DNA of 64,000 bases from Gemmatimonadota bacterium (GCA_016874005.1 VGVQ01000013.1:1-64000), one strand, 5' to 3'. Shown: positions 1 to 64,000, counted from the stretch's first letter. Notes: generated from the sequence alone by a model not told the origin. Numbers and translations: made by a program.

Positions 1-78
1 GGCGAAATGCTGGCGTTCGAGCACGGGGTGGGTCTCCTGCCAGGGCACTGTTCCTCCTCCCCAAAGGGAGTGGAAAAG

Positions 79-119
79 TGTCACCCATGTGCCCGGACAG
101 TTGTCACCTATGTACCCGG
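79..119 (+). repeat. Two imperfect direct repeats TGTCACCCATGTGCCCGG / TGTCACCTATGTACCCGG, resembling IS481/IS21-type terminal repeats
   Basis: TGTCACCCATGTGCCCGG at 79-96 and TGTCACCTATGTACCCGG at 102-119; 2 mismatches over 18 nt; begins with TGT like many IS ends. Confidence 0.45.
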
Positions 120-133
120 GTTGTACCCGTCGC

Positions 134-203
134 GGCATAACAACCGATTGCACCCGACGAGGTCGCTTCGCGCCCTCGCAGCTGAATCGGTGATCCGTTA
201 GCC
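134..203 (+). other. attC-like recombination site (integron-cassette-type hairpin)
   Basis: GGCATAAC ... ACCGATT ... GAGGTCGCTTCGCGCCCTC ... AATCGGT ... GTTAGCC: nested inverted boxes (ACCGATT/AATCGGT, TAAC/GTTA) and apical hairpin, about 70 bp. Confidence 0.45.
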
Positions 204-210
204 AACACAT

Positions 211-543
211 GTGAGAGCTGTGTCCTCTCGGGTGAATGTGCCACGGGTGGGCCGGGCGTACGGGGCCGTGCTGGCCGCCCAGCAAGCTCACCTCCTGACC
301 GGTTGCGTCGGCACCGTTGGGGTGGGGCTCCCGCGGGCGCCGGAGTTGAGTCGCTACCCGTGGCACCCGGGTGACGTCCTGGTCCTCGCGGTCGATGGCC
401 TGGTGGACGTCTGGGACCTGACCGGGCTTCGGCGGCTCCGAGACCTCCCGATGGACCGACTGATCCAACGGCTCTCCGGGCATCCGAGTCGACTTCCCGA
501 AGACGCGGCGATCGTCGTGGTCCGCGACCTGGGAGGCAGTTAG
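211..543 (+). pseudogene. C-terminal fragment of a SpoIIE/PP2C-like phosphatase (HPGDVLVLAVDGLVDVWDL...EDAAIVVVRDL)
   Basis: GDxLxLxxDGL and DDxAxVVxR-like terminal motifs of SpoIIE/RsbX-type phosphatases, but only 110 aa with no N-terminal half. Confidence 0.45.
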
Positions 544-555
544 GCTGGTTCTTGA

Positions 556-2733
556 TTGCGGGGCGCGGTATTAATTGGCGTGCCCGAGACCACCGCCCCT
601 CACGTTCTCCGAGACCTCTCCCTCGTCCTGGTGACGGCTGCCGCCGCCACCATCGTATTCCAGCGGCTCAAACTACCGGTCATCGCCGGGTACCTAACGG
701 CCGGGATCCTGGTCGGGCAGCAGGTCTTTCGCCGGCTCTTCGCCGATCCCGGGGTGATTCGCGATCTGGCGGAGATCGGGGTCGCGATGCTGATGGTCTC
801 GGTCGGCCTGGAATTCCGGGTTCGCCGGGTGGCCCGGGTCGGTGGCCGAGTCGCGGTGACGAGTCTGATCGAAGTCGGCCTGATGCTCGCGCTCGGGTAC
901 ATCGTGGCCCGGGCGGTCGGCTGGTCCACGACCGATGCCCTGTTCGCCGCCGGGGTGGTGGCCATTTCGAGCACCGCGGTGATCGCCAAGGTGTTCGAGG
1001 AACGCTCCGTCGACTGGCGGGTCAAGGACCTGGTGTTCGGGATCCTGGTGATCGAGGACCTGATCGCCATTCTCCTGGTGGCGGTCGCGACCACGGCGGC
1101 CTTCGGAACCGCCCTCGACGCCGGAGCCATTGGCCGGTTGTTCGGACGGCTCGGGTTGCTGCTCGGCGCGATGATCGTGGTCGGGATGCTGATCGTGCCG
1201 ACGGTGATTCGGACCGTGGTTCGACTGGAACGGACCGAGACCACCCTGGTGACGGCGCTCGCCATCACCTTTCTGGCGGCCGTGGTGACCAACTCGGCGG
1301 GCTACTCGGTGGCGTTAGGCGCCTTCGTGGCCGGGACCCTGATGGCGGAATCCGGCGTCGGCCATCAGGTCGGCGAGGTGCTCCGGCCGGTCCGCGACCT
1401 GTTCGCGGCGGTCTTCTTCGTGGCGGTCGGGATGTTGCTCGAGGTCGGCGAGGTGGTCGAACACCTCCCCACCGTGGCGCTGTTCAGCCTGGTGGTCGTG
1501 GCGGGGAAGGTGGTTGGCGTGGCGACCGGTGCGATCCTTTCCGGTTTCGACATCCAGCGGTCGGTCCAGGCGTCGATGCGAATGGCCCAAATCGGAGAAT
1601 TCTCCTTCATCATCGCGGGGCTCGGGATTGCCGGCGGCGGGGCGGGGTCGCCGCTCTACCCGGTGGCGGTGGCGACGGCGATGCTCACCACCTTCGTGAC
1701 GCCGTGGCTCGCCGCCCGGTCGGAGCGGACGGCCCTCTGGATCGACGGGCGCCTCCCCGCGCCGCTCCAGACCTTCGTCACCCTCTACGGATCCTGGCTC
1801 GACGCGCTGAGCGCGGATCGGCGCGCCGACGGCGTCTGGCGCCGGGTCCGGCGCCCGGTCTGGTTGCTCGTGATCGACACCGCGGCGGTTGCCGTCGTCA
1901 TGGTGGTAACGAGCCTCGCCTATCGCGGCCAGATCCGCTGGCTGGCATGGGTCGACCACACCACGACGTTCGGGAAGCTCGCCATCCTCGGGGCGGGAAT
2001 CGCCGTCTCGGCCCCGTTCGGCATCGGATTGGTGCTGGCGGCCCGGCGCCTCGCCCGTCAGTTGGCCGAGGCCGTGGTGCCGCCGGTGGCGGCCAAGCGG
2101 GTCGATCAAGGCCGCGCCCCACGGCGAGTGCTCGAGGTCGCGCTCGAGATCGCCATCACGATCGTGGTGGGCATTCCGCTCGTGGTGGTGACTCTTCCGT
2201 TCCTCCCGCCCTTCGGCGTCCCCGGGGTCGTCTTCGCGGTGTTGGTGCTGCTCGGGTTGGCCTTCTGGCGGACCGCCCGAGACCTCGAGAGTCATACCCG
2301 CGCCGGGGCCGAGCTGGTGGCCCACGTGCTGAGCCGGCGGGGGGCGGCCGATCCGGAAGGGTTCGCGGTGGTGCGGGGGATGTTGCCGGGGCTCGGCGAG
2401 CTCACCCCGGTCGAGGTGGAAGGCGGCAGCGAGGCGGTGGGGCGAACGTTAGGTGACCTCAACCTCAGGGGCCAAACGGGCGCCACGGTCGTGGCGGTGG
2501 TCCGGGGCGATCAGCGGATCGTCTATCCCGATGCCGACCTGGCCCTCGAGCCCGGCGACCTGGTGGCGATGACCGGAACCCACCGGGCGGTCACCCAGGC
2601 GGAAGCTCTAGTGACCGCCAGAGATACCAGCTCGCCGCCGAGCGGTACGGACGCCACCGCCGCCCCTGCCGAGCCACCATCGCCGCCGTCGCCGCCGAGC
2701 CCTTCCGGTAGACCCGGGCAAACCCCTGCCTGA
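556..2733 (+). CDS. CPA2-family (KefB-like) cation:proton antiporter with C-terminal TrkA-C-like domain
   Basis: Multi-TM protein with GYLTAGILVG, ISSTAVIAKV and ALGAFVAGTLMAES; C-terminal LGDLNLRGQTGATVVAVVRGDQ...PGDLVAMTGT. Start may instead be GTG near 580. Confidence 0.9.
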   Translation: MRGAVLIGVPETTAPHVLRDLSLVLVTAAAATIVFQRLKLPVIAGYLTAGILVGQQVFRRLFADPGVIRDLAEIGVAMLMVSVGLEFRVRRVARVGGRVAVTSLIEVGLMLALGYIVARAVGWSTTDALFAAGVVAISSTAVIAKVFEERSVDWRVKDLVFGILVIEDLIAILLVAVATTAAFGTALDAGAIGRLFGRLGLLLGAMIVVGMLIVPTVIRTVVRLERTETTLVTALAITFLAAVVTNSAGYSVALGAFVAGTLMAESGVGHQVGEVLRPVRDLFAAVFFVAVGMLLEVGEVVEHLPTVALFSLVVVAGKVVGVATGAILSGFDIQRSVQASMRMAQIGEFSFIIAGLGIAGGGAGSPLYPVAVATAMLTTFVTPWLAARSERTALWIDGRLPAPLQTFVTLYGSWLDALSADRRADGVWRRVRRPVWLLVIDTAAVAVVMVVTSLAYRGQIRWLAWVDHTTTFGKLAILGAGIAVSAPFGIGLVLAARRLARQLAEAVVPPVAAKRVDQGRAPRRVLEVALEIAITIVVGIPLVVVTLPFLPPFGVPGVVFAVLVLLGLAFWRTARDLESHTRAGAELVAHVLSRRGAADPEGFAVVRGMLPGLGELTPVEVEGGSEAVGRTLGDLNLRGQTGATVVAVVRGDQRIVYPDADLALEPGDLVAMTGTHRAVTQAEALVTARDTSSPPSGTDATAAPAEPPSPPSPPSPSGRPGQTPA

Positions 2734-3250
2734 TCGCGAGATCGCCTAACGGCAGGATGTCGGCGTGGCCGAGGTAGAAGATCAGCAGCATCTCCACCGT
2801 CCAGGGACCCACCCCCCGCACCGCCGTGAGCCGGTCGAGGATCGCCGAGGCCGGCAGCCGATAGAGCGCCTCCCGACCGGGGATCCGGCCGGCCTTGGCG
2901 TGGCGAGCCAAATCGACGATCGCGGCGGCCTTCGCGGTGGAGAGGCCGGCGCTCCGGAGCCGGGCCGGACTGGTGGCGAGCACCCGGGCCGGGCTCGGTG
3001 GCCGGCCGCCGAAGAGGTCGAGGAACCGTCCGTAGATCGTCGCCGCGGCCTTGCCCGACAGCTGCTGGAATACGATCGAGCGCTGGAGGTAATGCGCCGG
3101 CGCCAGGCGCGGTGGCGCCAGGCAGACCGGGCCGACCCGCTCGACGATCGCGCCGAGCACTGGGTCGACCGCCGAGAGGTGGGCCGCGGCGTCGACCAGA
3201 TCGACTCGCCGGGTTGCCGGACCCCAGAAGTAAGGCTCGTCGCTGGCCAT
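2591..3250 (-). CDS. alkA: DNA-3-methyladenine glycosylase II family (AlkA-like, HhH-GPD)
   Basis: QQLSGKAAATIYGR, LTAVRGVGPWTVEMLLIFYLG, C-terminal WRPYRSAASWYLWR. Confidence 0.88.
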   Translation of the reverse strand: MASDEPYFWGPATRRVDLVDAAAHLSAVDPVLGAIVERVGPVCLAPPRLAPAHYLQRSIVFQQLSGKAAATIYGRFLDLFGGRPPSPARVLATSPARLRSAGLSTAKAAAIVDLARHAKAGRIPGREALYRLPASAILDRLTAVRGVGPWTVEMLLIFYLGHADILPLGDLAIRQGFARVYRKGSAATAAMVARQGRRWRPYRSAASWYLWRSLELPPG

Positions 3251-3342
3251 CCCGAATGCTAGCGCCACCCCGCGCCCACGGCGAACATCGAACCCCGCTC
3301 GGGATTGCCGGGCGCCGTCGGGTCGAGTATCTCTCGCCCCCG

Positions 3343-4236
3343 ATGACCAGCGGCGAACTCCCGGCCCGAGACACCGCGGTAACCCTCGCCGGCGGTGGTA
3401 ATCGAGCCTTCTACCAGCTCGGGCTCTTGGAGGTCTGGTGGGCCCGAGTGGAGCCGCGTCTCGGCGTCCTCGCCGCCTGCAGCGCGGGTGGCTGCACCGC
3501 GCTGCTGCTGCTCACCGGACGGGCCGAGCCCGCCTTTCGGTTCTGGCATGCTCGCCGGGCCCCGGTCAAACGGAACCTCGAATGGTGGCGGCTCCTCAAG
3601 GGCCAACGCCCCGCGCCGCACTACCCGATCTACCGGGACACCCTGCACGTAGCGCTCGCCGAGGGCGGTCTGGAGCGGGTCCGGGCCGCCCGGTACCCCG
3701 TCCTGGTTGTGGTCGCCGTTCCTCCCGAGGCGCTGCCGATTCCCCTCGCCGTGCCGATCGGGCTCGGTGCCTACTCGCTGGAGCGCTGGCTCAACCCCGG
3801 GCGCCTCCATCCCGGGATCGGCCGCCGCCTGGGGTTTCGCCCCTGGGCGATCGATCTCCGCCAGTGCGACTCGATCGAGTCGATGGCCGCGGTGGTCCTG
3901 GCCTCGTCGGCCACGCCGCCCTTCACGCCCGTGGGCCGGCTCGAGGGCCGGCCTGTCCTGGACGGCGGTCTGGTCGACAATGCCCCGGCCTTCGCCGCGG
4001 ACGCGGTCCCCGGGGTCCGCCGCCACTTGGTGGTGCTCACCCGGCCGTATCCGGCAACCTCGGTCGGTCACCAGGGTCACCGCTGGTACCTCTGCCCGAG
4101 CCGCGCGGTCCCGGCCGATCGATGGGACTACACCAGGCCGGAACGGATCGCCGCCACCATCGAATTAGGCCGGGCGGACGCGGCGGCCCGGGACGCTCAC
4201 TTCAACCGCTGGCTCGCCGGCATGGACCCCGAGTGA
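3343..4236 (+). CDS. Patatin-like phospholipase family protein
   Basis: LAGGGNRAFYQLG glycine-rich motif, ACSAGG nucleophile-elbow-like motif, DGGLVDNAP catalytic Asp motif. Confidence 0.8.
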   Translation: MTSGELPARDTAVTLAGGGNRAFYQLGLLEVWWARVEPRLGVLAACSAGGCTALLLLTGRAEPAFRFWHARRAPVKRNLEWWRLLKGQRPAPHYPIYRDTLHVALAEGGLERVRAARYPVLVVVAVPPEALPIPLAVPIGLGAYSLERWLNPGRLHPGIGRRLGFRPWAIDLRQCDSIESMAAVVLASSATPPFTPVGRLEGRPVLDGGLVDNAPAFAADAVPGVRRHLVVLTRPYPATSVGHQGHRWYLCPSRAVPADRWDYTRPERIAATIELGRADAAARDAHFNRWLAGMDPE

Positions 4237-5630
4237 ATCACGAGACCTTCCGCCGCGAGGCCCACGCCATGGTCGACTGGATGGCCGACTACCTGGCCGA
4301 GGTGGAACGCCGGCCGATCGTCCCGGCCACCAAGCCCGGGGAAATTCGAGCCCAGCTGCCGGCGGCCCCGCCCGACGGTCCCGAGCCGTTCGAGCGGATT
4401 CGGGCCGACGTCGACCGGATGGTGATGCCCGGTCTGACCCACTGGGCCCACCCCGGGTTCTTCGGTTACTTCCCGGCCAACCACAGCCCGCCCTCGATCC
4501 TGGCGGAGATGATGACCGCGGCGTTAGGCGTTCAGGCGATGTCGTGGCAGACCTCGCCGGCCGCGACCGAGCTGGAGCAGACCGTGATGGACTGGCTCCG
4601 CCAGATGATCGGCTTGCCGGAGGCCTTCACCGGGGTGATCCAGGACTACGCCTCGACCTCGACCCTGGTCAGCCTGATCACCGGCCGCGACCGCTGCCGT
4701 TCGGACCTCGATCGAGCGGTGGTCTACCTGTCGACGGAAACCCACGCCTCGGTCGCCAAGGGAGCCCGCCTCGCCGGGTTCCTCCCGGAGCGGATCCGGC
4801 TGGTCCCGGTCGACGAACGCTTCGCGATGCGGGCCGAGGCGCTCCGAGACGCGGTCGCCGCCGACCGGGCGGCGGGGTTGCGGCCGGCGGTGGTGGTCGG
4901 CACCTCGGGGACCACCTCCTCGACCGCCATCGATCCGTTGCGCGCCATCGGCGAAATCGCCCGCGACGAAGACCTCTGGTTCCACGTCGACGCCGCCTTC
5001 GCCGGCTCCGCCGCCATCGTGCCGGAGCTTCGCTGGGTGCTCGACGGGGCCGAGCTCGCCGACTCGGTGGTGATGAACCCCCACAAATGGCTCCTGGTCA
5101 ACTTCGACTGCTCGGCCTATTTCGTTCGCGACCCGCAAGCCCTGCTGCGCTCCTTCAGCACCGCCCCGGAGTACCTCAAGACCAAATACGACGCCCAGGT
5201 GGTGAACTATCGCGACTGGGGCGTTCCCCTGGGCCGCCGGTTCCGGGCTCTCAAGGTCTGGTTCGTGATCAGGAGCTACGGGGTCGAGGGCTTGCGGGCG
5301 ATGATTCGGGAGCACGTGCGGCTCGGCCACCGGTTCGCCGACTGGGTCACGGCGGATCCCGAGATGGAATTGCTCGCCCCGGCGCCGATCGGGCTGGTCT
5401 GCTTCCGGTGGCGGCCGGCTGGAGTGGCGGAAGGCGATCTCGACCGACTGAACGAGAAGCTGCTGGAGCGGATCAACGGGTTCGGCGACGTCTTCCTCAC
5501 CCACACCTCCCTGGGGGGCCGATTCACCATCCGGCTCGCGCTCGGGCATCTCTCGACCACCGAGGCCGTGGTGACCCGAGTCTGGGAGCGGGTAACCGCG
5601 GCCCGCCGGGAGCTCGCCGCCGCCCGATGA
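4233..5630 (+). CDS. Pyridoxal-dependent decarboxylase (aromatic-L-amino-acid decarboxylase family)
   Basis: THWAHPGFFGYFPA, QTSPAATELE, HVDAAFAGSAAI and PLP-lysine motif NPHKWLLVNFDCS; GTG start overlaps upstream stop. Confidence 0.93.
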   Translation: MNHETFRREAHAMVDWMADYLAEVERRPIVPATKPGEIRAQLPAAPPDGPEPFERIRADVDRMVMPGLTHWAHPGFFGYFPANHSPPSILAEMMTAALGVQAMSWQTSPAATELEQTVMDWLRQMIGLPEAFTGVIQDYASTSTLVSLITGRDRCRSDLDRAVVYLSTETHASVAKGARLAGFLPERIRLVPVDERFAMRAEALRDAVAADRAAGLRPAVVVGTSGTTSSTAIDPLRAIGEIARDEDLWFHVDAAFAGSAAIVPELRWVLDGAELADSVVMNPHKWLLVNFDCSAYFVRDPQALLRSFSTAPEYLKTKYDAQVVNYRDWGVPLGRRFRALKVWFVIRSYGVEGLRAMIREHVRLGHRFADWVTADPEMELLAPAPIGLVCFRWRPAGVAEGDLDRLNEKLLERINGFGDVFLTHTSLGGRFTIRLALGHLSTTEAVVTRVWERVTAARRELAAAR

Positions 5631-5697
5631 GCGGCACCGGCCGGTCGAGGCACGGGCCGGCCGACCGTCGAAACCGGCCGAGCGCCGGCCCCTGTCG

Positions 5698-6548
5698 TTA
5701 GGCGGTGCTCGCTCCCTCGGCCGGCGACGGCCGGATCAGCGCCGCCCCGATGATCATCGCCCCGCCGAGCCACTGGAGGATGCCGAAGGTCTCGCCGTAC
5801 ACCAGGTAGCTCATCGCGGCCGCCGCGACCGGTTCGATCGCGAAGATCAGCGCGGCTTCCGTCGGCCGAACCAGTCGTTGGCCGATCAGCTGGCCTCCGA
5901 AGGTGAGGATCGAGAACCCCGCCAGCACCACGATCAATCCGGCGGTGAGGGCGGTCGGTTCGAACCGGCCGGTCTCGACCAGGGGCGACACCAGGAGCCC
6001 GAACAGGGCCATCATCACGAATTGGACCGCCAGCAGACGCCAGGGGTCGTGACGCCGCCCCAGGTGTCCCGCCGCGATGATGTACGCCGCCGCGAGCGCG
6101 GCCGAGAGGAGGGTGAGGCCGTCGCCGATGGTGAGCCCAACGGCCGCTCCCGCCGGCTTGGTGAGTAGCCAGCTGCCGACCAGGGCGACGACGACCCGGA
6201 CCACCGATCGGCCGGCCGGCAGGTGTCGGGTCCACGCCACCAGCAAGAGCGGAACGAGCGGCGTCTGGACGCTGAAGAGAAACGCCGACCGGGCTGGCGG
6301 GATGCTCACCAGGCCGGCCGCGAAGAGAGCCAACTGGACGGCGAATACCGAGCCGAGGGCGGCGCCCGCCAACCAGGTCTCTCGCGGCGTGGTCCGCCAG
6401 GTCGGCGAGAGCGCCACGGCCGCGGGGCCAAACCGGGCCGCCAGGAAGAGCATCGGCGTGACGGTGCCGAGTACCATCTTGTTCAGCGGGAACCCGATGC
6501 CCCAGATCACCGCGCACCCGACCAGAACGCCCACCGCCCCCCGGTGGG

Positions 6549-6552
<4 letters not shown>
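5698..6552 (-). CDS. EamA/DMT-family transporter
   Basis: 10-TM duplicated EamA architecture; WGIGFPLNKMVLG, EPVAAAAMSYLVYGE; start overlaps uvrA stop. Confidence 0.87.
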
Positions 6553-9335
<2,783 letters not shown>

Positions 9336-9380
9336 AGCCTGAGAAAATAAGGGTGTCAGCGATTACTTTCTGCCGAGCCC

Positions 9381-10493
9381 ATGGCGACCCTCCTGACCCC
9401 CAAGAACCTGCTCCGCGGGCTGGAGCTGTTCCTGCTGGCGTCGCTGGCGAGTTTCGCGGTGGTGCTCTACTACAGCAAAAGCAGCACCGGGTTCCTGGCC
9501 GCGATCCCGTCGATCGAGTTCGGCTGGCTGCTGCTCGGACTCGCCATCGCCTCGATGGACTGGATCGGCGGCGGCCTCCGCAACTACGTTCTCGCCAGGA
9601 ACCTCCTCCCGAACCCGTCGCTCAAAGGGATGATTCTCTCCGGCGGGATGAGCGCCTGGGCCGGGTACTTGACCCCGGTGATGTCGGGCGCCGCCCCGAT
9701 GATGATCTACACCATGCGCCGCCATGGGGTGCCGGTCCCGCTGGGCTTCACGATCACCTTCATGAGTTTCATCGCGACGGTGGCGTTCTTCGCGATTGCC
9801 GGCCCCATCGCCATTGCGTTCGGGGCGGGCAAGTCACTCGGCAATCACGGGGTCGCGCTCGGGATCTCCCTCTACGACCTCTTCATCGGCAGCCTGGCGA
9901 TCTTCTGCGCGCTCGGGGTCTTCTTCTTGTTCGTAATCCTGTTCCCGCGCCAGGTCCGGAATCTGGTCCACTGGATCGCCAGGCTGGTGGGCCGCCGAAG
10001 TCGGTGGGTGGCCGGCAAGATGGATGGGTTGGAGCGGGGGCTCGACCAGACCCAGGCCGCGGTGGCGAAGTTCAACTCGCCGAAGGGCTGGGGTGCCCTG
10101 GCCCTGGCGACGGTGATCTCCGGCCCGTCCCACGCCAACAAACTCCTCGCCGGATACGTGGCGCTCCGGGCGATCGGGATCGAGGCCCAGTTCGTCGACG
10201 TCCTCCTGCTCCAGACCTTCATCACCTTCGTTCTGTATTTCTTCGCCCCGACCCCCGGCGGGTCGGGCATCGGCGAGCTGCTGTCGACCGCGGTCATGTC
10301 GATATACGTCCCCAAGACCATCGCCCCGCTCTACATCATTCTCTGGCGGCTGATCATCAGTGGCTACACCGTCCTGGCCGGCTCCTACCTGTTCTGGCGC
10401 TGGGTGCGCCAGGGGCTCAAGGGGATCGAGCAGGACCCGGCCGAGTACGACTCCGGACCGCCGGCCGGGCCCTCGGATGCCAATTCTTGCTAA
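9381..10493 (+). CDS. Lysylphosphatidylglycerol synthase TM-region/flippase-like (YbhN/UPF0104) membrane protein
   Basis: Multi-TM, SAWAGYLTPVMSGAAPMMIYTMRRHGVP and TPGGSGIGE motifs. Confidence 0.82.
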   Translation: MATLLTPKNLLRGLELFLLASLASFAVVLYYSKSSTGFLAAIPSIEFGWLLLGLAIASMDWIGGGLRNYVLARNLLPNPSLKGMILSGGMSAWAGYLTPVMSGAAPMMIYTMRRHGVPVPLGFTITFMSFIATVAFFAIAGPIAIAFGAGKSLGNHGVALGISLYDLFIGSLAIFCALGVFFLFVILFPRQVRNLVHWIARLVGRRSRWVAGKMDGLERGLDQTQAAVAKFNSPKGWGALALATVISGPSHANKLLAGYVALRAIGIEAQFVDVLLLQTFITFVLYFFAPTPGGSGIGELLSTAVMSIYVPKTIAPLYIILWRLIISGYTVLAGSYLFWRWVRQGLKGIEQDPAEYDSGPPAGPSDANSC

Positions 10494-10551
10494 CCTGCCG
10501 ACCCCGCCCTACGTTTGATGCCCACGTCACCTGCCCAGGGTAGCGCGTCGC

Positions 10552-11547
10552 ATGCAGCTCGAATTCGGCGGGCAGCGGAATTCCGTCGCCGCCGGTGAAT
10601 TGCTCGTTGGCTCCCAAATCGCCGCCGCGGTCGCCGTGGGCGGCGATGCTGTGCGCCCCAGCGGCGGCTCCCTTGGGCGGCTCGTGGCCCTGAGCGACGG
10701 CCGCGAGTATCCCATAGACGTCGTGCCCTTCGTGCTGGGTCGCGACCCGGCCGCCCAGGTGGTAATCGGGTCGCCGGACGCCTCACGCCGGCACGCCGAG
10801 ATCGTGGCCACCCCAGGTGGGGACGTCCTCGTCGACCTGAGCAATCATGGCACCATCGTCAACGGCTCGGGTATCAGCGGCCGGTACCAGCTCAAGGCGC
10901 TCGACGTCATCCGGATCGGCGCCGACGAGTTCCGCTATTACTCGGGGACGGCGCCGGGCGCCGTCCCGCCGGCGGGAGCCGAGTTTCGGCTGAGCGACAC
11001 CTTGGTGGGTATCCCGCTTCGGACCCTGGTGGCCGCGATCCCAACCAGCCCCGCGGCTCGTCCACTCGCCGTGCTTCTCGGAAAGACCGGGGCGCTCAAG
11101 GGCCGTCGATTCCAGGTGGTGACGCCGGCCGCCACGATCGGCCGTGATCCCGGTGTCGATGTCCCGGTCGCCGACCACAGCGTGAGCGCCCGCCACGCTC
11201 GGCTGGAACTGCGTGAGGGAGTCTGGACTCTCGCCGACCTCGCCAGCGGCGGGGGTACCTGGGTCGACGGTGAACCGGTCGAGGACGAGGTCCCGTTGTC
11301 GCCGGGCGCCGTGATTCGCCTCGGCGACCTCAGCCTCGCGTTCGAGCCGCGCGACGAGCGGCGCGGAGAGGCACCGATTGCGGCCTCCCAACCGGCGCCG
11401 TCTCTCGGCGAGCCAGAACCGACCGTCGGCGGACCCGCGCAACCGGCGCCGGTCGAGCCGGCTGCGGGCGGGCGCGCTCGCTGGTTGCTGGCAGGGGCGA
11501 TCGTGGTGCTGGTCGGCGCGCTCGCTGCCGTCGTGCTCCTAGGCTAG
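10552..11547 (+). CDS. Tandem FHA-domain protein with C-terminal TM anchor
   Basis: FHA1 LGRDPAAQVVIGSPDASRRHAEI...DLSNHGTIVNG; FHA2 IGRDPGVDVPVADHSVSARHARL...GTWVDGE; C-terminal WLLAGAIVVLVGALAAVVLLG. Confidence 0.87.
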   Translation: MQLEFGGQRNSVAAGELLVGSQIAAAVAVGGDAVRPSGGSLGRLVALSDGREYPIDVVPFVLGRDPAAQVVIGSPDASRRHAEIVATPGGDVLVDLSNHGTIVNGSGISGRYQLKALDVIRIGADEFRYYSGTAPGAVPPAGAEFRLSDTLVGIPLRTLVAAIPTSPAARPLAVLLGKTGALKGRRFQVVTPAATIGRDPGVDVPVADHSVSARHARLELREGVWTLADLASGGGTWVDGEPVEDEVPLSPGAVIRLGDLSLAFEPRDERRGEAPIAASQPAPSLGEPEPTVGGPAQPAPVEPAAGGRARWLLAGAIVVLVGALAAVVLLG

Positions 11548-11550
11548 CGG

Positions 11551-12282
11551 ATGCTGATCACCTGCGCCGGAGATACCCACGTGGGGGTTGTCCGCAGCGG
11601 GAACGAGGACAGCTTCCTGCTCGACTATCAGCATGGCCTGTTCATCGTCGCCGACGGGATGGGAGGCCACGCGGCCGGAGAAGTCGCCAGCGAAATGGCG
11701 GTCGAGATCATCGCCAAGGAGTTGGGAAGCCTCAGAGGCCTGTCCGACGCCGAAGCGTTCGACCGGATCCGATCGGCGATCCGCCGGGCCAATCAGGCGA
11801 TCTTCGAACGGACCCTCGCCGAAGCCGACAAGCGGGGGATGGGCACCACGATCACGGTGCTGGTGCTGGCGGCCCGCCGATACCTGATCGGCCAGGTGGG
11901 CGACAGCCGGGCCTACCTCCACCGCAGCGGCAGACTGCTCCAGGTAACCAAGGATCACAGCTACGTCCAGGAACAGGTCGACGCCGGCCTCCTCACCGCC
12001 GAACAGGCCCGGACCCATCCCTACAGCAACGTCATCACCAGATGCGTCGGCGCCAACGAGGATGTGGTGCCCGACGTCTACTTCGGTGCGCTGGAACAGG
12101 GCGATGTCATCCTGCTCGCCTCGGACGGGCTCACCGGGATGCTGGAGGACGACCAATTGGCGAGGATCCTCGACGGCGGGGTCCCACCCGAGGTGGCCGT
12201 CAACCGGATGATCACCGAGGCCAACCGGCACGGGGGGCTCGACAACATCACGGCCATTGTGGTGCGAGTCGACGAGGTTTAG
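11551..12282 (+). CDS. PP2C-family Ser/Thr protein phosphatase (PrpC/Stp-like)
   Basis: GDTHVGVVRSGNEDSFL, VADGMGGHAAGEVAS, GMGTTITVLVL, VGDSRAYL, LASDGLTGMLED, GGLDNITAIVV. Confidence 0.95.
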   Translation: MLITCAGDTHVGVVRSGNEDSFLLDYQHGLFIVADGMGGHAAGEVASEMAVEIIAKELGSLRGLSDAEAFDRIRSAIRRANQAIFERTLAEADKRGMGTTITVLVLAARRYLIGQVGDSRAYLHRSGRLLQVTKDHSYVQEQVDAGLLTAEQARTHPYSNVITRCVGANEDVVPDVYFGALEQGDVILLASDGLTGMLEDDQLARILDGGVPPEVAVNRMITEANRHGGLDNITAIVVRVDEV

Positions 12283-13568
12283 GAGAGCAGAGCCCCCGCT
12301 TCCAGCCGCCGGGCCACCTCTTCCGCCGGCAACGCCGCCAATGCCACCACAGAATCGACGGACCGGCCGATCGGATCGGCCGTGAACACCCGCAGCCGCC
12401 TGGCGCTCTGATACAGCTCGGCCCCAATCCGGGGAAGTCCGAGTTGTCCGGCCCGTCCCTCGTCGGTCAGCCGTTCGATCCGACCGTCCCGGGTGCGAAG
12501 CAGCAGATCGACGCTGAGCATGTTGTCGCGGGCGGGGTAGTCGAGCAGCAGCCCATCCGGGGCGAGCCCGCACTCGACCGCGAGACGCTCCTCGACCCGG
12601 GCGGTGAGATCGGGTTGATCCGGAATCCACCGGCCAGCGCCCGGCGGGAGATCGCTCGCCGGAAGATCCAAGGCCCGCTTGTAGAGCCGCCGCTCATGAA
12701 CCGCCCGGGCCAGGCCGGTTGGATCGGCCGCGATGAGCCGCTCCATCAGGGCGCCGTCCGTGGCGCCCGCGACCGAGGCGGCGTCGAGCCGCCCGGCCGC
12801 GACCGAGCGTCGAACCGCCCGTTTGAACATGCAGGTGGCCGCCCGGACCGCGTGGTGCCAGTACACGTTACGGTACATCTGGTACTTGGCGAACAGGAGG
12901 GTCTCCAACGCGCTCACGCCCTTCTCGAGGACACCCACCGCCCGCCGGCCCGGTGCCGCCTCCATCACGGTGAGGGCGGAGAGGAGGCGATCGACGTCCA
13001 GGGTCCCGTAGGGGACCCCGCAGGCGCGGGCGTCTCGACTGAGATAGTCGACCTTGTCGAGATCGAGAGAGCCCGAGATCAGCCCCTGCAAGGGATTGTC
13101 GCTCCGCCCCCGCATCAGCTGGCCGATCGCCGGTGCCAGGCTGGGCCCGCCGATCGCCTCGAGCGCCGAACGAAGCGGCTCCTCGCTCAGCTTCCGGGCG
13201 CCCAACTCCTCGTGGTGGGGGAACCCGGCTTCCTCGAGACCGTGCGAAAACGGATAGTGGCCGATGTCGTGGAGCAAGGCGGCCAACCGGATCGCCAGCT
13301 GGTGCTCTGCGGAGACGTCGGAGAGTTCACCCCGCTGCTGGAGAATGGCGAGCGCCCGGCCAGCCAGATGGTAGGCGCCAAGGGCGTGCTCGAAACGGGT
13401 GTGGGTGGCGCCGGGGTAGACCAGGAAGGCGTGCCCCAATTGGCGAACGTACCGGAGTCGCTGGACCGGCGCGGTGTCCAATACCGCGAGCGCCGCCTGG
13501 TCCAACTGGATGTTGTCCCAGAGCGGGTCGCGGATGATCTCGAAGGGAACTTGGGCCGAGTGGCCCAC
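12279..13568 (-). CDS. HD-domain phosphohydrolase (dGTPase/YdhJ-like superfamily)
   Basis: RLRYVRQLGHAFLVYPGATHTRFEHALGAYHLAGR, LLHDIGHYPFSHGLEE; GTG start 13568. Confidence 0.9.
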   Translation of the reverse strand: MGHSAQVPFEIIRDPLWDNIQLDQAALAVLDTAPVQRLRYVRQLGHAFLVYPGATHTRFEHALGAYHLAGRALAILQQRGELSDVSAEHQLAIRLAALLHDIGHYPFSHGLEEAGFPHHEELGARKLSEEPLRSALEAIGGPSLAPAIGQLMRGRSDNPLQGLISGSLDLDKVDYLSRDARACGVPYGTLDVDRLLSALTVMEAAPGRRAVGVLEKGVSALETLLFAKYQMYRNVYWHHAVRAATCMFKRAVRRSVAAGRLDAASVAGATDGALMERLIAADPTGLARAVHERRLYKRALDLPASDLPPGAGRWIPDQPDLTARVEERLAVECGLAPDGLLLDYPARDNMLSVDLLLRTRDGRIERLTDEGRAGQLGLPRIGAELYQSARRLRVFTADPIGRSVDSVVALAALPAEEVARRLEAGALLS

Positions 13569-13572
13569 CGGA

Positions 13573-15153
13573 CTACCCGTGGGGTCCGGCTTTGGCCACC
13601 GCCTCGGATACCCCTGAGGCGAAGGTCTTGAAGTTGTCGCGGAAAATCCCGGCCAACTTCTTGGCCTGGGCGTCGTACCCGGCCGCGTCCTTCCAAGTGC
13701 CGCGAGGGTCGAGTACCTCGGACGGGACACCGGGCACCGCCACCGGGACGCTGAACCCGAAGGTCGGGTCAGGCCGGTAACTGGCCTGGTCGAGCTGGCC
13801 GGCCAGGGCGGCCGTGACCATGGCCCGGGTATACGACAACTTCATCCGCGACCCGACTCCGAACGGGCCGCCGGTCCAGCCCGTGTTCACCAGCCAGACC
13901 CTGGCGGCGTGCCTCGAGATCTGCTCGCCGAGCATCGTGGCATACACCCCAGGGTGGAGCGGCAGGAACGGTGCCCCGAAGCAAGACGAGAAGGTGGCCG
14001 ACGGCTCGGTGACGCCGCGCTCGGTGCCGGCGACCTTCGCGGTGTACCCCGACAAGAAGTGGTACATGGCCTGCTCGGCGCTGAGCCGGGCGATCGGGGG
14101 CATCACCCCGAACGCGTCGGCGGTGAGGAAAACAATGTTCTTCGGGTGGCCGGCCTGACCCGACGGCTCGAAGTTCGGGATGTAGTGGATCGGGTAGCTG
14201 GCCCGGGTGTTCTCGGTGAGCTTGTCGGATCCGAAGTCCACCTGGCGACTGGCCTCGTCGATCATGACGTTCTCGAGGACCGTGCCGAACATATGGCTCG
14301 CCGCGTAGATCTCGGGCTCGCCCTCCTTGGAGAGCCGGATCACCTTCGCGTAACAGCCACCTTCGAAATTGAAGATCCCCCGATCGCTCCAGCCGTGCTC
14401 GTCGTCGCCGATCAGCCGCCGCGCCGGGTCGGCCGAGAGGGTGGTCTTGCCGGTGCCGGAGAGGCCGAAGAAGATCGCGGTATCGCCGCCCTCGCCCACA
14501 TTGGCCGAACAGTGCATTGGCAAGACGCCCTGCTGGGGCAAGAGGTAGTTGAGCACCGTGAAGATCGACTTTTTCATCTCGCCGGCGTACCGGGTCCCGC
14601 CGATGACGATCGTTCGCCTGGCGAAATTGAGGACGATGAAGGTACTGGTACGAGTCCCATGAGTGGCGGGGTCGGCCTGGAACTCGGGCGCGTGGTAGAC
14701 GACGAACGAAGGGGCGAAGCCCGCCAGCTCGGCGGCCGACGGCCGGATGAACATGTTCCGGACGAACATCGCCTGCCAGGCGTTCGGCGTGATGAACCGG
14801 ACCGGCAGCCGGTAGGCACGGTCGGCTCCCCCAAACAGATCCTGGACGAACACCTCGGCCTGGGCGCTCAGGTGGGCCTGAACGTCGGCCAGAAGCCGAT
14901 CGAATTTCTCGGGGGCGAGCTTGTCGTTCTTGTCCCACCAGATCTTGCTTGCGCTGGACGGCTCTTCGACGACGAACTTGTCCTTGGGCGATCGACCGGT
15001 ATGGGGACTCGTGACGACCGCCAGCGCCCCGTGGTCGGTGATCCGCCCCTCGCCGCGCCGCGAGGCGTGCTCGTACAAAGCCGGAGTTGCTAAGTTGGCC
15101 CAAACCGTTCCGGTGTGGACGCCTTGGGCTGTGATGTTGGAATTCGTGCTCAT
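13573..15153 (-). CDS. pckA: Phosphoenolpyruvate carboxykinase (ATP)
   Basis: [69 protein letters not shown]. Confidence 0.97.
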
Positions 15154-15211
15154 AAACCTGTGGTTGGGGCGGGCACAGCCCACTCGGGCAACGGCCGTTC
15201 CGTGAATAGAA

Positions 15212-15232
15212 AACGTTTCCTCATGAAACGTT
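15212..15232. promoter_or_regulatory. 8 bp inverted repeat AACGTTTC-N5-GAAACGTT in the pckA/GGDEF divergent intergenic region
   Basis: AACGTTTC (15212-15219) and GAAACGTT (15225-15232), about 60 bp upstream of the pckA start. Confidence 0.45.
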
Positions 15233-15523
15233 GGAGCCTTGCTGCGAAAGACCCGTAAGATCGGTTTCTAGGACCCGGCGGACAAGGGAGCGTCACCCAG
15301 GGCAACCGAATCGGGACCGGTGGCTGTCGTAACAGGCCTGCCACAGCGCCGACCTCGCCGGCAGCGCTTTGACCTCGATCCGGCGCCATAATCGATTGTC
15401 AGCAAACATCTTGAGCGATTGCTCCCCAGCTTGGAGACCGAGGTACGGAAACTGCCCCCTCGGCATTGCCGGCGGCGCCGACCGGCGTCGGGCTGCAAGT
15501 CTTCGAACAGTGACCAGGATATA

Positions 15524-16924
15524 GTGCAAACTCGGATCCTGCTGCTTGGCAATCCTGACGCCAGACCCGACGGTCTCGAGCGGGCGCTGATTCGCGCGGG
15601 CTATGGCTTGAGCGAAGCCGCCGGTCCGACCTCCTCTCCCGGGGATGCCGGCTCGCCCGATCTGGCGATTCTTTCGCTCCTCCCGGCCCACGGATCGCCC
15701 GAGGATCAACTGGCCCCGCTGCTCCGGGCCGGATGGTCCGCGGTGCCGACCATCGTTCTCGCGCCAGTCGGGGGGTCGGACCTCGTGGTCCGGGCTCTCG
15801 CGCTTGGCGCCGCCGATGCCATGGTGGCCCCGATCGCGTTGTCGGAGTTGAACGCCCGGATCCTCTCCCGGCTTCGGGCCGTGCGGGACGGGTTTCGGGC
15901 CGCGGAGTCGAGCAACGCCCAGTCGCAGCTCTTCGCGGTGTTCAAGGAGGTAGCCCTCGCCAGCCGCCCGGAGGAGATGCTCCAGGTGCTCGTCCGGCAC
16001 CTCGGTCAGTCGCTCGGCGCGGCCCATTGCGGCTGCATCTTCACCCTGGAGCCCCGGCGGGGGCGGTTGGTCGCGGCGGCGGAGCGTCCTGAGATCCGCA
16101 GCCTCGAAGTCGACCTCGATGACTACCCGGAGGTTCGTCACACCGCGGCGACCGGGCGAACGACCTTCGTGCCCGACGCGGTCCGGCACCCGCTCTTCAG
16201 TCACGCGGCGTCGGCCACCCCGCCGTCGGTGGCGCCGTTCGCGCCCTCGAGCGCGGTCGCGGTGCCGGTCCACTTCCAAGGCAAGAGTGTCGGCGCGATC
16301 GTGGTTCGGACCGCCGCTCCGAGTCCCGCACTGACGGTCGATGACGTGGCGTTCGTCGAGACCCTGGTGGCCACCACCTGCCGCCTCCTCGAACAGGAAG
16401 AGCGTCGGGCGACGATCAACCGCCGCCAGGCCAGCGCCGGGGTGGTCGACCCGCTGACGGGTTGCGGGGGGCTCGACGCCCTCGATCGGCGGATCCGCGA
16501 CGAAATGGAGCGGAGCGATCGCTATGCCCGGACCTTCTCGGTGATGCTGGTCGATGTCGACGGACTCCGTTTTCACAACAAGCGCGGCGGGGTCGAGGCG
16601 GGAGACCGCATCCTCAGCGAGTTAGGCGGTCTTCTGCAGCGGGAACTCCGCTCACCTGACTTCGTCGCTCGGCACGGCGGCGACGAGTTCGCGATCGTGT
16701 TGCCGGAAACCGGCGACGACGGCGCCCGGTTGACGCTCGATCGGCTTCGCCGGGCCATCGCCGAACATCCGTTCACCGACCTCGGAGCCGAGCCGGTTGC
16801 GGTCTCCGGGGCCTGGGTGACCTACCCCGACCCGGCCCTGCTGACGCCCGACGATCTCTTTGCTCGGGCGGAAGCCGCCCTGACCGCGGCCAAGTCCAGC
16901 CGCGCCCCCGAGCACGCCGCCTAA
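15524..16924 (+). CDS. Receiver-like/GAF/GGDEF diguanylate cyclase
   Basis: Receiver-like N-terminus, GAF-like middle, DPLTGCGGLDAL...RSPDFVARHGGDEFAIVLPET (GGDEF with RxxD I-site); GTG start inferred. Confidence 0.85.
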   Translation: MQTRILLLGNPDARPDGLERALIRAGYGLSEAAGPTSSPGDAGSPDLAILSLLPAHGSPEDQLAPLLRAGWSAVPTIVLAPVGGSDLVVRALALGAADAMVAPIALSELNARILSRLRAVRDGFRAAESSNAQSQLFAVFKEVALASRPEEMLQVLVRHLGQSLGAAHCGCIFTLEPRRGRLVAAAERPEIRSLEVDLDDYPEVRHTAATGRTTFVPDAVRHPLFSHAASATPPSVAPFAPSSAVAVPVHFQGKSVGAIVVRTAAPSPALTVDDVAFVETLVATTCRLLEQEERRATINRRQASAGVVDPLTGCGGLDALDRRIRDEMERSDRYARTFSVMLVDVDGLRFHNKRGGVEAGDRILSELGGLLQRELRSPDFVARHGGDEFAIVLPETGDDGARLTLDRLRRAIAEHPFTDLGAEPVAVSGAWVTYPDPALLTPDDLFARAEAALTAAKSSRAPEHAA

Positions 16925-16963
16925 CCTCCCGGGCCGAGCGGTGCCGCCGTAAGTTCTGCTCCG

Positions 16964-18181
16964 ATGCATCATTTCTACCCCTTGCTCGCCAGGCCCTGGG
17001 CCGGAATGGCGATTGCCGCGGCTGTGGGGCTGTTGGCGTTGGCCCTGCTCGGCATCGGGCGGCGCCCTGGCCGCGGGCTTGCCCGTCTGACGGGCCGGTT
17101 AGTCGCGGTGATCGCGTCCGTACTCGCTGTTGGCGGCGCCATTGGGACGGCCAAGGCCGTCGGGGCCGATCGGATCCCGCCGCCGGGACAGCTGATCGAC
17201 GTCGGCGGCTACCGGCTCCACCTGCTGGCCGAGGGCGATGCTCGAGGGGAGCCAACGGTGGTGTGGATCCCCGGCGGTCATGCCCAGGGTCACGGCTTCT
17301 ACAACTTTCACAAGGTCTTCCGGGCCGAAACTCGCTCGATCCTCTTCGATCGGGCGGGGACCGGGTGGAGCGACGTCGGTCCGTTCCCCCGTACCACCGG
17401 GCGCGAAGCGGTCGAGTTGGCCACCCTCCTCGCACGGGCCGGGGAGCGGGGGCCGTTCGTCATGATCGGCCACTCGTATGGCGGGCTGCTGGCGGCGAAT
17501 TTCGCCCGCCGTTTCCGCGACCGCACCGCGGCGGTGGTACTCCTCGACCCGACTCCCCCGGATGTTCTGATCTACGCCCCCGTGTTCGGCAAGACCGTGG
17601 GGGCCGGCTTGGTGGCGAGCGGGGAGCGGGCGGGTCTTGCGAAGTTGTTCGGGCTCTGGCGGGACCCGACCGATCGGATGATCGCTGCTGGCGGGGACTA
17701 CGGCCGGATTCTCGGGCTGGTTCGGGACGCGCTGGCAGACGTGGGCCCCGCGATGCGAGCCAACGACGCGAGGCCAGCCGGCGATTTCGCCGGGGGATCG
17801 ATTTTTCGGGAGTTCACCGCGGCTCGGGTTCTCGAAGAGGCCGAGCATCTCATGGTCTACGACGGCGAACTCCAGGATGTCCCGGTGTACCTCGTTATTC
17901 CGGCGGATGACTTCGAGGCCTCGGTGCGGCAAATGGGAATTCCGGCCGATCAATCGCCGCGGGTGATCAACTTCCTTCGCCACGCGCGCCAGCGGTACCT
18001 GGCGACCTCGAACCGGGGCCGACTCCTCCATCCGCCGTCCGGCACAGGGCACAACTTCCCGTTCGAGGCACCCGACTTCGTGGTGACGACGATCCGCCAG
18101 GTGCTCGGCGAAAGCCGGACCCCGGCGGGGGATTCGGCGGGTTCGATGCCACGGGCAGCCGGCGGTCCTCCCAACGACTAG
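16964..18181 (+). CDS. Alpha/beta hydrolase with N-terminal TM segments
   Basis: FDRAGTGWSDVGP, MIGHSYGGLLAANFA, terminal GTGHNFPFE histidine motif. Confidence 0.85.
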   Translation: MHHFYPLLARPWAGMAIAAAVGLLALALLGIGRRPGRGLARLTGRLVAVIASVLAVGGAIGTAKAVGADRIPPPGQLIDVGGYRLHLLAEGDARGEPTVVWIPGGHAQGHGFYNFHKVFRAETRSILFDRAGTGWSDVGPFPRTTGREAVELATLLARAGERGPFVMIGHSYGGLLAANFARRFRDRTAAVVLLDPTPPDVLIYAPVFGKTVGAGLVASGERAGLAKLFGLWRDPTDRMIAAGGDYGRILGLVRDALADVGPAMRANDARPAGDFAGGSIFREFTAARVLEEAEHLMVYDGELQDVPVYLVIPADDFEASVRQMGIPADQSPRVINFLRHARQRYLATSNRGRLLHPPSGTGHNFPFEAPDFVVTTIRQVLGESRTPAGDSAGSMPRAAGGPPND

Positions 18182-20214
18182 GGCACGGCTCCCTCCCGGA
18201 GCTCGACCGAGGCCCGGGGGCCGGCGCTATCCGTCTTGACTCGATAGACGAAACGTACCGGTGGTTGACCCGGCCGATTCACCGTCACCGTGCTGGCGTA
18301 GTCGATCGTCTGCCGATAAGGCGCGGTTTTGGTTAGGTCGATCCGCCACTCCGTGCGCCCGCTCACCGTCGCCCCGGCGACCGTCCGTTCGGCGCTATCG
18401 CGCGACCGGTAGCTCACCAGACCGGCGGTCAGGTCGTGTTCGATCCAGATCCGCGAATCGGGGTCCCGGGTCGATTGGGGGACCGGCATCAGCGGAAGGC
18501 GGGGGGCGGCGAGCGGTCGAGCGGGTCTCGGTACCACGGGGAGGAGCACCGTGGTGCGCTCGCGGCCATGGCGGAAGTGGATCGTGTTGTCGGCCGGTTT
18601 GGGGTTGGGCCAGTTGGAAGGCCAGTCGCTCGAGGCGATCGTCAACCGGATCCGATGGCCCCGTCGGAACAAGTACGAGACGTTCTGAAGCGTGACCCGA
18701 TAGCGGTGGATGGCTCCGGGACGGATCGGGGTTGGCTCGACGAACCGCCAGTCCTCGGGGCGGCGCGGATTGACGTCCGACTCGCGATACGACGAGTTGA
18801 GCCACCCGCGGGTCACCCACTCCGACTTTCCGTTCGGCAGGACGTCGGAGAGCTTGATCGAAAAGTCGGTGTCGTCCGCCGTCGACGACGCGAAGAAGAC
18901 GATCTCGGGCATCCCGGTCACCTCCAGGTCGGCCGCCAACGGCTCCGAAGTGAAGGTCAGCGATTCGGCCTCGTCGACCCGCTGGTCCGGCTGGGTCAGA
19001 TACTCGTCGTATTGGGCGTCGAACCAGGTTCCATAGGGCCCGGCGGCGCTTCCGACCCATGGCGCATAGCTGAATTCCGCCGGCCGCGCGCTTTCGCCGG
19101 GCGTCCGCCTCAAGGACCGGTCGGGGGCCGGGTAGAACGGCGTCAGCACGCTCCGGGCGATCGGCCAGTCCGCCTCGTGCCGCCAGCGGTTTTCCCGCAT
19201 GATGAACAAGGTGACCGGCGGTTCCTCGTCGATGCCGGTGGCGACACCCTTCAGGAATCGGTCGAACCAGGCCAGTCGGAGAAGCTGGAAATCGAGCGGT
19301 TGACCCGGGCCGAATCCGCCGTGAGTCCAGGGACCGACGAAGAGCCGCTGGGGCACCTTGTGCTTGCGCAGCACCAGGTAGTTCTGGAACGCCTCGTCGA
19401 GGTTCCGAGCGTGGTCGAAGTAGTTGGCGGTCTGGAGAGTCGGGACCGCGAAATGCTCGTACTTGCTGCGGAGGTCCTTCTCGCGCCAGTAGTCGTCGTA
19501 CCGGGCATGGGCCCATTGGGGCGGGAAGAATGGCTCCCAGCCGTTGTCGGCAATGTGGCGTTTCCAGGTGTCGACGTCGAGCGTCTTGCCGCCTTCGCCG
19601 TCGTCGTAGACCGGTCCGCGCAGCATGGTGTAGAGGACGTTGCCCACTCCATGCCAGACGTACGGGTGATTGGTCCGGACTCCGCCGGGGTACCAGTGGT
19701 CGCCGAAGAAGTTGGCGTACGAACTGTTGACCGCGATCGCGGCGAGATGCGGCGGCCTGAGGGCCGCCACCCGGGTAGAGTTGATGGCGCCGAACGAGAT
19801 GCCCCACATCCCGACTTTGCCGGTGGACCAGGGCTGGGCCGCCGCCCACTCGACCAGGTCGTAGCCGTCTCGAAACGATTGGGCGTCGAAGTAGTCGGCC
19901 ATGACTCCCTCGGACCGCCCGGTGCCCCGACCCTCGGCGAAGATGGTCACGTACCCCCGTTCGGCGAACCACCGGTCGGGGTCCTTGCCGTATGGGATAT
20001 AGTTGATGACGACTGGATGCCTGCCCGGCGTCGCCGGCCGGACGATGTTGGCCGCGAGGCGGACCCCGTCTCGCATCGGAACCCGGACCTCGTACTCGAC
20101 CATCGTCTGATGGGTCGGTTGCGAGAGGTTGCGATAGCCGTGTCCGGCCGCTTCTTGAGTCTCGGCGGCCGCGGGGAGGGCGGCGGCGAGGGCGATGAGT
20201 CGAGCGACCCTCAC
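18178..20214 (-). CDS. CocE/NonD family hydrolase (X-Pro dipeptidyl-peptidase-like)
   Basis: RDGVRLAANIVRPA, GRGTGRSEG, GKVGMWGISFGAINS nucleophile motif, C-terminal jelly-roll; GTG start 20214. Confidence 0.88.
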   Translation of the reverse strand: MRVARLIALAAALPAAAETQEAAGHGYRNLSQPTHQTMVEYEVRVPMRDGVRLAANIVRPATPGRHPVVINYIPYGKDPDRWFAERGYVTIFAEGRGTGRSEGVMADYFDAQSFRDGYDLVEWAAAQPWSTGKVGMWGISFGAINSTRVAALRPPHLAAIAVNSSYANFFGDHWYPGGVRTNHPYVWHGVGNVLYTMLRGPVYDDGEGGKTLDVDTWKRHIADNGWEPFFPPQWAHARYDDYWREKDLRSKYEHFAVPTLQTANYFDHARNLDEAFQNYLVLRKHKVPQRLFVGPWTHGGFGPGQPLDFQLLRLAWFDRFLKGVATGIDEEPPVTLFIMRENRWRHEADWPIARSVLTPFYPAPDRSLRRTPGESARPAEFSYAPWVGSAAGPYGTWFDAQYDEYLTQPDQRVDEAESLTFTSEPLAADLEVTGMPEIVFFASSTADDTDFSIKLSDVLPNGKSEWVTRGWLNSSYRESDVNPRRPEDWRFVEPTPIRPGAIHRYRVTLQNVSYLFRRGHRIRLTIASSDWPSNWPNPKPADNTIHFRHGRERTTVLLPVVPRPARPLAAPRLPLMPVPQSTRDPDSRIWIEHDLTAGLVSYRSRDSAERTVAGATVSGRTEWRIDLTKTAPYRQTIDYASTVTVNRPGQPPVRFVYRVKTDSAGPRASVELREGAVP

Positions 20215-20215
20215 C

Positions 20216-21469
20216 TCAGTTTTCCAGCGCCGAGTAGACCACCCGTTGGAAGTCGTGCTCGAGTGGATTGGCCCGGCCGGGCACCAGCTGTGTCCACACC
20301 ATGGCGACCAGTCCCGCTTTGGGGTCGATCCAGAAGAAGGTGCCGGCGTAGCCCCACCAGCGGTAAATGCCCGGTGAGCCCGGCAGGCCCGACTTGGCCG
20401 AGTCGACCAGCACCGCGCCGCCCAGCCCATGGCCGTAGCCCTCATGCCCCACGATCGGATCGTTGAGCGGCGTGAGCGCCGGCGGCAGCTGATTTCGCAT
20501 CATCCGCTCGACGCTCTCGCGTCCGAGGATACGCCGCCCCTCGAACTCTCCCCCGTTCAGGAGCATCTGGGTAAATCGGAAGTAATCGCTCGGTGTCGAC
20601 AGCAGGCCCCCACCGCCCGACAGGTACTGCGCGGAGGGCTCGTATTGGTCGTCGAACTCGGTCGAGGCAACGAGTCCCGCGGGGCCGGCGAGGTAGAGGG
20701 TGGGGATCCGGCCGGTCATCCATGGTTGCCGCCGGAACGCGGTCTCCTTCATTCCGAGCGGCTCGAACAATTCGTCGGCGAGGAACCGATCGAGCGGGCG
20801 TCCCGACGCGGCTTCGATCACCGCGCCGAGGACGTCGGTCGCGAGGCTGTAGTTCCAACGCGTCCCCGGCGAAAAGAGCAGCGGAAGCGCCGCGATCGAA
20901 TCGGCGAACGCCACCGTACTGATCCGCGATCCCAGGGCGGTGACCCGGTTGTACATCGAGTCGACCGGCGTGTTGCCGAAGAAGCCGTAGCTGAGTCCGG
21001 CCGTGTGGGTCAGCAAGTCGGAGATGGTAGGCAGCCGATCGGCGGTTCGAAGGACCGGGGCGGACGCCGAGCCGCCATCGAAGACCCGAGCGGTGCCGAA
21101 CGCCGGGAGATACTTCGCCACCGGATCATCCAGCCCGAGCTTGCCCTGATCGGCCAACCGGAGGATGCCGGCCGCCACGATGGGTTTGGTCATCGAGAAG
21201 ATCCGGAACACCTGATCGGTTCGAAGGGGCGTCTTCGATCCGAGATCCTGGTATCCCACGGCCTCGAGGTGACCGATCGTTCCTCCCCGTGCTACCAAGG
21301 CGACCGCGCCGGCTATCTGACCCGAATCGACGTACCGCTGGAGCAGGGGCGCGATCCGGGCGAGTCCGTCCGCCGACAAGCCGGCCGCTCCAACTCCCGA
21401 TGACCCCTCCCGCCTGCAGGCGGCGGCGATGGCCAGGGCCAAGCCCGCGAGTAATAACCGGTACCGCAT
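20216..21469 (-). CDS. Serine hydrolase, class C beta-lactamase-like (AmpC/EstB family), lipoprotein-like signal
   Basis: FRIFSMTKPIVAAG (SxxK), WNYSLATDVLGAVIEAASG (YxN-like), IYRWWGYAGTFFWIDPKAGL (C-terminal HxG/GxG-type region). Confidence 0.87.
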   Translation of the reverse strand: MRYRLLLAGLALAIAAACRREGSSGVGAAGLSADGLARIAPLLQRYVDSGQIAGAVALVARGGTIGHLEAVGYQDLGSKTPLRTDQVFRIFSMTKPIVAAGILRLADQGKLGLDDPVAKYLPAFGTARVFDGGSASAPVLRTADRLPTISDLLTHTAGLSYGFFGNTPVDSMYNRVTALGSRISTVAFADSIAALPLLFSPGTRWNYSLATDVLGAVIEAASGRPLDRFLADELFEPLGMKETAFRRQPWMTGRIPTLYLAGPAGLVASTEFDDQYEPSAQYLSGGGGLLSTPSDYFRFTQMLLNGGEFEGRRILGRESVERMMRNQLPPALTPLNDPIVGHEGYGHGLGGAVLVDSAKSGLPGSPGIYRWWGYAGTFFWIDPKAGLVAMVWTQLVPGRANPLEHDFQRVVYSALEN

Positions 21470-21735
21470 CGAATCCCATTCCAAGGGTGCCGAAGCTGAG
21501 GTGTGGCGCCTGCGCCAGGGCCCGAACCGCTGCGGCACCTGGGCAAGGCTGAGATCATCCGGCCGCGAGACGGCCGCTGACGAGGTTCGTGCCGACAAAT
21601 GTGAAGTGACGGGCCCTCGCTGTCAAATGCAGACCAGAGGCCGGCCGGCCGGGCCCTTCGATGGGACCTCGGTGACATACTTGGCGCGGGCAGGGTCTCC
21701 ACCGGGCAAGGGTCGCCCGCAAAAAGGAAGACGAG

Positions 21736-22194
21736 ATGCGAATCGGTCCGCTGTTGACCACGTTTGTTGCCGCCGGCATGGTGAGTTGCGGCAGTGGGCT
21801 CGTCTGCGCCTGCTCCGAGCCGGGTGGGCGCTTGATCCTGCACGGGTCGGTAACGACGCCGACCGCCGGCTCCGTCGCGGGGGCGACGGTCGACGTCGCC
21901 TTGGGCATGCCGTCTCCCGTCACCTCGTCGGCCAACGATTGCGCGTTTCCCTCACCTCGCTCGATCGAGGACCCACCCCGGGCTACGGTCGACGCCGCTG
22001 GCGGCTATCGGGTCGTGCTGCTGGCGACCGCGCGGGAGCGGCGCTGTCTGAAGGTCCGGGCTGACGCGGCCACGATCGGAACGGCGGCATGGGTTGGCAT
22101 CGCCACCTTTCCGCGGCCGGGCCAGACCGATTCGATCAGGCTCGACATCGTCATCGGCGGCCCCGCGCCGGAAGCCTCCGGCCTTCGACGATGA
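21736..22194 (+). CDS. Secreted hypothetical protein with carboxypeptidase-regulatory-like fold
   Basis: N-terminal signal/lipobox-like LLTTFVAAGMVSCGSG; GSVAGATVDV...DAAGGYRVVL. Confidence 0.55.
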   Translation: MRIGPLLTTFVAAGMVSCGSGLVCACSEPGGRLILHGSVTTPTAGSVAGATVDVALGMPSPVTSSANDCAFPSPRSIEDPPRATVDAAGGYRVVLLATARERRCLKVRADAATIGTAAWVGIATFPRPGQTDSIRLDIVIGGPAPEASGLRR

Positions 22195-22281
22195 CGTTCG
22201 GGTGATGGCGCGGTGATGGCGCTCGGGTAGGTTGCCCTCGCGACCGCAATCGGTGTCGCGACACTCGACGGGGGCAACTTC

Positions 22282-23436
22282 ATGCCATACAGCGTTCCGA
22301 TCTCGGGGCTCGACCTTGCCGGCAATCTCGGCGACGTCCGGGTCACCGCGGGTTTTGCGCACACCACCGTGGGTCCGGGCGGCGGAGAACAGCGCCAGCC
22401 CGCCGTGACCCAGGACATTCCGGGGCCCACCTTCGGGGGCGGCACCGCGGTGACCTTCTCGTATCAAGGCAACTTGGCGCCGCCGCCAAGCCCCACCTGG
22501 GACATTGTTCTCTCGATCCAAGAGGTGGCCGGCATCAACTCCGGGCGGGGTTGGTTGTTCCGGAGCGAACGGCTCCAGACCGAGCCGCCATCCGACCCAC
22601 TCGAGGTGATCATCGCGCCGGAGCAGACCATCGGACCGGCGGACCTTGCCGCCGCGGTCGGCAGCCTCCCGATGGTCTCCGGCAACACCACGATCACCGG
22701 TCTCACCCTCACCATTGTCGGGACCGATATCGCCCTGACCGCCACCGGCAGCGATACCTCCCTGCCCGCAGGAGTCACCTTCACCTACTCCGCCATTCTC
22801 CGGTTGATCCCCAACGGGGATCATCGCACGGCCGATCAGCCGTTCGACCTGTCGCTCGACGGTCCATCGCTGACGTTCACCGCCGGAGTGGGGACGGGCT
22901 TCATCACCGCCATCTTGAACCTGGTGTCGGGGATGATCCTCAACGAGGTGACTCCCCGGTTGACCGCGACGGTCCGCGGTCGCCTCAACGCGGGGGTCCT
23001 GGCCGCGGTCGCCACCAGGCTCAACCGCGGGGTCCCGGCCGCGATGCCGGCCGGCGTCGTCCTCTCGATCAGGAGGCTGCGGGCCACGACGGGATCCACG
23101 GCGGCCGGGCCCGCAACCATGATCGGGGTGTTCGCGGCGTTAGGCGGGTTTGGCGGAGTGCTCAACAAGTTCCCCCCGCTCGGCGGGCAGACCAGGCCCT
23201 GCTTCATTGCCACGGCCGCCGCCGGACCGGATGCGCCGGAAGTGACGATTCTCCGCCGCTGGCGCGACGAACGGCTTCGCGCATCGATGGTCGGGTCGGC
23301 GCTGGTGCGAGTCTACCAGTCGATCTCGCCCCCGGTGGCGCGCGCCATCGCCGGGAGGCCGCACTGGCGCCGCTGGGTGAGGAAGCTCCTGGTTGGGCCG
23401 GCCGCCCGCTGGGCCGAGGCCCGGCTCCGTCGTTGA
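22282..23436 (+). CDS. Hypothetical protein with C-terminal CFI-box-like motif (CFIATAAxG)
   Basis: C-terminus CFIATAAAGPDAPEVTILRRWRDERLRASMVGSALVRVYQSISPPVARAIAGRPHWRRWVRKLL. Confidence 0.7.
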   Translation: MPYSVPISGLDLAGNLGDVRVTAGFAHTTVGPGGGEQRQPAVTQDIPGPTFGGGTAVTFSYQGNLAPPPSPTWDIVLSIQEVAGINSGRGWLFRSERLQTEPPSDPLEVIIAPEQTIGPADLAAAVGSLPMVSGNTTITGLTLTIVGTDIALTATGSDTSLPAGVTFTYSAILRLIPNGDHRTADQPFDLSLDGPSLTFTAGVGTGFITAILNLVSGMILNEVTPRLTATVRGRLNAGVLAAVATRLNRGVPAAMPAGVVLSIRRLRATTGSTAAGPATMIGVFAALGGFGGVLNKFPPLGGQTRPCFIATAAAGPDAPEVTILRRWRDERLRASMVGSALVRVYQSISPPVARAIAGRPHWRRWVRKLLVGPAARWAEARLRR

Positions 23437-23543
23437 ACGTCGGCCTGCTCGGGCGGTTGGCGGCCGGCGAGAATTCGGGCTGGCGCAGTTGCCGGACCGA
23501 TCTTTGGCCGCCAATTTCTCTGGAGACCTTCCCTGGAGCGCCG

Positions 23544-24986
23544 ATGGATATCGCACGGCTCACCTTGCTCGGGTTCGCGGTGGCACTCGCTCATCCGGTG
23601 GCCGCGCGGGGTCAGTCGGTGGCCTCCTTGCCGGAGGCCGAGCGGGCTTTCGTGGCGATCGACGAACCCACCGTCGCCTTGACCCACGTCACCTTGATCG
23701 ACGGAACCGGCTCGCCGCCCCGGAGCCACCAAACCATTCTCCTCGAGCGGGGTCGGGTTGCCTGGGTCGGGCCCGTCCAAGAAGCGGCCATTCCTCCGGG
23801 GACGCGGGTCCTCGATCTCTCCGGGCACACCGTCATCCCGGGGATGGTCGGCCTCCACAACCACACCTTCTATGGCGGGGCCCAGTGGCCCTACGTCCAC
23901 CAGCCCGTCAGCGCGCCGCGACTCTATCTGGCCAGCGGAGTCACCACGATCCGGACGACCGGGAGCAACGCTCCCTACCAGGATCTGATCCTCAAGCGCG
24001 CCATCGACCAGGGTGAGGTGGTCGGCCCACGGATGTACGTCACCGGGCCCTACCTCAACGGTCCCGGCGGCAACCACGGCATCATGCATGAGGTCACCAG
24101 TCCCCAGGCGGCCCGTCGGGTCACGGCGTACTGGGCGGCCGAAGGTGCCAGTTGGATCAAGGTCTACGACCGGATCAGTCGCGCCGAGCTGGCCGCGGTG
24201 GTCGAAGAGGCCCATCGTCACGGCGTCAAGGTCACCGGCCATCTCTGCTCGATCGGCTATCGCGAAGCGGTTGCCCTCGGGATGGACGCCGTCGAACACG
24301 GTCTCTACGCCAATCAGGAGTACGATCCCGCCAAGCGACCCGACGAGTGCCCCGGCGTCAAGATGAGCGTTTTCGAGTCGCTCGACTTGGGCGGTGAGGC
24401 GGTTCGGGCCACCTTTCGCGAGATGATCGCCAAGAAGGTCGGGATGACCTCGACCGTCGCGATCTTCGAGGGCCTCATGGCCGGCCGCCCGCCGCTCGAG
24501 CAACGGACGCTCGACGCGCTCTACCCGCCGGCCAAGGACGCCTACCTGGCGGCCCGGGCGATGCTGGCCACCCCAGCCGCGAAGTCAGTGGTGGTCACCG
24601 ACCAGGCCTTCAAGGTGCTGCTCGGGTACGAACGGGAGTTCGTCCGTGCCGGCGGGTTGTTGGCCGCCGGGGTCGACCCGACCGGGGTGGGCGGAGTGCT
24701 GCCCGGCTTCGGCGATCAGCGCAACTACGAGCTGTTCCTCGAGGCCGGGTTCAGTCCCGCCGAGGCGGTGAAGATTCTCACCGCCAACGGCGCCACCATG
24801 CTGGGCGCCGACGGCGAGTTCGGGACCGTCACCGCCGGGAAGAGCGCGGACCTGGTGGTGATTCGGGGCGACATCGTGACTCGCCCGGCCGAGATCCGCA
24901 ACGTGACGTTGGTGTTTCGCGGTGGGATCGGCTTCGACTCGACCAAGCTGATCGAGTCGGTCAGAGGCATGGTGGGGCTGCGGTAG
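23544..24986 (+). CDS. Secreted amidohydrolase family protein
   Basis: Signal peptide; VIPGMVGLHNHTFYGG (HxH), VKVTGHLCS, DAVEHGLY, AVKILTANGATMLGADGEFGTVTAGKSADLVVI. Confidence 0.9.
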   Translation: MDIARLTLLGFAVALAHPVAARGQSVASLPEAERAFVAIDEPTVALTHVTLIDGTGSPPRSHQTILLERGRVAWVGPVQEAAIPPGTRVLDLSGHTVIPGMVGLHNHTFYGGAQWPYVHQPVSAPRLYLASGVTTIRTTGSNAPYQDLILKRAIDQGEVVGPRMYVTGPYLNGPGGNHGIMHEVTSPQAARRVTAYWAAEGASWIKVYDRISRAELAAVVEEAHRHGVKVTGHLCSIGYREAVALGMDAVEHGLYANQEYDPAKRPDECPGVKMSVFESLDLGGEAVRATFREMIAKKVGMTSTVAIFEGLMAGRPPLEQRTLDALYPPAKDAYLAARAMLATPAAKSVVVTDQAFKVLLGYEREFVRAGGLLAAGVDPTGVGGVLPGFGDQRNYELFLEAGFSPAEAVKILTANGATMLGADGEFGTVTAGKSADLVVIRGDIVTRPAEIRNVTLVFRGGIGFDSTKLIESVRGMVGLR

Positions 24987-25016
24987 TCGGGCTTGCCGGA
25001 CCAATCGGCCGATGGC

Positions 25017-25538
25017 CTAACGAAGGACGACCCCGACCTGGATCCCGGGTAGCACCTGCGGGCTCCGAAAGATGGCGTTGATGGCGAGGATGGTCCCCAG
25101 AACCTGAACCGAGGTCCGCGGCCCGAGTCGGCGTTCGAAGCCGGCCAGTGGCCCAGCCCCGACCCCCAGGTAGGGATCGTCACCCTCGTCGTCGCCGCCG
25201 TAAAACGCGGTGATTCGAAGCCCGACCACCGGGGCCACCGGCCGGGTACCCGACCAGGTTTTCCGAAGGTCGAGATGAATCGCGCCATGGTCCCGCACCT
25301 CCGGGTACCGGACGTACCGGAATCCCACCCCCACACCGATTCCAGATCCAAACCGGAACTCGGGGGTGATCTCTCCGCCGAGCCCGACGTCGTTCGTCGA
25401 GGCTAGCTGGGTCAGTGAGCCGAAGGCGCCGGCCGAGATCGCCAGGCGCAACCCCCGGGCGGTTTGAGCCTGGGCCTGAGTCGACGACCCGGCCTGGAAG
25501 GCCGCGACCACCAGCAAGAACGTCAGTTGTCTCCTCAC
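25017..25538 (-). CDS. Putative outer-membrane beta-barrel protein
   Basis: Signal peptide (LTFLLVVAAFQAGSSTQAQAQ); alternating aromatic/Gly beta-strand pattern. Confidence 0.55.
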   Translation of the reverse strand: MRRQLTFLLVVAAFQAGSSTQAQAQTARGLRLAISAGAFGSLTQLASTNDVGLGGEITPEFRFGSGIGVGVGFRYVRYPEVRDHGAIHLDLRKTWSGTRPVAPVVGLRITAFYGGDDEGDDPYLGVGAGPLAGFERRLGPRTSVQVLGTILAINAIFRSPQVLPGIQVGVVLR

Positions 25539-25796
25539 GGGAACAGCGCCTCGGTTGGTTTGGCGACCAGCTTGCTCGGCCGGCGTGACTGGGGTGTGAC
25601 CCGTGGGCAGGCCGGCGTCTTGGCTGGCCGGTCGTGGCTGGGCTCCGTGCCTGGCTCGGGTAGCATGAGCGAGGTGCCGGCCACACCATGGCGATGGCGG
25701 TGCCTCGCTCGCTTCCGGGCCAAGCTCGCGTCGCCATCCAGCTCGGCTTCGCCAGCGAGCGACGCCCCCCCGTGAGCGCGGCACCCAGGCGTGGGC

Positions 25797-26333
25797 TCAG
25801 GAGCCTCCGGCGCCGGGCAGGGTCAATCGAGTGAACACCCCTGGACGTCGCGAGGCCAGGTACGCGGCACCCACTACCACTGCCGCCGAGTTGGCGACCA
25901 CGATCGACCACCACGGCAGCAGCGGCCTGATCGAGGTGCTGAGCCAACCCACGGCAAGGATGGTGACCACGAAGCCCGCCAAGATCACCCCGAGCACGGC
26001 CCGAGCCTGGCTCGGGTTGCGCTCGCCGTGCCCGACCAGCCGAACGACGACGAGGCCGATGATCAGCGACAAGGCCAGGTGGAGGGCGTTGTACTGCATC
26101 ACCGCGCCGCCGTCGAGCGCCACCGGGTACTGCAGGACCATCGGGTCGCGGAGGCCCCGAAACACGGCCCGACCGAGCAAGTTCACGGTGAACAGCGCAC
26201 CGCGAGCCGCCAGGAAGTCGAACAAGGTGTAGCATGCGGCCACCGAGGCGAACGCCAGGACGCCGACCACCAAGCCGTCGTGAGTATCACGTTGGGGTTC
26301 TGGCACCCGATCCTCCTTCGCGTTTCGATCCAA
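25797..26333 (-). CDS. Hypothetical multi-pass membrane protein
   Basis: Several hydrophobic segments (LVVGVLAFASVAACYTLF, LHLALSLIIGLVVVRLV, VILAGFVVTILAVGWL); divergent from the nirK remnant. Confidence 0.55.
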   Translation of the reverse strand: MDRNAKEDRVPEPQRDTHDGLVVGVLAFASVAACYTLFDFLAARGALFTVNLLGRAVFRGLRDPMVLQYPVALDGGAVMQYNALHLALSLIIGLVVVRLVGHGERNPSQARAVLGVILAGFVVTILAVGWLSTSIRPLLPWWSIVVANSAAVVVGAAYLASRRPGVFTRLTLPGAGGS

Positions 26334-26527
26334 CGACCTGTGGGGTGAGGTAACGATCGCGCCCGCCGGCCGAAATGTATGTGGATCCGGTTAACCCGAC
26401 ATGAAGATGCTTTTCAGCAGGCCTCGGGAGGACTCCAACTAACGATTCTGGCCTTGCGCAACGAGACCCCCAAACCTAGCGTCGAGCGGCCGCCACGATT
26501 CCTAACGTCGAACCACCTCGCTACGGA

Positions 26528-26971
26528 GTGATACCGTGGGCTCTCTACGATCGCTCGGCGCGCTGGCTGCACTCATCGCGGTCAGTGGCCGCGGCAACGC
26601 CCCCACGCCAAGCGCCACCAACGAAACCGCGCGCTGACGGCCCCGCCCCAGGTCCCACCGCCGATCACTCAACCCGCCCGGCAACCGTCGTGGTGAATCT
26701 CGAGGTCAGCGAGAAGACCATGCCGATCGCGGACGGTGTCGACTACACCTTCTGGACCTTCGGTGGCACGGTCCCGGGCTCTTTCATCCGGGTCCGCCAA
26801 GGGGACGTGGTCGAGTTCCACCTGAACAGCCACCCGAACAACGCCAACCCGCGCAGCATCGACTTGCGCGCCGTCACCGGCCCCGGGGGCGGCGCCAGCA
26901 GCTCGGTGGTCCTCTTGCTCGGATTCCCTTCGGCCGCGGCGCCAGCTCCCGACCGACCCGGGAGAGCCTAA
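26528..26971 (+). pseudogene. nirK: Decayed copper nitrite reductase (nirK-like) remnant
   Basis: [14 protein letters not shown]...[56 protein letters not shown] matches the NirK first cupredoxin domain, then truncated; signal-like start [22 protein letters not shown] is in another frame (GTG 26536). Confidence 0.75.
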
Positions 26972-29595
26972 CGTTGTCGGCCGAGATCGACCCCCCAGAT
27001 CGACCCCGCGAACTGGCCAACCGTGAACAGGACCGATTGGCCGTCGGTGGCATAGTCATCGCGAAACGAGGGTCGCCGGGGGTCGTCGAACCGGGCCACC
27101 TCGGTCACCCGGCCATCGACCATGTCTACCCGCCAGATCGAGCCGGTGCCGCCCGGCCCAACGGACCGGGCCAGCAAGGCCGGTTCGAATGGGACCCACT
27201 GAGGCCTGGTCAGCCGGGCCCCGCCGGTTTGGGCCGGCCCGGCCAGCGGCCGGCTCTCCCCTCCCTCGGGCGCGATCAGGCGAATCGTTCCCTCGGGATC
27301 GGCGAAGGCGATCCAACGGCCGTCGCTCGACCAGGTCGCCGCTGTGCCGGGTTCCGGGGTCAGAAGCCTGGGTTCGCCCCACGAGGAGTCGGGTTGCCGC
27401 TCGATGACGAATAGACGGTCGCGGAGCGCGCCGTCGCGGCGGTAGAAGACCAACCGGTTGCCGTCCGGCGACCAATGAGGCTGTTGGTCCTGGAGCGAAT
27501 CGGAAGTGATCCGTTGCACGTTGGAGCCGGTCGCCCGCATGAGGTACAGGTGGCGGACGCCCCGATCGAGGCCGTAGTAGGCGAGCTCCCTGCCGTTGGG
27601 CGACCAGGTCGGCCCGAATTGATCGGCCGAGTCGCGGGTGATCTGAAGGGGCCGTCCGGAATTGGGCCCCAGAACGAAGACGTCCTGGTTGCCTTCTCGG
27701 TTGGAGTCGTAGGCGATCCACCCCGAGCCGGGGAGCACGTCGACATCCTCGACGACCTGATCGCCCGCGGTGATCGGCTCCGCGTCCGCCATGGTCGCCG
27801 GCCGGCCGCTCCCGATCGGGAGACGCCACAGGTTCGAGGTATGCTCCAGCACCGCGACGACCAAGCCCGCGCCGTCGGCCGAGCGGCGCGCCGAATGGGG
27901 ATTGAGACCGGTGGTGAGGTGGGTCGGCTCTCCCCGGGGGCGACCGGTCCGGCTCACCGACTGGGCGTAGAGATCGCGGACGCCACCGCGATCGGCGACG
28001 TACACCACGGTGCGGTCGTCCCACCAGACCGGTGCCGCGGCGAGGGTGCTCCCGTCGGTCACGTCCACTGGCGATCCGCCGCCAACCTCGACCACCCTGA
28101 CGGTGGAGGTGGCGATGTTGCCGAGCAAACCTTCGCCGAGCGAGAACTCCCGGTTGCCGGCGACGTAGGCCAGCCGCCGGCCATCCGGCGACCAGGCCAG
28201 CGAGTGGGCCGTGCCGTCGGTGACCAGCACCGTGGCCGCGCCTCCGCCGAGGGGCCGGACTACGATCTCGGCGCCCTGGGTGTAGCCGATCGCCTGGCCG
28301 TCTGGACTCGGAGCCGGGCTCTCGGCGGGGAGCGTGGCCGAGCCGTCGACGATCGTCGAGGCGGCCCCGCCTAACGCGGGGACTCGGTAAATCGAGCCGC
28401 CCGACTGAAAGATCAGGCTGCTCCCATCGGGGAGCCACTGCGGCAGCCGGTGGTTACCCTCCACGTCTCTGGCTACCTCGATGGGGTCGCCGCCCGCGAG
28501 CTGTCGAACGAGCAGCCGGAGACCGCCGTTCGGTCCCGATACGTAGGCGAGAAGCCGGCCGTCCGGCGAGAGGGCAGGGTCCAGCTCCAACTCCGCCCCG
28601 GTGCCAAGCCGGCGGGTGGCGGTGACCGCGAGCGCCGGCTCGCCCCCGCGAGCCGCGACGAACCACCCGCTGGCGGCGAGGACCCCGGCAGCGACCACTC
28701 CCAACGCGAGCCGCCCCCGGGGCAGCGGCGCGGTGCCGATCGGGGTGGCGGCGCCGCTCGGGGTAACCATCGGCTCGAGCGCCTGGTGAAGCGCCTCCGC
28801 GCTGGGCCAACGATCCTCACGACGTTTGGCCAAACACCGGGTGACCGTTGCCGCCAGAGCCCGAGGCACGTCGAGCCGAAGCTCGTCGAGCGGCGGCGCC
28901 GTCTCGGTCAGCTGGGCGGCGAGCGTCGTGGCCGGCGAGTCGCGGATGAACGGATGGTGGCCCGCCAGCATCTCGTGCGCCACGATGCCGAGGGCATAGA
29001 CGTCGACCCGGCCGTCGACATCCGGATCGGCGGAGGCCTGTTCGGGCGCCATGTACGCCGGGGTGCCCAACGCCAAGCCGGCCGTGGTGTGCCGGTGATC
29101 TCCCGCGAAGACACCTCTAGCCACCCCGAAATCGGCCAGCAGGGCGTGCCGGCCCGAGAGCAGAATGTTCTCCGGCTTGAGGTCACGATGGACGACCCCC
29201 GCCTCGTGGGCGTAACGGAGGGCGTCGGCGATCTCGACGAGGATCCGGACCGCCTCGGGCACCGGCAGCCGCCCAACCCGAGTCAGCCGTTCGCGGAGGG
29301 ACTCTCCTTGGACGAACGGCATCACGTAGAAAGGGGAGTCGCCGATTCGACCCGAATCGAGGAGCGGAAGGATGTTCGGGTGCTGCAGGGTCGCCAGGAT
29401 GGCGATCTCGTTGCCGAACCGATCGAGGACCCCGGCCCGGGTCAGGTCCGACCGAAACACCTTGATCGCCACGGTCCGCTGATGACGGATATCCTCGGCC
29501 CTGAACACGTAGGCCATTCCGCCGTGCCCCGCGATTTCGATCAAGCGGTATCGATCGTTGACGGTCGACCCGAGAAGGGTGCCGGGTTCGGTCAT
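26968..29595 (-). CDS. Ser/Thr protein kinase with TM segment and TolB/PD40-like beta-propeller
   Basis: [66 protein letters not shown]; repeated [27 protein letters not shown] blades. Confidence 0.93.
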
Positions 29596-29747
29596 CAGCG
29601 TGCTCGTTTTTTGTCGATGCCGGGGCCGGCGTCCATCGCGCACCCGGCCTGGGTTCTTCCCTTAGACGCGAGTGGCGATGGAATAGTTGCAGCGCCGCGC
29701 AACCCTTTGCCGGCGGGAAACATCCAACGACCGAGATCCGTCGTAGC

Positions 29748-32282
29748 GTGACGAAATCCGAGCAGGCCAGTTCCCCAGTTGGAGTGAACATGTCACACCT
29801 GAAGCTCGCTGTCCGGGCGCTCGTTCGCAGTCCGTTCGTCACTGCGGTCGCCATCGCCTCGCTGGCCCTCGGTATCGGGGCCAACACCGCGATTTTCTCG
29901 ATGCTGCACCTCGTCCTCCTTCGACCGGTGCCGGTGCCCGGTCCGGACCAGCTCGTCAATCTGGTCGCCCCTGGACCGAAGCAGGGGATGACGTCGTCCA
30001 ACAACGCGGGCGGGACCGAGTCGGTCCTGAGCTACCCCATGTACCGGGATCTGGAGCGCCAGCAGACCGGCCTCGCCAGCATCGCGGCCCATCGCTCCTT
30101 CAGCGCCAACGTGGGGTATCGCGGCCGGACCATTGACGGCGAGGGAACCATGGTGTCGGCGTCGTACTTCCCGACGCTGCGGCTCGCCCCCGCTTTGGGT
30201 CGATTGTTCGGGCCCGGCGACGACCAGAGAATCGGCGGCGATCTCGTCGCCGTGTTGAGCCATTCGTATTGGGAGAACCAGCTGGGAGCCGACCCGAGCG
30301 TTCTGGGCCAGTCGATCGGGATCAACGGGCAGACGATGACCATCGTCGGGGTGGCGCCACGCGGTTTCGAGGGCACCACGCTCGGAACCCAACCCCGCGT
30401 CTTCGTCCCGATCTCGATGGCGGGCAAGATGTGGAACGCACTCGATCAGTTCGAGGAGCGGAAGGCGTATTGGCTCTACGCCTTCGGCCGGACCCTTCCG
30501 GGGGTGCCGCTCGCCGCCGCCGCCGAGCGGCTCAACGCGGTGTACCGCCCGATCATCAACGACATCGAGGCACCGCTCCAGGAAAACCTGAGCGCCGAAC
30601 GGATGGCCCAATTCCGCGCCAAGCAGCTCGTCCTCGAGCCCGGAGCCAGGGGACAAACCGACCTCCAGGGAGAAGCCAAGACACCGCTGCTGATCCTGTT
30701 CTCGGTGACCGGCGTCGTCCTCCTCATCGCCTGCACCAACGTGGCCAACCTCCTGCTCGCCCGGGTCACGACCCGAAGCGGCGAGATGGCCGTGCGCGTC
30801 TCCCTCGGGGCAAGCCGTGGTCGCTTGATCGGGCAACTGCTGACCGAATCCGCCCTCCTCGCGGTCCTGGCGGGGGCCGCGAGTCTCACCGTGGCGTTGG
30901 GCACCCTGCGCCTCGTCACCGGGTTTCTTCCTCCAGACACGATGGTCGGTTTCGAGCCGCGTCTCGACGGGCCGGTGCTCCTCTTCGTCGCCGCTTTGTC
31001 CCTGGCGACCACCGCGGTCTTTGGGCTGCTCCCGGCCGTCCAGAGCACCCGTGTCGACCTGATGTCGGTGATGAACTCCGGGTCGCGGAAGTTTTCGGCG
31101 GGCCGAGGAGCGGCGGCGTTCCGCTCCGGCCTCGTCACCGGGCAGATCGCGCTCTCGATGGCGCTCCTCTGTTCGGCCGGTCTGTTCGTGCGCAGTCTGA
31201 TGAATGTCAGCCGAGTCGAGCTCGGGATTCGGCCCGACAGCCTGGTGACCTTCACGCTGGCCCCGATGCTCAATGGCTACTCCAACGCCCAAAGCCGGGT
31301 GCTGTTCCGGCGGGTCGAGGAGGAGCTGGCGGCCCTGCCAGGGGTCGAGACGGTCAGCAGTTCCATCGTCCGCCTCGTGAGCGGCAGCAATTGGGGGAAC
31401 AACGTTCGGGTCGAGGGATTCGAGATCACCGAGGACACCGACGCGAACGCCCGGTTCAACATGGTTGGGCCCGGCTATTTCCGTACCGTCGGGATGCCGT
31501 TGCTCGTTGGACGGGAGTTCACCCCAGCCGATGACGCCGGCCGCCCCGCGGTCGCCGTGGTCAACGAGGCATTCGCGCGGAAGTTCGAGCTTGGGGCCAA
31601 TCCGGTGGGCAAACGGATGAGCATGGGCTCCGAGGCGCTCGACATCGAGATCGTGGGGCTCGCCAAGGACGCCGCCTACAGCGAGGTCAAGGGGAAGGTG
31701 CCCCCGGTGTTCTTCATCCCGACCCGGCAGGACACCACGCTCGGGTTCATGTCGTACTACGTCCGGACGGCCGCGGAGCCAGCTGCGGTCCTTCGCGCCA
31801 TAGCGCCCGCCATCGCCAAACTCGACGCCAACCTGCCCGTGTCGGAGCTCAAGACGGTCCCGCAGGAGATCAAGGAGAACGTGTTCCTCGATCGTATGCT
31901 GTCGTCGTTCTCCGCCGCTTTCGCGATGCTGGCCACCCTGCTGGCGGCGGTGGGGCTCTACGGCGTTCTTGCCTACACGGTGGCGCAGCGGACTCGGGAG
32001 ATCGGGGTTCGAATGGCGCTGGGCGCCGACGCCGGGACGGTCCGAGGGCTGGTCCTGCGACAGGTCGGAAGCATGACGGCCACCGGGACGGCGATCGGGC
32101 TGATGGTGGCGGTCGGGATTGGACGACTGGCGCGGTCGATGCTGTTCGGCTTGAGCGGGGCCGACCCGATCTCGTATCTCGGCGCGGCCGTGTTCCTGGC
32201 CGCGGTGGCGCTGTTCGCGGGCTACCTCCCCGCTCGCCGGGCAGCACGAGTTCATCCGATGCAGGCGCTCCGTTACGAGTAG
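29748..32282 (+). CDS. ABC transporter permease, ADOP/MacB-like (FtsX domains)
   Basis: ALGIGANTAIFSMLHLVLLRPVP, ACTNVANLLLARVTTRSGEMAVRVSLGASRGRLIGQLLTES, TREIGVRMALGADAGTVRGLVLRQ; start may be 29790. Confidence 0.92.
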   Translation: MTKSEQASSPVGVNMSHLKLAVRALVRSPFVTAVAIASLALGIGANTAIFSMLHLVLLRPVPVPGPDQLVNLVAPGPKQGMTSSNNAGGTESVLSYPMYRDLERQQTGLASIAAHRSFSANVGYRGRTIDGEGTMVSASYFPTLRLAPALGRLFGPGDDQRIGGDLVAVLSHSYWENQLGADPSVLGQSIGINGQTMTIVGVAPRGFEGTTLGTQPRVFVPISMAGKMWNALDQFEERKAYWLYAFGRTLPGVPLAAAAERLNAVYRPIINDIEAPLQENLSAERMAQFRAKQLVLEPGARGQTDLQGEAKTPLLILFSVTGVVLLIACTNVANLLLARVTTRSGEMAVRVSLGASRGRLIGQLLTESALLAVLAGAASLTVALGTLRLVTGFLPPDTMVGFEPRLDGPVLLFVAALSLATTAVFGLLPAVQSTRVDLMSVMNSGSRKFSAGRGAAAFRSGLVTGQIALSMALLCSAGLFVRSLMNVSRVELGIRPDSLVTFTLAPMLNGYSNAQSRVLFRRVEEELAALPGVETVSSSIVRLVSGSNWGNNVRVEGFEITEDTDANARFNMVGPGYFRTVGMPLLVGREFTPADDAGRPAVAVVNEAFARKFELGANPVGKRMSMGSEALDIEIVGLAKDAAYSEVKGKVPPVFFIPTRQDTTLGFMSYYVRTAAEPAAVLRAIAPAIAKLDANLPVSELKTVPQEIKENVFLDRMLSSFSAAFAMLATLLAAVGLYGVLAYTVAQRTREIGVRMALGADAGTVRGLVLRQVGSMTATGTAIGLMVAVGIGRLARSMLFGLSGADPISYLGAAVFLAAVALFAGYLPARRAARVHPMQALRYE

Positions 32283-32373
32283 CCTCGCCGGAAACGGTCC
32301 CGAGGACTGGTTGGATCGGGCCGGGGCCGCCTTGCGCGTTCTCAAAAGGAGGCTAATAATCGGTATCATCTGA

Positions 32374-32994
32374 ATGGTAGTCCGGTTGCGCCCAGTCCTG
32401 GTCCTTACCCGGCTCGATCAAGTCCGGGCCCTCGCCGACCCGCTCCGGGTCCGGTTGGTGGAGTCGCTGATCCGACAGCCGGCGTCGGTCGCCGAGTTGT
32501 CTCGTGCGGTCCGAGTCCCCCCAACCCGTCTCTACCACCACATCGACCTCCTGGTGGCCGCCGGCCTGATCGAAATCGTCCACCGGGTTCGCCGCCGCGG
32601 CGCGGAACTCCGCCGCTTTCGCGCCGTGGCAGCGAAATACACCCTCGACGGCAGCTTGCTCGACCTTGGCGCCGCCCCGACAGCCGGAGCCGATCTCGGC
32701 GCGATGGCCCGCGGAGTCCTCGCCGACACCCTACGGGCGCTCGACGACGGTCTGGCAGCCGGTCGAGTCGCTCCGGGCAACCCCGGGCGCGGCCTGGTGC
32801 TCCAGAATCGGTTACTTCGGCTCTCGACGAACGGCGTTCGAGCGCTCGCCCGAGAGCTGCCCGGCTGGCTCGACCGCTTCGAGCAACGGCATTCCACCCC
32901 CCGCGGTCGACCGTTTCGGCTGACCGCGGCGGCGTTCCCCGAGGTAACCTCGGCATCGGGTGGCACCCCCCGATCTCCCAAGTCCAAGGAGTGA
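32374..32994 (+). CDS. ArsR-like winged-helix transcriptional regulator
   Basis: VRALADPLRVRLVESLIRQPASVAELSRAVRVPPTRLYHHIDLLVAAGLIE. Confidence 0.82.
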   Translation: MVVRLRPVLVLTRLDQVRALADPLRVRLVESLIRQPASVAELSRAVRVPPTRLYHHIDLLVAAGLIEIVHRVRRRGAELRRFRAVAAKYTLDGSLLDLGAAPTAGADLGAMARGVLADTLRALDDGLAAGRVAPGNPGRGLVLQNRLLRLSTNGVRALARELPGWLDRFEQRHSTPRGRPFRLTAAAFPEVTSASGGTPRSPKSKE

Positions 32995-34088
32995 GCATGG
33001 AGACGACTCGACGTTCCTTCGTTCAAGGCGTGGCGGCGGCCGCGGTGGCCTCGGGCCTCGAGGCCCGCCAAGCCGGGGCGGAACAAGCTGGGTACCAGCA
33101 GGACCCGGGAGAGATCTGGATCGATGCGTTGGGCGGGGTCCGTTTTGGCGAGGAGGGATTCTCCGAAATCGCCAAGTCGGGCATCACCATGCTCGATACC
33201 ACCCTTGGCCCCGCCGGGAATCCGACCTTCTCGTACGAGGCGGCCGTCCGGGACCTCGCCCAGTGGCATGGAGTGTTCAATCAGTATCGAGACCGACTGG
33301 TGCACGTGAGGAGGGCCGAGGACATCGTCCAGGCCAAGCGGGAAGGGAAGTTCGCGGTGATGCTCGGGTTTCAGAACGCCACTCACCTGAACCGCGACCT
33401 CCGGAACGTCGACTTCTTCTACAACCTCGGGATCCGGCAGATTCAACTGACCTACAACGAGCTCAACGCCTTGGGGGCCGGCAGCACCGAACGGTCCGAC
33501 GCCGGGTTGAGCGACTTCGGGGCCGACGTCGTCCACCGGATGAACGACCTCGGTATGCTCGTGGACCTCTCGCACTGCGGCGTCAAGACGACGCTCGATG
33601 CCATCGACGTGTCCAGGAAGCCGGTGATCTTCTCCCACACCAACTGCCGGGCCTTGAACGACAACATGCGCTGCAAGACCGACGAGCAGATCCGCAAACT
33701 GGCGGCCAAGGGCGGCGTCATGGGGATCACGACGGTCAATTTCTTCGTCAGCAACAAGCCCCGGTCCACCCTGGACGACTACATCGCTCACATCGAGCAC
33801 GTGGTCAGGCTGGTGGGGATCGATCACGTCGGGATCGGAAGCGATTCGAGCATTCCCGGTTGGCGGGTCAGCTTCCCGACCGAGAAGGTCTTCTGGGACT
33901 TCCACAACCAGTTCAAGTTCAAGCCCGGTGCCGACGTCAGGTGGCCGCCGTTCATCGAAGAGCTCGACGTCCCGGAGAAGTTCCACGTGATCCGGAAGCG
34001 CCTGCTCGAGAGGGGTTTCTCTCCGAGCGACTGCGCCAAGATCCTCGGTGGCAACTTCCTCCGGATCTACCGGCAGATCCTGACCTGA
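32991..34088 (+). CDS. Membrane dipeptidase (peptidase M19 family), Tat-like signal
   Basis: TTRRSFVQGVAAAAVASG signal; LVDLSHCGVKTTLDAI, VIFSHTNCRALNDNMR, GIDHVGIGSDS. Confidence 0.9.
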   Translation: MSMETTRRSFVQGVAAAAVASGLEARQAGAEQAGYQQDPGEIWIDALGGVRFGEEGFSEIAKSGITMLDTTLGPAGNPTFSYEAAVRDLAQWHGVFNQYRDRLVHVRRAEDIVQAKREGKFAVMLGFQNATHLNRDLRNVDFFYNLGIRQIQLTYNELNALGAGSTERSDAGLSDFGADVVHRMNDLGMLVDLSHCGVKTTLDAIDVSRKPVIFSHTNCRALNDNMRCKTDEQIRKLAAKGGVMGITTVNFFVSNKPRSTLDDYIAHIEHVVRLVGIDHVGIGSDSSIPGWRVSFPTEKVFWDFHNQFKFKPGADVRWPPFIEELDVPEKFHVIRKRLLERGFSPSDCAKILGGNFLRIYRQILT

Positions 34089-35101
34089 TGATCGGGCTCC
34101 GATTGGTGGGCCTCGCTGCTGGCATCGGCCTCTGCGGGGTCATCCGCCCGGTCGCCGCGCAAGACCGGCTCGGGACCGCTGGGGCTCGGATTGCCGCTCT
34201 GATCGATTCGTCGGGTGCCTCGGTGGGCGTCGGCGTTCGGCACCTCGAGACCGGTGCCGAGTGGTTCCACCAGCCCGATCATCCGTTCCTGATGGGGAGC
34301 ACCTTCAAGGTGGCGGTGGCGGTTCAACTGCTGACCCGCGTGGACCAGGGAAAGGAGCGACTCGGCCGGCTGGTACCGCTTCGGGCCGGAGACATCTTCC
34401 CGTCGGGGAGCCTCCTCTCGGAGCGGTTTGCCGATCCGGTCGATCCCGGGGCCCACCTGGCCCTGGTGCGTTACCTCGAGTTGATGCTGCGGTTGAGCGA
34501 TAACTCGGCGACCGACGTGATCCTTCGGGAGGTCGGTGGGCCGGCCGCGGTGACGGCGCGGGTTCGACAGCTGGGGATCGAGGGGATGCGGATCGACCGG
34601 ACGGTGATGGACATCTATCGCGACTACGTCGGCTTGGCCGAGTTGCCACCGGTCGAGCGGCGCACCCTCGAGAGCTTCGTGGCGGCCCTGCGAGGCCGGA
34701 CCAGGGAGCAGCTGGCCGAAGCGCAGCGCCGCTACCACGCGAGTGAGAAAGACCGGTCGACTCCCCGCGCCATGGTGAGCCTGCTCACCAAGATCGCCAC
34801 CCGCGAGGCCTTGTCGCCGGCAAGCACCGAGGTTCTGCTCGCGATCATGCGGAAAGAGGAAACCGGCCGCGATCGGCTCCGCAGGCTGCTCCCGGTCGGC
34901 ACGCCGGTCGCCAACAAAACCGGAAGCTATGGTACCGTGGTGACCAACGACGTGGCCATCATCGACCTTCCTGGCGGGGCCGGCCGCCTGGTGGTCGTGG
35001 TGTTCGCCGAGGATCAGGCCGGGAGTGAGGCTGGCAAGGAGCGGCTCATCGCCGACATTGGGCGGGCCGCCTACGACGCCTTCGCCGTCGTTCGTCCCTG
35101 A
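34088..35101 (+). CDS. Class A beta-lactamase-like enzyme
   Basis: Signal peptide; MGSTFKVAVA (SxxK), LRLSDNSATD (SDN), VANKTGSYG (KTG), STPRAMVSLL. Confidence 0.88.
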   Translation: MIGLRLVGLAAGIGLCGVIRPVAAQDRLGTAGARIAALIDSSGASVGVGVRHLETGAEWFHQPDHPFLMGSTFKVAVAVQLLTRVDQGKERLGRLVPLRAGDIFPSGSLLSERFADPVDPGAHLALVRYLELMLRLSDNSATDVILREVGGPAAVTARVRQLGIEGMRIDRTVMDIYRDYVGLAELPPVERRTLESFVAALRGRTREQLAEAQRRYHASEKDRSTPRAMVSLLTKIATREALSPASTEVLLAIMRKEETGRDRLRRLLPVGTPVANKTGSYGTVVTNDVAIIDLPGGAGRLVVVVFAEDQAGSEAGKERLIADIGRAAYDAFAVVRP

Positions 35102-35114
35102 ACCGCCACGCCCG

Positions 35115-35693
35115 CTAGCCTGGAACGCGCTCGATCGAACGCCGAACCCGCCACGCCTGGAAGAGATGGCGGCGTTCGTGCGCCAGGATCACGTGGAGCC
35201 CGGTCGCCAGGCTGAAACGCACCCCAGCCACCAGCGGGTTGGGGAACCGGATTCCCGCCAAATCGAGATCGCCGTTGCGCTCGACGAACTCCCGGACCTC
35301 GCGGTGCGAGGCGACAAACCGGTCCGACGACTCGGTCAACGGCGGCGACTGGCGAGGCTCGATCGGTCGCGGTGCCCGGAGCCTCGACCAGCGCCGTGGC
35401 GGGGGCTCGAGCGAGTGCACGAAAAGACCGCCCAACAGACCGGGCTTCGCCGGTCGCCGCCGCAGCCGCCCTTCGACGCGAGCGTGCTGGGCTGCTCGGT
35501 CCATTGCCTCGAGGTACACCCGATTCGCGGTGGCCAGGTGGTCGAGGCACTCGGCGACGCTCCAGGCACCGGGGGCAGGGCGGGTAGTGCCGGCGACCTC
35601 CGACAGGCCGGCTACCAGGGCGTCGGCGTCGCCGTCGATCGCCGAAAGCTGATCGAGCAACAGTTGGAGATCAGCGGGGAGCTGCAGCGTCAT
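35115..35693 (-). CDS. DinB-superfamily protein
   Basis: GAWSVAECLDHLATANRVYLEAM and C-terminal LHVILAHERRHLFQAWRV metal-binding His pattern. Confidence 0.8.
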   Translation of the reverse strand: MTLQLPADLQLLLDQLSAIDGDADALVAGLSEVAGTTRPAPGAWSVAECLDHLATANRVYLEAMDRAAQHARVEGRLRRRPAKPGLLGGLFVHSLEPPPRRWSRLRAPRPIEPRQSPPLTESSDRFVASHREVREFVERNGDLDLAGIRFPNPLVAGVRFSLATGLHVILAHERRHLFQAWRVRRSIERVPG

Positions 35694-36652
35694 TGGACAC
35701 CGGTTGAACTCGAGTCGGTGATCCAGGGAACCGTTCGGAGCCAGCTTCGAAACGACTCGAGATCGTGGAAGCACTTGGCCCCGAGCCGCCGAAGGAGCAG
35801 CTCATGGGACGGCGCGGCTCGGCCGCCGACCAGCAAGGTGGCCGTCCCGGCGAGGCCCCTCGCCATCTGCTCCAGCTCTCGGGGCAGCTTCGGATCCCCG
35901 GTATCATGCCCGATGCTCACGGCCACCGCGACCGCGCCTGCGGCCGTGGTAGCACGGACGATTTCAGCGGCCGGGAGGTCCGCGCCGAAGTAGCGAACCC
36001 GCCAGCCTTCCGAGGCGGCCGTGACGGCGGCGAGGAGGGCGCCGATTTCGATCACCTGACCCGAGGGTGTCGCCACCACTATGGCCGGGGCGGCCGGCTC
36101 CGCCTCCGTCGGTCCGAGGAACTCAGCCAGAACCCGGCGCACCTGCGCCGACGCTAGATGCTCGTGGGCTGGCGCCAGAGCGCCCTTCTCCCACTCGTCG
36201 CCAATGGCCCACATCAGCGGCGCAATGACGCGATCGAGCAGAACCGGCACAGTCAGCTGCAGGGCCGCCCGGCGGAGGAGCCGCTCCAAGCCGGCCCCAT
36301 CGAGGCGGCCCACAGCCGTCAGTGCGTCCTCCAAGACACCGCGCGCGGTTCGCTCGGTCGACTCCGGCAAGGTGGCCGCGGGGCCGGTCGCCCGAGCGGA
36401 TTCGTCGGAGTTCACCATCGCTTCGAGGTCCCCGGTCGGAAGCCGGGCGATCGACCCAATTGCCCGGCCCGCCTGGGTGGCCCGGTGGAGCAGCCGGAGT
36501 CGGTGGATATCGGCGTCGGAGTAGAGCCGCTGGCCGCCGGGTGTCCGACTCGGGACGACGGCTCGGTAGCGTGTTTCCCAGGCCCGGAGAAGATCGGCGC
36601 TGAGCCCGGTTCTGGTGGTGACGACGCGGATGGGGTGTTTGTCGGCCGCCAT
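35690..36652 (-). CDS. MerR-family regulator with cobalamin-binding-type domain (CarH/LitR-like)
   Basis: N-terminal MerR HTH (LLRAWETRYRAVVPSRTPGGQRLYSDADIHRLRLL); W-x9-EH motif WEKGALAPAHEH; B12-fold TPSGQVIEIGALLAAVTAASEGWRVRYFGADLP. Confidence 0.87.
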   Translation of the reverse strand: MAADKHPIRVVTTRTGLSADLLRAWETRYRAVVPSRTPGGQRLYSDADIHRLRLLHRATQAGRAIGSIARLPTGDLEAMVNSDESARATGPAATLPESTERTARGVLEDALTAVGRLDGAGLERLLRRAALQLTVPVLLDRVIAPLMWAIGDEWEKGALAPAHEHLASAQVRRVLAEFLGPTEAEPAAPAIVVATPSGQVIEIGALLAAVTAASEGWRVRYFGADLPAAEIVRATTAAGAVAVAVSIGHDTGDPKLPRELEQMARGLAGTATLLVGGRAAPSHELLLRRLGAKCFHDLESFRSWLRTVPWITDSSSTGVQ

Positions 36653-36731
36653 TGGTGGTTCCGGAAGTCGTTGTCGGTAAGGAAGCTAGCTATTTATTGG
36701 CCGTTGTCAATGGAATGTCCAGAACAAAAGC

Positions 36732-36760
36732 TTGACAAAAACCACGATCGAGTGAATATT
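36732..36760 (+). promoter_or_regulatory. Sigma70-like promoter upstream of the fasciclin gene
   Basis: TTGACA (36732-36737), 17 nt spacer, AATATT (36755-36760) in a locally AT-rich region. Confidence 0.5.
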
Positions 36761-36876
36761 AGATCCGCGTTGCCGCAGATGGCTCGAGAAAACGGCAACC
36801 GACCAGTGGATCGAGCCGGCCCACCCGGGCCGGGCAAGCGAGATAGCAGGCTGACCCCAAACCGGAAGAGGATCCA

Positions 36877-37377
36877 GTGAACCGCACCATCTCCGTTGCA
36901 TCCGCTCTGATCGCGATCGCCGCTTTCGAACCCGCCAGACTCAACGCCCAGGGAATGGCGACTCCCAAGGCGAAGGACATCATCGAGACGGCTGCCGCCG
37001 CGGGCTCGTTCAAGACGCTCTTGGCGGCGGTTGAGGCCGCCGGTTTGACCGAGACCCTCAAGGGGACTGGCCCGTTCACCGTCTTCGCGCCGACCGACGA
37101 GGCGTTCGCGAAGTTGCCGGCGGGGCCGGTCGAAGCCTTGCTCAAGGATCCCAAGAAGCTCGCCGCCATCCTGACCTATCACGTGGTGTCGGGGAAGGTC
37201 ATGGCCTCGCAGGTCGTTGGGCTCAAATCCGCCAAGACCGTCAATGGGCAGGAAGTCTCCATCAAGGTCGCCAACGGCAAGGTGATGATCGATAACGCCA
37301 AGGTCGTCAGCACCGACATTGCCACCTCAAATGGCGTCATCCACGTGATCGACGCCGTCATCCTCCCCAAGCATTAG
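36877..37377 (+). CDS. Secreted fasciclin-domain protein
   Basis: [37 protein letters not shown] ... [10 protein letters not shown] ... [15 protein letters not shown] start. Confidence 0.95.
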
Positions 37378-37400
37378 CTCCCACCCGTCGAAGTAGCGGT

Positions 37401-37442
37401 GAGCCGACCCGGTCCCCCCGGGTCGGCTCGCTGTTTTATTTC
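37401..37442 (+). terminator. Rho-independent terminator after the fasciclin gene
   Basis: Perfect 12 bp stem GAGCCGACCCGG/CCGGGTCGGCTC, 5 nt loop, followed by GCTGTTTTATTT. Confidence 0.9.
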
Positions 37443-37496
37443 CGGCGAGGACCGCGGTCCGGATAGATTCCTGCCGTCGACCTCGAAAGCCGGTCC

Positions 37497-38051
37497 ATGC
37501 GGGTACTGGTCGTTGCCGCCACCGAGCGGGAACTCGGGCTCAGCGGCGCCTGGCGGTCTCTGGTATGCGGGGTGGGCCCGGTCGAGGCGGCCGCGGCGAC
37601 CTCGGCGACGCTGGCCAGGGAGACGTTCGACCTCCTTCTCCACGTCGGGATTGCTGGCGCCCGCCGGGCCGCCGGTCTGGCGCCACCGCGTCTGATCGTC
37701 GGCACCGAATCGGTCTACTCCGATCTTGGTGTTCCGGAGGCCATGGCTCCCCACCGGATCGTGACGCCCGTGCCTCTGGTGAGGGCCGCTCAGCGGGCCC
37801 TCCCCGACGCCGAAGCACGGATCATCGGCACCAGCGGACGGGTTGGCCGCAGCCATCACTGCGAGGTGGAGGCCATGGAGGGCTTCGCGGTGCTTCGGGC
37901 GGCGGCGCTCGCCGGGGTTCCCGCCATCGAGGTCCGGGCCATCGCCAACGCGATCGAGGAGCCCGACCGGGCCCGGTGGCGTTTCGACGAGGCCTTCGCC
38001 GCGATCGTCGCGGCGACGCCGGTGCTGGTGGCGGAACTCAGCCGTGGTTGA
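37497..38051 (+). CDS. mqnB: Futalosine hydrolase
   Basis: MTA/SAH nucleosidase-like fold (LLHVGIAGARR, EVEAMEGFAVLRAA), immediately followed by mqnD. Confidence 0.85.
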   Translation: MRVLVVAATERELGLSGAWRSLVCGVGPVEAAAATSATLARETFDLLLHVGIAGARRAAGLAPPRLIVGTESVYSDLGVPEAMAPHRIVTPVPLVRAAQRALPDAEARIIGTSGRVGRSHHCEVEAMEGFAVLRAAALAGVPAIEVRAIANAIEEPDRARWRFDEAFAAIVAATPVLVAELSRG

Positions 38052-38823
38052 GCTTCGCTTCGGCTTCTCGCCTTGTCCCAACGATACCTTCGCGTTCCAC
38101 GCCTTGGTGCACGGGATCGTGGAAGCGCCGTTTCAAGTGACGCCGGTCCTCCTCGACATCGAGGAGTTGAATCGCCGGGCGGGGGAGGGAGCCTTCGAAC
38201 TCACCAAGCTCAGCGTCGGTGCCTTCCCCTCCGTCGGGAATCGGTATCGACTCCTCCGCAGCGGGGCCGCCCTGGGCCGGGGGGTCGGTCCGCTGGTGGT
38301 GACCAAACGGCCGACCCCATTCCCCGAATCGGTGGCGGGCACCGTGGCCATCCCCGGTCGAGAGACCACCGCGTTCCGACTCCTTCGCCTCGCGGCGCCC
38401 GCGTTAGGTGAAGTGGTCGAGATGCGGTACGACCGCATTCTCGGCGCGGTCGCGGGTGGTTCGGTCGATGCCGGCCTCATCATCCACGAGAGCCGGTTCA
38501 CCTACCCGGCGCATGGCCTGGTGAGGTCCATCGATTTGGGCGACTGGTGGGAGCGGGAGACCGGGTTGCCGGTGCCGCTGGCCGGGATATGCGCCCGCGC
38601 CGATCTCGACTCCGAGCTGGCGGCGGCGGCGGAAGCGGCGATCCGGGCGTCGGTGGCGTACGCCTTCGCCAACCCCCAGGCGAGCCGGCGCTACGTCCGG
38701 GCCCACGCCCAGGAAATGTCCGATGCGGTCTGCGACGCCCACATCCGGCTCTACGTCAACGAGATGAGCCTCGACATCGGCGCTGAGGGCCTCGCCGCCG
38801 TCGAGCGTCTCGGCAAGGCCTGA
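38044..38823 (+). CDS. mqnD: 1,4-dihydroxy-6-naphthoate synthase
   Basis: FGFSPCPNDTFAFHALVHG, ELTKLSVGAFPSV, DAGLIIHESRFTYPAHGL; GTG start overlaps mqnB stop. Confidence 0.92.
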   Translation: MVELRFGFSPCPNDTFAFHALVHGIVEAPFQVTPVLLDIEELNRRAGEGAFELTKLSVGAFPSVGNRYRLLRSGAALGRGVGPLVVTKRPTPFPESVAGTVAIPGRETTAFRLLRLAAPALGEVVEMRYDRILGAVAGGSVDAGLIIHESRFTYPAHGLVRSIDLGDWWERETGLPVPLAGICARADLDSELAAAAEAAIRASVAYAFANPQASRRYVRAHAQEMSDAVCDAHIRLYVNEMSLDIGAEGLAAVERLGKA

Positions 38824-38845
38824 GCGGCGGCAGGATCGGATCCGC

Positions 38846-40402
38846 CTAACGGCCGGTTGCCGGTCTCGGGTCCGGCGCCTTCTTGAACTCCGCCACCCCA
38901 GCCATGTCGAGCACCACCGACTCGACTTTGCCGTTGCCGCCGACCCGGAACGTCACCGGCACCGGCGGCAGGACCGGGGTGTCGAACCGGGCCCGGAACG
39001 AGTCGTAGTGATAGTGCTCGAGCTCCGCCTTCCAGTTCGGGCCGAAGCTGAGCATCAGCTTCCCGTTGTCCTCGCGGACCACCACCTCGCCATAGAGCGA
39101 ATCGGCGTAGGTCCCCGCGTACCCCGCCGCCGCCAAGGTCGGCTTGGTTCCCGCCACCTTTTGCGGCGCTCGGGCCTGGGCGTCACGGGCCCGGGCGATC
39201 TGGGCTTGGAGCCGTTGATATCCTTCGCCCGCCCAGTCCTTCATCGGGGCCCCGAGGTGGAGGTCGAAGACTCGGCGGAGCAGCGCGGTCGGCAGGCCGG
39301 TGCCATTCTGATTGCTGAGCAACACCACTCCGATCCGCTCTTCCGGCATCATCCCCACCAACGCCGTGAAGCCGTCGACGTTGCCGCCGTGGTGGACGAC
39401 CAGCCGCCCCCGATAGTCCTCGAGAAACCAACCCAACCCGTACGCCTGGAGGTGGCTGTCGGGGTTGTTGGCCCGGTCCGCGGAGTCGGTCCGGATGACT
39501 ATCTGGGCCTGGTGCATCTCGTCGACCATCCGGCTGCTGATCAGTTGCTTCCCCCCGTAATTGCCTCGGCCGAGCTGGAGCCGAATCCACTGGGCCATGT
39601 CGATGACCGGGGCGTTGATCGACCCGGCGGGGCCGGCGTTGTCGATGTTCCGCCAGGCCACGGTGCGAACGGTGTCGTTCACCATGGCATGGGGCGAGGC
39701 CAGGTTCGACTGCCCGGCCAGTCCTCCGATGCTGGTGGAACTCGCCGACATGCCGAGCGGCTGGAAGATCCGCTCGCGGACGAAATCATCCCAGGACTGA
39801 CCCGAAACCTTGGCCACGACCTGCCCAGCCGCGATGTACATGATGTTCTGGTAGCCGAACCGCGATCGGAACGACCAGGTCGGGGGCAGATGGCGGACCC
39901 GACGGATGATCTCGTCGCGGTCGAAGCCGGATCCATACCAGGCCAGCTCGCCTCGGGCCAGCCCGCTGCGGTGACTCAGCAAGTCCCGAACGGTGATCTC
40001 CCGGGTGGCGTAGGGATCGTAGAGCTGGAAGCCCGGGAGGTAGAGGCCGGGGTTGGCGTCCAAGGCCACCTTCTTCTCGTCCACCAGCATCGCGACGGCC
40101 GCCGCCGTGAAGGCTTTCGACGAGGACCCGATCGCGAAGATCGTCCGCTCGCTGACTGGCTCGGGTTTGCCGACCTCGCGAACGCCGTAGCCCCGGGCGT
40201 AGATCACCGTGTCGTTCCGGACCACGGCGAGACCCAATCCGGGGACCCGCCAGGTCTTCATGGCCGATTCGACATAGCGATCGAGCCCCGGCCACGGCTC
40301 CCGGGACTGGGCGGCCGCCGATGGGGCCGATCCCGATACCGCCAGGGCGACGGCGACCAGGGCGCTGAGCGACGACGACGAAAACCGGAAATCACGGGTC
40401 AT
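38846..40402 (-). CDS. Serine hydrolase, class C beta-lactamase-like with C-terminal DUF3471-like domain
   Basis: FAIGSSSKAFTAAAVAMLVD (SxxK), FGYQNIMYIAAGQVV (YxN), VVHHGGNVDGFTALVGMMPEERIGVVLLSN. Confidence 0.9.
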   Translation of the reverse strand: MTRDFRFSSSSLSALVAVALAVSGSAPSAAAQSREPWPGLDRYVESAMKTWRVPGLGLAVVRNDTVIYARGYGVREVGKPEPVSERTIFAIGSSSKAFTAAAVAMLVDEKKVALDANPGLYLPGFQLYDPYATREITVRDLLSHRSGLARGELAWYGSGFDRDEIIRRVRHLPPTWSFRSRFGYQNIMYIAAGQVVAKVSGQSWDDFVRERIFQPLGMSASSTSIGGLAGQSNLASPHAMVNDTVRTVAWRNIDNAGPAGSINAPVIDMAQWIRLQLGRGNYGGKQLISSRMVDEMHQAQIVIRTDSADRANNPDSHLQAYGLGWFLEDYRGRLVVHHGGNVDGFTALVGMMPEERIGVVLLSNQNGTGLPTALLRRVFDLHLGAPMKDWAGEGYQRLQAQIARARDAQARAPQKVAGTKPTLAAAGYAGTYADSLYGEVVVREDNGKLMLSFGPNWKAELEHYHYDSFRARFDTPVLPPVPVTFRVGGNGKVESVVLDMAGVAEFKKAPDPRPATGR

Positions 40403-40436
40403 GACGGGTCCTTGGCGTTAGGCGGCTCGATTTCCA

Positions 40437-41702
40437 TCAGTTGCGGCGCCGCAGCCAGTCGGTGGGGTCGAGCGCGATCTGGTTGTCGCCGCGAATCTCG
40501 AGGTAGAGATGCGGTCCTTCCGGGGTGTTCGACCCGCCCACGGTCCCGATCGGCTGGCCCTTGGCGACCTCGGTGCCGACCGCCACCGAGGCGGTGCTGA
40601 GCTGCATGTAGAGCGAGAAGTAGCCGCTTGGATGTTCCACGATCACCGAAAGACCGTAGGTGCCCAACCGCTGCACCAGGACCACCCTGCCGGCGGAAAC
40701 CGTCGTGACCGGGGTCCCGGCCGCCGCCGAGATCGCGATGCCGTGCCGGTTGATCCGCGCGCCACTCGGCAGGGTGTCCGGTCCGAAGTCGTAGAGGATC
40801 CGGCCGTTGACCGGCCAATCCAGCCGGCCAAGATCGGCCGTCGACATCCCGGCTCCGGTGTTGCCGCGCGAGGCGGCGCCGGACCCCGCGTTCGGGGCGG
40901 GTCTGGCCGTGTTCCGCCGCGCCCGCTCGAGCGCCGCCAGAACGTCGATCAGGTTTTCCTCGTCGCGGGCGAGCGTGCTCAATCGTCGATTGGTGGACTG
41001 GGTGGTTGCCCGGAGCCGGCGCAACTGGGTCGACCGCTCCTCCGCCAGCTGACGGTAGCTCCGGAGTTCGGCCTCGCGCTCGGTGCGACGGCGATCGAGC
41101 TGCTCCTGGACGGTGACCAGCTCGCCCCGTTGCGCCTGGATGCGATTGCGGAGCCGCTCCACGTCGGTAACCAGGGCGCGGTCCTGCCGGCTGGTCAGAT
41201 AGAGGTACTTGTATCGCGAGAGAAGGTCGGAAAACGACTCGGCCGCCAGCAACACCTGGAAGGTATGCAACGCGCCCCGCTTGTAGATATCCACCAGCCG
41301 GCGCTCCAGCACGGCGCGCCGGTCCACCAGGTTGTCTTCCGCGAGGGCCAGTTGGACCGCGGTGTTGTCGAGCTGGGAGCCGAGGCCACCGATCTGCCGC
41401 TCCAACTCGTTGACGATCCGATTGGTGGTCTCTCGCTGCCGTTCGAGGTTGTCCAACTCGCGTCCCGCGTCGCGAACCTGACCTTGGAGTCGTTCCTGTT
41501 CCTGACGGAGCCGCTCCCGTTCGGCCCGGATCTCCTCGAGCCGGCGCCGGCTCCGCTCCAAATCGGGTTGCTGGGCCGCGAGCTGCGAGCCGGCGGGTCG
41601 ACCTGACCCCTGCCCGGCGAATTCGGGGATGGTGGGCGCCGCGGCGAGCGCGACCACGGCCAGGGCGCCTGAGACGAGCTTTCCGCGGCAGCGGCCCGCC
41701 AT
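40437..41702 (-). CDS. Murein hydrolase activator EnvC-like (coiled coil plus M23/LytM domain)
   Basis: Long coiled coil EEIRAERERLRQEQERLQGQ...; C-terminal GISAAAGTPVTTVSAGRVV-like LytM fold with YGLSVIVEHPSGYFSLYMQL...GPHLYLEIR. Confidence 0.88.
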   Translation of the reverse strand: MAGRCRGKLVSGALAVVALAAAPTIPEFAGQGSGRPAGSQLAAQQPDLERSRRRLEEIRAERERLRQEQERLQGQVRDAGRELDNLERQRETTNRIVNELERQIGGLGSQLDNTAVQLALAEDNLVDRRAVLERRLVDIYKRGALHTFQVLLAAESFSDLLSRYKYLYLTSRQDRALVTDVERLRNRIQAQRGELVTVQEQLDRRRTEREAELRSYRQLAEERSTQLRRLRATTQSTNRRLSTLARDEENLIDVLAALERARRNTARPAPNAGSGAASRGNTGAGMSTADLGRLDWPVNGRILYDFGPDTLPSGARINRHGIAISAAAGTPVTTVSAGRVVLVQRLGTYGLSVIVEHPSGYFSLYMQLSTASVAVGTEVAKGQPIGTVGGSNTPEGPHLYLEIRGDNQIALDPTDWLRRRN

Positions 41703-41703
41703 C

Positions 41704-42579
41704 TCAGACGGCCCGGAGCTGCCGCCCCACCGACAAGACGCTGCCGCCGAGGCCGATCACCGTCCCGAACACCAGGAACAACAGCATCTGGAGGCCGCCG
41801 AAGAACACCAGCGCGTCCCCCGCGGCCGTGGTGCTGGTTCGGAATATCGTGAAGGTTGCCCAGCACATCGCGATGGCGAGGAGCCCGCCCGAGATTCCCT
41901 TGATGGCGCCTTCCAGCAGGAACGGGCCGCGGATGTATCGGTTGGTGGCCCCGACCAGCCGCATGATCGAGATCTCCTTGGCCCGTTGGAGCACGGTGAT
42001 GCGGATGGTCACACCGATGATGACGATGGCCACCGCCGCGAAGGCCAGCCCGATCACCAGTCCCACAACCGCCGCCATGTTGCGGAGTTTGTCGAGACGC
42101 TCGACCCAGTCCCGCCCGTACCTGACGTCCTCCACGAAGGGAAAGCCCCGGACCCGTTCCGCCACCCGCTGGGCGCTTTCGGCGTCGCGGGCCTCCGGCT
42201 TGAGCCGGATCTCGAACGATGCCGGAAGGGGGTTCACGGCGAGGTCCCGGTAGGCTTCCCGGAATTCCACCAGCTCGCGGCGGGCTCGGCCGAGCGCTTG
42301 TTCCTCGGTCACGTAGCTGACGTCGAGGACCTCGGGGAACGCGGTGATGTCCTGTGAAGCCGTGCTGATCGTCTCGGTCGGGGTGCCGCGGAGTACGAAG
42401 GCGACCACCTCGACCCGTTCGGCGAGATCCTGGAGGGCTTTCTGGAAGTTGATCGCCACCAGTCCGAACAACCCGATGGTGAACAACGAAAAGCCGATCG
42501 AGGCGACCGAGAGCCCGCTCAAGAGCGGGGTCCGCCGGAAGGTCATCAGGGCTTCGCGGAGGGGGGTGCGGTGCTTCAC
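41704..42579 (-). CDS. ftsX: Cell division protein FtsX
   Basis: Four TM segments, periplasmic loop with PLPASFEIRLKPEARDAESAQRVAERVRGFPFVEDVRYG. Confidence 0.92.
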   Translation of the reverse strand: MKHRTPLREALMTFRRTPLLSGLSVASIGFSLFTIGLFGLVAINFQKALQDLAERVEVVAFVLRGTPTETISTASQDITAFPEVLDVSYVTEEQALGRARRELVEFREAYRDLAVNPLPASFEIRLKPEARDAESAQRVAERVRGFPFVEDVRYGRDWVERLDKLRNMAAVVGLVIGLAFAAVAIVIIGVTIRITVLQRAKEISIMRLVGATNRYIRGPFLLEGAIKGISGGLLAIAMCWATFTIFRTSTTAAGDALVFFGGLQMLLFLVFGTVIGLGGSVLSVGRQLRAV

Positions 42580-43265
42580 GATTCCGCTCCGGCGGCCTGA
42601 TCGACGCCACTGTCGTAGACCACTCGGCCACCCTTGAGTTCGATGGTTCGGTACCCGGTGTCGCGGACCAATTCCATGTTGTGGGTCGCCATCACCACCA
42701 CGGTGCCGCCCGCGTTGATCTCGCGAAGCAACTGGAAGACGCCTCGGGTCGCCCGTTCGTCGAGGTTTCCGGTGGGCTCGTCCGCCACCAGGATGTGGGG
42801 ATCGTTCACCAGCGCCCGCGCGATGGCCACCCGCTGCTGCTCGCCTCCCGACAGCTCCTTGGGATACGCCCGGGCCTTGGATGCCAGCCCGACCTGGGTC
42901 AACACCCGCATCACCCGGTTGGGAATCGTCTCCTTCCGGGCCCCGGTCACCTCCAGCGCGAATGCTACGTTCTCCTCGACGGTGTGGTACTCGAGAAGCC
43001 GGAAGTCCTGGAACACCACCCCGAGCTGCCGCCGAAGCCGGGGGATATCGTTGGGGCCGAGCTTGCTGATCTGGTAACCGGAGACCCGCACCTCGCCTTC
43101 GGTGGGGCGCTGTTCGGCGTAGATCAGCGAGAGGATCGAGGATTTGCCTGCCCCGGAGTGGCCGGTGAGAAAGACGAACTCGCCCTTCGGGATCTGGAAG
43201 GACACGTCCTTGAGCCCGGACGCGCCGTTAGGGTAGGTCTTGGTGGCGTGGAGGAACCGAATCAT
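42576..43265 (-). CDS. ftsE: Cell division ATP-binding protein FtsE
   Basis: TGHSGAGKSSILSLI Walker A, FQDFRLLEYHTVEENVAFAL, LSGGEQQRVAIARALVNDPHILVADEPTGNLD. Confidence 0.96.
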   Translation of the reverse strand: MIRFLHATKTYPNGASGLKDVSFQIPKGEFVFLTGHSGAGKSSILSLIYAEQRPTEGEVRVSGYQISKLGPNDIPRLRRQLGVVFQDFRLLEYHTVEENVAFALEVTGARKETIPNRVMRVLTQVGLASKARAYPKELSGGEQQRVAIARALVNDPHILVADEPTGNLDERATRGVFQLLREINAGGTVVVMATHNMELVRDTGYRTIELKGGRVVYDSGVDQAAGAES

Positions 43266-44419
43266 ACGCCATCGAGCGCGTGACGGAGGTCGGCGATCAG
43301 ATCGGCGGCGTTCTCGATTCCGGCGCTGAGCCGAACGTATCCGTCGGGAATTCCCATCGCGGCACGGGCCTCCGCCGACATGCCCTTGTGCGAGGTCAAC
43401 CGTGGCTCGGAGACCAGGCTTTCCACTCCGGCCAGACTCGGGGCGTGGGCCACGATCTCGAGCCGCCGCAAGAACCGCTCCGCGGCCTCCGGTCCTCCCT
43501 TGATGACGAGGCCAACCATCCCGCCGAATCCCGAGAGCAGACGGCTGGCGAGCTCGTGGTCCGGGTGGCTCGGCAGCCCCGGGTAATGGACCGCCGCGAT
43601 GGCCGGATGCTGGCTGGCCCACTGCGCGATCGCCAGGCCGTTGGCGTTTTGCCGTTCGACTCGCAGCTCGAGAGTCTTCATCCCCCGATCGAGCAGCCAG
43701 GCCGAGTGTGAGTTCAGCGTCGACCCCCAGAGCCGAGCCAGCCGGGTGACCTCGTCGATGACCGACTGGGTCCCGGCTACCACGCCGGCGGTTACGTCGG
43801 AATGGCCGTTGAGGTACTTGGTCCCGCTGGTGATCACCACGTCGGCGCCGTGCTCGATCGGTCGGAAGTTGATCGGGCTCGCGAAGGTGCTATCGACCAG
43901 AAGCGCCACCCCTTGCTCGCGGCAGATCTGCACCACCGTCTTCGGGTCGACCACCCGCATGGTGGGGTTGACCGGGCTCTCGAAGAAGACCGCCCGAGTG
44001 TTGCGGGTCAGTGCCTTTCGCCAAGCTCGCGGCTGGTCCGGGTCGACGTAGGTCACCGAGATTCCGAACCGGCCGAACTCCTCGTCGAACAGCCGCCGGG
44101 TCCCTCCGTATATCCAGCGGCTGGCGACCAGGCGATCCCCCGGTCGGAGCACCGCGAGGTGCGCCATGGCCGTGGCGGCCATTCCGCTCGCGACGAAGAC
44201 GGCCGCCTCGGCGCCCTCGAGCAGGGCGTACTTCCGAGCCACGGCGAGCTGATTGGGGGTATTGCCGTAGCGCTCGTAGAGGACCTCTCGCTCGGCCCCG
44301 ACCTCGGCGACATAGGTAGTGCTCTGGAACACCGGCTGCACCACCGGTTCGTTCGGATGGTGCCGACCGAGTGGGCCGTGGACGGCGACGGTGGAGCGGC
44401 CGGGCTGGGAGTCGTTCAT
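43262..44419 (-). CDS. Cys/Met metabolism PLP-dependent enzyme (cystathionine gamma-synthase/lyase family)
   Basis: YERYGNTPNQLAVARKYALLEGAEAAVFVASGMAA, SGTKYLNGHSDVTAGVV PLP-lysine motif, RLSAGIENAADLIADL. Confidence 0.93.
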   Translation of the reverse strand: MNDSQPGRSTVAVHGPLGRHHPNEPVVQPVFQSTTYVAEVGAEREVLYERYGNTPNQLAVARKYALLEGAEAAVFVASGMAATAMAHLAVLRPGDRLVASRWIYGGTRRLFDEEFGRFGISVTYVDPDQPRAWRKALTRNTRAVFFESPVNPTMRVVDPKTVVQICREQGVALLVDSTFASPINFRPIEHGADVVITSGTKYLNGHSDVTAGVVAGTQSVIDEVTRLARLWGSTLNSHSAWLLDRGMKTLELRVERQNANGLAIAQWASQHPAIAAVHYPGLPSHPDHELASRLLSGFGGMVGLVIKGGPEAAERFLRRLEIVAHAPSLAGVESLVSEPRLTSHKGMSAEARAAMGIPDGYVRLSAGIENAADLIADLRHALDGV

Positions 44420-44958
44420 GCCGTCGGGAGCGGCCGGAAGGTCCCGCTCGCGGCCTGGATCAGGCCGCGGAGCGCGAGCGACTGGAGGGCGTCGGCGGCC
44501 CGCTCGATGGTCCAGCCCACCAGGTCCGCCAGCCGCCCGGTGTCTCCCGCGCCAAGCTTGTTGACCGCTTCGAACGCGGTGACCAGGTCCGGCGTCCGCC
44601 ACCCGAGGATGCACGGGGTGGCTCGCTCGGCGGGCACCGCCATGACGGTCAACTGATGGGTTTCGAGGACCTGCTCGATGGCGTCGAGGTGGCTGTCCGA
44701 GACGTTCACCAGGACCACGAACCGAGGTCGCTCGCCCGGGGGGCGGAGCAGCAGCTTCGCCACCACTTCGTCGGCGCAGGAGAAATCGATCAAGCCGATC
44801 TGGGAAAAGTCGAGCTGGGTCGTGGGGTGGGGGCTCTGGTCGATCCGTTCCTCCACCCGACCGCGCACGGTGGCCCCGGTCGGCCGAGTGACCAGGTGGC
44901 AATAGGGTGTCGGCACCGCCTCCCGCAGAATCGGCCCCAGATCGATCCGTTCCCTCAT
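44416..44958 (-). CDS. STAS-like (DUF4325-like) protein with putative C-terminal winged-helix-like region
   Basis: TTQLDFSQIGLIDFSCADEVVAKLLL STAS-like segment; C-terminal AVNKLGAGDTGRLADLVGWTIERAADALQSLALRGLIQAASGTFRPL resembles wHTH. Confidence 0.6.
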   Translation of the reverse strand: MRERIDLGPILREAVPTPYCHLVTRPTGATVRGRVEERIDQSPHPTTQLDFSQIGLIDFSCADEVVAKLLLRPPGERPRFVVLVNVSDSHLDAIEQVLETHQLTVMAVPAERATPCILGWRTPDLVTAFEAVNKLGAGDTGRLADLVGWTIERAADALQSLALRGLIQAASGTFRPLPTA

Positions 44959-45854
44959 CGTCCGCTCGGCTCCTGTGCTGGAATCGTGATCTGCAGCTGC
45001 GTGCCTGGAAAGAAAGGTAGATGCTCCGCCAAGGGCACGTCGTCGTCCCATTCTGCCCCGACCGACAATCGGGCGGTCCCGCTCCGGATCGAGATCTTCC
45101 CGTGCCATCGGGCCAGATACCGTTTGATGCCCGCCAGCCCCTGGCCGCGGCCGGGATCGGGGAAGCGGCTCACGCCGTGGAGCAGGGCTGACTCGAGCGC
45201 CGCCCCATCGCTCCATCGTTCCCCGACCTTGCGCGCCTCGGTGGCATCGAGCGATTTCCGAAACCCGATCCCGGCGTCCCCGACAGCGATGACGACCACC
45301 TTGCGACCGAGTCGGCGCTTCCAGAAATAGGTCTGGACCGCAACCCAGCCGCCTGTCCCGGCGTGCTCGACCACGTTCTGACAGGCCTCCGACAGGGCCA
45401 TCGCGAAACCCATCGTCGCCTTGGCCTCGAGTTTGAGTTCGGAGGTGAGGATCCGGGTGGCGGACTCCTGGACCTTCCCGACCACGTGGTGAATGTCCTC
45501 GGCGGCCCGGATCGGGGTGAGCGGCAGGAGCACGTCGGTGGCATCGCCGGCCCGGCGGGGGATCTTGCCGACCACGTCGTAGTACTCGACGGCATGCCGA
45601 AAGAACCCGGTTCGGGCCCAGTAGGACCTGGCGTCGTCGCTGGCGGGGGCGTTGAACTGCGGCTTGGGGCGGCCGAGTTCCTTGATCGCCTGGCCCAGGG
45701 TGAGGAGCGAGGCCAGTCCGTAGGGAGAAGCCCAAGTGGTACCGTGCCCGTCCACCAAGAGGCGTTCCGGAGGCGGCCAGCTGCCCAATCCCTGCGCGAG
45801 GGCGTCGAGCGACTTGTCGTCGAGGCTGGTCGGCACTGGAACGACGTGCATCAT
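44955..45854 (-). CDS. ATP-binding protein: STAS-like N-terminus fused to GHKL/HATPase_c domain
   Basis: N-box ALSEACQNVVEHA, G1 VGDAGIGF, G2 GRGQGLAGIK; N-terminal ERLLVDGHGTTWASPYGLASLLTLG STAS-like. Confidence 0.75.
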   Translation of the reverse strand: MMHVVPVPTSLDDKSLDALAQGLGSWPPPERLLVDGHGTTWASPYGLASLLTLGQAIKELGRPKPQFNAPASDDARSYWARTGFFRHAVEYYDVVGKIPRRAGDATDVLLPLTPIRAAEDIHHVVGKVQESATRILTSELKLEAKATMGFAMALSEACQNVVEHAGTGGWVAVQTYFWKRRLGRKVVVIAVGDAGIGFRKSLDATEARKVGERWSDGAALESALLHGVSRFPDPGRGQGLAGIKRYLARWHGKISIRSGTARLSVGAEWDDDVPLAEHLPFFPGTQLQITIPAQEPSGR

Positions 45855-45957
45855 GTGGGTGCGGGCTGTCCTCGAGAGATGGGCGACGGGCGTGGCCTGC
45901 GAGCAAAAGTAGTCACGGTCGGCGTTTCTCAGGAGTCTCGGGCGGTGTGCTCCGGTC

Positions 45958-46881
45958 TCATGGGGTGACCAGCGAGCCTCGAAGGTGCTGCACCAATCCA
46001 CTCGCGCCTCGATAGCCGGCGTTTCGCGCGGCCGCGCGGTTGCCGAGCGCCACCGCCTGTTCGAGCGGGACGCCGGCCAGCAAGTGGGCGAAGGTGGTTG
46101 CCCCGAACACGTCGCCGCAACCGGTGGGATCGATGGCGTCGACGGCCGGGGCGGGGACCAGGGCGGTCCGGGCCGCCACGGTGCTGCCCGGCTCGGGCGC
46201 CGCGACATAGATGGTTCCCCGGGCGCCGACGGTCACCAGGAGACCCCGGACCCCGACGCTCATGGCCTGGGTGGCGACCGCGAGCGGATCGGGACCCACC
46301 ATCCGCATCTCGGCCTCGTTCATCTGGATGTAGTCGAACGCCGAGAACCAGCCCACCGGATCGAGCAGGGGCTGGAGCATCCGGGTCCCATCGAAGCCCA
46401 TCCCGAAGAAGAGACTGTGGAGGTCGGCGTAGAGCGCTCCGCGGAACCCCGCCCGGAGCGCCTGGGCGGTCCCCAGGGGCATCTCGAAGCCGGAAATGAA
46501 GTTGAGGTAGATGGCGTCGAGGTCGGCCACCAGTGGGCCCAACTCGTCCCAGCGCCATGGCGGCACCCCGCCGGACATCCGCTCGCAGCGGCGCTCGGCG
46601 TCCTGGTACCGGAGCACGACCCGGTTGTTGGGCGTCGCCACCTCGATGAACCGCGCCTCGGCGCTGCGGTGCCGCAGCGAGCGGAGGAACCGGTCCGCCT
46701 CGACCGCCAGGTCGCGGCCCACCTTGACGAGCGGGACGACCTCCCAGTCGCTGCCTAACGCGGCGTCGAACCCGGCCAGGGCGTAGGCGATCCCCCCCCA
46801 TTCCTCGACCGGCGCCTCCGACGGATCGCGGCCGTGGATCTGATCCCACACCAGCGAGCCGACCACACCGACCTTAGGCAT
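45958..46881 (-). CDS. PfkB-family carbohydrate kinase
   Basis: N-terminal VVGSLVWDQI, C-terminal DAIDPTGCGDVFGATTFAHLLAG. Confidence 0.88.
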   Translation of the reverse strand: MPKVGVVGSLVWDQIHGRDPSEAPVEEWGGIAYALAGFDAALGSDWEVVPLVKVGRDLAVEADRFLRSLRHRSAEARFIEVATPNNRVVLRYQDAERRCERMSGGVPPWRWDELGPLVADLDAIYLNFISGFEMPLGTAQALRAGFRGALYADLHSLFFGMGFDGTRMLQPLLDPVGWFSAFDYIQMNEAEMRMVGPDPLAVATQAMSVGVRGLLVTVGARGTIYVAAPEPGSTVAARTALVPAPAVDAIDPTGCGDVFGATTFAHLLAGVPLEQAVALGNRAAARNAGYRGASGLVQHLRGSLVTP

Positions 46882-47842
46882 GGGTGTCGAGGAAGACCTT
46901 GGCCGCCCCGATCACGCCCGCGGTTCCCGGTAGCTCGCCCGGCACGATCCGACAGGCTTGTACCGCTGGCTTGAAGGCCCGTCGGTTGACCTCGCGCTTG
47001 AGCGGCGTGAAGAGCCGATCGCCCGCCTTGGTCACCCCGCCGCAGATGACCACCACCTCCGGATTGAGGATGTTGATCAGGTTCGCCACCCCGACGCCAA
47101 GGTACTTGGCGGTATCCTGCACCACCTCCAGGGCGAGCGGATCGCCGGCCGCGGCCGCGCCGTAGACGGTCTGCGCGGTGAGCTGCTGGAGGTCGCCGTG
47201 GACGATCATCGGGAGCGAGGATTCGGCCCCGGCCTGAAGCGCTTCGATGGTCCGCCGGGCGATCGCGGGCCCCGAGGCGTAGGCCTCGAGGCAGCCGTCG
47301 TTGCCGCAGCCGCACCGGCGGCCGTTGGTTTCGATCGTCATGTGGCCCACCTCGGCGGCGACATCCGAAGCACCGTGAAGCAGCCGCCCGTCGACCACGA
47401 TCCCGCCGCCGATGCCGGTTCCGAGGGTGAAGGTGACGGCGTGGCGGGCTCCTCGGGCCGCCCCGACCCACCACTCGCCGGCCATGGCACAGTTGGCGTC
47501 GTTGTCGAGGCTCGCCGGCAGCTCGAGCGCCTCGGCGATCCGGTCTCGCACCGGCATGTCGGTCCAGCCGAGGTTCGGGGTGAGAATCACCACGCCTCGC
47601 TTGGTGTCGAGAGGGCCGGGCGATCCGATTCCGACCCCGATCACCCGCCCGGACGGGAGGGCGGCCTGGGTCTCGGCGATCGTCGACCGAGCCATCCCGA
47701 GAATCCGCTCGATGACGTGGTTGGCTCCGTGGACGGCCCCGGTGGGCTCGGAGTGAAGCCCGATTACGGACTGGCCGTCGCGGCTCACCGCGCCGACCAC
47801 CAGGTTGGTGCCGCCGATGTCGATTCCGAGGACGTAGTCCAT
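46874..47842 (-). CDS. ROK-family sugar kinase (glucokinase-like)
   Basis: GIDIGGTNLVVG, LDNDANCAMAGEWWVGAARG, TLGTGIGGGIVVDG, CGCGNDGCLEAYASG. Confidence 0.95.
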   Translation of the reverse strand: MDYVLGIDIGGTNLVVGAVSRDGQSVIGLHSEPTGAVHGANHVIERILGMARSTIAETQAALPSGRVIGVGIGSPGPLDTKRGVVILTPNLGWTDMPVRDRIAEALELPASLDNDANCAMAGEWWVGAARGARHAVTFTLGTGIGGGIVVDGRLLHGASDVAAEVGHMTIETNGRRCGCGNDGCLEAYASGPAIARRTIEALQAGAESSLPMIVHGDLQQLTAQTVYGAAAAGDPLALEVVQDTAKYLGVGVANLINILNPEVVVICGGVTKAGDRLFTPLKREVNRRAFKPAVQACRIVPGELPGTAGVIGAAKVFLDTHA

Positions 47843-47844
47843 GC

Positions 47845-48867
47845 TCACCGCAGCAGTTGGTGAATGGCGTCGCGCACCGCCGCCGCAGGAATCTCGCGCA
47901 TGCAGCGGTGATGGCCAAGCGGGCACCGAGCGGGGCCGTGGCTGGAGCAGGGGCGACAGGCGAGGTCGCTGCGTTCGACGATCGCCGCCGCCGGCGCCCG
48001 AGGACCAAAGCCAAACGCCGGGACCGTCGGCCCGAAGATCGCCACGGTGGGAGTCCCGGTGGCGCTGGCCAGGTGGAGCGGAGCGGAGTCGTTGGTCACC
48101 ACCACACCAGCGCGTTCCAACACCGCGGCCGATACTCGCAGGGGCAGCTGTCCCACCGCGTTGACGACCCGGTCGGGGGCGGCGTCGACGATCGGATGAG
48201 CCAGCGCGGCGTCTTCGGGGCCACCCATCACCACCACCTTGCCCTTGAGAATCCGGACCAGTTCGGGGAAACCCGGCCACCGCTTGGTGGCCCAAACCGA
48301 TCCCGGAGCGAGCGCCACGAACCCATCGCCGAGGCCGTGGCTGGCGAGCCAGGCGTAGGCTTGGGCCCGGTCGTCGTCGGTGATCTGGAGGTGGATGGGT
48401 GCCGGGTCGGCAACCGGTCCTGCCAGCGACAGCAGCCGCTCGGCTTCATGCGGCGCCGTCGGCCTGGCGATCCGTTTGGTGTAGAATGCCCGGCTGGGGG
48501 CGTCGGCGAAGCCGATCCGCTCCGGAATCCCGGCCCACCAAATCAGCAGGGCGCTTCGGGCTGACCGATGCGGCAGATAAGCCCTGGCGTAGCGACGGCC
48601 CGCCAGCCGCCGCGCCAGCCGGCGCCACGCCGCGAATCCGCTCTCCTTCCCCCGTTTGTCGTACCCTATGACGTCGCGCACGGACGGCAGCGTTTCGAGC
48701 AGCGGTTCGGCGGCCGGCCGAACCAAGACGTCGACCGGTCCGTGGAGCCGGGCCAAGGCGGCCAGCAGTGGGGTCGTGAGAATCGCGTCGCCAAGAAAGG
48801 CGGTTTGCACCACCAGGGTACCGCCCGGGGTGAGCGCTGGCGGCGTGAAGGCGCCCTCGTCCGTCAA
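47845..48867 (-). CDS. Glycosyltransferase family 9 (heptosyltransferase-like)
   Basis: [62 protein letters not shown]. Confidence 0.92.
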
Positions 48868-50669
48868 TCGCTATCCACCTGCAGCACGGCGAGAAATGCC
48901 TCTTGCGGTATCTCCACCGAGCCAACCTGCTTCATCCGCTTCTTGCCTTCCTTTTGCTTCTCCAGGAGCTTGCGTTTGCGGGTGATGTCGCCACCGTAGC
49001 ACTTGGCGAGGACGTCCTTCCGAAGCGCCGAGACGGTCTCGCGGGCGATGACCTTGGAGCCGATCGCGGCCTGGATCGCCACCGCGAAGAGCTGCCGGGG
49101 GATCAGCTCCTTCAGCTTCTCGGCGATCTTGCGACCCCACTCGTAGGCCTTGTCTTCGTGGATGATCACGCTGAAAGCATCGATCTGCTCGCCGTTGATC
49201 AACATGTCGAGCCGGACCAGGTCGGAGGGCCGATAGCCCGCCATCTCGTAGTCGAGCGAGGCGTATCCTCTCGAAAGGCTCTTGAGCCGGTCGTAGAAGT
49301 CGAGGACGATCTCGCCCAGCGGGAAGTCGAACTGAAACTCGACTCGGCTCGGGTCGATGTAGTGCATCCCGTGATAGACGCCTCGCCGATCCTGGCCCAA
49401 CTTCATGATCGGGCCGATGTAGTCGGCGGGCGAGACGATCCGAGCTTTGACGAAGGGTTCCTCGATCCGGTCCCGATTGGCGGCTTCGGGCAGGGTGGAC
49501 GGGTTTTCCACCAGCACCATGGTGCCGTCGGTCAGGTAGACTCGATACTCCACCGTCGGCACGGTGGTGATCAGGGCGAGATCGAACTCCCGCTCCAGCC
49601 GCTCCTGGACGATCTCCATATGAAGGAGCCCGAGGAAACCGCACCGAAACCCGAATCCCAGGGCCTGCGACGACTCGGGCTCGTAACCGAGACTCGCGTC
49701 GTTGATCTGGAGCCGTTCGAGGGCATCCCGAAGATCTTCGTACTGTTCGGTGGTGGTCGGGTAGATCCCGGCGAAGACCATCGACTTGACGTCGCGGTAT
49801 CCGGGGAGGAGTTCGCCGGCTGGCCGATCGGCATCGAGAATGGTGTCTCCCACCCGGGCGTCGCGGACCCCGCGGACGCTGGCGACGACATAACCGACTT
49901 CGCCCGCTTCGAGTCGCTCGGCGGCGTGCTGGCCCAGGGCGGGGAACCCGACCTCGTCGACCTCGTAGACGTCCTGGGGGTGGGACCCGAACTGAATCCG
50001 GGTGCCCCGTTCGATCACGCCGTCGACGACCCGAATCGTCGGGACCGCCCCACGGTAGCGGTCGTAGTAGGAGTCGAACACCAGGGCCCGCAGCGGCGCG
50101 TCGGGTTTACCGGTTGGCACCGGGCATCGGGCGACGATGGCCTCGAGCAGGTCGGGCACCCCGATCCCCTCTTTGGCCGACACCCGGAGAATCTCCCCGG
50201 GCAGCACCCCGATCAGATCCGAGAGCTCGGCGGCTCGACGGTCGGGCTCGGCGCCGGGCAGGTCGATCTTGTTGAGTACCGGGATGATCTCGAGGCCCGC
50301 TTCCATCGCGAGAAAGAGGTTCGAGAGGGTCTGCGCTTGGACCCCTTGCGAGGCGTCCACCACCAGGATCGCGCCCTCGCAGGCCGCGAGCGAGCGAGAC
50401 ACTTCGTAGGTGAAGTCGACGTGCCCGGGGGTGTCGATCAGGTTGAGTTCGTAGTCCTCGCCGTCGCGGGCCCGATAAGTCATCCGGCAGGCGTTGAGTT
50501 TGATGGTGATGCCACGCTCGCGCTCCAGGTCCATGGTGTCGAGGACCTGTTCGCGCATTTGCCGCTTATCGAGAGTGCCGGTGGTTTCGATCAGCCGGTC
50601 GGCGAGGGTCGATTTGCCGTGGTCGATGTGCGCGACGATGCAAAAATTGCGAATCCTGGACTGCTTCAT
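48864..50669 (-). CDS. lepA: Elongation factor 4 (LepA)
   Basis: [48 protein letters not shown]-terminal [42 protein letters not shown]. Confidence 0.98.
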
Positions 50670-50765
50670 GGGGACCAATATAGTCGCCCGAAGCTGCCGT
50701 TCCGCGCGGGTGACGGCGGTGCCAATTCAGGCGCCGAAGCGCTAGACTTTCCCCAGGATGCACCG

Positions 50766-51188
50766 GTGACGCGCTGGCTCGTCGCCGCTTCGGCCATCGC
50801 CGTCTCGCTGGGCCAAGCCCACCCCTCTCACCGAGGAACCCAGGTGACCAATCCCAACGACCGCCGGATCGACTACCTCGAATTCGGCACCACCGACATC
50901 GCCGCCACCAAGCGCTTCTACCAACAGGTGTTCGGCTGGAAGTTCACCGACTATGGCCCTGGATACACCAGCTTCGAGGACGGCCGGCTCACCGGAGGCT
51001 TCAACGCCGAGTCGAAGCCCGGCGGCACGCCCCTGACCGTGCTCTACGCGGCCGACCTCGATCAAATGAAGGCCACGGTCGAGGCGGCAGGTGTCCGGAC
51101 CTTCAACGACCACACCTTCCCCGGCGGCAGGCGATTTCACTTCGTCGACCCGGGCGGCAACGAACTCGCGGTCTGGTCGGAACGCTAG
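50766..51188 (+). CDS. VOC (glyoxalase/bleomycin-resistance) family protein, possible N-terminal signal if start is GTG 50766 (alternative GTG 50844)
   Basis: IDYLEFGTTDIAATKRFYQQVFGWKFTDYGPGYTSFEDG...HFVDPGGNELAVWSE. Confidence 0.85.
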   Translation: MTRWLVAASAIAVSLGQAHPSHRGTQVTNPNDRRIDYLEFGTTDIAATKRFYQQVFGWKFTDYGPGYTSFEDGRLTGGFNAESKPGGTPLTVLYAADLDQMKATVEAAGVRTFNDHTFPGGRRFHFVDPGGNELAVWSER

Positions 51189-51222
51189 CTCGTCGCGGCC
51201 CCGACTAGATTTGGGGCCCACA

Positions 51223-52152
51223 ATGTCCGCCGCCAGCTCCGGCTTCACCAAGCACGATCTCGGGATGGTCGTGGTGTCCTTGTTTTGGGGCGCCAATTTC
51301 GCCGCCAACAAATACGGGGTGACGGTCATGCCCCCGTTCGCGTTCGCGGCGATTCGCTTTGCCATGGCGAGCGTGCTCCTCTGGCTCGTGGTCGTGGCGC
51401 TCCGGCCGGGCCGGCCGATCAGCCGAGGAGCGTTCTGGCGATTGGCCGGACTGGGCGTCATCGGCAACACCTTGTACCAGGTGTTCTTCATGCAGGGCTT
51501 GGTCTACACCTCGGCGATCAACGCTTCCTTGATCATGGCGGCGTTGCCCGCCGTGGTCGCCGTGCTGGGTCGGGTGTTGGGGGTGGAGCGGACCACTCGC
51601 CGGACCTGGTTGGGGATCGCGGTTGCCACCGCCGGCGTGGCGCTCGTCATCGCCGCCGAGGGCCTCCGGTTCACTGGCCAGACCACCACCGGCGACCTGC
51701 TCGTTCTCGGAGCGGTGTTCTGCTGGGCGTTGTTTACCGTCGGGGTTCGCTGGGTCGGTCGCGGTGAGGACCCGGTTCGGGTTACCGCACTGACGGTCGT
51801 GAGCGGGACTCCCGGCCTCATCCTGGTGGCGCTGCCGAGCCTGGGGCAGGTATCACCCACCTCGCTCTCGGTGGCGGCGTGGGCCACCATTCTCTACTCG
51901 GGCATCTGCGCCATCGTCATCGCCTACCTGATCTGGAGCTACGCGGTCCAAGGCATCGGCGGGAGTCGGGTGGCCGTGTACAACTGCGTCACCCCGGTCG
52001 TCGCGGTGATCGCCGCATGGATCCTGCTCGGTGAGCGGCCGGTGCCCTCGCAGGGGTTCGGGGCCCTGCTGGTCATCGCCGGGGTGCTGATCAGTCAGGG
52101 TGTCGGCCAACTGCCGGCCCGGCCGACCGCCGTCACGATCCCCGAGCCCTGA
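51223..52152 (+). CDS. EamA/DMT-family transporter (tandem copy 1)
   Basis: FTKHDLGMVVVSLFWGANFAANKYGV ... YNCVTPVVAVIAAWILLGERP. Confidence 0.92.
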   Translation: MSAASSGFTKHDLGMVVVSLFWGANFAANKYGVTVMPPFAFAAIRFAMASVLLWLVVVALRPGRPISRGAFWRLAGLGVIGNTLYQVFFMQGLVYTSAINASLIMAALPAVVAVLGRVLGVERTTRRTWLGIAVATAGVALVIAAEGLRFTGQTTTGDLLVLGAVFCWALFTVGVRWVGRGEDPVRVTALTVVSGTPGLILVALPSLGQVSPTSLSVAAWATILYSGICAIVIAYLIWSYAVQGIGGSRVAVYNCVTPVVAVIAAWILLGERPVPSQGFGALLVIAGVLISQGVGQLPARPTAVTIPEP

Positions 52153-52158
52153 GCGGGC

Positions 52159-53052
52159 GTGCGCTCCTTTTCCAAGCACGACCTCAATCTGGTGTTGGTC
52201 TCCGTGATCTGGGGTGCCAACTACGGGATCACCAAGATGGCGCTCGGGCAGGTGACGCCGACGGTGTTCGCCGCCCTCCGCTTCCTGGTCAGCACCGGTC
52301 TCCTCTGGATCGTGGTGCTGGGCCTCAAGCAGCATGGGCCAATGCCCCGCCGGTCGATGGTGAAGTTGCTCGGCTGGGGTGTCGTCGGTCACACTCTGAA
52401 CCAGGTCTGCTTCCTCTGGGGCCTTCGGATGACGACGGCGACCAACAGCGCAGTGATCTTCGCCAACATGCCGCTCGCGGTCGCGATGCTCGGGATCGCG
52501 CTGGGGATCGAACGGCCGCGGCCTCGGGTCTGGGTCGGCATCGGGTTGGGTGTCGTCGGAGTGGCCATCGTCGTCGGGGCGAACGGGTTCCACTTCTCCC
52601 GCGAGACCCTGGCCGGGGACCTCCTCAACGTCGGCGCGCTGGCGTTCTGGGCCGTTTTCACGGTCGGCGTGCGCCAAACGGCGTTAGGCCACAACTCGGC
52701 GCAGGTCACCGCGCTGACCCATCTCGGGGGCACGCCAGGCCTGCTGGCCGCCGCGACGCCCGCGCTGGTCGGCGGGCCGCCGATCGCGAGCCTGGCGCCG
52801 GTCGTCTGGCTCGGGGTGCTGTATTCGTCGCTGTTGTCGAGCGTGGTTGCCGGGGTGCTGTGGACCCGGAGCCTCAAAGCGCTTGGCGGTAACCGCACCG
52901 CCCTCTACAACTGCGTGACCCCGGTCTTCGCCAGCCTCTTCGCCTGGGCCCTGTTGGGCGAGCGGCCGGTTCCGCTGCAGGCGGTTGGCGCCGCCCTCGT
53001 GGTGGCGGCGGTCCTGGTCAGTCGCGCTCCCGCCGAAGAGGTCGAGAGCTGA
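52159..53052 (+). CDS. EamA/DMT-family transporter (tandem copy 2)
   Basis: FSKHDLNLVLVSVIWGANYGITKMALG ... YNCVTPVFASLFAWALLGERP; GTG start. Confidence 0.92.
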   Translation: MRSFSKHDLNLVLVSVIWGANYGITKMALGQVTPTVFAALRFLVSTGLLWIVVLGLKQHGPMPRRSMVKLLGWGVVGHTLNQVCFLWGLRMTTATNSAVIFANMPLAVAMLGIALGIERPRPRVWVGIGLGVVGVAIVVGANGFHFSRETLAGDLLNVGALAFWAVFTVGVRQTALGHNSAQVTALTHLGGTPGLLAAATPALVGGPPIASLAPVVWLGVLYSSLLSSVVAGVLWTRSLKALGGNRTALYNCVTPVFASLFAWALLGERPVPLQAVGAALVVAAVLVSRAPAEEVES

Positions 53053-53055
53053 TCG

Positions 53056-54699
53056 TCACGGCGCTCGCGGAAACAACATCCGGCGGACCCGGCCGGAGCC
53101 CACCGTAATACCGGTGACACGCCCCTTCTTGTCTCGGACCGCCCTCACCACCGATCCAAAGGCAGCGGCGATCGTGTAGCTGTCCTGAATCACGCTGGTG
53201 AGCTTGGCCGGCTGGCTCTTCCGGCGGTGGAGCACGAGGCTATCCCCCGCCGCGACGATTTCCCAGGTCACCCCCAACTCGTCGCTGGCGTACTTGCCGG
53301 CCAGGGCCGCGCGGTCGGCGGCGGTCGGTGTCCACTCGGCCGCCCGCCGGTATCGGGTCGGCTCGCCATTGCCGGTCCGGATCAGCAGGGTGCTGTCGTC
53401 GTTGACCGTCAACGTCGCGGGGCCGACGCCGATCAGGAACGGCCGGCCGCCGCTCGACCGAAGCGGGGCCGATGGGCCGCCAAAGGCGCTCCGCCAGGAT
53501 GCCAGGCCGTTCTCGATGACCAGTCGACCCGCCGCCTCGAGGGAATCGCTCCAATAGAGGCCGGCCGCGCCGCCGATCTGGGCCGCGGCCACCTGCGCCG
53601 GTGGTTCCACGACCGGCTGGAGCTGGCCCCCGAGCATCGCGTCGGCGGTCTGTTCCGCGAGCCGGACCGGGTTGGCGGTGCCGGATGAATTGCAGAGGAC
53701 CGCCACTCCGGACCCGGTGGCCGGGAAGTTGAGCAGATGGCTCTGGTAGCCCGGATCGCCGCCGCTGTGGGAGACGGTCCGAGCACCTCGATAGCTCCCG
53801 ATCGTTACCCCGAGCGCGTAAGCCAGGGTGTCGCCGGAGGCGAGCACCGCGCGGGTGGTGAGATCCTCGATCGCCCCCCGCCCGCCAACCGTGCCGAGCG
53901 ACAACTGCCCGTGCCACTTGGCCAAGTCGGTCACGGTAGTGAAGAGGCTGGTCGCCCCGACGGTGGAGTAGTTCGGGACGGTCTCCTTCCAGCTCCCGTC
54001 GCGGAAGGTGTAACCGCGGGTTCGCCCTGGCACGATCTCGAGGTTGTCGTCGTGAAAGTGAGTCCGAGTCATTCCGAGCGGCCGAAAGAGCGCGGAGTCG
54101 GCAAACTGGCGGAGGCTCTGACCGGTCACCCGTTTGACGATCACGGCCGCGAGAGTGAAACCGGAATTGCTGTAGAGCCAGTCGGTGCCGGGCACGAAGT
54201 TGAGACCTCGTTGCCGAGGCACGATGTCCATGACGTCCTGCTCGGTGATCAGGTCGTCGCCCAGCCGCCAACCGGCCGTGATGAGCAGGTTCCACTGGTC
54301 ACGGACTCCACCGGTATGGTTGAGGAGCTGCCGGATCGTGATCCGGTGGCCATAGTCCGGCATCTCGGGGAGGTACCGGCGGATGTCGTCGTCGAGCGAG
54401 AGCTTGCCCGCCCGGGCCAGCAGGACCAGCGACATCGCGGTGAATTGCTTCGAGACGGAGGCCACGTGGAACACCGAGTTCGGACCGACCGCGAGTCCCT
54501 GGGCGACGTCGGCCATGCCATACCCCTTGGCGAGAACGACGCGGCCTTGGTCGACCACGCTCACGGCGCACCCCGGCCGGGCGGTGCCCTGTTGCCCCGC
54601 GAAGATCGAGTCGACGGCTCGGGTCGACGGTGCTTGGGCAACCAAGGGCAGCGGCAACGCCGCGAGAGCCAACGCCAACGCCAAGGCAAACGCGCGCAC
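53056..54699 (-). CDS. Serine hydrolase, class C beta-lactamase-like, secreted
   Basis: Signal peptide; FHVASVSKQFTAMSLV (SxxK), WLYSNSGFTLAAVIVKRVTG (YSN), TVSHSGGDPGYQSHLLNFPATG. Confidence 0.92.
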   Translation of the reverse strand: MRAFALALALALAALPLPLVAQAPSTRAVDSIFAGQQGTARPGCAVSVVDQGRVVLAKGYGMADVAQGLAVGPNSVFHVASVSKQFTAMSLVLLARAGKLSLDDDIRRYLPEMPDYGHRITIRQLLNHTGGVRDQWNLLITAGWRLGDDLITEQDVMDIVPRQRGLNFVPGTDWLYSNSGFTLAAVIVKRVTGQSLRQFADSALFRPLGMTRTHFHDDNLEIVPGRTRGYTFRDGSWKETVPNYSTVGATSLFTTVTDLAKWHGQLSLGTVGGRGAIEDLTTRAVLASGDTLAYALGVTIGSYRGARTVSHSGGDPGYQSHLLNFPATGSGVAVLCNSSGTANPVRLAEQTADAMLGGQLQPVVEPPAQVAAAQIGGAAGLYWSDSLEAAGRLVIENGLASWRSAFGGPSAPLRSSGGRPFLIGVGPATLTVNDDSTLLIRTGNGEPTRYRRAAEWTPTAADRAALAGKYASDELGVTWEIVAAGDSLVLHRRKSQPAKLTSVIQDSYTIAAAFGSVVRAVRDKKGRVTGITVGSGRVRRMLFPRAP

Positions 54700-54949
54700 G
54701 GGAGGTACCTCGTTTGAGGGATGGAGTCGATCGGCTCAGAGTATCGCCCCGGCCGCCGGCCGTCAACGCGCCCCTCGCCCGGGAACCGTCTCACGGATAC
54801 CTTCCGATCCCGGAACCTTCGAACCACTCTGGCAACCGGGATCGCCCCATGTCACCATCAGCGTTGTCCCCTGGCGTCGGGTCCGGGTCGGACCGCGGCC
54901 CGAGCCGCTCGGCCGCCGGCCGGCTGGCGTCTATCGTTAGGCGGGGTCG

Positions 54950-55264
54950 GTGATAGAGGCGCTCCAGGTGGTCACCACGGTCGACGACCGCGAGCGGGCC
55001 CGGGTCATCGCCAATCGGCTGGTCGAGGACCGATTGGCGGCTTGCGTCCAAGTCGTCGGGCCGATCGAGAGCGTCTATCGTTGGGAGGGCCGGGTCGAGA
55101 CCGCGGCCGAGTGGCTCTGCCTGATCAAGACCACCACCGACCGCTATGACGACCTCGAGCGCGCCATTCGTGCCATCCACCCGTACCACGAGCCGGAGAT
55201 CTTGGCTTTCCCGGTGATCCGGGGGAGCCCGGGGTACCTCGCCTGGCTCGAGGCGGCCTGTTAG
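54950..55264 (+). CDS. cutA: Divalent-cation tolerance protein CutA
   Basis: LAACVQVVGPIESVYRWEGRVETAAEWLCLIKTT...YHEPEILAFPV. Confidence 0.95.
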   Translation: MIEALQVVTTVDDRERARVIANRLVEDRLAACVQVVGPIESVYRWEGRVETAAEWLCLIKTTTDRYDDLERAIRAIHPYHEPEILAFPVIRGSPGYLAWLEAAC

Positions 55265-55623
55265 GGCGTCGCTCGGCTTCTCACCTCTTCCAGGCGAGCG
55301 ACCGCCCGCCGCAGATGGGGAATCACGATCGAGCCGCCTACCACGAGCCCGATCGAAAACACCTCGTGGATCTCGGCGTCGGTCGCGCCGACCTCGGCGC
55401 ACTTGATCACGTGGTAGCTGATGCAGTCGTCGCACCGGAGCACCAGCGAGGCGACGAGGCCGAGCATCTCTTTGGTCTTGACATCGAGCGCCCCCGGCTC
55501 ATAGGCCCGGGTATCGAGGTTGAAGAACCGGTTGGTGGTCAGGTTCCCGGCGGCGAAGATCTTCTCGTTCATCGCCGCCCGGAATGCGTTGAACCCGTCC
55601 AGGCTCTGGTGATCGTGGCTCAT
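55261..55623 (-). CDS. Carboxymuconolactone decarboxylase/AhpD-like family protein
   Basis: LDVKTKEMLGLVASLVLRCDDCISYHVIKCAEVGATDAEIHEVFSIGLVVGG (CxxC-x3-H). Confidence 0.9.
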   Translation of the reverse strand: MSHDHQSLDGFNAFRAAMNEKIFAAGNLTTNRFFNLDTRAYEPGALDVKTKEMLGLVASLVLRCDDCISYHVIKCAEVGATDAEIHEVFSIGLVVGGSIVIPHLRRAVARLEEVRSRATP

Positions 55624-57125
55624 GGAATCTGGTCGGCTGGCTGGACGATGGCACGGTAGCTCTCCGGCTTCCATTTGGGGCGATTCGGCCGGTTGGCGAT
55701 CTCCTGCCCGAGAAGGAAGATCAGCCGAAGGACTCGGGCCTCTTTCTCCGCGTCGATCTTCTCGGGCGAGTCGCTGACGGCGTGATAGTCGTCATGGAGC
55801 CCGCTGGTGAAGAACAAGATCGGGACGCCCCGCACCGCGAAGTTGTAGTGATCGGATCGGTAGTAGAGTCGCTCTTGCGGCCAGAGGTCATCCACCGCCT
55901 TGACCCCGAGATCGGAGTTGGCCGCCGTGACCTCACCCAAGATCTCGCCAAGTTCGGAATGCTCCATCCCGATCGCGACCACAGTGTCTTTCCAGTTGCG
56001 GCCGATCATGTCCATGTTGAGGTTCGCCACCATCGAGCGGATCTCGACCGGCGGGTTCTTCGTGAACACCTGGCTCCCCCAGAGCCCTTTCTCCTCGCCA
56101 CTGATCCCGAGAAAGATCAACGATCGCTTCGGCCGGGCTCCCGGGGCCATGAAGGCCTCGGCCAGCTCGATCAGCCCGACGGTGCCCGAGGCATTGTCAT
56201 CGGCGCCGTTGCAAATGGAGTCCGACTGGCCCGATCCCTTGCACTCCGACCCGACGTGATCCATATGGGCCGAGAACACCAGGTATTCGTGCTTCAAGGC
56301 GGAGTCGCTGCCTTCGATGACGGCCGCCACGTTGGGGGCGCTGGCCGACGATACCACGGTGTCGCGAAGGGTGGCCGCCAGCGACCACCCCGGCTCCGCC
56401 AGCAGCATCGGCGCGGTGGCCGCCCGGAGCTGGGCGAAGACCAGCCGAGACCCGGGAGATCGAGCGGCGACCGCGCTGTCCGAGAGCCCGATGGCGAACG
56501 GGCCGGACTCGCCGTCGCCCACAGTCAATCGATCCCGGGCTTCGCCGCCGGTCATGTTGGCGAAGATCATCGGGTTGTTGACCACGAGCGCCACCCCGCC
56601 CGCGCCCGCTTCGATCAACGCCTGGAACCCGGTCTCGAGGTCGCGGGGCGGCCCCTGCCGCCAGTCGCGAACCCAGAGCACCGCATGGCCCTTGGTCCGG
56701 GCGGCCGTCAGGCTGTCGACCGGGCCCCCCAGGAGCACCACCGGGTAGCTGCCGGCGGGGTGCCCAAACAGCACCGCCGACTGGCGGCCGATGCCCAAGT
56801 CCATCTCGCCGTTGGGCGTCCCGAGCTTGACGGTGGATCCTCCCGGAACCAGCCGGCGGGTCGTGATCGGGAACCGAGAGACGAGCTCGTTAGCCTGGCC
56901 CGCTGGTCGGAGGCCGAGCCGCCGGAATTCGCTGGCGACGTACTCTGCTGCCAGGTCGAGCCCCCGGCTTGGGGTGTCGCGGCCGCCCATCGAGTCGTGG
57001 GCGACGACCTCGATTCGCCGCCGGATATCCGCCTCGGTGATGGTGGCGGCCGCCGCGGCGCCGTTGGTTTGGGCGGCGACCGGTCTGGTCAGGGCAAACA
57101 AAGCAACTAAGGGGGTCCACCTCAC
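55620..57125 (-). CDS. Secreted M28-family metallopeptidase
   Basis: LVFSAHMDHVGS, NGADDNASGTVGLIELAEAF, FLGISGEEKGLWGSQVF, NLNMDMIGRN, YYRSDHYNFAVRGVPILFF; GTG start 57125. Confidence 0.92.
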   Translation of the reverse strand: MRWTPLVALFALTRPVAAQTNGAAAAATITEADIRRRIEVVAHDSMGGRDTPSRGLDLAAEYVASEFRRLGLRPAGQANELVSRFPITTRRLVPGGSTVKLGTPNGEMDLGIGRQSAVLFGHPAGSYPVVLLGGPVDSLTAARTKGHAVLWVRDWRQGPPRDLETGFQALIEAGAGGVALVVNNPMIFANMTGGEARDRLTVGDGESGPFAIGLSDSAVAARSPGSRLVFAQLRAATAPMLLAEPGWSLAATLRDTVVSSASAPNVAAVIEGSDSALKHEYLVFSAHMDHVGSECKGSGQSDSICNGADDNASGTVGLIELAEAFMAPGARPKRSLIFLGISGEEKGLWGSQVFTKNPPVEIRSMVANLNMDMIGRNWKDTVVAIGMEHSELGEILGEVTAANSDLGVKAVDDLWPQERLYYRSDHYNFAVRGVPILFFTSGLHDDYHAVSDSPEKIDAEKEARVLRLIFLLGQEIANRPNRPKWKPESYRAIVQPADQIP

Positions 57126-57187
57126 GAAGCGGCTCCGAGTCTCGGGACAAATCGCTCCGGCTCGCGCCGGAGCCAAGTCCAGGAATG

Positions 57188-57478
57188 TTAACGAGACTCG
57201 GCCGGCGGCGGCGGTGCGGGGGGTGGGGGCGGCGGCGGGGGCGCGGTCGGAGACGGCGGCGGGTTGGCCGGCCTGGGTTTCGGTGCTGCTGGCGCAACGG
57301 GCTTGCCCGCGGCCGGCGGTTTGCGCCGCTTGAGTTGGGGCTCGACTGGCTGGGGCTTTTTCGGCTTCGGTTGCTCCTGAAGCTCGGCTCCGGCGTCGGG
57401 CGTTGCCGCCATCGGTGTTGCCCCGAACCCGACCGCCCCGACCAACGCAATCGCGATCCACCGGCCCATCCTGAACAC
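57188..57478 (-). CDS. Small secreted proline-rich hypothetical protein
   Basis: Signal-like N-terminus MGRWIAIALVGAVGFGATPMAA; Lys/Pro-rich then PPPPPPPPAPPPPAESR tail. Confidence 0.45.
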   Translation of the reverse strand: MFRMGRWIAIALVGAVGFGATPMAATPDAGAELQEQPKPKKPQPVEPQLKRRKPPAAGKPVAPAAPKPRPANPPPSPTAPPPPPPPPAPPPPAESR

Positions 57479-57600
57479 TTCTTGCCCATCCTCCGCTGTC
57501 CCTTCGTCCGTGAGGCAGATGCCGTGCCAGCGACCGCGGTTTCAGCAAGTCCATCGAATGAAGCCAGATAGCGCGCCTGAGCACGAGTTGGAGTAGGTGG

Positions 57601-57626
57601 CCAGTGTCCTCGCCAGAGGACACTGG
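57601..57626. promoter_or_regulatory. Perfect 11 bp inverted repeat upstream of the DUF58 gene
   Basis: CCAGTGTCCTC gcca GAGGACACTGG, about 50 bp upstream of ATG 57675; no T-tract. Confidence 0.6.
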
Positions 57627-57674
57627 GACGGTTGCGTTGACTCTCCTCACCGAGCGCCGTACGTTGCCCCGTCT

Positions 57675-58592
57675 ATGTCCGTTGCCGGCACCGGTCATCG
57701 CCTCGACCTCCTCGACCCAATGGAGGTCGCCCGGCTCGGCGGCATCGAGATGCTCACCGAGGAGATCGTCGAGGGGTTCCTGACCGGTCTCCACCGCTCG
57801 CCACGCCGGGGCTTCTCGGTCGAATTCGCCGAACACCGGGCCTACCAGCCTGGCGACGAGGTTCGGTACATCGACTGGAAGATCTTGGCGCGGAACGACC
57901 GATTGTTCGTGAAACAGTTCGAGGAGGAGACCAACCTCCGCGCCATGGTCGTCGTCGACGTCAGCCGTTCGATGGGCTGGACCGGCGAACCTGGCAAGCG
58001 ACTGACCAAGTTGGAGTATGTCCGCCGACTGGTGGCGGCCATGGTGCTGATCCTGCTCCGCCAGCGGGACGCGACCGGGCTCATCACCTTCGATGAGCAG
58101 GTTCGCTCCGTTACCCCCCCTCGCGCCCGGCTGGCTCATTGGTATCAACTTCTCGGGGTGCTCCACCGGACCCAGGTGGGTGCCCGTACGGCTGCCGAGC
58201 CAGCGCTCCGGCGAGTGATGGACCAACTCCGGCGGCGGGGCCTCGTCATCTTCGTCTCGGACCTGCTGCTCGACCGCGACCTCGCGATCAAGGCATTGCG
58301 GTTCTTGCGTCACCGCGGGCACCAGGTGCTCGTCCTCCACATCATGGATCCCGCCGAGATCTCCCTCCACGGCCCCGCGGAGGCCCGCTTCGAAGATCCG
58401 GAGACCGGCGAAGCGGTGACCATTCGTCCCGCGGATTGGGCCGAGGTGTACTCGAAAACGGTGGCCGGGGTGGTCCACGATTGGCGGCTGGCGTGCCGTC
58501 GCCACGGGATCGCCTACGAACGGGTGGTCACCGACACGCCCTTCGGGCTGGCCTTACGCCAGGCGCTGGTGCGGTCGACCCACCTGACCTAA
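57675..58592 (+). CDS. DUF58 domain-containing protein
   Basis: SVEFAEHRAYQPGDEVRYIDWKILARNDRLFVKQFEEETNLRAMVVVDVSRSM. Confidence 0.95.
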   Translation: MSVAGTGHRLDLLDPMEVARLGGIEMLTEEIVEGFLTGLHRSPRRGFSVEFAEHRAYQPGDEVRYIDWKILARNDRLFVKQFEEETNLRAMVVVDVSRSMGWTGEPGKRLTKLEYVRRLVAAMVLILLRQRDATGLITFDEQVRSVTPPRARLAHWYQLLGVLHRTQVGARTAAEPALRRVMDQLRRRGLVIFVSDLLLDRDLAIKALRFLRHRGHQVLVLHIMDPAEISLHGPAEARFEDPETGEAVTIRPADWAEVYSKTVAGVVHDWRLACRRHGIAYERVVTDTPFGLALRQALVRSTHLT

Positions 58593-58596
58593 CGAG

Positions 58597-60378
58597 ATGA
58601 CGTTCGCCGCGCCGTGGGCGCTGGCCGGGCTCCTCCTGGCCGGAATTCCCATCCTGCTCCATCTGCTGGCTCGCCGGGAACCGCCGACGGTGCCATTCCC
58701 GGCTACCCGGTACCTTGCCGATGCCGCCCGGCTCCATCAGCGTCGGCTCCAGCTCCAGCATTTGCTGCTCCTCGTGGTGCGAACTCTCCTGATCGTCGCG
58801 ATCGTCCTGGCCGCGGCTGGGCCGAGTTGGCCCACGGCGGGGGTCGGCGCCCACGGTCCCACCGCCCTGGTGGTCATCGCCGACAACTCGCTCTCGAGCG
58901 GCGTGGTCGAGCGTGGCCTGCCCGCGCTCGAGGGGCTCAAGGCTGCCGCGAAGGAGGTCGTCAACCGGGCCACCTCGAACGACCGCCTCTGGCTGATGAC
59001 GGCCGATGGCGTGGTGGTACCGGGCGGCCGGGACGAGCTGCTCACTCGTCTCGACAGCCTGGCCCCGAGTTCCCGGCGTCTCGATCTCGGCGCGGCAGTC
59101 GAACGGGCTCGAGAGGTGGTGGAGCGGGCCGACCGACCGGGCGAATTGGTCATCATCTCCGACCTGCAACGCTCGGCGTTGGTCGGGGCCAAGCAGACCC
59201 TGCCGATGGTGGTCCTGCGCCCGACTGGCGCGGCGGTCGTCAACGCGGGGGTGGCCCACCTGGATCTCGGATCCCAACCCTGGGGGCCCGACGGTGCGAC
59301 GGTGAGCCTCACGGTCGCGGGGACGGGCCAAGACGCCCGGGCGCTGGTGGTGTCCGTTCCCGACCGGCCAGCCAAACAGCTCCTGGTCCGGCCCGGCGGG
59401 CAAGGTGCCGTCAAGTTGACGGGCCTGGCGCCGGGATGGAGCGAAGTTGAGGCTACCCTCGATCCCGACGAGCTGCGAGCCGATGACCGTCGAGTCGTGG
59501 CGGCGAGGACCAGTCCCGCGGCTCGGGTGGCCTGGCCCGCGGACGACCGATTCGTCGCCACCGCGGCCCTGGTGCTCGAGCAAAACGGCCGAATCGCAGC
59601 CGGCCAGGACGTGACCCTGGGATCCCTCGGACCGGCTGGCTCGGTGGTGCTCCCGCCAGCCGATCCCGCCCGAATTGGTGCCCTCAATCGAGCGTTGGCC
59701 GCCCGCGGGTCCCGCTGGCGGTTCGGTGACCTCGACGTCACCCCAACCGCGACCGACAGCGGCAGCTGGCTTGGCCGGGAACGGGTCACGCGGCGTTATC
59801 GGTTGGTCTTCCAAGGCGGCGCTCCATCGGACGTCCTGGTCACCGCCGGCGGCCAGCCCTGGGTGGTGCGATCCGGGCGAACCGTCCTGGTCGGGAGCCG
59901 CTTCGACCCTGACTGGACCGCGCTGCCCTTGGCGGCCGGATTCCTGCCGTTCCTCGACGCCCTGCTCAACCGCGCCGCTCGGGGCGAGCTGACCAACTTG
60001 GCGGCTGGTCCTGGCGATCCGGTCTCGATGCCGGATCGGGTGACGGAAGTCGTGAGCGGTCCGAACCGCTGGCGGGTCGAGGGCGGCGCCTCGTTCGCGC
60101 CGCCTCGCCTCGGGATCTACTACCTGGTGGCCGAACGCGACACTATCGGGGTGCTGGCCGTCAATCCCGACCCGCGCGAGTCGGACCTGACCCGAGCGAC
60201 CGACACCGAGATCGCCGGTCTGTGGCCAGCCGCCCGGATCGGCGACTACGATCAGGCCGGCGATCTTGCCTTCCAGGCTGGGGCCAGGAGCGACCTCCGG
60301 GGCCCCCTGCTTTGGCTCGCGGTGGTGCTCGGACTCGGTGAGGTAGCCCTCGCCCGTGGGCGGCGACGATCCCGCTGA
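58597..60378 (+). CDS. BatA-type (aerotolerance regulator N-terminal) membrane protein
   Basis: N-terminal APWALAGLLLAGIPILLHLLARREPPTVPFPATRYL...LLLLVVRTLLIVAIVLAAAGP; vWA-like region follows. Confidence 0.87.
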   Translation: MTFAAPWALAGLLLAGIPILLHLLARREPPTVPFPATRYLADAARLHQRRLQLQHLLLLVVRTLLIVAIVLAAAGPSWPTAGVGAHGPTALVVIADNSLSSGVVERGLPALEGLKAAAKEVVNRATSNDRLWLMTADGVVVPGGRDELLTRLDSLAPSSRRLDLGAAVERAREVVERADRPGELVIISDLQRSALVGAKQTLPMVVLRPTGAAVVNAGVAHLDLGSQPWGPDGATVSLTVAGTGQDARALVVSVPDRPAKQLLVRPGGQGAVKLTGLAPGWSEVEATLDPDELRADDRRVVAARTSPAARVAWPADDRFVATAALVLEQNGRIAAGQDVTLGSLGPAGSVVLPPADPARIGALNRALAARGSRWRFGDLDVTPTATDSGSWLGRERVTRRYRLVFQGGAPSDVLVTAGGQPWVVRSGRTVLVGSRFDPDWTALPLAAGFLPFLDALLNRAARGELTNLAAGPGDPVSMPDRVTEVVSGPNRWRVEGGASFAPPRLGIYYLVAERDTIGVLAVNPDPRESDLTRATDTEIAGLWPAARIGDYDQAGDLAFQAGARSDLRGPLLWLAVVLGLGEVALARGRRRSR

Positions 60379-63300
60379 TGCTGACGCCGATACTCGACGG
60401 GTTCGGTCGGACCGCCTTCGCGCGGGAGCTGGCCGACCGGTTGCCCCCAATGGGCTCGACGCTCAGGCTCGGTGGGCTCCCCGGCTCCTGCCCGGCCGTG
60501 CTTGCCGCCTGGCTGGCCCGCGAGCGGCCAACCCGCCAGATCGCCATCGTCGCCACGACTCCAGCGGACGCGGAACGGTGGCTCACCGACTTGGGCCAAC
60601 TGACCGACCGCCCGGTGGCGCTGTACCCGCAACGCGAAGCCCTCGGCGAGGAGGAGCACCACCTCGAGATCGCCGGCGAACGGGCCGAAACCCTCGAAGC
60701 GCTGCTCTCCGGCCGGCTGACCTTCGTCGTCACCACCGCCCGCGCCACCGCCGAGCGAACCGCGGTTCCCGCCTTGCTCGAGTCGATGCGCCTGGAGCTC
60801 CGCCGTTCCGAGATGCTCCCGCCCCGGGCAGTGGCGGAGCGGCTCGAGAACATGGGGTATGCCCGGGTACCGACCGTGGCGGAAGTCGGCCAATTCAGTC
60901 TCCGCGGAGGCATCCTCGACGTCTATGGGTTCGGGATGGCGGCGCCCACCAGGGTCGAGTGGTGGGGGGACCTGGTGGAGAGCCTCCGCGCCTTCGACCT
61001 CACCAGTCAACGGTCCGCGGGTGAGGTCGAGGCCGTTTCGATCCTGCCGATCCGCGCCGTGCGGAGCGGGGGGACCGCCGGGGCGCCCACCGTTCGCCGG
61101 TCGCTGCTCGAGCTGCTGCCGTCCGACACCCTGGTCCTGGTGGACTCGGTCACCGCCAACGGGGAGGAAGTGGTCCGTGCCTGGCGAGAAGCCGAGCATC
61201 ACCTCGAGGTCGCCCGCCGGCTCGGCGAGGACATCCCCGCGCGCGATCAGATCTTCGTGGCGCCGGAGCAATGGCGAGTCCAGTCCGAACGATTCGCCAC
61301 CCTCACGTTGCGAGAAGACCCGGTCGAGCTCCAGGCCGGGTTCTTGCCGCCCGAGAAAGTCGACCGCGACCTCAAGCGGTTGCGGGCGCTTCTCGACGGT
61401 GGTCTGGCCACTCTGATTCTCTGCGACAACGAAGGACAGGTCGAGCGCCTCGCCGAGTTGCTCGACGAGCACGGGCGGCCCGGGGCGGCCACCCTGCTCG
61501 TCGGTGCCCTCGACGGCGGGTTCGTGCTGCCGGCACTTCGGGTCATGACCGACCACGAGATCTTCCGGCGGGCGCGGCGACTCCGGCGGGCCCGCCGTTA
61601 CCGGCAGGCGGCGCCCACCGCCGCGATCGGGGCCTTGGCCAACGGCGATTACGTCGTCCATCTCGACCACGGGATCGGGATCTACCGAGGGATCACCTCG
61701 ATCGACATCGAGGGCGGCACCATCGAGGTGGCGGTGGTCGAGTACCAGGGCGGCGACCGCCTCCATGTTCCGCTCTATCGGCTCGATCAGATCGAACGCT
61801 ACCGTGCCGCTGGCGACGGCGAGGACCAAGCACCCCCGAAGATTCACAAGCTGGGCTCGAGCTCCTGGAAGAAGGTCCGCGATCGGACCCGTGAGGCCAT
61901 CCAGCAGATGGCGGCCGAGTTGTTGGACCTCTATGCCAGGCGGCAGGTGAGCGCCGGTTTCGCCTTCCCCCCGGATGGGAAATGGCAGCGGGAGCTCGAG
62001 TCGAGCTTCCTGTACGAGGACACCGCCGATCAGCGACGGGCCACCGACGAAGTCAAGAAAGACATGGAGCGGCCGATTCCGATGGACCGGCTCTTAGTCG
62101 GCGATGTCGGCTACGGCAAGACGGAGATCGCGGTTCGGGCAGCCTTCAAAGCCGTGCAAGGCGGCAAGCAGGTGGCGGTGTTGGTTCCGACGACCGTCCT
62201 CGCCGAGCAGCACGGGCGGACCTTCGGCGAGCGGCTGGCGGATTTCCCGTTGAAGGTGGAGGTCCTCTCTCGATTCCGGACCCTCAAGGAGCAGAAGGGG
62301 GTCCTGGAGGCATTGGCGAGCCGTGCCATCGACATCGTGATCGGGACCCACCGGCTGCTCTCGAAGGACGTCGGGTTCAAAGACCTCGGCCTGGTGATCG
62401 TCGACGAGGAGCACCGCTTCGGCGTCAAACACAAGGAGCAGCTCAAGGCGCTCCGCCTCTCGGTCGACGTCCTGACCTTGACCGCGACGCCGATTCCGCG
62501 GACCCTGCATCTCTCCCTGGCCGGGATTCGGGACCTGAGCCTGATCGAGACCGCGCCGCGCGATCGATCGCCGATTCTCACCTTCGTGGAGCCCTGGGAC
62601 GACGGACTGTTGGAAGAGGCCTTTGCCCGTGAACTCGACCGGGGCGGCCAGGTCTTCGTCGTTCACAATCGGATCGAGACGATCGAGACCATCGCCGAAC
62701 GGGTCCGGTCGCTGGCCCCTCGGGCGACCGTGATGGTTGGTCACGGCCAGATGCCGGCCGAGCGCCTCGAGGCCGTGATGCACCGGTTCGTCGCGGGCGA
62801 GGCGCAGATCCTGGTGTCGACCATGATCGTCGAGTCCGGGCTCGACGTCCCGAACGCCAACACCATGGTGGTCCACGACGCCCATCGGCTCGGTCTGGCG
62901 CAGCTCTACCAACTGCGCGGCAGGGTGGGCCGGAGCCACCGGCGAGCCTATTGCTACCTGCTCACCCCGGATCTCATCGATCCGGAGGCCGAGGATCGCC
63001 TCAAGGTGCTGGAGCACCATACCGAACTCGGCGCGGGGTATCGGATCGCCCTCAAGGACCTCGAGATCCGCGGCGCCGGCAACCTGCTCGGCAGCGAGCA
63101 GTCAGGACACGCGCAAGCGGTCGGGTTCGACCTCTATCTGCGCTGGCTCGAGCAAACGGTGGACTCGCTCCGCAGAAGCGGTGCGATCACCGAGGCGCCG
63201 CCGCCTCCCGACGTGGTGTTCGACGTTCCAGCCCAGCTGCCCGACGAGTACGTCGGCGACGACGATGCCAAGCTCGATATCTACCGGCGACTGGCGCGGG

Positions 63301-63638
63301 CGACCGGGGCAGGCGAAATTGATGAGCTACGCCAGGAGCTTCGGGAAAGATTCGGTCCCCTGCCGGAGGTGGCCGAGCACCTGTTGGATCTCAGCCGCCT
63401 CCGGGTCATCGGCGCTCCGCTGGGCATTCAGCACATTCTCGTTCGCGGAGACGAGGCCCGAGTGAGCTTCCGGGCGGGCACCACGCCGAGGATGGCGCGT
63501 TTGACCGCTGCGCTGGACAACGTTCAGCTCGCGGCCGACGTGCGCCGGACGGTGCCCCTGTCGCTTCGCTTGGTCCGGTTGGGGGGGGAGCACATCATCC
63601 CCGCGCTGGTGAGGGCGCTGCGGCAAGTGCTGGTGTAG
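60378..63638 (+). CDS. mfd: Transcription-repair coupling factor
   Basis: CarD-like DYVVHLDHGIGIYRG, LLVGDVGYGKTEIAVRAAFKAV, VDEEHRFGVKHKEQLK, QLRGRVGRSHRRAYCYLL, GAGNLLGSEQSGH. Confidence 0.98.
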   Translation: MLTPILDGFGRTAFARELADRLPPMGSTLRLGGLPGSCPAVLAAWLARERPTRQIAIVATTPADAERWLTDLGQLTDRPVALYPQREALGEEEHHLEIAGERAETLEALLSGRLTFVVTTARATAERTAVPALLESMRLELRRSEMLPPRAVAERLENMGYARVPTVAEVGQFSLRGGILDVYGFGMAAPTRVEWWGDLVESLRAFDLTSQRSAGEVEAVSILPIRAVRSGGTAGAPTVRRSLLELLPSDTLVLVDSVTANGEEVVRAWREAEHHLEVARRLGEDIPARDQIFVAPEQWRVQSERFATLTLREDPVELQAGFLPPEKVDRDLKRLRALLDGGLATLILCDNEGQVERLAELLDEHGRPGAATLLVGALDGGFVLPALRVMTDHEIFRRARRLRRARRYRQAAPTAAIGALANGDYVVHLDHGIGIYRGITSIDIEGGTIEVAVVEYQGGDRLHVPLYRLDQIERYRAAGDGEDQAPPKIHKLGSSSWKKVRDRTREAIQQMAAELLDLYARRQVSAGFAFPPDGKWQRELESSFLYEDTADQRRATDEVKKDMERPIPMDRLLVGDVGYGKTEIAVRAAFKAVQGGKQVAVLVPTTVLAEQHGRTFGERLADFPLKVEVLSRFRTLKEQKGVLEALASRAIDIVIGTHRLLSKDVGFKDLGLVIVDEEHRFGVKHKEQLKALRLSVDVLTLTATPIPRTLHLSLAGIRDLSLIETAPRDRSPILTFVEPWDDGLLEEAFARELDRGGQVFVVHNRIETIETIAERVRSLAPRATVMVGHGQMPAERLEAVMHRFVAGEAQILVSTMIVESGLDVPNANTMVVHDAHRLGLAQLYQLRGRVGRSHRRAYCYLLTPDLIDPEAEDRLKVLEHHTELGAGYRIALKDLEIRGAGNLLGSEQSGHAQAVGFDLYLRWLEQTVDSLRRSGAITEAPPPPDVVFDVPAQLPDEYVGDDDAKLDIYRRLARATGAGEIDELRQELRERFGPLPEVAEHLLDLSRLRVIGAPLGIQHILVRGDEARVSFRAGTTPRMARLTAALDNVQLAADVRRTVPLSLRLVRLGGEHIIPALVRALRQVLV

Positions 63639-63718
63639 CGAGGGTAGCGATGGTTCGCGGGCGGTTGGCACCGCGCGACGATGATCACGGATGGCACATC
63701 CCATAGGGTGGAGTTGAC

Positions 63719-64000
63719 ATGAATCGGTGGATAGCAGCAGGGCTCGCCACGACCGTCTTGCTTGGCGGCTGCGAGCGGTTCGCGGCTCGGTCGGACGTCG
63801 CGGCGGAGGTCGGTGCCCTCCAACTCCCGGCCGAGCGGGTCGGGAACATCATCGCCAAAATGGGCCAGGGGCCGACGAGCCAGGTCGCCGAGTTCGTGTC
63901 GAACCTGTGGCTCGACTACGCCCTGTTCGGGAAAGCCGTGGCCGAAGGCACCATCAAGACCGACTCCGCCTCGATCGCCGAGATTCGGTGGCCGTCGATC
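63719..64000 (+). CDS. Putative lipoprotein, truncated by window end (possibly a SurA/PpiC-type chaperone N-terminus)
   Basis: MNRWIAAGLATTVLLGGCERF lipobox; open to the window end. Confidence 0.55.
   Translation, partial: MNRWIAAGLATTVLLGGCERFAARSDVAAEVGALQLPAERVGNIIAKMGQGPTSQVAEFVSNLWLDYALFGKAVAEGTIKTDSASIAEIRWPSI

Follow-up and report, generated by a model that had tools for sequence, protein, structure and literature searches.

The window (the whole stretch of DNA analysed, 64,000 nucleotides from a Gemmatimonadota bacterium) contains a run of six minus-strand genes, which encode two proteins here called P1 and P2, a PLP enzyme, FtsE, FtsX and an EnvC-like protein (table 1). The P1/P2, P2/PLP and PLP/ftsE junctions are each a 4-bp overlap of sequence ATGA, the ftsE/ftsX junction is a 4-bp overlap of sequence GTGA, and the ATG of the envC-like gene lies 1 bp after the ftsX stop codon. 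The sequence-only reading of this DNA had described the six ORFs as a coupled run, and coordinates, strand and junctions all proved correct on re-reading.

Table 1. Genes and sequence features of the P1-P2 locus (positions are those of the window).
Feature	Coordinates	Strand	Description
PfkB-family sugar kinase gene	45958..46881	-	directly 5' of P1; Pfam PfkB, E 4.2e-14
P1	44955..45854	-	299 aa; STAS-like + GHKL (HATPase_c); CapK-like predicted serine kinase
P2	44416..44958	-	180 aa; STAS-like (DUF4325-like) + winged helix; predicted CapS-like substrate
P2 conserved core	44767..44895	-	residues 22-64; LVTRPTG motif (22-28) to D58-F-S60-C-A-D-E64, where phosphorylation is predicted (loop)
PLP gene	43262..44419	-	Cys/Met metabolism (cystathionine gamma-synthase/lyase type); Pfam PF01053, 403 bits
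ftsE	42576..43265	-	TIGR02673, 287.9 bits (cut-off 264.85)
ftsX	41704..42579	-	FtsX_ECD + FtsX Pfam domains; TIGR00439, E 1.4e-65
envC-like M23 gene	40437..41702	-	EnvC PRK11637, E 9.8e-31, below equivalog cut-off

The genes downstream of the pair include genuine ftsE and ftsX and an EnvC-like gene. FtsE is the only protein of the genome above the TIGR02673 equivalog cut-off; FtsX scores 221 bits, below the 255 of the Gram-negative model cut-off, yet both of its Pfam domains are present; and the EnvC-like protein has a coiled coil and, like an amidase activator, has apparently lost its zinc ligands (HGIAI, YMQLS, PHLYLEIR). The PLP enzyme, which matches cystathionine gamma-lyases in the PDB (E values down to 1.5e-83), is by its sequence of the ordinary cystathionine gamma-synthase/lyase type.

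Domain structure of P1 and P2

Current annotation gives P1 only a generic ATPase domain and leaves P2 without any family match, and plain sequence searches of the PDB with either protein returned nothing useful, so that profiles were required. P1 exceeds the Pfam cut-off for HATPase_c (E 4.7e-7) and carries an N box (E156/N160/H164), a G1 box (D193xG195xG197) and a G2 box (R236-GQG-L240). Its N-terminal region is STAS-like, as indicated by STAS_2 matches in 17 of 63 orthologues (best E, 1.2e-5) and by an AlphaFold2 model calculated from the 63-orthologue alignment, which is confident throughout (pLDDT 94.0). This alignment has 33 invariant columns, and N160 is invariant. In Foldseek comparisons the kinase domain falls among GHKL proteins such as CheA P4. 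P1 starts directly with the STAS domain, with no N-terminal HTH, and its orthologues do likewise. P1 was also considered as a DISARM member, and this assignment was rejected because the PADLOC match to DrmA spans the HATPase region only.

P2 consists of a STAS-like domain (residues 1-120) and a winged helix (residues 123-176). The window protein itself has no family match, since it falls below the gathering cut-off of PF14213 (DUF4325), a family with which its N-terminal domain shares the LDF...ADE pattern; among 69 orthologues, weak matches to DUF4325 were found for 14 (best E, 0.0012) and to STAS_2 for 4, and TrmB, MarR and HTH_20 matches flagged the C-terminal winged helix. The literature found on DUF4325 mentions it only incidentally. 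The AlphaFold2 model based on the 69 orthologues (pLDDT 95.9) has a helix-helix-helix-strand-strand C-terminus, and Foldseek matched it to the two-domain Csa3 (with a weak overall superposition), to RsbS (6jhk), to SpoIIAA (1tid) and to many winged helices. The domain assignments made initially from the sequence alone, namely a STAS-like N-terminus joined to HATPase_c in P1 and a STAS-like protein with a winged-helix-like C-terminus in P2, are thus upheld by the family matches among orthologues and by both models.

The two domains of P2 are unequally conserved. Invariant columns are T24, R25, T27, G28, R32, D58, S60, C61, A62 and E64, with S60 present in 69/69 orthologues, and the mean frequency of the majority residue is 0.65 for residues 18-72 versus 0.40 for the winged helix. 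The latter is cut to approximately 30 residues in a large subclade (25 of 125 P2 proteins assigned a state on the tree) and is wholly absent from two proteins of one genus (g39), with at least five state changes on the tree, while Ser60 and its neighbours are kept in all P2 forms that were aligned or read.

Relation to the CapK/CapS switch

The kinase CapK (HTH-STAS-GHKL) and the repressor CapS (STAS-wHTH) form a switch that controls antiviral operons (Chambers et al., EMBO J, June 2026; PMC13373217). CapK phosphorylates S54 of CapS, a residue enclosed within the interface of the CapS dimer, and breaks the dimer; N218 of CapK is needed for phosphorylation, deletion of the N-terminal HTH of CapK has no effect, and an aromatic residue (W68 in CapK, F54 in VapK) takes part in ssDNA binding (PMC13373217). 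The main text of that report does not mention Gemmatimonadota, and no literature on P1- or P2-type proteins in this phylum was found.

Profile-profile comparison (hhalign) with three CapK/CapS pairs from plasmids aligned the P1 family with CapK over STAS and GHKL domains (probability 98.2%, E 3.2e-14, 267 columns), whereas HATPase-DUF4325 fusion proteins matched P1 over the HATPase only (150 columns, E 1.5e-8) and scored below CapK. For the P2 family and CapS the alignment, which sets a 69-sequence profile against a 3-sequence one, also covered both domains, STAS and wHTH (probability 89.5%, E 2e-6, 150 columns). BLASTP of P2 against CapS gave no match, and the P2 profile found as its best PDB match the CapS structure 9z71, the sole chain matched over both domains. 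Residues G21, D52, S54 and E58 of CapS align with the P2 invariants G28, D58, S60 and E64, and E214, N218 and H222 of CapK, together with the G boxes, align with P1 invariants, N218 corresponding to N160. On these comparisons P1 and P2 are homologous over both domains to CapK and CapS. This homology, along with the conservation of the catalytic and phospho-acceptor residues, supplies an experimentally tested precedent for a kinase-substrate switch, so that the initial proposal of an ATP-dependent switch is well supported at the level of sequence by the homology and by the conserved N160 and S60.

The two systems share the STAS-GHKL and STAS-wHTH domain compositions, the catalytic Asn, the substrate Ser, a similar substrate size and the gene order, with the kinase gene preceding that of the substrate. 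They differ in several respects. P1 lacks the N-terminal HTH of CapK, and the ssDNA-binding Trp is not conserved: W68 aligns with P1 position 10, which is mostly Ser, Thr, Gln or His and aromatic in approximately 4 of 63 sequences, although a one-residue shift of the alignment to position 11 (Leu 65%, Phe 35%) would partly restore the aromatic. As aligned, the substitution suggests that the input of P1 probably differs from the ssDNA of CapK. The CapS DNA contacts are also not conserved, N145 and K151 aligning with the variable P2 positions 153 and 159 (Arg 39%, Glu 32%); G169 and G170 of CapS are not kept (wing glycine, at most 39%), and the P2 winged helix itself is often lost. The net charge of the winged helix is not discriminating, being -2 to +3 in the CapS proteins and 0 in the window P2. 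With respect to the vapKSC system (PMC13373217), P1 resembles VapK, a STAS-GHKL kinase without the HTH, and the reduced C-terminus of the VapS substrate STAS protein recalls the 120-150 aa forms of P2; beside the pair, in the window, no vapC gene was noticed.

Distribution and inheritance

Of 295 phylum genomes with a completeness of at least 90%, 286 have P2; P1 was detected in 141 genomes out of a sample of 150. The phylum's other class (family f9) has no P1 and, apart from one marginal case, no P2. The searches covered this phylum, plasmids and phages. Neither protein matched any of 72,556 plasmids, and the phage search gave a single weak match, confined to the HATPase, in gp32 of Gordonia phage Phishy, so that a mobile origin was ruled out. 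All 80 relatives retained from GTDB contigs were from Gemmatimonadota. Near-universal presence in genomes of the class, the lack of plasmid relatives and the restriction of the GTDB relatives to Gemmatimonadota establish that the pair is a core chromosomal component, inherited vertically across the class.

These findings bear on the reading of P1-P2 as a defence-linked CapKS/VapKS module that senses ssDNA, which the homology with CapK/CapS could suggest and to which a basic cluster of P1 (R180, R181 and R184), placed near the groove where CapK has K239 and its neighbours, would also lend itself. This reading appears very improbable in view of the class-wide vertical inheritance, the lack of plasmid relatives, the absence of both an aromatic at the W68 position and an N-terminal HTH, and the genes found around the pair, since in the window and its relatives these are lepA, GT9, ROK, PfkB, PLP and ftsEX-envC genes, with no adjoining immune operon. 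Differently from CapKS, the pair has a core chromosomal setting, where its neighbours are genes for sugar kinases and, within a single order, ftsEX. Because the kinase HTH, the ssDNA-binding aromatic, the DNA-contact residues and the immune neighbourhood are all missing, P1-P2 is better described as a variant than as a plain CapKS system; from the sequences, it would be a core, non-defence CapKS-like switch in which P1 is the predicted kinase.

Neighbouring genes

The neighbourhood was analysed by tracking the window's own genes in 140 loci of relatives. P2 is the next gene after P1 in 135 of the 137 loci that could be tested, a conservation of order far beyond chance. The two genes overlap in 108 of 138 loci, a count that, like all gap values, hinges on the automatic choice of start codons, and from which a few outliers (e.g. 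-1164 and -954), due to mis-set ORF starts or ends, were excluded. The most constant neighbour of the pair across the class is the PfkB sugar kinase gene, which shares 4 bp or 1 bp with P1 in 117 of 131 relatives; the window is atypical, with a 103-bp gap between the two genes. The PLP gene often, though not always, takes third place; the run lacks it in L063 and L066, as it does in several other orders.

The ftsE gene lies downstream of the pair in 78 of 100 testable loci, which comprise all those of the window's order (families f1-f3) and none from f4-f7, and the linkage of ftsEX to the pair requires one change on the P1 tree. Outside that order, ftsE and ftsX occur elsewhere in the genome (e.g. 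at a distance of approximately 470 kb in G106 and of 286 kb in G149), and in three single-contig genomes (G070, G089 and G101) no FtsE was detected at E<=1e-75 and FtsX searches gave only generic permease matches. These three genomes keep P1-P2 despite having no detectable ftsEX. The linkage is thus a later addition, an arrangement confined to a single order, that of the window, where every testable locus has it. That P1-P2 might be a control module for FtsEX-EnvC, and hence for septal cell-wall cutting, would agree with the overlapping run, which the window shares with all testable loci of its order; by taking into account the single linkage change, the distant ftsEX genes of the other orders and the genomes with the pair only, it is considered most unlikely, and a functional tie to FtsEX-EnvC, as had been inferred from the window, is not supported as a general rule. 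The ftsEX neighbourhood should, with caution, not be read as function.

Proposed mechanism

It is proposed, with a probability of approximately 0.7 and by analogy with the experimentally studied system, that P1-P2 is a CapK/CapS-like two-protein switch made of a kinase and its substrate. P1 would be a GHKL-fold serine kinase with P2 as substrate. Its STAS-like N-terminal domain would probably sense a ligand or a partner in the interdomain groove, and active P1 would phosphorylate Ser60 of P2, the equivalent of the CapS dimer-interface serine, altering the dimer state or the binding partner of P2. In lineages with the full winged helix, including that of the window, one of the P2 forms may act on DNA. 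Control of FtsEX by the pair is not required by this scheme, which in the window's order would involve at most co-transcription with ftsEX. We infer from the sequences the kinase activity, the phosphorylation of Ser60, the contact between P1 and P2 and the kind of input and output. No PP2C phosphatase gene that could reset the switch is found in the run, and the account of CapKS also names none (PMC13373217).

As to the output, the repeated loss of the winged helix alongside the invariant STAS loop makes a change of partner or of dimer state the more likely conserved event, with DNA binding optional. Similarly, the variability and loss of the winged helix, the disappearance of the CapS contacts and the retention of Ser60 point to the kinase-STAS switch as the conserved part of the machine, DNA binding being optional or secondary. 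Of the direct DNA-binding output suggested initially, the winged helix is indeed modelled in the window P2, but its poor conservation, its reduction or absence in some lineages and the lost CapS contacts leave such an output of P2 as only possible. P2 might instead be a CapS-style autoregulator, namely a dimer that would repress the PLP-ftsEX-envC run until freed by phosphorylation, as may be argued from the CapS precedent (PMC13373217), from the confidently modelled winged helix of the window protein and from the resemblance of this domain, by Foldseek and Pfam, to the DNA-binding domains of MarR, IclR and TrmB. However, in most relatives P1 overlaps the PfkB gene, and neither a promoter nor an operator would fit directly upstream; a search of the 103-bp gap 5' of P1 in the window gave no operator, inverted repeat or promoter-like site; the positions of the N145 and K151 contacts are variable; and several lineages have a shortened winged helix or none, so that autoregulation is regarded as rather unlikely.

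Similarly doubtful is a classical partner switch, in which P1 would be an anti-sigma kinase, or one that binds another effector, P2 would be the anti-anti-sigma factor and the effector would be encoded elsewhere. As in SpoIIAB/SpoIIAA and RsbT/RsbS, a GHKL kinase would act on a STAS protein; the fold of P2 matches RsbS and SpoIIAA, P1 weakly resembles the RsbA/RsbW models, and the P2 forms without a winged helix, such as the 120-aa one of L195, are bare STAS-like proteins. On the other hand, P1 has a STAS-like domain of its own and matches CapK over two domains, P2 of the window adds a winged helix, the run holds no sigma factor or phosphatase gene, and no sigma factor or PP2C gene was seen as a constant neighbour, although the tracking covered only the window's own genes.

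Within the CapK/CapS-like kinase-substrate scheme, a broader and still tentative picture, which we would hold at somewhat less than even odds, is that of a vertically inherited housekeeping switch of CapKS type, core to the class that holds Gemmatimonadales and perhaps related to the immune regulators as an ancestral type. It would respond to an input other than ssDNA, would have kept the Ser60 loop while shedding the DNA-binding domain, and would have been tied first to sugar kinases (PfkB, ROK) and later to ftsEX-envC. The occurrence of the pair in approximately 97% of the sampled genomes of the phylum suggests that the CapK/CapS design has an everyday use outside defence as well, and P1-P2 offers a setting for asking what the original signal and output of such switches were. 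The switch proposed at first thus has a precedent in CapK/CapS, its FtsEX part being a feature of one order.

The two domain types are also found joined in this phylum, where HATPase and DUF4325 are fused in a single chain in L101 and L102, the latter with an N-terminal stretch that also reads as STAS-like; P2, in contrast, is encoded on its own, carries a winged helix and lies below the Pfam cut-off. These fusions, which are not the closest relatives of P1, suggest that the two domain types work together.

Forms and spacing of the P1-P2 pair

The genes for P1, the STAS-like/HATPase protein predicted to be a CapK-like kinase, and P2, its predicted CapS-like winged-helix substrate, are split in two loci only, L080 (approximately 1.3 kb between them) and L081 (approximately 0.5 kb). 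Shortened P2 forms are found in L142, L144, L151 and similar loci (140-152 residues), in which the winged helix is cut to its last helix and the wing, and in L195 and L196 of genus g39 (120 residues), which are without any winged helix, with the loop of Ser60, the predicted phospho-acceptor, being retained.

Upstream of P1 in the window, 103 bp (45855-45957) separate it from PfkB, genes that overlap in nearly all relatives, and a search of this gap for an inverted repeat or promoter-like site found none. Downstream, the spacing between P2 and the gene of the PLP enzyme is mostly 300-390 bp in family f2 loci, and in L195 this gap contains a coupled ORF.

Features of the window and of compared loci
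Feature	Location	Remarks
EnvC-like protein	window 40437-41702	M23-domain positions read HGIAI, YMQLS, PHLYLEIR
STAS-like/HATPase/DUF4325 fusion protein and adjoining opposite-strand gene	L102:403-1746 and 1761-2318	
Gordonia phage Phishy gp32, HATPase protein of a temperate phage	L215:2072-2923	
ORF of ~107 aa, coupled, inside the P2-PLP gap	L195:7424-7747	Weak Pfam molybdopterin-dinucleotide-binding match (E 0.0013)

FtsEX and the EnvC-like protein

FtsE (judged at E<=1e-75) and FtsX (generic permease matches only) were undetected in three single-contig genomes of family f5 (G070, G089, G101), where this division system has possibly been truly lost. The EnvC-like protein of the window appears to have lost M23 zinc ligands, as is also the case for non-catalytic amidase activators.

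Related proteins in other contexts

Phage gp32 is similar to the P1 kinase domain (35% identity across half of P1), and an integrase is encoded three genes away. The gene adjoining the L102 fusion carries an ImmA/IrrE-like metalloprotease motif (MAHELGHLVLHE), and the two genes may form a stress or defence cassette.
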